From: Vasconcelosia minhoensis LEGE 07310
GTDB lineage: Bacteria > Cyanobacteriota > Cyanobacteriia > Phormidesmidales > Phormidesmidaceae
Reading direction: 5' to 3'
Assembly: GCF_015207255.1 (NCBI RefSeq)
Contig: NZ_JADEXG010000058.1
Span: 1 to 33,154, forward strand
DNA: 33,154 nucleotides
Below the pieces are notes generated by a model. The model was given only the letters and a program-made list of their open reading frames with translations. It had not been told where the DNA came from and did no database searches. Of this stretch, positions 1 to 33,154 are shown piece after piece. Numbering within the stretch: the stretch's first letter is position 1; every line of letters begins with the position of its first letter. A program made the position numbers and the translations under genes.

Positions 1-1041
1 GGCTTGGGCTTGGAGCTGCTGCTGGACGCCGTTGAGTAAACTGGTCTGCTCAGCCTGGCTACAGTGGGTGACATCGAGGGTTTTAAGCAGCCGACGATCC
101 AGAAAACGGCGGCAAAAGTCCGACAGAATGGGGTCTGGATGATGCTGCCAGCGCTGCAAGTGGTAGGTAAAACCAATATCGTCCGCCGCTAAATAGTGCT
201 CCAGCGGCAGCGTATCCACCGGCTGCGTCAGCCAGGCCGTTACCGTTGCGTCGGCTTCAACTTCCCCTCGTTGAAGCAGCTCCCGAGCTCGGCTATAGGC
301 CTGCTCTAGCACCCAGGAGGCTGAAATATTTTTAGGGTGGCTATAGATCTGAGCATACATAAAATAGCGTACGACCAGGTAATGCTCGATTGCTGCCAGC
401 CCTTTTTGGGCTACCACGAGCTGCTGGCTAACCGAGTCGTAGTCCAGCGCTAGCAAAATTCGGTCCAGATCGAGCTGGCCATAGGAGGCGCCGGTGAAGT
501 AGCTATCGCGCATCAGATAGTCCATGCGATCGCAGTCGAGCTGACTCGAAACCAGCTGCCAGATACAGGGCAGCGGATGCTGATGAGTATAGACCTGCTG
601 TAAGGCAGCAAAGAGCTGAGGTGAAAACGCGTCGAGCAAAGCCCGAACATCGGTCGAGTACTCAATAATCTGTAGGGTCCAGCGCTCGTGGTGACTGCCA
701 AATACCTCCTCAGCCGTATGGCTAAAAGGGCCGTGACCCAGGTCGTGCAGCAATGCCGCACAGAGCACCGTCGCCCGGTAGGGCTGAAGCTCTATATAGC
801 GGCTCGCCAACCGGTCGAAGGCGCGGCGAGCCACCGCTAGCACCCCCAGCGAATGGGTAAACCGAGATGTCTCTGCCCCGTGAAACGTCAGACTGGCTGG
901 ACCCAGCTGTCGAATGCGCCGCAGCCGCTGAAAAGCCGATGTTTCAATCAGGTCAATCAGCAGCGCCTCCACTGGATCGCTGCGCTCCAGCGTAATCGCA
1001 CCGTGGAGCGGGTCGTGATAAGTCCGCTGCTTAGAGCTCAT
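1..1041 (-). CDS. HD-domain phosphohydrolase (YwfO/dGTPase-like), 3' end outside window
   Basis: The reading frame opens with ATG at 1041 and runs 347 codons to the window edge with no stop, so the C-terminus is missing. Residues 38-60 (FQRLRRIRQLG then GAETSRFTHS) and the HD signature LLHDLGHGPFSH (about residues 97-108) are the metal-binding core of HD phosphohydrolases; His63, His99 and Asp100 are likely ligands. The later segment SSQLDCDRMDYLMRDS (about 165-180) is typical of the YwfO/dGTP triphosphohydrolase-like branch. Such proteins hydrolyse (d)NTPs or related phosphoesters; the substrate cannot be read from sequence. The start overlaps the ctpA stop by 11 nt on the same strand, so the two are probably co-transcribed and translationally coupled. 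Family call is firm, substrate unknown. Confidence 0.88.
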   Translation of the reverse strand, partial: MSSKQRTYHDPLHGAITLERSDPVEALLIDLIETSAFQRLRRIRQLGPASLTFHGAETSRFTHSLGVLAVARRAFDRLASRYIELQPYRATVLCAALLHDLGHGPFSHTAEEVFGSHHERWTLQIIEYSTDVRALLDAFSPQLFAALQQVYTHQHPLPCIWQLVSSQLDCDRMDYLMRDSYFTGASYGQLDLDRILLALDYDSVSQQLVVAQKGLAAIEHYLVVRYFMYAQIYSHPKNISASWVLEQAYSRARELLQRGEVEADATVTAWLTQPVDTLPLEHYLAADDIGFTYHLQRWQHHPDPILSDFCRRFLDRRLLKTLDVTHCSQAEQTSLLNGVQQQLQAQA

Positions 1042-2296
1042 CGCCCAAATCGCTACCCGTACTGGCGTATAGGCTGGTCTGAGCCGACTGGGCCAGCAGT
1101 TCGACCGCAGCCTGATATTGAGCATCAGCCGTCTCGCCAAACTGACTGCGGGGAATCGGCTCTGCTGTCACAATCTGGTCAGGCTGAATGCCCTGACGGT
1201 TAATATCGCGGTGGTTGGGCGTTTCGTATTTAGCGACGGTGACGGCCAATCCTGACCCGTCTGATAGATCAAACAGCGACTGGATCAGGCCTTTGCCAAA
1301 CGTCACATCGCCAATCAGCTGCGCCCGAGCATTGTCCTGTAGGGCTCCGGCCAGAATTTCACTGGCGCTAGCGGTGCCCTGGTTGACTAGAACGACTAGC
1401 GGATCGGCAGTTAGCGCCGGGCCAGTAGCGTCAAAGCTGCCCAGCATGCCCTGCCGGTTGACGGTGTAGACGACCGTACCCCGATCTAACCATAGGCGGG
1501 CAACTTCTATTCCAGCCTGAAGCAGCCCGCCTGGATTGTTGCGCAGGTCCAAGATATAGCCTGCTGCCCCTTGAGCCTCTAGGTCCTGAATCGCTGCTTT
1601 TAACTCAGCGACAGCTTTACCGTTGAACTGGCTCAGCCGAATATAGCCAAACTCCGGCAGGCCCGCTGCCGAGCGCAGCTCAGCGGAAACCGGGTTGAGA
1701 CTAATCTGGTCTCGCACCAAATTTAGGTCGAAGGGCGGCTGGTCAGTGCGGCCTACGGTCAGCGTCACCTGGGTGCCAATGGCCCCTCGCATCCGCGTCG
1801 CGGCCTGATCGAGCGTCAGTCCCGTGGTTGGAGTACCGTTAATTTTGAGAATTTTGTCCCGAGGCAGCAGCCCGGCTGCCTCAGCCGGAGAGCCTTCAAT
1901 CGGTGCGATTACCCGCAGCACGCTAGCCTCTTCGTCCTTTGCGATCTGCAGCCCCACCCCTAGCAGCTCTCCCGTCGTATTGGTTTGCAGGCTCTGATAC
2001 TGCTGCGGCGGTAAAAATCGGGTGTAGGGATCCTCTAGGGTAGCCAACATATTTTGCACTGCCTCATAGGTTGTCTCCCAATCCGACAGGGGCTGGCGCA
2101 GCACTCGCTGGCGGATAAACCACCAGTTTTGATGGTTGAAACTTTCATCTAAATAACTGCGGTTGACGATCCGCCATACCTCCATCACCAGCTGCTGTTG
2201 GTCGGTCATTGCCCAGGCACTCATCCCAGGCCCGCCTAAGCACAGGGCCAGAACCAGGCCAACCGTTAGGACCTGCTTTAAAAAACGTTTTGCCAT
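1031..2296 (-). CDS. ctpA: Carboxyl-terminal processing protease CtpA (S41 family)
   Basis: Predicted 421-residue exported serine protease. The N-terminus MAKRFLKQVLTVGLVLALCL, with a probable cut after the nearby AWA, is a Sec signal peptide, placing the enzyme in the lumen or periplasm. A PDZ domain lies at about residues 110-190 (GVGLQIAKDEEASVLRV onward). The S41 core contains GTASASEI and TFGKG; the 25-residue spacing gives a Ser310-Lys335 dyad, as in CtpA/D1 processing proteases. The family removes the C-terminal extension of precursor D1 so the manganese cluster of photosystem II can assemble. ATG 2296 is chosen because it starts directly at the signal peptide; ATG 2317 adds 7 residues and the frame stays open to 2488. 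No clear Shine-Dalgarno site is seen. CtpB or CtpC paralogues are possible, but length and the divergent petBD neighbour favour CtpA. Confidence 0.9.
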   Translation of the reverse strand: MAKRFLKQVLTVGLVLALCLGGPGMSAWAMTDQQQLVMEVWRIVNRSYLDESFNHQNWWFIRQRVLRQPLSDWETTYEAVQNMLATLEDPYTRFLPPQQYQSLQTNTTGELLGVGLQIAKDEEASVLRVIAPIEGSPAEAAGLLPRDKILKINGTPTTGLTLDQAATRMRGAIGTQVTLTVGRTDQPPFDLNLVRDQISLNPVSAELRSAAGLPEFGYIRLSQFNGKAVAELKAAIQDLEAQGAAGYILDLRNNPGGLLQAGIEVARLWLDRGTVVYTVNRQGMLGSFDATGPALTADPLVVLVNQGTASASEILAGALQDNARAQLIGDVTFGKGLIQSLFDLSDGSGLAVTVAKYETPNHRDINRQGIQPDQIVTAEPIPRSQFGETADAQYQAAVELLAQSAQTSLYASTGSDLGDEL

Positions 2297-2505
2297 AGCT
2301 GTTATCGAGCCAGTCATCCGATATCGATCGTTTTTCGTGGAATAGCGTGCTGAGCCGAAGCTGCGGGATCTGCACCCCCAGGGCGAACCAGTTCTCCTAG
2401 CGTACAACTCTAAACCGTTCCATGCGTCTGTAATCCTTGCATTCGGTTGGCCTATAAGCGCCCGAGAAGCCGAATAGCGGCTGGACATAAAGTTTTATAA
2501 AAAAC

Positions 2506-2525
2506 TCAGAAATTTTATTTTCTGA
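2506..2525. repeat. Inverted repeat, 7-bp arms, AT-rich
   Basis: TCAGAAA (2506-2512) and TTTCTGA (2519-2525) are exact reverse complements around a 6-nt loop. On the minus strand it is followed within about 10 bases by TATAAA-like sequence (near 2495-2500), a possible -10 element for ctpA. It could be an operator or simply AT-rich symmetry. Confidence 0.4.
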
Positions 2526-2549
2526 TCGCCATATATCCAAGCTCCTGTT

Positions 2550-2586
2550 CTGCTCTGAGCCCATTGACCCAGTTAGCTCAGAGCAG
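2550..2586. repeat. Perfect 11-bp inverted repeat in the ctpA-petB spacer
   Basis: CTGCTCTGAGC (2550-2560) and GCTCAGAGCAG (2576-2586) are exact reverse complements separated by 15 nt. Neither side is followed by a T-run, so an intrinsic terminator is unlikely. It could be a hairpin in the petB or ctpA leader, or a two-site operator. Confidence 0.6.
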
Positions 2587-2625
2587 GCGGTTCGTCTAGC
2601 CATCGCTAAAACTAGAGCCGCTATC

Positions 2626-2663
2626 TAGCCAAATTATCTGAAAGTTAGGCCAAAATTTGGCTA
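2626..2663. repeat. Perfect 10-bp inverted repeat upstream of petB
   Basis: TAGCCAAATT (2626-2635) and AATTTGGCTA (2654-2663) are exact reverse complements with an 18-nt spacer. The repeat lies about 40 bases upstream of the proposed petB promoter and 40 bases downstream of the 11-bp repeat. Its size and position fit an operator or an upstream RNA structure; no binding protein can be assigned. Confidence 0.55.
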
Positions 2664-2700
2664 AATACCTGACCGGCTAGCCTCTCATCTTTCTAGAAAG

Positions 2701-2730
2701 TTGTGTTACATTTTTTAGTAGTAGCAATAT
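2701..2730 (+). promoter_or_regulatory. Candidate sigma70-type promoter for petBD
   Basis: TTGTGT (2701-2706) and CAATAT (2725-2730) are spaced by 18 nt, about 27 bases before the petB ATG. Both hexamers deviate from consensus, so this is only the best match in a region that must contain a promoter. No good Shine-Dalgarno site precedes the petB start. Confidence 0.3.
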
Positions 2731-2756
2731 AGATTTTTTAATTTAACCTACGCTTC

Positions 2757-3425
2757 ATGTTTACAAAGCAAGTTACCGACTCTAAACCCTTCAAGTGGTT
2801 TGACGAGCGCTTAGAAATTCAGGCGCTGGCGGATGATATCTCTAGCAAGTATGTTCCTCCCCACGTCAACATCTTCTACTGCCTCGGCGGGATTACTCTG
2901 ACCTGCTTCCTGATCCAGTTTGCAACTGGGTTTGCGATGACCTTTTACTACAAGCCAACGGTGACTGAGGCATTTAGCTCGGTTCAGTATCTGATGACCG
3001 ATGTCAACTTTGGCTGGCTGATTCGCTCTGTACACCGCTGGTCGGCCAGCATGATGGTACTGGTGATGATCCTACATACCTTCCGGGTCTATTTAACCGG
3101 CGGGTTCAAGAAGCCCCGTGAGCTGACCTGGGTCACCGGTGTCATTTTGGCGGTGATTACGGTTTCCTTTGGGGTGACCGGCTATTCGCTACCTTGGGAT
3201 CAGGTTGGCTACTGGGCGGTTAAAATTGTCTCAGGCGTGCCGGGAGCGATTCCCGTCGTCGGCTCTACCGTGGTAGAGCTGATGCGAGGGGGTGAAAGTG
3301 TGGGTCAGGCGACTCTGACTCGGTTCTACAGCCTGCATACGTTTGTTCTGCCCTGGCTGATAGCAGTCTTTATGCTGCTCCATTTCATCATGATTCGGAA
3401 GCAGGGTATCTCGGGTCCGCTGTAG
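2757..3425 (+). CDS. petB: Cytochrome b6 (PetB)
   Basis: A 222-residue thylakoid membrane protein of the cytochrome b6f complex, which passes electrons from plastoquinol to plastocyanin or cytochrome c6 and pumps protons. Length and sequence match cyanobacterial PetB throughout: N-terminal [40 protein letters not shown] and C-terminal [15 protein letters not shown]. His93/His107 and His194/His209 sit in the positions of the b-heme ligands, and Cys42 matches the cysteine that links the extra heme cn. Four transmembrane helices are apparent. petD follows after 52 nt, the usual petBD operon. The ATG is fixed by the conserved N-terminus. Confidence 0.98.
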
Positions 3426-3477
3426 GTTCCTCTCTTCTAGGTTTACTTAGCGTTCGTTTTTCAAGCAAGGACTGATT

Positions 3478-3960
3478 ATGGCAACTATCAAGAAGCCGGA
3501 TCTAAGCGATCCGCAACTCAGAGAAAAGCTCAAGAAGGGCATGGGGCACAATTATTATGGTGAGCCTGCATGGCCCAACGATTTGCTCTACGTTTTCCCA
3601 GTGGTCATGCTGGGAACGCTAGCTTGCTGTGTTTCGCTTGCCGTCCTCGACCCTGCAATGATTGGCGAACCTGCCAATCCTTTTGCGACTCCGCTCGAGA
3701 TCCTACCTGAGTGGTACCTTTACCCAACCTTTCAAATCCTGCGGATCTTGCCTAACAAGCTCTTGGGAATTGCTGGGATGACGGCGATTCCGCTAGGATT
3801 AATGCTAGTTCCCTTCATTGAGAATGTGAACAAGTTTCAAAATCCCTTCCGTCGTCCGGTCGCGACTACAGTGTTTATGATCGGTACGCTGGTTACCCTC
3901 TGGTTGGGCATTGGGGCAACCTTCCCGATCGATGAGTCTTTGACTCTGGGCTTATTCTAG
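3478..3960 (+). CDS. petD: Cytochrome b6f subunit IV (PetD)
   Basis: A 160-residue partner of PetB, equivalent to the C-terminal half of cytochrome b. It contributes to the quinol oxidation site; the PEWY motif of that site is at residues 77-80 ([10 protein letters not shown]). The N-terminus [20 protein letters not shown] and [19 protein letters not shown] are characteristic, and three transmembrane helices follow. AAGGA lies about 6 bases before the ATG and makes a good ribosome site. It is second in the petBD operon. The next 120 bases hold no gene and no convincing terminator. Confidence 0.98.
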
Positions 3961-4015
3961 AGATGACTGGGAGCTGATTTAGTTTTCAGCCCACTTCAGC
4001 CGGTCTCAGATTTAA

Positions 4016-4075
4016 AAGCGTTCTCCGCTGACGGTATTCGGTCGTTTATCCGGATAGGTGCAGTAGAGAACGCTT
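4016..4075. repeat. 10-bp inverted repeat enclosing a palindrome, just before the HATPase start
   Basis: AAGCGTTCTC (4016-4025) and GAGAACGCTT (4066-4075) are exact reverse complements 40 nt apart. Inside lies the perfect 10-bp palindrome TATCCGGATA (4047-4056). The right arm ends five bases before the ATG at 4081. It could fold in the leader and mask the start, or be a DNA operator. The A-rich bases before the left arm and lack of a T-run after the right arm argue against a terminator. Confidence 0.5.
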
Positions 4076-4080
4076 ACTCT

Positions 4081-4578
4081 ATGAATGCTCGTTCACGTAT
4101 TATCTTTAGCGTACGCAGCTCTGTAGTCGAGGAGGCTAGGGCGCTGAAAATGCTCAGGCAGGCTCACTTGCAGGTCCGTAGCCGGTTGGAAGAGCTCGCT
4201 CAGGTACAGCAGGGGTTCAAGGCGTTTTATCAGGCGACCGAGTCGGAGCCCTTTTGGCAGGGCAATCGGTTTGACCAGCTCAACCTAGCGCTAACGGAAG
4301 GCTTTACAAACGCGGTTCGCCATGCCCATGCCGCTCTGCCCCAAACGACGCCAGTCGAGATTAGCCTGGCGCTGTGGGCAGAGCGGATGGAAATTTGCAT
4401 TTGGGACAGGGGGGAACCTTTTGATCCTAGCAAGGTTCAGGAACCGCCACAGGGTGCCTTGAGGGAAAGTGGGTACGGCTGGTTTCTGCTGCGGCGCTTG
4501 GCTGATCAGGTGACCTATCACTCGCTAGCTGAGGGCCGCAACTGCCTGAAAATCGTTAAGTACTCAAAGAATTTGTGA
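4081..4578 (+). CDS. RsbW-like ATP-binding protein (HATPase_c, anti-sigma/kinase type)
   Basis: A 165-residue soluble protein with one GHKL ATP-binding fold: N box LALTEGFTNAVRHAH (about 69-83; Glu73, Asn77), G1 box WDRGEPFD (108-115) and G2 box ESGYGWFLLRRLAD (129-142). The compact size without a histidine-phosphorylation domain fits the RsbW/SpoIIAB class, which bind sigma factors or phosphorylate anti-anti-sigma partners. No STAS-domain partner or sigma gene is nearby, so its target is unknown. ATG 4150 (residue 24) is an alternative start, since the part resembling homologues begins around LQVRSRLEEL; GAGGAG lies about 15 bases before it. The strong inverted repeat just upstream may regulate it. 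Confidence 0.82.
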   Translation: MNARSRIIFSVRSSVVEEARALKMLRQAHLQVRSRLEELAQVQQGFKAFYQATESEPFWQGNRFDQLNLALTEGFTNAVRHAHAALPQTTPVEISLALWAERMEICIWDRGEPFDPSKVQEPPQGALRESGYGWFLLRRLADQVTYHSLAEGRNCLKIVKYSKNL

Positions 4579-4660
4579 ATCCCCACCCAATCCGCATCTG
4601 TGTTTAAGCATTCAGTTGTTAGGATGGACGGCAGATTATCCCTACAGCCAAGGCGAATTC

Positions 4661-5650
4661 ATGACTGGGACTGCACTTATTACCGGTGTTACAGGCCAGG
4701 ACGGTTATTACCTCAGCCGCTTACTGTTAGAAAAAGGCTATCGTGTTGTAGGGTTGGTGCCTCCCGAACGGCAGAGCAGCGTTGCCAAGCTAGACGAATT
4801 GGCAGACCAAGTTGAGATTTATTCTGTGCCGTTGACCGACCAAGCCGCGTTACTGACGGCAGTTGAGCAGCTTCAGCCCACTGAAATCTATAATTTAGCC
4901 GCGCCTAGCTTTGTCCCCGCTTCCTGGGACGATCCGCTGGGTACGCTTGATCTAATTACGGGTACAGCAACCCGCCTGCTTGCGGCCGTGCGCCAGGTTG
5001 GGTTGAGCACACGTTTCTATCAGGCCAGTTCCTCTGAAATTTTTGGCCAGGTTCAGTCAGCGCCTCAGACTGTTGAGACACCCTTTCGACCTAAAAATCC
5101 CTACGGCGCTGCCAAGCTGCATGCTCATTGGACGATGGTGCATCACCGAGAGCGATACGGACTGTTTGCCTGTAGCGGGATTCTGTACAACCACGAGTCG
5201 CCCCGTCGCCCGCCCCAGTTTGTCACCCGCAAGATCTCACTGGCAGCAGCAGCCATTAAGCTAGGTCTGCGCGATCGCATTTCTATGGGCAGTCTGGAAG
5301 CTAAACGAGACTGGGGCTATGCCGGTGACTATGTTGAGGCCATGTGGCGTATGCTTCAGGCCGATACGGCTGAAGACTATGTGATTGGCACCGGCGTGCT
5401 GCATACTGTTGCCGACCTGGTCGAGGCGGCCTTTGCCTGCGTCGGTCTTGACTGGCAGCAGTATGTCGAAACCGATCCCGACCTGTTTCGACCCGATGAG
5501 CATTTTCAGCTTGTTTCCAACCCGGAGAAAGCCCAGCGGAATTTAGGCTGGCGACCTCAGGTTAGCTTTGAGTCCCTGGTTGAAACGATGGTTACGGCAG
5601 ATTTAGATCGGCTTCGGGCTGGGACAGTTGCCCCACTAGGTGCAAGCTGA
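4661..5650 (+). CDS. GDP-mannose 4,6-dehydratase-like NDP-sugar dehydratase
   Basis: A 329-residue extended short-chain dehydrogenase/reductase. The N-terminal ALITGVTGQDGYYLSRLL is the Rossmann nucleotide-binding loop. SSSEIFG and PYGAAKLHAHW supply the Ser/Thr-Glu and Tyr-Lys catalytic residues of the GMD family, and GILYNHESPRRPPQFVTRKI and RDWGYAGDYVEAMW are signature GMD segments. These enzymes turn GDP-mannose into GDP-4-keto-6-deoxymannose, the precursor of fucose and rhamnose-type sugars. It is shorter than the roughly 350-370 residues of classic GMD in the region before the final LGWRP motif, so another NDP-sugar is possible. ATG 4661 is preferred over 4616 because AAGGCG lies 5 bases upstream and the Rossmann motif starts at once. 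The glycosyltransferase follows after 3 nt. Confidence 0.85.
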   Translation: MTGTALITGVTGQDGYYLSRLLLEKGYRVVGLVPPERQSSVAKLDELADQVEIYSVPLTDQAALLTAVEQLQPTEIYNLAAPSFVPASWDDPLGTLDLITGTATRLLAAVRQVGLSTRFYQASSSEIFGQVQSAPQTVETPFRPKNPYGAAKLHAHWTMVHHRERYGLFACSGILYNHESPRRPPQFVTRKISLAAAAIKLGLRDRISMGSLEAKRDWGYAGDYVEAMWRMLQADTAEDYVIGTGVLHTVADLVEAAFACVGLDWQQYVETDPDLFRPDEHFQLVSNPEKAQRNLGWRPQVSFESLVETMVTADLDRLRAGTVAPLGAS

Positions 5651-5653
5651 GCC

Positions 5654-6766
5654 ATGCGGCACGTCTTCGTTTTCATCGAGGTCCTAGGCGCTGAAGGGGG
5701 CATTCAATCTTATATTCAGGATGTGCTTAGCGCCTACGCTAGCCTCCCCAAAGCCGAAGCCGATGTGTTTCTGCTGAGAGATAGTCAAGCTGCACCCAAT
5801 CCGCTACGGCACTGTCGCCAGCTGCGGTTTCACTATTTCAAAAGCACGCGACCCATGCTGGGGCGCGTACGGCTCACGGTGGCGTTGATGTCATGCCTAA
5901 TGCGTTACCGGCCTGAGCATGTCTTTTGTGGCCATATCAATCTGGCCGTTATGGTCAACCGACTCTGCCGCTGGCTTAAGCTGCCCTATACCGTACTGAC
6001 CTATGGGAAAGAAGTGTGGGACCCGCTGCCACCCGCCGAGCAAGCTGCCCTGGCGGCGGCAGAACGCTTCTGGACAATTAGCCGCTACAGTCGCGATCTT
6101 GCCTGCCAGGCGAATCAGATTGACCCAGGCCAAGCCAGGCTTTTGCCCTGCGTGGTCGACGGCAGACAGTTTATGCCGGGAACCGCTCCCGATGCGCTGG
6201 TCGCTCAGTATAGCTTGAAAGAATCCCTCGTCCTAATGACGGTAGCGCGACTGTGGTCTGGCGATCCATACAAGGGGGTAGACATGACCATCCGGGCGCT
6301 GCCGCAAATTTTACAGGTTTTTTCCAATGTCAAGTATTTAGTTATCGGTCGCGGCGATGACCAGCCGCGGCTGGCACAGCTCGCTGAGGATTTGGGTGTG
6401 GCCGAGCGGGTTATCTTTGCCGGATTTGTGCCAACGGCGGCCCTTGCCGATCACTATCGACTCGCCGATGTCTACGTCATGCCGTCGCGGGAAGGCTTTG
6501 GCATTGTCTATCTAGAAGCCATGGCCTGCGGTGTTCCGGTCATTTCGGGCGATAGTGACGGTTCGGCTGAGCCGCTACAGGACGGACGGCTGGGCTGGCA
6601 GGTTTCCTACCGCGATGCAGACGCGATCGCTCAGGCCTGTATCGAAGCCCTCAAGGGCGAAGACTCGCGCTGCCAGGGAGACTGGCTCCGACAGGAAACG
6701 CTAAATCGCTTCAGTGCTTCAGCCCTAGCAGCGCGGCTGACCGAGCTGCTGTCAGAGACGGATTAG
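5654..6766 (+). CDS. Glycosyltransferase, GT4-type (GT-B fold)
   Basis: A 370-residue cytoplasmic glycosyltransferase. The N-terminal Rossmann domain carries the glycine-rich GAEGGIQSYI acceptor-side loop. The C-terminal donor domain has LMTVARLWSGDPYKGVDM, VIGRGDDQPRL and the E-x7-E motif in REGFGIVYLEAMACGVPVIS (about residues 279-298), typical of retaining GT4 enzymes that use nucleotide sugars. It starts 3 nt after the stop of the GMD-like gene, so the pair is one operon and this enzyme plausibly transfers the sugar made there. Donor, acceptor and final glycan cannot be deduced; no flippase or polymerase genes are in the window. Confidence 0.88.
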   Translation: MRHVFVFIEVLGAEGGIQSYIQDVLSAYASLPKAEADVFLLRDSQAAPNPLRHCRQLRFHYFKSTRPMLGRVRLTVALMSCLMRYRPEHVFCGHINLAVMVNRLCRWLKLPYTVLTYGKEVWDPLPPAEQAALAAAERFWTISRYSRDLACQANQIDPGQARLLPCVVDGRQFMPGTAPDALVAQYSLKESLVLMTVARLWSGDPYKGVDMTIRALPQILQVFSNVKYLVIGRGDDQPRLAQLAEDLGVAERVIFAGFVPTAALADHYRLADVYVMPSREGFGIVYLEAMACGVPVISGDSDGSAEPLQDGRLGWQVSYRDADAIAQACIEALKGEDSRCQGDWLRQETLNRFSASALAARLTELLSETD

Positions 6767-6867
6767 ATGTCCCTGCTCGGCCGGGATGAAAATTCGCAAG
6801 CGGGGAGCAGTTCGCATTAGGATAGGAAGACACGCTGCCCCACCCGGTTGCCATCGGGATTTGCCCT

Positions 6868-7311
6868 GTGAATCAAAACGGTTTTAACCAGCTACAGCTG
6901 CGACTGCCTGGAGTAGGCTGCTGGCTTGGCCTATTAGCCGTAGCCTGGCTGTTGGCGACTCTGGGTTTGGGTTGGTTAGTCAAGTCGGTATTGGTGATTA
7001 TCCTGCTGCTGTTGCTGGCTCCAGTAGTCGCCTTCCTCGGCCTGCGACTATGGCTCAAGCGCAGTCTGGTCGAGGGAGACTGTCCCGTCTGCAGCCAGTC
7101 GCTGACGGGGCTGAAAAACTTCCAAACCCCTTGTCCTAACTGCGGTACGGTGTTAAAAACAACGGCATCAGGGTTTCAGCGAGCTGTGCCGGAGGGCACC
7201 ATTGATGTCCAGGCCGTTGACGTCAATGCCAGCGCTACCGAGCCCGCTAGCCCAGCCCCTGGTGAACCGATTGACGTCGAAGTCAGGCAGCTCCCCCACT
7301 CGGAAGACTAG
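6868..7311 (+). CDS. Membrane protein with C-terminal zinc ribbon
   Basis: A 147-residue protein of unknown function starting with GTG. Residues about 16-36 and 39-62 form two hydrophobic helices. A basic segment (RLWLKRS) leads to a four-cysteine zinc ribbon, CPVC at 72-75 and CPNC at 89-92, presumably cytoplasmic. The tail is rich in Ala, Pro, Ser and acidic residues and looks disordered. No better start is seen. Its TAG stop lies in a CTAG that also holds the stop of the convergent gene, a 4-nt overlap. The arrangement suggests a quality-control or scaffold protein, but nothing in the sequence shows a specific role. Confidence 0.75.
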   Translation: MNQNGFNQLQLRLPGVGCWLGLLAVAWLLATLGLGWLVKSVLVIILLLLLAPVVAFLGLRLWLKRSLVEGDCPVCSQSLTGLKNFQTPCPNCGTVLKTTASGFQRAVPEGTIDVQAVDVNASATEPASPAPGEPIDVEVRQLPHSED

Positions 7312-7715
7312 CGAATTCGCAGCTGATAGGGGTGGCTCGTGCCGCTGCGATTGCCGATATACACCTGATAGGTGCCCTGATTGAGGACTCCCGGCGACTG
7401 AATAACGCCGCCATCGAAATCATGGGCTAAAACACACTCATTAAAGCCCTGGGGACCTCTAATCAGCAGCGTATAGTCCCCCGTGCTTTGGACCTCAAAA
7501 TTGAGCGAGGCAAAAGGTTCGGTCACCTGAATCACCTGCGCGGGCGTATTCCCAATATAGCCGCAGGCTGAGGACTGAGCTCCTCCGGTTTGACCGGTTA
7601 CCTCAATCGGACTGCTCAAAGGGGTCCGCACTGGCGTCTGGGCTTGAACCGCGCCAAAGGGCAGGACGGCGGTCAGTAGAGCGGGTAAAACTAGGCTAGC
7701 AGAAAAGCGTCTCAT
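7308..7715 (-). CDS. Small exported beta-rich protein, PPC-domain-like
   Basis: A 135-residue hypothetical protein. The N-terminus MRRFSASLVLPALLTAVLPFGAVQAQ is a clear signal peptide with cleavage after AQA or AVQA. The mature part has alternating hydrophobic residues and the run GDYTLLIRGPQG ... LNQGTYQVYIGNRSG, resembling bacterial pre-peptidase C-terminal (PPC) beta-sandwich domains. Two cysteines (in SACGYIG and NECVLAH) could form a disulfide outside the cytoplasm. It stands alone and convergent with the zinc-ribbon gene. The function is unknown; the PPC resemblance is an inference from pattern only. Confidence 0.75.
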   Translation of the reverse strand: MRRFSASLVLPALLTAVLPFGAVQAQTPVRTPLSSPIEVTGQTGGAQSSACGYIGNTPAQVIQVTEPFASLNFEVQSTGDYTLLIRGPQGFNECVLAHDFDGGVIQSPGVLNQGTYQVYIGNRSGTSHPYQLRIR

Positions 7716-7876
7716 ATTTCCCCTGGCATTAGCACAGAATAGGCGGGTGTGCTGCTGTATAAGCCTATACTAGAAGGCGTTTTACAGGACAGCAGTGAAT
7801 TTGTGACAGTTACTTAAATGGGAGCAGGCGCAGATGGGATTTGGTAGACTGACCTCAGTTTGCCCTTTCTCGGCCT

Positions 7877-8239
7877 ATGCAGCGCACTCGTCTCAGCACC
7901 CTTTTTAGTCAGGCAGCTCAGACGGTCAGCCAATGGATTTTTAATCCCTGGCGGCGGCTGTCGGTGGCCATTATCAGCCTGCTGTTTGGCAACTTTTTTG
8001 CCGTGGCGATTTCAGCGACGGCCGGACAAACTGCAGAGATTGACATTGTGATTTCTGGGCTGCTGCTGCTAGTGGCGGAGTTTATCAGCTGGCTGTTTTA
8101 CCGCTATTCGCCTCGGCTGCGGGCCGATCGGCAGCCCTCGCCGCTGCGGCCGCGCTCTTACCTGATTGAAATGCTGAATGCCTTCAAGCTGGGCATGATC
8201 TATGGCCTATTTGTGGAGGCCTTCAAGCTCGGCAGCTGA
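7877..8239 (+). CDS. ycf20: Ycf20 family protein (DUF565)
   Basis: A 120-residue membrane protein. The segments RTRLSTLF, NPWRRLSVAIISLLFGNFFA, SATAGQTAEIDI and the C-terminal LIEMLNAFKLGMIYGLFVEAFKLGS are hallmarks of the Ycf20/DUF565 family of cyanobacteria and plastids. Two or three hydrophobic helices are visible. In plants and green algae a Ycf20-related protein is needed for normal non-photochemical quenching; the cyanobacterial role is not settled. The last 33 bases overlap the 3' end of the KDPG aldolase gene on the other strand, so its conserved C-terminus and that of the aldolase share DNA. Confidence 0.88.
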   Translation: MQRTRLSTLFSQAAQTVSQWIFNPWRRLSVAIISLLFGNFFAVAISATAGQTAEIDIVISGLLLLVAEFISWLFYRYSPRLRADRQPSPLRPRSYLIEMLNAFKLGMIYGLFVEAFKLGS

Positions 8240-8887
8240 GCAGCGGGCGACCAGCAGGCGCGATCGCGCCGTCACCGCTGCCCAATCGCCCTGGGTCAGG
8301 TCGGACGGATGGAAGAGACCGCCGCTCAGACCGACCGCGATCGCGCCTGCTCTGAGCAGCTCTGGCGCATTGTCGACGGTTACGCCGCCGGTAGGAATTA
8401 GGGGAATAGCGCCCAGCGGTTCCTGTAGGGCTCGAACATAGGCTGGTCCACCCAGGGCAGAAACAGGAAATACCTTAACCCCAGCCGCCCCTAGCTGCCA
8501 GGCTGTGACAATCTCAGTCGGCGTCATCGCCCCGGCGACAAGTGGAATGCCGCATTCTTCAGCGGTTTGAATCAGGCCCGCATGGGTATGCGGGCTAAAG
8601 CCAAATCGCCCCCCAGCGGCAACCCCAGCCCGTAAGTCGGCTGCACCTAGCAATGTGCCCAGGCCCACCGTACAGTCCGGCAGCTGGGCGCTCAGCTGCT
8701 GCACCAGGGCGGCCGACTGAGCGCCGCTCCAGGCAACTTCGAGCAGCCGCAGACCTCCCGCCGCTGCGGCCCAAGCCATCTGCAGTCCCGTTTCTAAACT
8801 GGGGGCTCGGATGATAGCCACGGCCCGATGTTGGCGCAGCAGGGCTAGCCAGCCGTCTAGGCGATCAGCTTGCTGGCGGAGCGGCAT
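8207..8887 (-). CDS. eda: 2-keto-3-deoxy-6-phosphogluconate (KDPG) aldolase
   Basis: A 226-residue class I aldolase that splits KDPG to pyruvate and glyceraldehyde-3-phosphate in the Entner-Doudoroff pathway. Visible active-site elements are AIIRA (Arg27), LLEVAW (Glu50), GLGTLL (76-80), the Schiff-base lysine in GVKVFPVSALGG (Lys138) and IPTGGV (164-169). ATG 8887 is chosen because TGAGG precedes it by a few bases and the start lies 4 nt after the ycf37 stop; the frame stays open to 8980. It is the last gene of a minus-strand run with ycf37. Its 3' end overlaps ycf20 convergently by 33 bp. A related KHG or other 2-keto-3-deoxy acid aldolase activity is possible. Confidence 0.88.
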   Translation of the reverse strand: MPLRQQADRLDGWLALLRQHRAVAIIRAPSLETGLQMAWAAAAGGLRLLEVAWSGAQSAALVQQLSAQLPDCTVGLGTLLGAADLRAGVAAGGRFGFSPHTHAGLIQTAEECGIPLVAGAMTPTEIVTAWQLGAAGVKVFPVSALGGPAYVRALQEPLGAIPLIPTGGVTVDNAPELLRAGAIAVGLSGGLFHPSDLTQGDWAAVTARSRLLVARCSAAELEGLHK

Positions 8888-8891
8888 AGCC

Positions 8892-9425
8892 TCAGGCCGA
8901 TGTGGCCAAACGCTTACGCAGCGATTCAGAGCGCCGTTTGGCTGTCGCATTTTTAGGATCGGCGGCAAGCGACTGCTCATAGGCTTCTAGCGCCTGACTC
9001 ATCAGCTGCTTGCGCTCGTAGGTATGGCCTAAATTATTGAGCGCAGTAACGTAATCCGGGGAGATTTTGAGCGCTTCCTTGTACTCTCGAATTGCCAGAT
9101 CCAGCTGCTCTTGAGAAAAGTAGACATAGCCTAAAGCGTTGTGAATCAGGGCAGCGTTGTCGGCCTCTGAGTCACTCAGATGCTTGAGGGCCTGCTTCAG
9201 ATAGGTAGCCGACTGCCCATAGAGTTTTTTATCCAGCAGCAGACTGCCTAGCTCGTAATATTCAATGGCTTCGCCTTGACCACTGGTCAGCTTCTTTTGC
9301 AGTCGGGATAGCGTCATCTCGGTGCGGCGCGTTTTAAAGGCCTGGCGCAGGACCAGTACCGCCGCGACGCTGAGCAGCGCTAGCAAAATACTGAGGTAGA
9401 TAATTAAGTAGCGGCTATTTTCCAT
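8892..9425 (-). CDS. ycf37: Ycf37-like TPR protein, photosystem I assembly factor
   Basis: A 177-residue membrane-anchored TPR protein. Residues 6-26 form one N-terminal transmembrane helix, followed by a basic stretch (KTRRTEMTLSRLQKKL). Three TPR motifs follow at about 54-87, 92-125 and 126-159 (for example ALIHNALGYVYFSQEQLDLA and ALNNLGHTYERKQLMSQALE). Length, anchor and C-terminal TAKRRSESLRKRLA match cyanobacterial Ycf37, which helps photosystem I assembly or trimer stability. The KDPG aldolase begins 4 nt downstream. The binding-protein gene lies 81 nt upstream on the same strand. A generic TPR protein is the alternative. Confidence 0.85.
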   Translation of the reverse strand: MENSRYLIIYLSILLALLSVAAVLVLRQAFKTRRTEMTLSRLQKKLTSGQGEAIEYYELGSLLLDKKLYGQSATYLKQALKHLSDSEADNAALIHNALGYVYFSQEQLDLAIREYKEALKISPDYVTALNNLGHTYERKQLMSQALEAYEQSLAADPKNATAKRRSESLRKRLATSA

Positions 9426-9506
9426 GGCACCAGGGGCTAATCTCGGTTGCCTATTCAGTTTAGGGGAACTCTATCGAGTTTAACGGATTAACTTTGACGA
9501 GTTACG

Positions 9507-10298
9507 TTAGCGCAGTCCCCAGTCGGCCGCCCACTCGTTCAGCCAGCCCTGCTCAGCCCAGCCTCGAATCGCGGCATTCACGCCGGTTCTCAATTCGTCA
9601 TACTGCACGCCTTTGGGCAAGACAACCGCCAGGGGCTCTACTGAAATCACCTCAGGCAGCAGCCGGTAGGTCGAGTCTTGCTGCGCCCAGCCGACCAATA
9701 CGCTGATATCGCCAGCAAAGGCATCAACTTCACCCTGCTCTATCAGCGCCAACGCCGCCTGATAGCTCTCTACGCCGACTAGGCGAGCCGCCGGAAGCCG
9801 ATAGCGAACATGGGCTATCGCACTGGAACCCTGCAATAGGGCAATTGTTCTCAGCCGCAGATCCGAGAGCTGCTGAACATCCTGACTTTGGGCAATGAAG
9901 CCAGTACCGTCCAAATAGTAGGGGTCGCTAAAGCTGACCAGACGGCGACGGGGTTCGGTCAGCGTCACCGCCGCGATCGCCAGGTCTACCTCATCTGCCA
10001 AAACCGCATTCACCCGGTCAACATTGCTCACCGGGCGCAGCTGCACCGCATTCGCATCGCCTAGCAGCGCCTCTGCCAGGCGATGGGCTAGGTCTACCTC
10101 AAACCCAGCCAGCTCGCCAGAGGAATCACGAAACCCCAGCGGCGGCCGGTCTTCCTGCACGGCGATGATCAGATAGCCGCGAGACTGAATTTCGGCCAGA
10201 TCAGCTGCCAGCCCGGAGCTGGGCATGGCCATCTGTAAGGCCAGCCAGCCAGCTATGCCGAAAAGATATCGCAGCATAGTACTTGGCAAAGAAATCAT
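9507..10298 (-). CDS. Periplasmic solute-binding protein family 3 (amino-acid type)
   Basis: A 263-residue exported binding protein. A signal peptide covers about residues 8-32 (LRYLFGIAGWLALQMAM to SGLAAD). The mature part has the SBP family 3 order: GYLIIAVQEDRPPLGFRDSSG, GELAGFEVDLAHRLAEAL, DLAIAAVTLTEPRRRLVSFSDPYY and a later Asp-rich hinge segment (QGEVDAFAGDI). This family delivers amino acids to ABC importers. No permease or ATPase is adjacent, so it either serves a remote transporter or acts as a sensor. ATG 10298 follows the rplT stop by 11 nt; ATG 10277 also gives an intact signal peptide. Substrate unknown. Confidence 0.87.
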   Translation of the reverse strand: MISLPSTMLRYLFGIAGWLALQMAMPSSGLAADLAEIQSRGYLIIAVQEDRPPLGFRDSSGELAGFEVDLAHRLAEALLGDANAVQLRPVSNVDRVNAVLADEVDLAIAAVTLTEPRRRLVSFSDPYYLDGTGFIAQSQDVQQLSDLRLRTIALLQGSSAIAHVRYRLPAARLVGVESYQAALALIEQGEVDAFAGDISVLVGWAQQDSTYRLLPEVISVEPLAVVLPKGVQYDELRTGVNAAIRGWAEQGWLNEWAADWGLR

Positions 10299-10309
10299 CA
10301 AAGCTAGCG

Positions 10310-10657
10310 CTACTGGCTAGCCCGCTCAACAACCTTGCCAAAACTGGTGGGGTCTAAGACGGCCATTTGGGCCAGCATTTTGCGATTGATTAAAATATCG
10401 GCCTGCTTTAAATCGCCAATCAGCCGGCTGTAGGTCGTCCCGTGAAGCCGAGCCGCTGCGTTGATCCGGGTGATCCACAGGCGGCGAAAATCGCGCTTAC
10501 GCTTGCGGCGATCGCGATAGGCGTTACGCAGCGCCTTCATCACCTGCTGGTTAGCCGTGCGAAATAGCTTGGAGTGGGAACCCCGAAACCCCTTGGCTAG
10601 CTTGAGAACTTTTTTGCGGCGCTTCCGAGCAACATTACCGCGTTTGACACGTGCCAT
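10310..10657 (-). CDS. rplT: 50S ribosomal protein L20
   Basis: A 115-residue, very basic protein matching bacterial L20 throughout: [59 protein letters not shown] and [11 protein letters not shown]. It binds 23S rRNA and is needed early in large-subunit assembly. It lies 32 nt after rpmI, the usual pair. In many bacteria infC precedes them; here it does not. The binding-protein gene begins 11 nt downstream, so the operon may extend further. Confidence 0.98.
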
Positions 10658-10689
10658 AGCTTTTTCTTACAAATTTCCTAATTAACGGC

Positions 10690-10887
10690 TTACTGGTAGG
10701 GCATCATCAGCTCAACATTTGGCACGTCGGCCTCGTTGACGACGGTAGCTTTTGACAGCCGTCGCTTCCGATCCGTCCCCTTATGCTGCAGCAGATGGTT
10801 TTTAAATGCCTTACGGCGCATGAGTTTACCGCTACCACTGCGACGAAAGCGCTTGGCCGCTGCCCGGCGAGTTTTTAGCTTTGGCAT
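10690..10887 (-). CDS. rpmI: 50S ribosomal protein L35
   Basis: A 65-residue basic protein matching L35: [45 protein letters not shown] and a C-terminal MMPYQ. It is first in the rpmI-rplT pair. Upstream, the divergent spacer to ycf23 is 149 nt; TAATAT, read on the minus strand near 10920, is a possible -10 element but has no convincing -35. No infC is present next to it. Confidence 0.97.
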
Positions 10888-11036
10888 GATTCCAGTCTAG
10901 TTTTTAACACAGTCTTCAATATTAGTACATCTTTAGCTAGTCTCACCAGCCTGATCGGCAATTTGGTCGAAATCCAGAGCGGGTTCAAAAATCTGTCAGA
11001 ATAAATCTGAAATTGCTCCTTCATCTGGATTCATCT

Positions 11037-11786
11037 ATGGCTATCTCCCTCAAGCTGCAATCTGCCCTGGCGCAGAATCGAGCTTTAAAAATTATCAGCG
11101 GGCTGACTAACTTTGACGGTGATCGAGTGGCGGCAGTGGCTGAAGCCGCCGCTCAGGGCGGCGCGACCTTTGTCGATATCGCCGCTGATGCCGACCTGGT
11201 ACGTCGGGTACGGGGCCTAATCGATCTGCCAATTTGCGTTTCCGCCATAGCGCCTGAGCGTTTTTTGGCCCCGGTCGCGGCGGGAGCCGACCTGGTTGAG
11301 ATTGGCAACTATGACGCTTTCTATGCTCAGGGGCGGCGCTTTGAGGCGGCGGAGGTGCTAGCCCTGACCCAGCGCACCCGCAAACTGCTGCCCGATATAC
11401 CGCTGTCGGTGACGGTGCCGCATCCCTTAGCGCTCGACCAGCAGGTGGAATTAGCGATCGCGCTGGTTGCCGCTGGCGCTGACCTGATTCAGACCGAAGG
11501 CGGTACCAGTAGCCAGCCGACTCATCCTGGGGTACTGGGGCTAATCGAAAAGGCTGCGCCCACATTGGCGGCTACCCACGCCATTGCCCGGGCCGTCTCC
11601 GTGCCCGTCCTCTGCGCTTCGGGCCTATCGGAAGTGACCGTTCCTATGGCGATTGCAGCGGGGGCAGCCGGCGTCGGCGTTGGTTCTCTCGTCAACAAGC
11701 TAGAGAGCCCGCTAGCGATGGTGGCCGTCGTTCGCAGTCTAGCAGCAGCCTTGCAGACCGTGAGCCGGACTCCGGTCGCAGCCTGA
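11037..11786 (+). CDS. ycf23: Ycf23 family protein (DUF561), TIM-barrel
   Basis: A 249-residue protein matching the Ycf23/DUF561 family of cyanobacteria and red-lineage plastids: LKIISGLTNFDGDRVAAVA, GGATFVDIAAD, PICVSAIAPERFLAPVAAGA, DLVEIGNYDAFYAQGR, IQTEGGTSS and VPVLCASGLSEVTVPMAIAA. The repeated beta-alpha pattern and the late glycine-rich loop suggest a phosphate-binding TIM barrel. The biochemical role is not established. ATG 11037 fits the conserved N-terminus; a TTG at 11013 would add 8 residues. The stop is 1 nt from the stop of convergent pyrE. Confidence 0.88.
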   Translation: MAISLKLQSALAQNRALKIISGLTNFDGDRVAAVAEAAAQGGATFVDIAADADLVRRVRGLIDLPICVSAIAPERFLAPVAAGADLVEIGNYDAFYAQGRRFEAAEVLALTQRTRKLLPDIPLSVTVPHPLALDQQVELAIALVAAGADLIQTEGGTSSQPTHPGVLGLIEKAAPTLAATHAIARAVSVPVLCASGLSEVTVPMAIAAGAAGVGVGSLVNKLESPLAMVAVVRSLAAALQTVSRTPVAA

Positions 11787-11787
11787 G

Positions 11788-12402
11788 CTAGCGATGTAAA
11801 GCCTGCCAGCGCGCCCGCAGGTCGGCAACTGTAAACAGCGCCTCAAAGGGGAGCCCAGCTTGGGCATAGTGCTGGGCTCCCCCTTGCTGACGATCGACCA
11901 GCGCCAGGATGCCGGTCACAGAGTAGCCCGCCGCCCGTAGCCGCTCTACTGCCTGCATTGCCGACTGACCAGTCGTCACAACATCTTCTAAGACGACGAC
12001 GGGGCTATTGGGCGGTAGGCTAGGCCCTTCAATATTGGCCTGGGTACCATGTTCCTTCGCGGCCTTGCGGACAATCAGCGGCGTAATCGGGCGATGACTG
12101 TAGGCTCCGGCGATGCTGACTGCCGTAACCAGAGGGTCGGCCCCCAGCGTCAGTCCACCCACGCCAACCGTCTCCTGCGGCAGCCGGGCCAGCATCAGCC
12201 GACCCACCATCAGGCCTCCCTGAGGGTGTAGCGTGACCTGTTTGCCGTTGATGTAATAGTCGCTGTGCTGGCCGGAGGAGAGGGTGAAATCTCCTTCTTT
12301 GTAGGCAACCTGACAAATCAGATTGAGCAGGGCTGACTTTAGTGTCGTCAAACTCACTGTGGGCAGCGCTTCGGCTGAGAGGGAAGTGGCGGAAAGCGTC
12401 AT
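11788..12402 (-). CDS. pyrE: Orotate phosphoribosyltransferase
   Basis: A 204-residue type I phosphoribosyltransferase that joins orotate to PRPP to form orotidine monophosphate in pyrimidine synthesis. The PRPP motif VVVLEDVVTTGQS lies at residues 135-147. The flexible loop RKAAKEHGT (112-120), the FTLSSGQHSDYYINGK segment (39-54) and GGLTLGADPLV (82-92) are typical OPRTase features. ATG 12402 is the only good start. It is convergent with ycf23 (1 nt apart) and divergent from the small exported protein at 12584. The last two residues of the frame add little beyond the family norm. Confidence 0.95.
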   Translation of the reverse strand: MTLSATSLSAEALPTVSLTTLKSALLNLICQVAYKEGDFTLSSGQHSDYYINGKQVTLHPQGGLMVGRLMLARLPQETVGVGGLTLGADPLVTAVSIAGAYSHRPITPLIVRKAAKEHGTQANIEGPSLPPNSPVVVLEDVVTTGQSAMQAVERLRAAGYSVTGILALVDRQQGGAQHYAQAGLPFEALFTVADLRARWQALHR

Positions 12403-12583
12403 CGTTTTTTACCTCAAAGCACTGGTAAATACGGGTTGCAAATCAAAACCCGATGGTTAGCATAGGGACGGATGGTCCTTTGAGCTGTCCGGCTATCCCG
12501 ATTGATATGGCCCGGCTCTGAATTGGGCATTCTACTGGGAATATTGCTCCATGTTATTGGCAAAACGAGGTGTGAGTTTAACT

Positions 12584-13021
12584 ATGGGTATTCAGCTTAA
12601 GACTGTTTTTAGCGCTGCGATCGCGATTGTAGCCTCTACCGCTCTGATCCCGACGGCTGAGGCCCAAATCGCGCCGTTCGAAGGCCCGTCTGTGCTCCAG
12701 ACGCTGGACGAAATTCTATTTGATCGTTCCGACACCTACTTCGAAAATCGCTCTATCGGCAGTCAGATTGATTTTATCTTAGGGCCGGGCGGCTTGGACA
12801 ATGCCGCTTTCCCCGAGCTAGAAATTGACGATGACGCGGAGGCGCTATTCCTAGCTTACGAAGAGCTGATGACGTTGCAGACGCTGAACACCCCTACCAT
12901 TCGGACGCCCGATCTGCAATCACCCTACACAACCTCGATTTTACTCCTGCCGCTTTCCCAAGCCAGCAATCCGACGGCGGGCAGGGGCCTCAATACGGAC
13001 GGACGGCTACCCCTTCGCTAA
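12584..13021 (+). CDS. Small exported protein, cyanobacterial, unknown function
   Basis: A 145-residue protein. Starting at ATG 12584 the N-terminus MGIQLKTVFSAAIAIVASTA runs into ALIPTAEAQ, a good signal peptide with cleavage after AEA. ATG 12551 would add 11 residues before the signal and looks less likely. The mature part is acidic (ELEIDDDAEALFLAYEELM) with repeated Thr/Pro turns, and contains no cysteine or recognised motif. It may be periplasmic, lumenal or secreted. A strong terminator begins 17 nt after the stop, so this is a one-gene transcript. I do not recognise a family. Confidence 0.7.
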   Translation: MGIQLKTVFSAAIAIVASTALIPTAEAQIAPFEGPSVLQTLDEILFDRSDTYFENRSIGSQIDFILGPGGLDNAAFPELEIDDDAEALFLAYEELMTLQTLNTPTIRTPDLQSPYTTSILLLPLSQASNPTAGRGLNTDGRLPLR

Positions 13022-13037
13022 ACGAAGCATTGCTGTC

Positions 13038-13083
13038 AAATCAAAAGCCGGGCAGATCCCAATATCTGCCCGGCTTTTGATTT
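13038..13083. terminator. Strong, probably bidirectional intrinsic terminator
   Basis: A perfect 20-bp inverted repeat (13038-13057 with 13064-13083) encloses a 6-nt loop CCCAAT. The core is GCCGGGCAGAT, flanked by A-runs on the left and a T-rich TTTTGATTTT on the right. It sits between the plus-strand exported-protein gene and the minus-strand tRNA, so it can stop transcription from both sides. Confidence 0.93.
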
Positions 13084-13108
13084 TGGCCTGAAGACAGGCT
13101 ATCAAAAA

Positions 13109-13181
13109 TCCAGGGTGCAGGGGTCGAACCTGCCTGAGGCGAATTATGAGTTCGCTGCCTAAACCGCTCGGCCAACCCTGG
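13109..13181 (-). tRNA. tRNA with CAU anticodon (Ile with lysidine, or elongator Met)
   Basis: The 73-nt cloverleaf folds fully: acceptor CCAGGGT/ACCCTGG with discriminator A; D-arm GCC/GGC with G13.A22; anticodon stem GCGAA/TTCGC with loop CTCATAA giving anticodon CAU; a 5-nt variable loop; T-arm GCAGG/CCTGC with loop TTCGACC. CCA is not encoded. It is not the initiator: the anticodon stem lacks the GGG/CCC pairs and C1 pairs with G72. CAU leaves elongator Met or the AUA-reading tRNA-Ile, whose C34 becomes lysidine; the similarity to Ile-CAU D and anticodon arms makes Ile plausible. TATAAA upstream (minus strand, near 13191-13196) may be its -10 element. Confidence 0.92.
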
Positions 13182-13205
13182 TCTTTGCTTTTATACTACG
13201 AGAAT

Positions 13206-13219
13206 GCTCCCTTGGGAGC
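13206..13219. repeat. 14-bp perfect palindrome between tRNA and small membrane protein gene
   Basis: GCTCCCTTGGGAGC is a perfect palindrome placed 25 bases upstream of the tRNA 5' end and 37 bases before the ATG at 13256. Its size suits a dimeric repressor or activator site for either divergent gene. No T-run follows. It may also be chance. Confidence 0.4.
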
Positions 13220-13255
13220 TACCCTTTTAGTAAGGATTTCATATCAGGTCTTTGC

Positions 13256-13510
13256 ATGAGAATCAATCCAGCTGTCGCCTATACCTTGATTTTGCTAACG
13301 CTTATGTTTGGGGCGGGCGTAGTCAGTTCCTCCTGGGGCTATGCGTTAGGTCGCAAGGCTCTCACGGGAGTGCGCCAGCCTGAAACGCAGCCTGCCAGTG
13401 CGGCAGCAGCGAGCTCCGAAGGTAGCGGCCATTTTACGCCTCTAGCCGAGGATGAAATTCTAGCCGAGGTTGAAGCTCGCATGACGGGGCAGCCCGGCGT
13501 TTCGGAGTAG
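13256..13510 (+). CDS. Small single-pass membrane protein, unknown function
   Basis: An 84-residue protein. Residues 8-32 (AYTLILLTLMFGAGVVSSSW) form one transmembrane helix near the N-terminus. A flexible Ala/Ser/Pro-rich linker follows, then a short acidic segment LAEDEILAEVEARMTGQPG that may form a helix. No signal-peptide cleavage motif is evident, so it is probably an anchored protein. It ends 33 nt before the CNNM-type gene on the same strand and may be co-transcribed. I recognise no family; coding is supported by composition and tight spacing. Confidence 0.65.
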   Translation: MRINPAVAYTLILLTLMFGAGVVSSSWGYALGRKALTGVRQPETQPASAAAASSEGSGHFTPLAEDEILAEVEARMTGQPGVSE

Positions 13511-13543
13511 CTAGCAGCTTAGGGCCCACAGCGATACACAATC

Positions 13544-15016
13544 ATGGTTCCGCCTGGCTTTGCCAATATTGCTCCGCTGCCGCTGACCCTATCAGCTGTT
13601 TTAGGACGCATTCTGGCGGTCTTATCACTGATTGGGCTGAATGCCTTTTTTGTTGCTGCCGAGTTCTCTATCGTATCGGTACGGCGATCGCGGATTGACC
13701 AGCTGGTATCGACTGGAGATGTCCAGGCTAAAACAGTACAAAGCCTACAGCACAGTCTTGAGCGTCTGCTCTCGACCACCCAGCTCGGAATTACGCTGTC
13801 GAGCCTGGCCTTAGGGTGGATTGGGGAAAGCACGGTGGCCACGCTTTTGGCCCAGTGGCTCGGGCGGCTGCCGCTGTCGGGGCCAGCTGTACAATTTCTG
13901 GCTCACTCAGCTGCTCTGCCCCTCGCCTTTTTTTTGATTGCCTATTTACAGATTGTTCTGGGAGAGCTCTGGCCTAAATCAGTAGCGCTGATGTACCCAG
14001 AGCGAATCGCCCGGGTCTTAGGCCCGCCGAGCCTGACCATTGCCCGCGTATTTACACCGCTAATTTGGGTTCTAAACCAGTCCACGCGGTTTTGGCTGCG
14101 GCTAGCTGGCGTTGACTACAGCCGGCAGGACTACTACGGTCGGCTAACCCCAGAGGAGCTCCAGCTGATCATCAGTACTTCCACCGAAGTGCCGGATCTG
14201 GAGAAAGAAGAGCGGCAAATTTTAAATAACGTATTTGAATTTCGAGATATTACGGTCGAAGAGGTGATGGTGCCGCGGACCCAGATTACGGCGATCGAGG
14301 AAAGTGCGACTTTCCAGGACCTGCTTGATGAAATGGCCACGACTGGCTATTCTCGCTATCCGGTGACTGGCGACTCTCTAGATGATATTCGCGGGATCAT
14401 CTACTTTAAAGATTTGGCTCAGCCGCTCTACCAAAATCAGCTTCAGCCCCATACTGGCATCCAGCCCTGGATTCAGCCAGCCCGAGTGGTGCCAGACTCG
14501 CTACCCCTGCCAGACCTGCTAGCGCAAATGCAGCAGTCAGGACTGGCTATGGTAATTGTCGTCGATGACTTTGGCGGTACTGCCGGGCTGCTGACGCTGC
14601 GCGACCTCACGGCTGAAATTATGGGCGAGGTCCGCGAGCCTGACCCCGCTTTTCAGTCACCGATTGTTCGGGTCAACAGCCACACCCTGATCGTCCCGGC
14701 TCAGACCGTGCTGGAAGAGGTCAACAATCAGCTACAGCTCAGCCTTCCCCTACGGGAGGACTATCAGTCCCTGGGTGGCTTCGTCATTTTTGAACTGCAA
14801 AAGATCCCCCAGGTCGGTGAGAGCCTGCGCTATGACAATCTCGAATTTACCGTGACAGCAGCCGATGGCCCCCGGCTGCATAAAATACAGGTCCGCTGCC
14901 TAGACCATGCTATCCATGTAAAAGGAGCCGCGATCGCAACTGCCAGGCCCCAGCCAGACGGTCATGCCCGGCTTTTGGGCGACGATACGGCCCGGAGCAG
15001 ACGCCTAGAGAACTGA
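13544..15016 (+). CDS. CNNM/CorC-HlyC family membrane protein (DUF21-CBS-CorC_HlyC)
   Basis: A 490-residue protein with the classic three-part layout. An N-terminal DUF21 domain has about four hydrophobic helices (residues 15-195; LNAFFVAAEFSIVSVRRSRI and LGITLSSLALGWIGE are typical). A CBS pair follows (from about 235; VEEVMVPRTQITAIEE and TGYSRYPVTGDSLDDIRGII). The C-terminal CorC_HlyC domain contains DDFGGTAGLLTLRDLTAEIMGE and the later REDYQSLGGFVIFEL. Members are linked to magnesium or cobalt efflux, and some are annotated as hemolysins; ion and direction cannot be read here. The last about 30 residues look unstructured and extend past the conserved domain. ATG 13544 fits well. Confidence 0.92.
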   Translation: MVPPGFANIAPLPLTLSAVLGRILAVLSLIGLNAFFVAAEFSIVSVRRSRIDQLVSTGDVQAKTVQSLQHSLERLLSTTQLGITLSSLALGWIGESTVATLLAQWLGRLPLSGPAVQFLAHSAALPLAFFLIAYLQIVLGELWPKSVALMYPERIARVLGPPSLTIARVFTPLIWVLNQSTRFWLRLAGVDYSRQDYYGRLTPEELQLIISTSTEVPDLEKEERQILNNVFEFRDITVEEVMVPRTQITAIEESATFQDLLDEMATTGYSRYPVTGDSLDDIRGIIYFKDLAQPLYQNQLQPHTGIQPWIQPARVVPDSLPLPDLLAQMQQSGLAMVIVVDDFGGTAGLLTLRDLTAEIMGEVREPDPAFQSPIVRVNSHTLIVPAQTVLEEVNNQLQLSLPLREDYQSLGGFVIFELQKIPQVGESLRYDNLEFTVTAADGPRLHKIQVRCLDHAIHVKGAAIATARPQPDGHARLLGDDTARSRRLEN

Positions 15017-15053
15017 CACAGCCTGCCCCAGATCGAGTCCCGAACGGCGCAGA

Positions 15054-15191
15054 CTACTGATGAAAATCCTTGCTGCCTCCAGCGAAGGGTGTGACCAGTG
15101 AGGCCAAGCCGCTCTCCAAGCCTGAACGCCAGTCGCGCTGTGATAGTATTTGTTTGATTTTTCTCAGTTTTGTAGCGATTACAGACGCCAT
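15054..15191 (-). CDS. Doubtful 45-residue ORF, possible gene remnant
   Basis: Between two plus-strand genes, the minus strand has an open frame whose last 45 codons from ATG 15191 read MASVIATKLRKIKQILSQRD and on to WRSGLESGLASLV. The first 30 residues look protein-like (basic amphipathic helix) and resemble N-termini of some cyanobacterial helical-repeat proteins, from memory only. There is no clear ribosome site and the frame ends soon after. It may be a short gene, the stump of a lost larger gene, or chance. Confidence 0.25.
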   Translation of the reverse strand: MASVIATKLRKIKQILSQRDWRSGLESGLASLVTPFAGGSKDFHQ

Positions 15192-15224
15192 AGTTTCTAA
15201 CCCTAATTTTTCTAAAGGCCAGAT

Positions 15225-16319
15225 GTGAGGAGCTCGCGAGTGCAGAGACCATCTTTTCAAGCAGCGGTGGAAAAGCAGCTGTCCCGGGTCTACCCCGACC
15301 CGATTCGAGTAGGTGTGATTGGCGTCGGCAATATGGGACAGCACCATGCTCGCGTCCTGTCGCGGTTGAAAGACGTCGAGCTGGTAGGGATTTCTGACAT
15401 CAATGTTGAACGCGGGTTAGACACGGCGAGCAAGTATCGGATTCGATTTTTTGAAGCCTATCAGGAGCTTTTGGAGACAGTGGATGCGGTCTGCGTTGCG
15501 GTGCCGACTCGACTGCACTACGAGGTAGGTATGGCCTGCCTACAGGCTGGCGTCCACATTTTGATCGAAAAGCCAATTGCTGCCAGCATTGCCGAGGCCG
15601 AGTCGCTGGTCAATGCCGCTGCAGCCTCCAACTGTATCCTCCAGGTAGGCCATATCGAGCGATTTAATCCGGCCTTTCAGGAGCTGCATAAAGTGCTGCG
15701 AACGGAGGAACTATTGGCCCTAGAGGCCCGCCGCATGAGCCCCTATTCACAGCGGGCCAATGATGTTTCGGTTGTGTTGGATCTGATGATCCACGACATC
15801 GACCTGCTGTTAGAGCTAGCCGCAGCTCCGGTCGTGAAGCTTACCGCCAGCGGCAGTCGGGGTGAGTCTGCGGGCCATCTGGACTACGTCACCGCTACCC
15901 TGGGGTTTGCCAACGGAATTGTGGCGACAATCACGGCGAGCAAGGTCACTCACCGCAAGATTCGGACGATCGCGGCTCACTGCCGAAACTCGCTGACTGA
16001 GGCCGACTTTTTGAACAATGAAATTCTGATTCATCGGCAGACGACCGCAGACTGCATGACTGACTACGGCCAGGTGCTCTATCGCCAGGACAGCCTGATT
16101 GAAAAAGTCTATACCAGCAATACGGAACCGCTACACGCGGAGCTGGAGCACTTTGTCAACTGCGTCCGCGGTGGTGAAAAACCCTCCGTCGGCGGCGAGC
16201 AGGCGCTCAAAGCGCTGCGGCTGGCCAGCCTGATCGAACAGATGGCCCTGGACGGCCAGGCCTGGAAGACCGACGACGACCTTCAGATTGCTTTAGAATC
16301 GGTCACGGTAGCGGTTTAG
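15225..16319 (+). CDS. Gfo/Idh/MocA family oxidoreductase
   Basis: A 364-residue NAD(P)-dependent sugar-type dehydrogenase. The Rossmann motif GVIGVGNMGQHHARVL lies at about residues 30-45, the conserved EKP (115-117) carries the catalytic lysine, and VVLDLMIHDIDLLLEL (183-198) supplies the active-site His/Asp of the C-terminal domain. HIERFNPAF is another family mark. Substrates include inositols and hexose or nucleotide-sugar derivatives; this one is not identifiable. GTG 15225 is preceded by AAAGG; GTG 15240, giving 359 residues, has an equally good GAGGAG site 7 bases upstream, so the start is ambiguous. The 3' end overlaps the convergent SGNH gene by 17 bp. Confidence 0.9.
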   Translation: MRSSRVQRPSFQAAVEKQLSRVYPDPIRVGVIGVGNMGQHHARVLSRLKDVELVGISDINVERGLDTASKYRIRFFEAYQELLETVDAVCVAVPTRLHYEVGMACLQAGVHILIEKPIAASIAEAESLVNAAAASNCILQVGHIERFNPAFQELHKVLRTEELLALEARRMSPYSQRANDVSVVLDLMIHDIDLLLELAAAPVVKLTASGSRGESAGHLDYVTATLGFANGIVATITASKVTHRKIRTIAAHCRNSLTEADFLNNEILIHRQTTADCMTDYGQVLYRQDSLIEKVYTSNTEPLHAELEHFVNCVRGGEKPSVGGEQALKALRLASLIEQMALDGQAWKTDDDLQIALESVTVAV

Positions 16320-17268
16320 CCGAACTATCGAGCGCTGCCTGGATTTGCTCAACCACTAGGCAGCTGACTAAGGCGTTACCAGCCGGGCTGAGATGAATAT
16401 GGTCCCGGTATAGGCTTTCGGGCTCAGACTGCTGCTGGTAGGTCGCTAAGAGGTCGAGGTAGCGTATCTGTGCTGCGATCGCGAGTTCCGCCAGCCGCTG
16501 CCGCGCCACCTGCTCATAGTCTCGTGGACCGGGCGGCAGGACTTCTCGCTTCAGCGGCGAGAGCACCAGGATAAATTCGCTCTGGGCTGCCCTAGCCTGC
16601 TGCTGAATCGCCTGGATCGCTGCTAGATTCATCCCAACCCGGTCGCCGCCTTCGTTCTGAATTTCTGCCAGGCCCGGAATCGGCGGCTGCTTTTGGTAGC
16701 GGTTCAGGAATTCGGCGATCGCGGCGGGAGGTTTTCGGCTGGGGTAGCTGCGATCGCGACCTACCTGTAAAGGCGACGGCTGGGTGCCAAACAGGTCATC
16801 CGTATTCAGCACCAGCACGACTACTGTCGCTTCAAACGTGCCAAAGCGTTCCAGGTAAGCTAGCTGATTTCGCGGTCCCCAGGAATTAGCCGAGGCGTTT
16901 AGGACTTCGACCGACTGATAGCCCTCTGGCCGTGCTTCCGTTCTGAGCGGCTGCGCAATTAGCGCCGATAGGGTTTGCGACTGGTCGGTCCACCAGTTAC
17001 CGTTGACCAACGAGTCGCCCAGCAGCAAGACCCTGAGGGTTGTGGCAGGCCGCTCAATAGTCGTGGCCGGGCTGCGCATGGAGTACTGATTGATTTCAAT
17101 CCGATTGCCCATGCGCCGCAGCCGCTGATTGGGGGCCAGCAGATAGCCGATCTGATCGTCCGCCACATACAGCGGCGGGTTGCCAAAACCCCAAAATAAT
17201 CTCAGGCTAAGCTCTATCAGCAAAATTCCCAGGACAGCTACCAGTAAGGCAATCAGAACAAATTTCAC
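16303..17268 (-). CDS. Membrane-anchored SGNH/GDSL hydrolase
   Basis: A 321-residue protein if translation starts at GTG 17268, which gives MKFVLIALLVAVLGILLIEL, one transmembrane anchor. The catalytic domain follows: LLLGDSLVNGNWW holds the nucleophile Ser86, NSWGPRNQLAYL resembles block III, and DHIHLSPAGN holds Asp289 and His292. SGNH enzymes cleave or transfer acyl esters on lipids or polysaccharides; the anchor suggests action outside the cytoplasm, perhaps on cell-wall or exopolysaccharide acetyl groups. The frame stays open upstream to 17409, but that part crosses the spacer and the start of the divergent VOC gene and is probably not coding. Confidence 0.85.
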   Translation of the reverse strand: MKFVLIALLVAVLGILLIELSLRLFWGFGNPPLYVADDQIGYLLAPNQRLRRMGNRIEINQYSMRSPATTIERPATTLRVLLLGDSLVNGNWWTDQSQTLSALIAQPLRTEARPEGYQSVEVLNASANSWGPRNQLAYLERFGTFEATVVVLVLNTDDLFGTQPSPLQVGRDRSYPSRKPPAAIAEFLNRYQKQPPIPGLAEIQNEGGDRVGMNLAAIQAIQQQARAAQSEFILVLSPLKREVLPPGPRDYEQVARQRLAELAIAAQIRYLDLLATYQQQSEPESLYRDHIHLSPAGNALVSCLVVEQIQAALDSSAKPLP

Positions 17269-17387
17269 AGGTTGTGGAAGAAATAGTAAACCATTCGTGT
17301 CTAAAGCCTGACCAGACAAGAGTTTAGTATAAAATGTTACTAAGGAAAAATCCCTATTGATGCCAGCGTAGCTTGGCAGGTGCTGCC
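17269..17387. promoter_or_regulatory. Divergent promoter region, SGNH hydrolase and VOC gene
   Basis: This 119-base spacer contains an AT-rich core. Read on minus, TATACT (17326-17331) is a near-consensus -10 for the SGNH gene; read on plus, the overlapping TATAAA could serve the VOC gene. TTAGTA (17324-17329) and TACTAA (17338-17343) form a 6-bp inverted repeat around it, a possible operator. The -35 elements are weak on both sides. Confidence 0.35.
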
Positions 17388-17792
17388 ATGAGTGCACTTC
17401 TAAAGCCAATCATAATTGACCTTCAGCAGCCAGTACATTTTACGGTTCAGGTGAGAAATTTAGAGCGATCTGAGCAGTTCTACAGTACTGTGCTGGGGCT
17501 AGAAATGGCCGCTCGGCCTCTAAAATTTCCCGGTAGGTGGTATCAGGTTGGCGCCTTTCAGCTGCACCTAATTGTCAGTCAAGATGCCTGTAGGCGGCCC
17601 TCAGAAGCGAAGTGGGAGCGACAACCGCATATCGCATTTGCGATCGCCAGCCTCACTTCAGTAAAGCAAGCACTGATCGAACAGGCCATTGAGTTTCAGA
17701 TGAGTTCCTCTGAGGGAACGGCCTTGTTCGTTAAAGATCCCGACGGTAATGTGATTGAGCTGATGCAGGTATCGCCGCCAGAGTCAGCCTGA
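17388..17792 (+). CDS. VOC-family (glyoxalase/dioxygenase-like) protein
   Basis: A 134-residue single-module VOC protein. QPVHFTVQVRNLERSEQFYS opens the fold, followed by VLGLEM, and KDPDGNVIELMQV closes it. Probable metal ligands are His17, Glu124 and one of His60 or His81. The family includes glyoxalase I, antibiotic-resistance proteins and extradiol dioxygenases; the substrate is unknown. ATG 17388 is chosen because CAGG lies 7 bases upstream and the fold starts near it; a TTG at 17373 would add 5 residues. It is divergent from the SGNH hydrolase and stands alone. Confidence 0.88.
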   Translation: MSALLKPIIIDLQQPVHFTVQVRNLERSEQFYSTVLGLEMAARPLKFPGRWYQVGAFQLHLIVSQDACRRPSEAKWERQPHIAFAIASLTSVKQALIEQAIEFQMSSSEGTALFVKDPDGNVIELMQVSPPESA

Positions 17793-17915
17793 GCCAAACG
17801 CATTAAAAAAATATGAAGCTATCCGCCGTACCGGGTTAGTTTTGAGCGCGACCGGGGCTTACTGGTAGAAGAGCCGAACGGGTACCGCTAAAGAGTCAAT
17901 GGGCGAGATCGCCTA

Positions 17916-17933
17916 GGGCTGATTTATCAGCTC
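17916..17933 (+). terminator. Weak terminator-like hairpin after the VOC gene
   Basis: GGGCTGA (17916-17922) can pair with TCAGCTC (17927-17933), including one G-U pair, around a TTTA loop. A T-rich stretch TTCTTTT starts 7 bases later. It could end the VOC transcript or lie in the leader of the response-regulator gene. Confidence 0.3.
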
Positions 17934-17966
17934 ACCCCTGTTCTTTTCGTCAATTGAGCAAAAAGC

Positions 17967-18878
17967 ATGAGCGCCACCAGTCCCCTGACTCTCGCCAGCA
18001 GCCAAAAATCTAAAAAACCCAAAATGCTCGTCGTCGATGATGAGCCCGATAACTTAGATCTGCTCTATCGCACCTTCCGCCGCGACTTTCAGGTGCTGCG
18101 GGCGGAGAGCGGCATCGAGGCGTTGAACCTGTTGTCCAATGAGGGCGAGGTCGCCGTTATTATCGCTGACCAGCGGATGCCGGAGATGAAGGGAACCGAG
18201 TTCCTCAGCAAAACTGTACCTGACTTTCCCGACACGGTACGCATCATTCTGACCGGCTTCACCGACGTCGAAGACCTGGTCGAGGCGATCAACGCCGGTC
18301 AGGTCTACCGCTACATTACCAAGCCCTGGAATCCGGATGAGCTACGGGGCGTCGTGGACCGGGCCGCCGAGACCTACGAACTGCTGAAGCAGCAAAACGA
18401 AGCGCTGTATCGGGCCGAGAAGCAGACTAAGCTTGTCGTCACAGTCGGTCAGATCGCCGCCCAGGAAACCACGCTAGCCGACGCGCTAAGCATGCTGGCA
18501 AAAGGCTTTGGCCAGATTGTGGGCGCTAAGGTCTGTACCCTCCAGCTGATCGACCAGCCCCTGGCGGGCACGTTTGGTCCGGTTCCCAATGCAGCTGAGC
18601 TAGTTCAGCAGACCGCTTTAGCTCAAAGAGCCCTGGCCTCCCAGAGCATCCAGGCGTCGGCTAAGATCGCCGCCGATCCTGAGCTCGCCGCTGACCCGCT
18701 GTATAGCGCTAGTGAAACCCAGTCTCATCTGGTTTTCCCCGTCCTCTATCAGGGACAGCCGTTAGCGCTGATGTCGCTCCAGTGGGAGTCTGACTACAGC
18801 ACCCTAGACGACGTTAGCCAGATAATGAACGTGCTCAGCCCGTCGGTCGCGCTAGCCCTGGTTGCTCTGAGTCAATAG
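17967..18878 (+). CDS. Response regulator with REC and GAF-like domains
   Basis: A 303-residue protein. The REC domain spans about 18-140: acidic pocket Asp24/Asp25 (VVDDEPDN), phospho-acceptor Asp68 (IIADQRMPEMKG), Thr96 (ILTGFTD) and Lys119 (YITKPW). A coiled-coil-like linker (about 128-155) leads to a C-terminal GAF-like domain (about 165-303). There is no DNA-binding, HD-GYP or GGDEF output, so it probably signals through protein contacts. No histidine kinase is nearby. The PDTVRIILTGFTD and YRYITKPWNPDEL segments are typical of the RpfG-like REC subgroup common in cyanobacteria. Confidence 0.88.
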   Translation: MSATSPLTLASSQKSKKPKMLVVDDEPDNLDLLYRTFRRDFQVLRAESGIEALNLLSNEGEVAVIIADQRMPEMKGTEFLSKTVPDFPDTVRIILTGFTDVEDLVEAINAGQVYRYITKPWNPDELRGVVDRAAETYELLKQQNEALYRAEKQTKLVVTVGQIAAQETTLADALSMLAKGFGQIVGAKVCTLQLIDQPLAGTFGPVPNAAELVQQTALAQRALASQSIQASAKIAADPELAADPLYSASETQSHLVFPVLYQGQPLALMSLQWESDYSTLDDVSQIMNVLSPSVALALVALSQ

Positions 18879-19006
18879 CCCTCTCAAGGTAGTCCCAAGA
18901 AAGCCAGAAAGATTCAAAGGAAAATTGGCTCACTTGTTGGGGCTGAGCCCAGAGCGCTAAGATCGTGATGTATATCGCGATCGGTGGCTTGTAATAAGCC
19001 GCAGTC

Positions 19007-19732
19007 ATGAGTTCAACCAATCTTTCAACCGTTAGCCAGCCCGATGCCGAAGCCATTCGGGCGTTGTTCAATCGGATTGCACCGGTTTATGACACCCTCA
19101 ACCAGTCCCTGAGTCTGGGCCTGCATCGGGTCTGGAAGCAGATGGCCCAGCGCTGGAGTAACGCCCAGCCCGGCATGACCTGCCTGGATCTGTGCTGCGG
19201 CAGCGGCGACCTAGCGCTGCTGCTGGCGCGGCAGGTCGGGGAAACGGGTCATGTGGTAGGAGTCGATTTCGCGGCGGCACAGCTGGCGATCGCGGCCCAG
19301 CGGGCAGCGGAGCGAGGCTGGCAGGCCCGCTTCGATTGGGTCGAGGCCGATGCCCAGGCGCTGCCCTTTGTCGATGCCAGCTTCGACGCGGCGACGATGG
19401 CCTACGGGCTGCGCAATCTGACCGATATTCCCCAGGGCTTAGCGCAGCTTAGACGGGTGCTGAAGCCCGGCGCAACGGCTGCTGTTCTCGACTTTCACTG
19501 GCCTAGCCAGCCAGTTATGCAGCAGCTACAGCAGTGGTATTTAGGTCGCATTGTTGTCCCGACGGCAGAGCGCTACGGACTGACCGCAGAGTATGCTTAT
19601 ATTGGTCCTAGCGTTGAACGCTTTCCGCTGGGACCAGAACAGGTCTGTTTGGCCCAGCAGGCGGGGTTTTCCCAGGCGGTTCACTATCCCATCGCCGGTG
19701 GGATAATGGGCATTCTGGTAGCAACGCGATGA
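19007..19732 (+). CDS. menG: Demethylquinone methyltransferase MenG/UbiE
   Basis: A 241-residue SAM-dependent methyltransferase. [24 protein letters not shown] is the family N-terminus, the SAM-binding motif [17 protein letters not shown] lies at 59-74, and [23 protein letters not shown] is the UbiE signature. In cyanobacteria this enzyme does the final methylation of phylloquinone (vitamin K1), the photosystem I cofactor, and may act on other quinones. The C-terminal [16 protein letters not shown] is also typical. ATG 19007 fits the family length, though no good ribosome site is seen. The DUF445 gene begins 1 nt after the stop, so they are co-transcribed. Confidence 0.93.
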
Positions 19733-19733
19733 T

Positions 19734-20966
19734 ATGAACGGGTCGAGTCTGTGGATAGTCTTCGTGCCGCCTATTTTGGGGGGCATCATCGGCTATTTTA
19801 CGAACGATATTGCAATCAAGATGCTGTTTCGGCCCTACCGAGCCCGCTATCTTTTGGGTCGGCGGATTCCCTTCACCCCGGGGCTGATTCCCAGCAATCA
19901 GGAACGCCTGGCGACAAAGATTGCCGACACGATTATGCGATCGCTGCTAACGCCAGAGGAACTGCAAAAGCTAGCCCGGCGGCTGCTTCAAACTGAGCGG
20001 ATGCAGAGCGCCATCGACTGGCTGCTGCGACTAGCGCTAGACCAGGTCAAAAGCGAAACTCAGGAAAAAACGGCCCAGATCCTGGGCAACATCTTGCAGG
20101 ATACAGTGGGGCAATCGCTGCCCCGGCTGCTCAAGGTCTGGTCGCGACAGGAAGATTTTTTAGAAGCGCAGCTGAACCAGATTTTTGACCAGGTGCTGCT
20201 CGACTTTCGGCTCAATGATGAGCAGGCGGCCCAGGTTTCAGAATGGGTGTTCCAGGGTATTCTGCCGCCCGACCGGATTCGCCAGCTGATCGTCGATTTT
20301 CTCACCGACTACAACGTGCAGGTGATTGACGAAACGCTTAGGGCCAAGACCAGCGGCACCTATTGGGTTGTGGCGAACCTATTTGGCGTGCGCAATGCGC
20401 TGACCCGACTGCGCGGCTTTTGCCTGGATGAACCGGCCCAGAGTAATGCTCGCATTGCGGAACTAATGGCTGCCCTGGGGATTAAAGTGCGGCTCCAGAC
20501 CTGGCTTAAAAAGTTTTCCCTCCAAGAGCTGCCGGTTTCGACCGTGCGCCAGCTGCGTCGCACCCTGCGGCAGACCGTTCGGGACTATCTACGCACCCAG
20601 GGCAGCAGCCTGCTTCAGGGCATGAGCAGTTCGGTCAACTGGAACAAGCTCGCTACCCAGCTGCTCAACCGGCTGCAGAATTCTCCCGCCGTCACCAGCT
20701 CGCTGGGTCTAGTCAGCTCAGAACTGGCGCTGATTCTAGAGCGCTATCTGGAACGCGACCTGGAAAACATTGTCGCCAAAACAATTCCAATTCTTGACAT
20801 TGACCAGGTGATCATCGACCGGGTCAACGCGACTTCGCCAAAGGATTTGGAACTGGCGATTCAGGGAATTGTCCGCAACGAGCTTCAGGCAATCGTCAAT
20901 TTGGGCGGCATCCTAGGATTTGTGATCGGGTCGTTTCAGGCCGTGTTTTTGGTGCTCCAGCAGTAG
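19734..20966 (+). CDS. DUF445 family membrane-associated protein
   Basis: A 410-residue protein of the DUF445/YheB-like family. The N-terminal helix [20 protein letters not shown] and the conserved [25 protein letters not shown] are its strongest marks. A long alpha-helical middle part follows, and a hydrophobic C-terminal helix ([20 protein letters not shown]) suggests both ends are in the membrane. The function is not established. It starts 1 nt after the menG stop, implying coupled translation. Its 3' end is 9 nt from the convergent pstB stop. Confidence 0.88.
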
Positions 20967-20975
20967 CTTACGCCG

Positions 20976-21770
20976 CTAGCCAAACCGTCCCGATACGTAA
21001 TCGCGAGTGGTTTCTTCCTTAGGATCGCTGAAGATCCTCTGGGTGCTGTCGTATTCCACCAGATAGCCCAGCTTGCCGCCCTGCGCGGTCTCCTTAGCAT
21101 TGAAGAATGCCGTCCGGTCGGAGACCCGAGACGCCTGCTGCATATTATGGGTGACGATGACTAGGGTGTATCGCTTCTTCAGGTCGTGCATCAGCTCTTC
21201 AATCTTGTGGGTTGAGATCGGGTCTAGGGCAGAACAGGGTTCATCCATCAGAATCACCTCGGGTTCGATCGCGATCGCGCGAGCAATGCACAGCCGCTGC
21301 TGCTGCCCGCCAGACAGCGAGAGGCCGCTTTCCTTCAGCTTATCTTTGACCTCGTCCCAGAGCGCCGCGCCCTTCAGCGATCGCTCAATCAGCTCATCCA
21401 TATCGCCCTGATAGCCGTTAATCCGAGCGCCAAAGGCAATATTTTCATAGATTGACTTGGGGAACGGGTTAGGCTTTTGGAAAACCATGCCCACTCGCCG
21501 CCGCAGCTCGACCGGATCGACTCGCGGGTCGCAGATATCTCGACCGTCAAAATGAATCTGGCCCTCGACCCGAGCCCCTGGAATTAAATCATTCAACCGA
21601 TTAAAGCAGCGCAGGATAGTGCTTTTGCCACAGCCCGAGGGGCCGACCAGGGCGACGATCTGGTTGCGGGGAATATCGAGGTAGACCTCTCGAACGGCGA
21701 GCGTCGGCCCGTAGTAGACTGAAACGTTTTCGGCTTTAAGCGTCAGCTTAGCAGCGGTATTTGAGACCAT
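20976..21770 (-). CDS. pstB: Phosphate ABC transporter ATP-binding protein PstB
   Basis: A 264-residue ATPase that drives high-affinity phosphate import. Walker [10 protein letters not shown] is at 43-51, then the Q-loop [10 protein letters not shown], signature LSGGQQQR, Walker [14 protein letters not shown] and the H-loop [13 protein letters not shown]. The C-terminal [25 protein letters not shown] is typical of PstB. ATG 21770 is preferred to a TTG two codons upstream. It is the last gene of a pstC-pstA-pstB cluster, 68 nt after pstA. Confidence 0.97.
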
Positions 21771-21838
21771 GTTCAACGGCGTGAGTAAGGGACTTAAGTC
21801 AGGAACTGAAGCGCGAAAGGGAGTCTGAAGCGGCTTTC

Positions 21839-22756
21839 CTACAGACTTTTTTGAAACCGATTGCGAAGATAGATCGCTAGGGTATTCATCAGCAGCAGCA
21901 CTGCCATCAGCACGATGATGCCAGAGGCCGCGATCGCGTGAAACTCGTCCTGGGGGCGGCCAATCCAGTTGTAAATTTGAATCGGCAGTACGGTGAACGG
22001 ACTCTGCAAGCCTTCTGGCAGGAAGGGAATAAAAGTCAGCGCTCCGATTGCAATCAGCGGGGCTGTTTCACCAATCGCCCGCGACAGTGCCAAAATCACA
22101 CCGGTGAGAATCCCGGGAAAGGCGATTGGCAGCACATGGTTCCAGACGACCTGCCACTGGGTCGCCCCCAGCGCCAGCCCAGCCAGCCGGATGCTATTTG
22201 ATACAGCCCGCAGCGCTTCTCGGGTCGCCACAATCACCACTGGCAAAATCAGCAGGGTCAGGGTCAGCGCCCCCGACAGCACGCTGCGCCCACCGGTAAC
22301 CGGCTCCATCAGGCGCACAAAGGCCGCCAGCCCCAGCAGCCCGTAGATGATCGAGGGCACCCCAGCTAGATTGCTGATATTAATTTCGATCAGCCGGGTG
22401 AGCCAGCTATCGCTAGCGAATTCCTCTAGATAAATGCCCGCCCCAACCCCCACTGGAAAAGTGACTGCGGCCACGACTACCATCACCCAGAGCGTCCCGG
22501 CCAGAGCTGCCAGGATACCGGCCTGCTCAGGTTTTCGAGAGGGATAGCTGGTAATAAAAGTCCAGTTCAGCGTGCCCACACCATCAATCAAAATGGTCAG
22601 CAGCAGCCAGACCAGCACCGCTACCGCAATTCCGGTGGCCAGCCAGGCCGAGGCTTGGAAGACGCGATCGCGGCTATAGCGGCTAGGCAGATTTTGCCTG
22701 AAGCGATCGGTCTGACGGGGGCTTGCCACCGCTGAGCGAGAATCGTTTACATCCAT
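21839..22756 (-). CDS. pstA: Phosphate ABC transporter permease PstA
   Basis: A 305-residue inner-membrane permease with about six transmembrane helices. The inner-membrane binding segment [20 protein letters not shown] and [16 protein letters not shown], and the EAA-type loop [23 protein letters not shown] ... [26 protein letters not shown], identify PstA. A 40-residue polar N-terminal tail precedes the first helix. It follows pstC by 42 nt and partners it as the membrane channel of the phosphate importer. Confidence 0.95.
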
Positions 22757-22798
22757 AGAAGCTTAACTGCTTGGCAACAAGGTAGGCGAGGCTGGCCG

Positions 22799-23734
22799 CT
22801 ACTCATACTTTTCTCGAAAGCGGCACACGAACCAGAAGCTGAACCCGTTCAGCGTTAGGGTCATAATAAATAGAGTCATGCCGACGGCAAAGATTGTCTT
22901 ATACTCCAGCGTCCCCACCGCCGCATCGCCCAGGCTGACCTGTACGATAAAGGCGGTCATTGTCATCACCGGCACCAGCGGATTGAAGCCCAGCGTGGGG
23001 TTTGCCCCGGCGGCCAGGGTGACGATCATCGTTTCCCCAATCGCCCGAGACACCGCCAAAATCAGCGAGGCGACAATTCCCGACAGAGCCGCAGGCAGGA
23101 CGACTGAAAGAATGGTTTCATGCTTGGTTGAGCCCAGGGCATAGGCGCCATCCTTGAGGCTGCGGGGCACAGCCGAAATCGCGTCTTCACTCAGGGAAGC
23201 CACCATAGGTGTGATCATGATCCCCAGCACTAAACTAGCGCTGAGGGCGTTGAATCTGCCCAGCTCGGGAATAAAGGTCTTCAGCACGGGGGTGACGGTC
23301 AGCAGCGCAAAGTAGCCGTAGACCACCGTGGGTATCCCGGCCAGAATTTCTAACACCGGCTTGAGAATCCTACGCACCCGGGGCGTCGCATATTCGCTCA
23401 GGCAGATTGCAGCGAGCAGCCCTAGCGGCAGCGCTACCAGTACCGAGATGACTGAAATCGTCACCGTGGCGCTGACCAACACAAAAATGCCAAACTGCTT
23501 ACTGGCAAAGAGCGGTGTCCATTTGGTATCGGTCAAAAACTGCCAGAGGGAAACCGCCTGCAGAAACTCGATGGTCTCAAAAATCAGCGTCGCCACGATG
23601 CCCAGCGTGGTCAGAATTGAGACCGCCGCAAAGGTGCCGCAGACGACTTTCACCGCTGTCTGCACCTGTCGGGCGCGATCGCGATTGGGATGCCATGACC
23701 CCGGCGCAATATCACCGGGAAGCTCAGCCGTCAT
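22799..23734 (-). CDS. pstC: Phosphate ABC transporter permease PstC
   Basis: A 311-residue permease with about six transmembrane helices. ILAGIPTVVYGYFALLTVTP, SEDAISAVPRSLKDGAYALGST, the EAA loop ending in ILAVSRAIGETMIVTLAAGA and LYKT-like YKTIFAVGMTLF mark it as PstC. It is the first gene of the cluster. AGGTGA lies just before ATG 23734, and GAGG 9 bases upstream. No pstS lies upstream: the next gene is divergent and unrelated. The 109-nt upstream spacer shows only partial Pho-box-like octamers. Confidence 0.95.
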   Translation of the reverse strand: MTAELPGDIAPGSWHPNRDRARQVQTAVKVVCGTFAAVSILTTLGIVATLIFETIEFLQAVSLWQFLTDTKWTPLFASKQFGIFVLVSATVTISVISVLVALPLGLLAAICLSEYATPRVRRILKPVLEILAGIPTVVYGYFALLTVTPVLKTFIPELGRFNALSASLVLGIMITPMVASLSEDAISAVPRSLKDGAYALGSTKHETILSVVLPAALSGIVASLILAVSRAIGETMIVTLAAGANPTLGFNPLVPVMTMTAFIVQVSLGDAAVGTLEYKTIFAVGMTLFIMTLTLNGFSFWFVCRFREKYE

Positions 23735-23843
23735 ATCACCTGACCTCGGTCTTTAACCAGCGCTATAGTGGAAGTGAGTCAACGCTGCCATTCTGTCAGA
23801 ACCTTACTGTCAGTGCGTAAAGGCCAGGTTAAGGAAGCATGTT

Positions 23844-24254
23844 ATGTATACCGTCATCTACGATGGCCAGTGCAATCTCTGCGTGACGCTCGTGCAGCTG
23901 CTGGAAAAGCTGGACCGTGGGCAGCAGTTTGCCTACGTGCCGATGCAGGCCGAGGCGCAGCTAGAAAGCTTAGACGTGACTGCCGCAGACTGCGAGCAGG
24001 GCATGATTCTACTCGACCCGGCCCAGCAGCGCTGGCAGGGCAGTGACGCGGCGGAAGAAATTGGCCGCATTTTGCCTATGGGTGGTCTGTTTGTGCAAGC
24101 CTACCGGGCGCTGCCGGGGTTCAAGTCCTCGGGAGATCGCGCCTATGCCTACATCCGCGACCACCGCTATGAAATCTTTGGCAAACGCTCAGAGATTTAC
24201 GAGTCTGCTTATCCAGCCTGCGAGTCTGAACGCTGCCAGCAGCATTTCAGCTAG
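23844..24254 (+). CDS. DCC-family thiol-disulfide oxidoreductase-like protein (DUF393)
   Basis: A 136-residue protein of the DCC family. The N-terminal VIYDGQCNLCVTLVQLLEKLD contains the defining DxxCxxC motif (Asp7, Cys10, Cys13). The middle segment VPMQAEAQLESL and GSDAAEEIGRILPMGGLF follow the family pattern, with a C-terminal tail of ACESERCQQHFS holding two more cysteines. A redox role is inferred from the motif; no substrate is known. AAGGAAG is a good ribosome site 7 bases before the ATG. It is divergent from pstC. Confidence 0.9.
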   Translation: MYTVIYDGQCNLCVTLVQLLEKLDRGQQFAYVPMQAEAQLESLDVTAADCEQGMILLDPAQQRWQGSDAAEEIGRILPMGGLFVQAYRALPGFKSSGDRAYAYIRDHRYEIFGKRSEIYESAYPACESERCQQHFS

Positions 24255-24265
24255 CCTACGGGCGC

Positions 24266-24532
24266 TTAGGGGCCGGCAAAGATCACTTCTTCCAAATCGC
24301 GGCGGCTGAGCGAATATTTGAAGCTGCGCTGAACGTCACGACTGTCTGCCCCAACGGTGTGATAGCTGACCACGATAGAGTCAATATCGAGCACCAGTTC
24401 CGCCCGCCAGGCCGACCGCTCCAGCGTCCAGTTGTTTAGATTGGCAGGGTCTTGCTGACAGCCGTGGGAGCTCAGCCAGGACTCAATGTCGGGCAGCGGA
24501 TGGTTGTAGAGCGGCGTGTCAGAAGGTTGCAT
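24266..24532 (-). CDS. DUF3143 family protein
   Basis: An 88-residue soluble protein matching the cyanobacterial DUF3143 family: SDTPLYNHPLPDIESWLSSHGCQQDPANL, a Trp-rich centre (NNWTLERSAWRAEL) and a C-terminal RDVQRSFKYSLSRRDLEEVIFAGP. The function is not known. It starts 9 nt after the J-domain gene stop and is the last gene of a yaaW-like, J-domain, DUF3143 operon. Repeated pairing with a J-domain gene would suggest a shared role in protein folding, but that is inference. Confidence 0.88.
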   Translation of the reverse strand: MQPSDTPLYNHPLPDIESWLSSHGCQQDPANLNNWTLERSAWRAELVLDIDSIVVSYHTVGADSRDVQRSFKYSLSRRDLEEVIFAGP

Positions 24533-24541
24533 AGGTTGAAT

Positions 24542-25096
24542 TTACAGGGATGGAGCAAAGGATGGGCTGGGTAATGCGGGCGGTGCGTCAGGGTTAGCCG
24601 GGAGCGGGCTGGAAACCTGGGGACTTGAAACTTGGGGACTCGAACCCTGAAGATGAGACGGAACCAACTCTCCCTGGGTGAGCCCCATCGCCAGTACCAA
24701 AACTAGGCATACCGCAAAGGTGACGCCCAGAATAAACAGCGCAAACAGCTCCCCTGCCGATAGGGGTCGATCGGTTGGGTCCAGGTAGGCACTCGAACGG
24801 CCCAGCTGATGGCTGCGAACCGAGCGGTTGAAGTTTTCTGGAATCTGAATCACCGAAATGCGTGAATAGCCAATCTGATGGTCATAGGCAAGGCGTCTTT
24901 CGGGATTGCTGAGGGTGGCATAGGCTTCGTTCAGCTGCTGAAATTTTTGAGTCGCGATCGCGCTTGGCAGCTCAGTTGTATCGGGGTGATAGCGCTTGCT
25001 TAAGTCGCGATAGGCCCGGCGAATCTGCTGTACCGAAGCCGTCGGCTCCAGTGACAGCAGCTGATAGTAATTGCTGACCCGACCATCGTATCCCAT
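24542..25096 (-). CDS. J-domain (DnaJ-like) membrane protein
   Basis: A 184-residue protein. The J domain occupies about residues 8-72: YYQLLSLEPTASVQQIRRAY, then RYHPDTTE with the essential HPD tripeptide, then FQQLNEAYATLSNPERRLAYD. One transmembrane helix follows at about 120-143 (LFALFILGVTFAVCLVLVLAM). The C-terminal tail is Pro/Ser-rich with a short tandem SSPQV repeat. It should recruit and activate an Hsp70 at a membrane. ATG 25096 is chosen because the J domain starts soon after and the upstream stop is only 10 nt away; the frame is open to 25198, inside the preceding gene. Confidence 0.9.
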   Translation of the reverse strand: MGYDGRVSNYYQLLSLEPTASVQQIRRAYRDLSKRYHPDTTELPSAIATQKFQQLNEAYATLSNPERRLAYDHQIGYSRISVIQIPENFNRSVRSHQLGRSSAYLDPTDRPLSAGELFALFILGVTFAVCLVLVLAMGLTQGELVPSHLQGSSPQVSSPQVSSPLPANPDAPPALPSPSFAPSL

Positions 25097-25106
25097 GCGC
25101 CCCGCC

Positions 25107-25952
25107 CTAGGCCATTTCCCAGCAGGCCGCGCCACGGGTGAGACGAATTTGCGCCAGGGCATAGACGACTGGAATGACCCGGCCGTGGTTAGTCGCAATC
25201 GTCCGCCAGCCCAAATCGACTAAAAACCAGGTCCACAGCGCCGGTCCCAGACCGGCCAGCAGGCCGCGCATCGCCCCGTAGCGCGCCGCGTTCATCGCCA
25301 TGCCGCGCGAGGCCATCTGCGCTGCCATCCGGGTTTGAATCTGCGCTGCTGCCCCAAGGCCGCCTTTAACCAAGACCTGTTTCGCGACCTGATAGCGGGC
25401 AAAATGGAGGGCAAACTGACGGGCAATCTGCTGGAGCAGCCAGGGACGCACCACGGAACTCAGGGCCAGAGCGCTGCTGCCCTTAACCAGCAGTCCCAGG
25501 GGATCTTGCTGGACCGACAGGGGCAGCTGCTGAAACTGCTCATTCTCAGCCAGGGAATTTTGCAGCTCCCCCTGGAGCTGTTTGCGCTCGGCTCCAGACA
25601 TCCTTGCCCAAGCTTTTTCAAGCAGGGTCAGAAAGAGCTCAGCTTCCAGGTCGGACGTCGATAGGCTATCGGGATAGGGCGTCTTGAGATGCTGACAAAT
25701 GCCAATCAGAGCCTGACGATAGGAGACTTGCTGAGTCTGCCCCCGCAGCACGGTAAATCCATCGGCCGCCAAAAAGCGAAAACGCTGGTCTAAAAGGTCA
25801 ATTTGCTGGGTGCGATCGCAGCTTTGCACATCCAGCGGGCTCGGCGTAGCCACGTAGTCAAGCGGGTTGAACCGGGGTCGAAAGAGAATTTCCGTCATGG
25901 CCTGTAGCTCTTCGGCGGTCGCTAATTCCAATCCGGTTCTGAGTTCGTCCAC
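25107..25952 (-). CDS. YaaW-family protein (UPF0174-like)
   Basis: A 281-residue protein. LELATAEELQAMTEILFRPRFNPLDY, the middle ELFLTLLEKAWARMSGAERKQL and the C-terminal RVIPVVYALAQIRLTR resemble the YaaW family, whose E. coli member has the same order. The C-terminal third is hydrophobic, with glycine/alanine-rich helices that may insert in membranes. GTG 25952 is preferred: TGAGG lies 6 bases upstream and the product starts MDELRTGLEL; GTG 25964 would add 4 residues. It heads the operon with the J-domain and DUF3143 genes. Function unknown; family call moderate. Confidence 0.75.
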   Translation of the reverse strand: MDELRTGLELATAEELQAMTEILFRPRFNPLDYVATPSPLDVQSCDRTQQIDLLDQRFRFLAADGFTVLRGQTQQVSYRQALIGICQHLKTPYPDSLSTSDLEAELFLTLLEKAWARMSGAERKQLQGELQNSLAENEQFQQLPLSVQQDPLGLLVKGSSALALSSVVRPWLLQQIARQFALHFARYQVAKQVLVKGGLGAAAQIQTRMAAQMASRGMAMNAARYGAMRGLLAGLGPALWTWFLVDLGWRTIATNHGRVIPVVYALAQIRLTRGAACWEMA

Positions 25953-26020
25953 AGCTGGCCTCACCGCTTTGCTTTCTGTCCCCTTATTCTACATATAAAT
26001 ATTGGAAGGTGAAGCGCACC

Positions 26021-27064
26021 ATGTGGGATGTAATCGTGATTGGAGCAGGCCTGGCGGGGCTAGTCTGTGCCCGCGAGCTGAGGGCCGTAGGCTATCGAGT
26101 TTGTGTACTGGATAAATCTCGTGGGGTCGGCGGTCGGATGGCTACCCGGCGGGTGAAGGGCACTCGGGTAGACCACGGTCTACGCTACTGGAACCCAAAA
26201 ACACCAGCTCTTCAGCCCCTCACCGAGGAACTGCTGGCGGCGAACGTGCTCGCGCCCTGGGCGGTCACCGCCTTCGAAATCCCCCAGCCCGAGCAGCTGG
26301 TCGAGGTCACAGCAGCGCCAGTTTGCGTCGCCCCCGAAGGAATGAGCGCGATCGCGAAACACCTGGCCGCTAATCTAGAAATCCAGTTTCAGCAGCGCGT
26401 TACCGCTCTGGAACGCACTGATACCGGCTGGCGAATCACCTACAAAGGCATCAATCCAGCCGCTGAGTCGGTCACAGCTAAGGCCGTCGTGGTTGCCATT
26501 CCAGGCCCCCAGGCCGTTCCTTTGCTGAAGTCGATTGACCTGCCCCAGCGGCAGGTTCAGCTAGTCGAAGCGGTTGAGTACGAAACCCGGCTGACCCTGA
26601 TGGCCGGCTATCCGGCCGAGCGCGGTCGGGAGATGGGACCGCTCACCCCCAGCGCACCGTCTGAAGGCTGGATGGTAACCGACAACTCAGGCACCTCCAT
26701 CACCTGGATTGGGCTAGACAGCAGCAAACGTCACGCCGCCCCCTACCCAACAATCGTGATTCAAAGCAAACCCGGCTTCGCTGATCGCTACCTAGACGCC
26801 CGCGACCTTCAGCCCGCGGCCTCAGTCCTACTGCGGGCCGCGGGCCGCAAGCTGCTACCCTGGATTGCTGAGCCCGACTGGTTTCAAATTCACCGCTGGC
26901 GCTATGCCTATGTCACCCAAGCCTATCCCGGCGACTGCGTCAGGACCGATGTTCCGCTCGTGTGCTGCGGTGACTGGTGTCGTAGCCCTAGCGCGATCGC
27001 GAGCATCGATGCGGCCTTTAGTTCTGGGATGGCAGCCCAGGCGGTGATCTCATCGAGAATTTGA
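26021..27064 (+). CDS. Renalase-like FAD-dependent oxidoreductase
   Basis: A 347-residue flavoprotein. VIVIGAGLAGLVCARELRAVG is the dinucleotide-binding motif at the N-terminus, followed by VLDKSRGVGGRMATRR and VDHGLRYWNP, which mark the renalase/amine-oxidase branch. The C-terminal CCGDWCRSPSAIASIDAAFSSGMAAQAVI is the second FAD-binding segment. Bacterial renalases oxidise aberrant beta-NAD(P)H isomers (from family knowledge); whether this one does is inference. ATG 26021 is chosen because the Rossmann motif begins at once and GGAAGGTG lies upstream; a GTG at 26009 would add 4 residues. It stands alone. Confidence 0.88.
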   Translation: MWDVIVIGAGLAGLVCARELRAVGYRVCVLDKSRGVGGRMATRRVKGTRVDHGLRYWNPKTPALQPLTEELLAANVLAPWAVTAFEIPQPEQLVEVTAAPVCVAPEGMSAIAKHLAANLEIQFQQRVTALERTDTGWRITYKGINPAAESVTAKAVVVAIPGPQAVPLLKSIDLPQRQVQLVEAVEYETRLTLMAGYPAERGREMGPLTPSAPSEGWMVTDNSGTSITWIGLDSSKRHAAPYPTIVIQSKPGFADRYLDARDLQPAASVLLRAAGRKLLPWIAEPDWFQIHRWRYAYVTQAYPGDCVRTDVPLVCCGDWCRSPSAIASIDAAFSSGMAAQAVISSRI

Positions 27065-27157
27065 GCCGGTCCGAATCCAGAGCGACTGGCCAAGTCAGGC
27101 ATTTTAGATGGATGAAACCGTGCTCGAACAATGCCTTTTAAGGCGACCGAGCGGCGC

Positions 27158-28558
27158 TTATTGCCCGCTGACTTTAGCTAGGCGGAGCCGAATGGGAAGA
27201 TAGCTGCCCAGCATTTTTCGGATAGACCGGCTGCGGCTTTCCTGCACAAAAAATAGCGGCAGAATACCTAAGCTGCGGAGGACAGCTGACAGGGCAAACA
27301 GGGCTGGCAGGCCGAAGCCCGGCAGCTCCGCCAAGAAGCCGCCTAAGGTCGTGCTGAGGGCGCCGCTGATGCCGATGACTGCCGCTGCGATGGCGAAATA
27401 GGCCGACTGCCGACCGACGGGAGCTAGCTCCATCTGAATATTCATCAGGCACAGCTCCAAAGCGGCAAAGGTTGCCCCTTGAAGCACGTGCAGCAGCGGC
27501 AGCCAGAGCCAGACTGAAAGCGGCTGGCTGCTAGTGCATAGCCACAGCAGCGGTACGATCGCGGTCAGCATACAGTTGAGCAGCAGCACTGGACGGTTGC
27601 CGACCCGATCGGCCCAGCGACCCCAGAGCATAATCATCAGCAGAAACGCCGCCGCCGAGATGCCGCTATAGAACGTCACCCAGCGCACATCCAGGCTGAG
27701 CTTATCGAGCAGGTAGAAATTGACAAAGGGCGTGCTGAGATTGATGCCAAAGGTCCAAGCGGCAAGAAAGAGCAGCAGGACGAGAAAATTTCGATCCTGC
27801 CAGAACCGCTGGGCCGGCGGCGAGGCTCGCTCAGTTGCGACAGCCGCCGCTGACTCTGCGTCAGTCTGAGGATTGACGTCGGCCATTAAAAACTGAAAAG
27901 CCATGCTGACCATCCCCGCAGCGACCGCGATCGCTAAGGCCACCCCATAGCCCTCTAGCTCTCCGCGGGGCCAGGCCGCGACCAGCCAACCCCCAAGGGG
28001 CAGGACTAGCAGCGCGGTCAAACTCGAAAGGCTTTTGCGCAGGCTAAAATATCGCCCCCGCAGCTGATTGGGAACGATGACTGCCATCCAGCTCATCCAG
28101 GCGGCATTTCCCAGAGAGTCCAGGATATAGCACAGCGCTAGGCAAATAATGGTGGCCAGAATTAGCCAGTGGGGGTCGAGGTGCCGCTGGCTGACCAGAA
28201 AAATTCCTGCCATTAGCCCAAGCCACAGTACCCGCGACAGGCCGTAGACCCAGAGGCAGTAGTGATGGCGGCTGGCTGATTTTTCCGACAGATAGGCCCC
28301 TAGCGGCTGGAGCAGGTAAGTCAGGAGTGGAATGGAGGTAAGTAGGCCAATCTCAGCCGCGCCGGCGCCAATCCCAATCAAGAAATTACTGATCAGGACG
28401 CCGCGGATAACGTTCTCAAAAACCGCTGAGAAAACACCGTCTAGCGTGGATGCTTGCAGACTGGTGCGAACCTGCTGCTTGGTCAGCTTCTCAGGGCCAG
28501 ACGACAGGGATGGGTCAGAGGCGATTTGGGAGCTGGCTTCGAGCTGGCTAGAAGTCAT
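27158..28558 (-). CDS. Major facilitator superfamily (MFS) transporter
   Basis: A 466-residue transporter with about 12 hydrophobic helices in two halves. The N-terminal 30 residues are polar, followed by LDGVFSAVFENVIRGVLISNF. The loops LGAYLSEKSASRHH and LWGRWADRVGNRPVLLLNCML fill the position of the MFS motif-A loops between helices 2-3 and 8-9. A polar cytoplasmic loop (about residues 215-235) separates the halves. No substrate can be inferred. GAGGTGAAGG just before ATG 28558 is a strong ribosome site. It is divergent from the broken azlC-azlD remnant. Confidence 0.88.
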   Translation of the reverse strand: MTSSQLEASSQIASDPSLSSGPEKLTKQQVRTSLQASTLDGVFSAVFENVIRGVLISNFLIGIGAGAAEIGLLTSIPLLTYLLQPLGAYLSEKSASRHHYCLWVYGLSRVLWLGLMAGIFLVSQRHLDPHWLILATIICLALCYILDSLGNAAWMSWMAVIVPNQLRGRYFSLRKSLSSLTALLVLPLGGWLVAAWPRGELEGYGVALAIAVAAGMVSMAFQFLMADVNPQTDAESAAAVATERASPPAQRFWQDRNFLVLLLFLAAWTFGINLSTPFVNFYLLDKLSLDVRWVTFYSGISAAAFLLMIMLWGRWADRVGNRPVLLLNCMLTAIVPLLWLCTSSQPLSVWLWLPLLHVLQGATFAALELCLMNIQMELAPVGRQSAYFAIAAAVIGISGALSTTLGGFLAELPGFGLPALFALSAVLRSLGILPLFFVQESRSRSIRKMLGSYLPIRLRLAKVSGQ

Positions 28559-28850
28559 CCTTCACCTCATTTGACAAAATGCTCCGGCACTAGGCCTCAT
28601 AGGCAAAAAGAGCGGAACATTGGGACAGCGGGAGCAACCGGCCTGGAAAACTAAACGCCTGTTAACACCTGTGAACTTTTAAGCTTCGATTGCTACTTTA
28701 AATCAGGTTTTGCAAAATTGCTTCATCCTACTTCATAAATATGCCCCAGGTCTTATCCTTGCTCAGCAGCGTCTCGCTATTTGCAAAAACATCCAAGCCA
28801 TTGCAACCTGCCCTCTCTATTCTGGAAGAGTCGTCGCGATACGTTTCCCT

Positions 28851-29349
28851 GTGCAAAATCCTCGCCTAACCGAATCGCTAGCCGGGACCCGGGCTGTCAT
28901 GCCACTGGTGATCGGGGCGGCCCCATTTGGCATCATCTTTGGCACCTTGGCCCAGAGCAGCGGCCTTTCGGCTTGGAGCGCGATCGCGTTTTCGGCCGTT
29001 GTCTTTGCCGGTTCAGCTCAGTTCGTCGCCCTGGGGCTGGTCGCCGCTGGGACGGCGGTACCGCTGATTGTACTGACTACATTTGTGGTGAACCTACGAC
29101 ACCTGCTCTACTCAGCCAGCCTCGTACCCCACGTACGGCATCTGTCATCCCCGTGGAAAGCCCTAAACGGCAATCGTCGTGCCAGCGGTGCTGTTCCCCG
29201 CCGACCAGCTCTGGGTGAGCTATGAAAATGCGCGGCTAGTGGGCGCGATCGCGACGGTGGCGATCGCCTTTTGGCAAAAAAATCTGCTGGTAACCATCGT
29301 CGCTGGCATGGGCCTATTTCTGGCATACCAGATTTTGGTCGGAATGTAG
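28851..29349 (+). pseudogene. azlC'-'azlD remnant joined by an internal deletion
   Basis: From GTG 28851 the frame reads [48 protein letters not shown] and [20 protein letters not shown], the first half of an AzlC branched-chain amino-acid exporter subunit. After SSPWKAL (about 29160-29165) the AzlC part stops; the normal LAFWLTDE continuation and the rest are missing. In the next frame, bases 29167-29349 encode [29 protein letters not shown] and FWQKNLLVTIVAGMGLF, the end of the partner AzlD, to TAG 29347-29349. A deletion has fused the two genes out of frame; the present frame ends at TGA 29223-29225. No working exporter is expected. Confidence 0.82.
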
Positions 29350-29510
29350 CAATTTTAAACTGTAATTAAGTGAGAAGCAGACAGTTAGCAAGGTGGTGAT
29401 CTACTCTAAAAGGTAGGCCGCTATGTTTGCTTTTGCCGCATAGATTCTAGAGTAAGGGCATTCTGGACATTAGAATCGCAGTTTTGGGATTGCCAATTTA
29501 CCAGCTAGGA

Positions 29511-29532
29511 GCCAGTCAGAGGCCAGTCAGGG
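29511..29532. repeat. Short tandem repeat before the CHAT gene
   Basis: GCCAGTCAGAG and GCCAGTCAGGG lie head to tail, 14 bases upstream of the GTG start at 29546. The two 11-mers differ at one base. It may be a regulator-binding direct repeat in the leader, or a small duplication. Confidence 0.45.
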
Positions 29533-29545
29533 GTGTGAAGCCAGC

Positions 29546-32230
29546 GTGATTCAAGAATTTGATATTTCTATCACCGCTGTGGGCGACGATCGGTATTTGG
29601 TCCGTACTGAGAATGTTGCGTCGGGGGTGCCGATAGCCGAAGAACAGGTTTACTGGCCGGTCCGTCAGTGGCTGGAGCAAAGCCAGCGGCTAATGCATGA
29701 CCCACTGTTGGGGCTGCTTCAAGGGCAAAGCCTGCGGCAGTCTCAGCCAACCGGCGCAGCGCCGCTGCGAGCCGGTACAGCAGAGGGTTCCCTTTTTGCC
29801 TTAGGGCAAGAGCTATACAATAGCCTCTTTCAAGGATTGCTACGCGATAGCTGGCTGGCGGCCCAGGGCGTCGCGCAAAATCGGCAGAACCTGCTGCGGC
29901 TGCGGTTGGGAATTAAAGATGCTTTTCTTCAGCGGCTTCCTTGGGAAATCTTGCGGTCCGGCGATCGCCCCCTAGCCACTGGTACCGATGTCGCCTTCTC
30001 ACGCTACGATACCGACCTGCTCCAGGGTCGGCAGTCGGCCACCCTGCTGGTGCCTGACTTTAGCCAACCGCTGCGGATTCTGATGGTCGTGGCTTCACCA
30101 GAAGACCAGGCGCGGTTAGAGCTTTTGCAAGAAGTGCATCAGCTCCAGACAGAGCTGACGCCGATGGGTCATTTTCGCTCCGGCCCAGAGGGCAGTAACG
30201 GCAGCCGGCTTCAGCAGCCACTTGACGTCCGACTGACGCTGCTAGAGCAGCCTGGGCGGGCCGAACTGACCCAGGCGCTGGAGCAGGAAGACTACCAAGT
30301 TCTACATTACGCCGGGCATAGCAACCTCGGAGACACCGGTGGTGACCTGTTTTTAGTCAGCCGTCAGACCGGTCTGACCGAGCGGCTTAGCGGCGAAGAC
30401 TTGGCCGGTCTGCTAGTCAACAACGGTATTAAGCTGGCGGTATTCAACTCCTGTCGTGGAGCCTACAGCAGCTCGCAGGCATCGGAGCCGGGCTGGCAAG
30501 AGCAAAACCTGGCCCAGGCTCTGCTCGGTCGCGGGGTGCCTAGCGTCATTGCCATGGCTGAGCGGATTCCCGATGGCGTCGCGATCGCATTTACCCGGTT
30601 ACTCTATCGCAATTTAAAGCAGAGATATCCGATTGATTTGAGCCTCAACCGGACGCGCCAAGGGCTGATTTCGGCCTACGGATCTGATCAATTTTACTGG
30701 GCGCTGCCGATCCTCTATATGCAGCCCTCGTTTGATGGCTATCTCGCCAATCGGGCCGGCAGCCAGAGGGAATCCTGGGCCGATCCGTTTGCAGCCATTT
30801 TTGCCGATTCGGAGCCTCACTGGGAAGGAGCGAGGTCTCATCTACTGCCTCTAGTCGTAGATGAGACCTCGGAGCCGCCGACTGCTGCGGACGAACTGGA
30901 TCAAGCCATGGACATGGCTACAGAGCTAGAGGCGCTAGAGTCCCTAGAAACTATAGAAAGGCTTGATGCAGAATCCATCGAGCCGCCAGTACCGGAACTG
31001 GACTTTCTGGATGAGGCCGATATCAACAACTTAGTCAAACGGTTAGAACAGTCTGGACCAGAGCCAAGGCTCCCCAATTTTGGCGCTCAGGCCGAGGGAA
31101 CGGATCATCTCAGCGAAATCATCCAGCAGCTATCGCAGTCGGTTCCGGCTGAAGAAATGATGCCAGTCCAGCCGGACGAGCTGCTGCTACCTGAAGCCCT
31201 CGACCTCTCCGAGCAGGAGCTCTACGATCCGCTGTTTGAAGAGCCAGTCTCTGAAGAAAGTCCTACGCCTGCTGCCGCGGACCATACGACCGTTGACAAG
31301 ACGACAACGGCATTTGCAGCCGCTGAGGCAACCGATCGACCGGCTGGAACAGCGCGGCCTACTCCCCTACGTGCCGTGCTTGGTGGGTCTGTGCAGCCTA
31401 GACGCCGTCGGCTGGCGCTGATGACCATCGGTGCCGTCGCCGTAGCAACGGCCCTAGCTGCGGTAGGATTGACTGCTGTGCTCAACCGGGCTGACCGACC
31501 GACGGCTGAAACGCAGGCTTTACTCGATGGCATCACCGCCCCCAGTACCCAAGAAGCGCTGGGCCAGGTACAGCTTTCCCTGATCAATAACGATTTAGAT
31601 GCGGCCGCGATCGCGGTTAATACGCTCATTCGCCAGAATCAGCCCGCTGCTGCCCTGACTATGCTTATGTCGGCAACGCCCGAGCAGAAAGCAGATCCGA
31701 TTTTGGCATTTTTGACCGGGCGGGCGCAGTGGACCTTAGTGAAGCAGGGGGTTAGAGAATATAGCCCAGCGGACGCGCTGCGCTCCTGGCAGACCGCCAT
31801 CAGAGCCGAATCGGACTGGATGGAAATTTGGACGGCGCTGGGTTTCGCGCAGTACGCGGTTAACGATTTCGATCGGGCTGCTGAATCTTGGCAGCAGGCC
31901 ATTCGCCTAGCTGAGCAGCGCCCTGCCACCGAAAGCGTTGCCCTGTTCGGCCCCCGCCCGTCCCAGTACATCCTCAACGCCTATGCGGGGCTGGCCATGG
32001 CCAACCTTAAGCTGGCTGAGATTGAGTTTGAAGCTGAGGAACGGGCCGCCCTCTACGAGGAGGCAGTAGAGAGCTATTTGAAAGTATTTACCGAAGCCCC
32101 ACTGGCGTTTCAGCCCCAGGAACTCGGCAATAACTGGCTGTGGCTGGAGCCCGCGATCGATGACTGGCGCGCCGCAGAAACCCAGCTGGCCCCCTATCTG
32201 CCCGCAGAAAATCCGTTTGAGTCGCCATAA
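29546..32230 (+). CDS. CHAT-domain protein with transmembrane helix and C-terminal TPRs
   Basis: An 894-residue protein starting with GTG. Residues 1-170 form the helical N-terminal part usual in cyanobacterial CHAT proteins (FLQRLPWEILRSGDRPLATG). The caspase-like CHAT domain spans about 175-400; HYAGHSN gives the likely catalytic His258 and FNSCRGA gives Cys303. An acidic Glu/Pro/Ala-rich linker of about 215 residues follows. RRRR then a helix (ALMTIGAVAVATALAAVGLT, about 622-646) crosses the membrane, and a TPR-like region (about 690-880; ADALRSWQTAIRAESDWMEI, WTALGFAQYAVNDFDRAAES) ends the protein. With no signal peptide and basic residues before the helix, CHAT should be cytoplasmic and the TPRs outside or in the lumen. 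Protease target unknown. Confidence 0.9.
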   Translation: MIQEFDISITAVGDDRYLVRTENVASGVPIAEEQVYWPVRQWLEQSQRLMHDPLLGLLQGQSLRQSQPTGAAPLRAGTAEGSLFALGQELYNSLFQGLLRDSWLAAQGVAQNRQNLLRLRLGIKDAFLQRLPWEILRSGDRPLATGTDVAFSRYDTDLLQGRQSATLLVPDFSQPLRILMVVASPEDQARLELLQEVHQLQTELTPMGHFRSGPEGSNGSRLQQPLDVRLTLLEQPGRAELTQALEQEDYQVLHYAGHSNLGDTGGDLFLVSRQTGLTERLSGEDLAGLLVNNGIKLAVFNSCRGAYSSSQASEPGWQEQNLAQALLGRGVPSVIAMAERIPDGVAIAFTRLLYRNLKQRYPIDLSLNRTRQGLISAYGSDQFYWALPILYMQPSFDGYLANRAGSQRESWADPFAAIFADSEPHWEGARSHLLPLVVDETSEPPTAADELDQAMDMATELEALESLETIERLDAESIEPPVPELDFLDEADINNLVKRLEQSGPEPRLPNFGAQAEGTDHLSEIIQQLSQSVPAEEMMPVQPDELLLPEALDLSEQELYDPLFEEPVSEESPTPAAADHTTVDKTTTAFAAAEATDRPAGTARPTPLRAVLGGSVQPRRRRLALMTIGAVAVATALAAVGLTAVLNRADRPTAETQALLDGITAPSTQEALGQVQLSLINNDLDAAAIAVNTLIRQNQPAAALTMLMSATPEQKADPILAFLTGRAQWTLVKQGVREYSPADALRSWQTAIRAESDWMEIWTALGFAQYAVNDFDRAAESWQQAIRLAEQRPATESVALFGPRPSQYILNAYAGLAMANLKLAEIEFEAEERAALYEEAVESYLKVFTEAPLAFQPQELGNNWLWLEPAIDDWRAAETQLAPYLPAENPFESP

Positions 32231-32385
32231 TCGTTAGCGCTAAGGGCCAGCCTCTGGTGCTCATGGCGCATTCCGGTAATCAGCGGCTGAATTTGAAGAA
32301 GCTTTAATCAACTTTAATAGTTTCATGACGGTTTGTGAGCAGACCAACCGATCTTGGGATTCTCTTAGCGGGCGGCTGATGTTCT

Positions 32386-32404
32386 GAGCATGGAACTCAT
32401 GCTC
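32386..32404 (+). terminator. Small hairpin in the CHAT-LuxR spacer
   Basis: GAGCATG (32386-32392) and CATGCTC (32398-32404) are perfect arms around a GAACT loop, followed by CGGGTTTT. It may be a weak terminator for the CHAT gene or a structure in the regulator's leader. A 10-bp palindrome TTAGCGCTAA also lies at 32234-32243, right after the CHAT stop. Otherwise the 236-base spacer shows nothing recognisable. Confidence 0.35.
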
Positions 32405-32466
32405 CGGGTTTTAGACAGTAGCTCATGATGTAGCCGCCGTTCGGCCCGTAAAAATGTCTAGCTCAG

Positions 32467-33123
32467 ATGATAAGTCAACATCCCTTACAAGCCCAAAAGA
32501 TGACCTCTACCCAAGCTATAGCACCTTCGGTCTCAGAGTCTTCAAATTGCTCTTCCAGCCCTGGTCGAGTCCAGCGACTGCCCCTGGCACTCCTCTATGC
32601 CGCGATCGAAAACTTTCCCGATGGCCTGCTCATTCTCAGTGCAGCGGGCGACATTCTGCATAAAAATCGCTGCGCCAGTCGGCTAATGCAGCAGTTCAAC
32701 GACCGCTGCCAGCCGGTTAGAGCCTTGCCCCAGCGAGTCTGGAACATCTGTCGGACGCTACAAACTCGCCTCAGCGCCGATCCCGACGGCAGCCTAATTT
32801 TAGAAGAAAAGCTCAGCGACGTATCCGAGCGAGACATTCGCGTTCGCGTCCAATGGCTCGATCCGGCAACTTACGCCACTCCCTGCTTCATCATTACGCT
32901 AGAAGACTGCCAGCGCTCCGCCGCCTGCACTGCTCGCAGTGAAGCCCAACGCTACGGCTTTACTCCGCGCGAAACCGAAGTCTGGCAGCTCCGGCAGTCC
33001 CACTTGACCTACCGGCAAATTGCCGCCAGGCTGCATATTTCGATTGATACGGTGAAGAAGCATGTGACGAATGTGAACGCGAAGCGATCGCAAGCCGTTT
33101 GGGGTGATGGGGTGATGGGCTAG
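32467..33123 (+). CDS. LuxR-family transcriptional regulator with PAS-like N-terminal domain
   Basis: A 218-residue regulator. Residues about 41-148 look like a PAS fold (LLYAAIENFPDGLLILSAAG, then FIITLEDC at its end). The C-terminal LuxR-type helix-turn-helix spans about 163-207: YGFTPRETEVWQLRQSHLTY, RQIAARLHISIDTVKKHVTN, VNAKR. Sensing is unknown. ATG 32467 and ATG 32500 are both possible; neither has a good ribosome site. The last 8 codons lie in an octamer repeat (33101-33119), so the native C-terminus may have been replaced or extended. It is the last gene; 31 bases remain to the window end. Confidence 0.85.
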   Translation: MISQHPLQAQKMTSTQAIAPSVSESSNCSSSPGRVQRLPLALLYAAIENFPDGLLILSAAGDILHKNRCASRLMQQFNDRCQPVRALPQRVWNICRTLQTRLSADPDGSLILEEKLSDVSERDIRVRVQWLDPATYATPCFIITLEDCQRSAACTARSEAQRYGFTPRETEVWQLRQSHLTYRQIAARLHISIDTVKKHVTNVNAKRSQAVWGDGVMG

Positions 33124-33147
33124 AATATTCCCTTACCCCATCACTCC
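33101..33147. repeat. Octamer tandem repeat with inverted copy at the end of the LuxR-type gene
   Basis: GGGGTGAT occurs twice head to tail (33101-33116) and is followed by GGG. GTGATGGGGT (33104-33113) pairs exactly with ACCCCATCAC (33135-33144), and the pairing can extend to 33101/33147 with one G-T. It can form a stem-loop but has no T-run. It resembles the GC-rich short tandem repeats dispersed in many cyanobacterial genomes. Confidence 0.6.
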
Positions 33148-33154
33148 CCCACTC

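Follow-up and report, generated by a model that had tools for sequence, protein, structure and literature searches.

A truncated azlC–azlD locus in the cyanobacterium Vasconcelosia minhoensis LEGE 07310, very probably the product of a single deletion

The window analyzed here is a whole contig (C16) of 33,154 bases from the draft genome of V. minhoensis LEGE 07310 (5.26 Mb in 161 contigs, with an estimated completeness of 100%). Two gene remnants lie side by side on its forward strand, the 5′ part of azlC at 28851–29166 and the 3′ part of azlD at 29167–29349. Upstream is a gene for an MFS transporter on the reverse strand (27158–28558; PF07690), and downstream is a gene for a HetF-like CHAT-domain protein on the forward strand (29546–32230; PF12770). 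The HetF-like protein scores 700 bits against NF045509, which is below the NCBIfam equivalog cut-off of 1200 bits. A promoter scan returned 0 sites, with 0.6 expected. The gene order MFS (reverse)/azlC/azlD/hetF is shared with G004, the nearest intact relative compared, whose MFS and HetF-like neighbors are 54% and 48% identical to those in the window. As judged from this common gene order, the azlCD remnant occupies the orthologous locus. The same neighbors in G004 thus point to an internal deletion at this locus and not to the insertion of a foreign fragment. In a contig scan, the closest intact azlCD loci with named records were mostly cyanobacterial; all relatives in that scan, which possibly did not include the window's own genome, were at most 71% identical and none belonged to the same species.

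The azlC remnant consists of approximately 105 codons, from a GTG at 28851 to the joint, and is 75% identical to the G004 AzlC over 103 amino acids. Its match to the AzlC profile PF03591 (28902–29162, E = 2.7e-28, above the Pfam cut-off) covers positions 1–87 of 137, and the rest of the domain is missing. The azlD remnant is shifted by one base from the azlC frame. It comprises 60 codons and a TAG stop (29347–29349), and it is 62% identical to the G004 AzlD over 58 amino acids. The match to the AzlD profile PF05437 (29167–29325, E = 4.2e-11, also above the Pfam cut-off) spans positions 45–97 of 99; the first 44 positions are gone, and the frame has no start codon of its own at the joint. When the azlC frame is translated past the joint, it gains an out-of-frame tail of approximately 20 unrelated residues (29163–29225, forward strand) that ends at a TGA (29223–29225). 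The initial annotation, which had described the N-terminal part of AzlC followed one frame over by the C-terminal part of AzlD, is borne out by both profiles. Both halves are clear homologues of the bipartite amino acid exporter AzlC/AzlD, known as AzlCD in B. subtilis, and they are in the usual azlC–azlD order. However, the remnant keeps just these parts of the two proteins, in different frames. BrnFE and YgaZH are further bipartite exporters of this type.

Alignment with the intact azlCD genes of relatives, as had been suggested, placed the joint at 29163–29167 of the forward strand. We estimated the size of the deletion from the 29 relatives in which both azlC and azlD were present in the retrieved stretch. 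Compared with these, the window lacks 523–643 nt (median 538); the difference from G004 is approximately 523 nt. Together with the intact genes of G004 at the same locus, this agrees with the earlier claim of a deletion between adjacent genes. The AzlC side can be traced to the motif WKAL (29163–29165) and the AzlD side from ACG GCA (29167 onwards). The string GCCCTA, previously proposed as a microhomology at the joint that was accompanied by a one-base shift, is indeed present at 29160–29165, but its role as a sequence shared by both parents in a single deletion is not supported. Each of the 29 aligned relatives has CTN or TTA as the codon directly ahead of the AzlD TAI motif, and the window reads TAA in that register. 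The A at 29165 must therefore be a T in the AzlD parent, which leaves no more than a single base (29166) that both parents could have in common. A longer string common to both parents would be possible only with a second, separate one-base event, which the earlier reading had half acknowledged. The exact ends of the deletion should be regarded as estimates because the nearest relative is only approximately 75% (AzlC) and 62% (AzlD) identical, and the genomes compared all come from outside the genus.

The organism's genes could in principle be intact, with approximately 520 bp lost through a collapse or a misjoin during assembly. The fragmented state of the draft and the lack of other decay in the stumps would fit such an error. 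However, the flanks appear to have no long repeat in common that might have led to a collapse (no more than 1 nt in register), and a query for the missing part derived from G004 found nothing on any other contig, although it detected the genes in 5/5 control relatives. An assembly artefact is thus improbable. The same search rejects a translocation of the missing part. Profile searches of the draft genome gave no match to a second azlC or azlD, and the remnant is the only AzlCD-type locus found, which answers the earlier call to look for another copy. Two marks of a pseudogene formed by deletion are present: a relative carries the intact genes at the corresponding locus, and the missing part does not occur elsewhere in the genome. 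A DNA search with the whole remnant recovered the joint in the window's genome only; it was absent from the other family genomes among the 63 searched, which rules out a common ancestral short form for these genomes. Relatives with the same short frame, which the initial annotation had named as evidence against a dead remnant if that frame was under purifying selection, are therefore not found in this set.

Of the residues that never vary among the 29 relatives, the window retains all 33 in AzlC and all 12 in AzlD (45/45). In a purpose-written two-ratio codon model, the window branch has an omega of 0.12, compared with 0.09 for the background. Setting omega to 1 on the whole window branch is 3.2 log units worse (2ΔlnL 6.4), which disfavors a neutral rate. 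The retained residues and the disfavored neutral rate suggest that inactivation came late relative to the long branch, with purifying selection probably acting over most of it. The event had been called recent from the clean codons on both sides of the joint. Its relative lateness holds, but the dating is weak and "recent" applies only in a relative sense because the branch is very long and synonymous change is near saturation. The kept residues and the low omega could also be taken to mean that selection maintains the AzlC or the AzlD stump as a reduced protein that still functions. A low omega is equally expected from a recent break, however, and a similar short form occurs in no relative; the AzlD frame moreover has lost its beginning and lacks a start codon where the two stumps meet. 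We regard a selected stump as very unlikely, and it is less likely still that the AzlC stump has been kept and is translated as a minimal membrane protein that has taken on a new role.

We are thus highly confident that azlCD is a pseudogene pair that arose by one deletion, that the break is recent relative to the long branch, and that it is one of several such losses. A single deletion of approximately 520–540 bp would have taken the 3′ half of azlC, the gene boundary, and the 5′ half of azlD, leaving two stumps in different frames. The product, if any, would be a truncated AzlC with approximately 20 junk residues, devoid of the rest of AzlC and of an AzlD partner. The break would postdate much of the branch toward the nearest known relative and would be one of several cases in which the group has lost this dispensable exporter. 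From the missing domains and the differing frames, we infer that the stumps are non-functional and the exporter inactive, in line with the dead product described earlier. As in other deletion-type bacterial pseudogenes, a deletion of intergenic scale has brought the stumps of two genes together at an orthologous locus, and the remnant shows nothing distinctive compared with these. It is ordinary pseudogenization and ordinary gene loss.

The initial annotation had expected the loss of a branched-chain amino acid exporter to leave a trace in physiology. This label is weak: B. subtilis AzlCD is reported as an exporter of histidine, asparagine, and 4-azaleucine, and a branched-chain phenotype is therefore an unsafe prediction. 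The genome carries two LysE-family proteins, which might export other amino acids.

Among the genomes compared, an AzlC match is present in 32 of 59, including the truncated copy in the window, and absent from 27 of the 58 others, some of which are incomplete. The occurrence of AzlC among relatives is hence patchy. In G010 (L128:7121–7664 with 6345–6713, on G010:C14), azlD looks intact and azlC is reduced to a scrap of its C-terminal end, a decay that looks like a separate loss. An upstream ORF there may be a decayed transposase fragment. In L133, L134, and L135 (G064, G076, and G067, respectively), azlC and azlD are 8–9 kb apart, and in L135 they are separated by several genes on the opposite strand. 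The two genes are thus not adjacent in every member of the family. In the literature collection searched, we found no paper dealing mainly with AzlC in cyanobacteria. The remnant records how one cyanobacterium lost its only AzlCD-type exporter, which is in itself of small general interest. Together with the decay in G010 and the patchy distribution, this loss suggests that the exporter is dispensable in the group.
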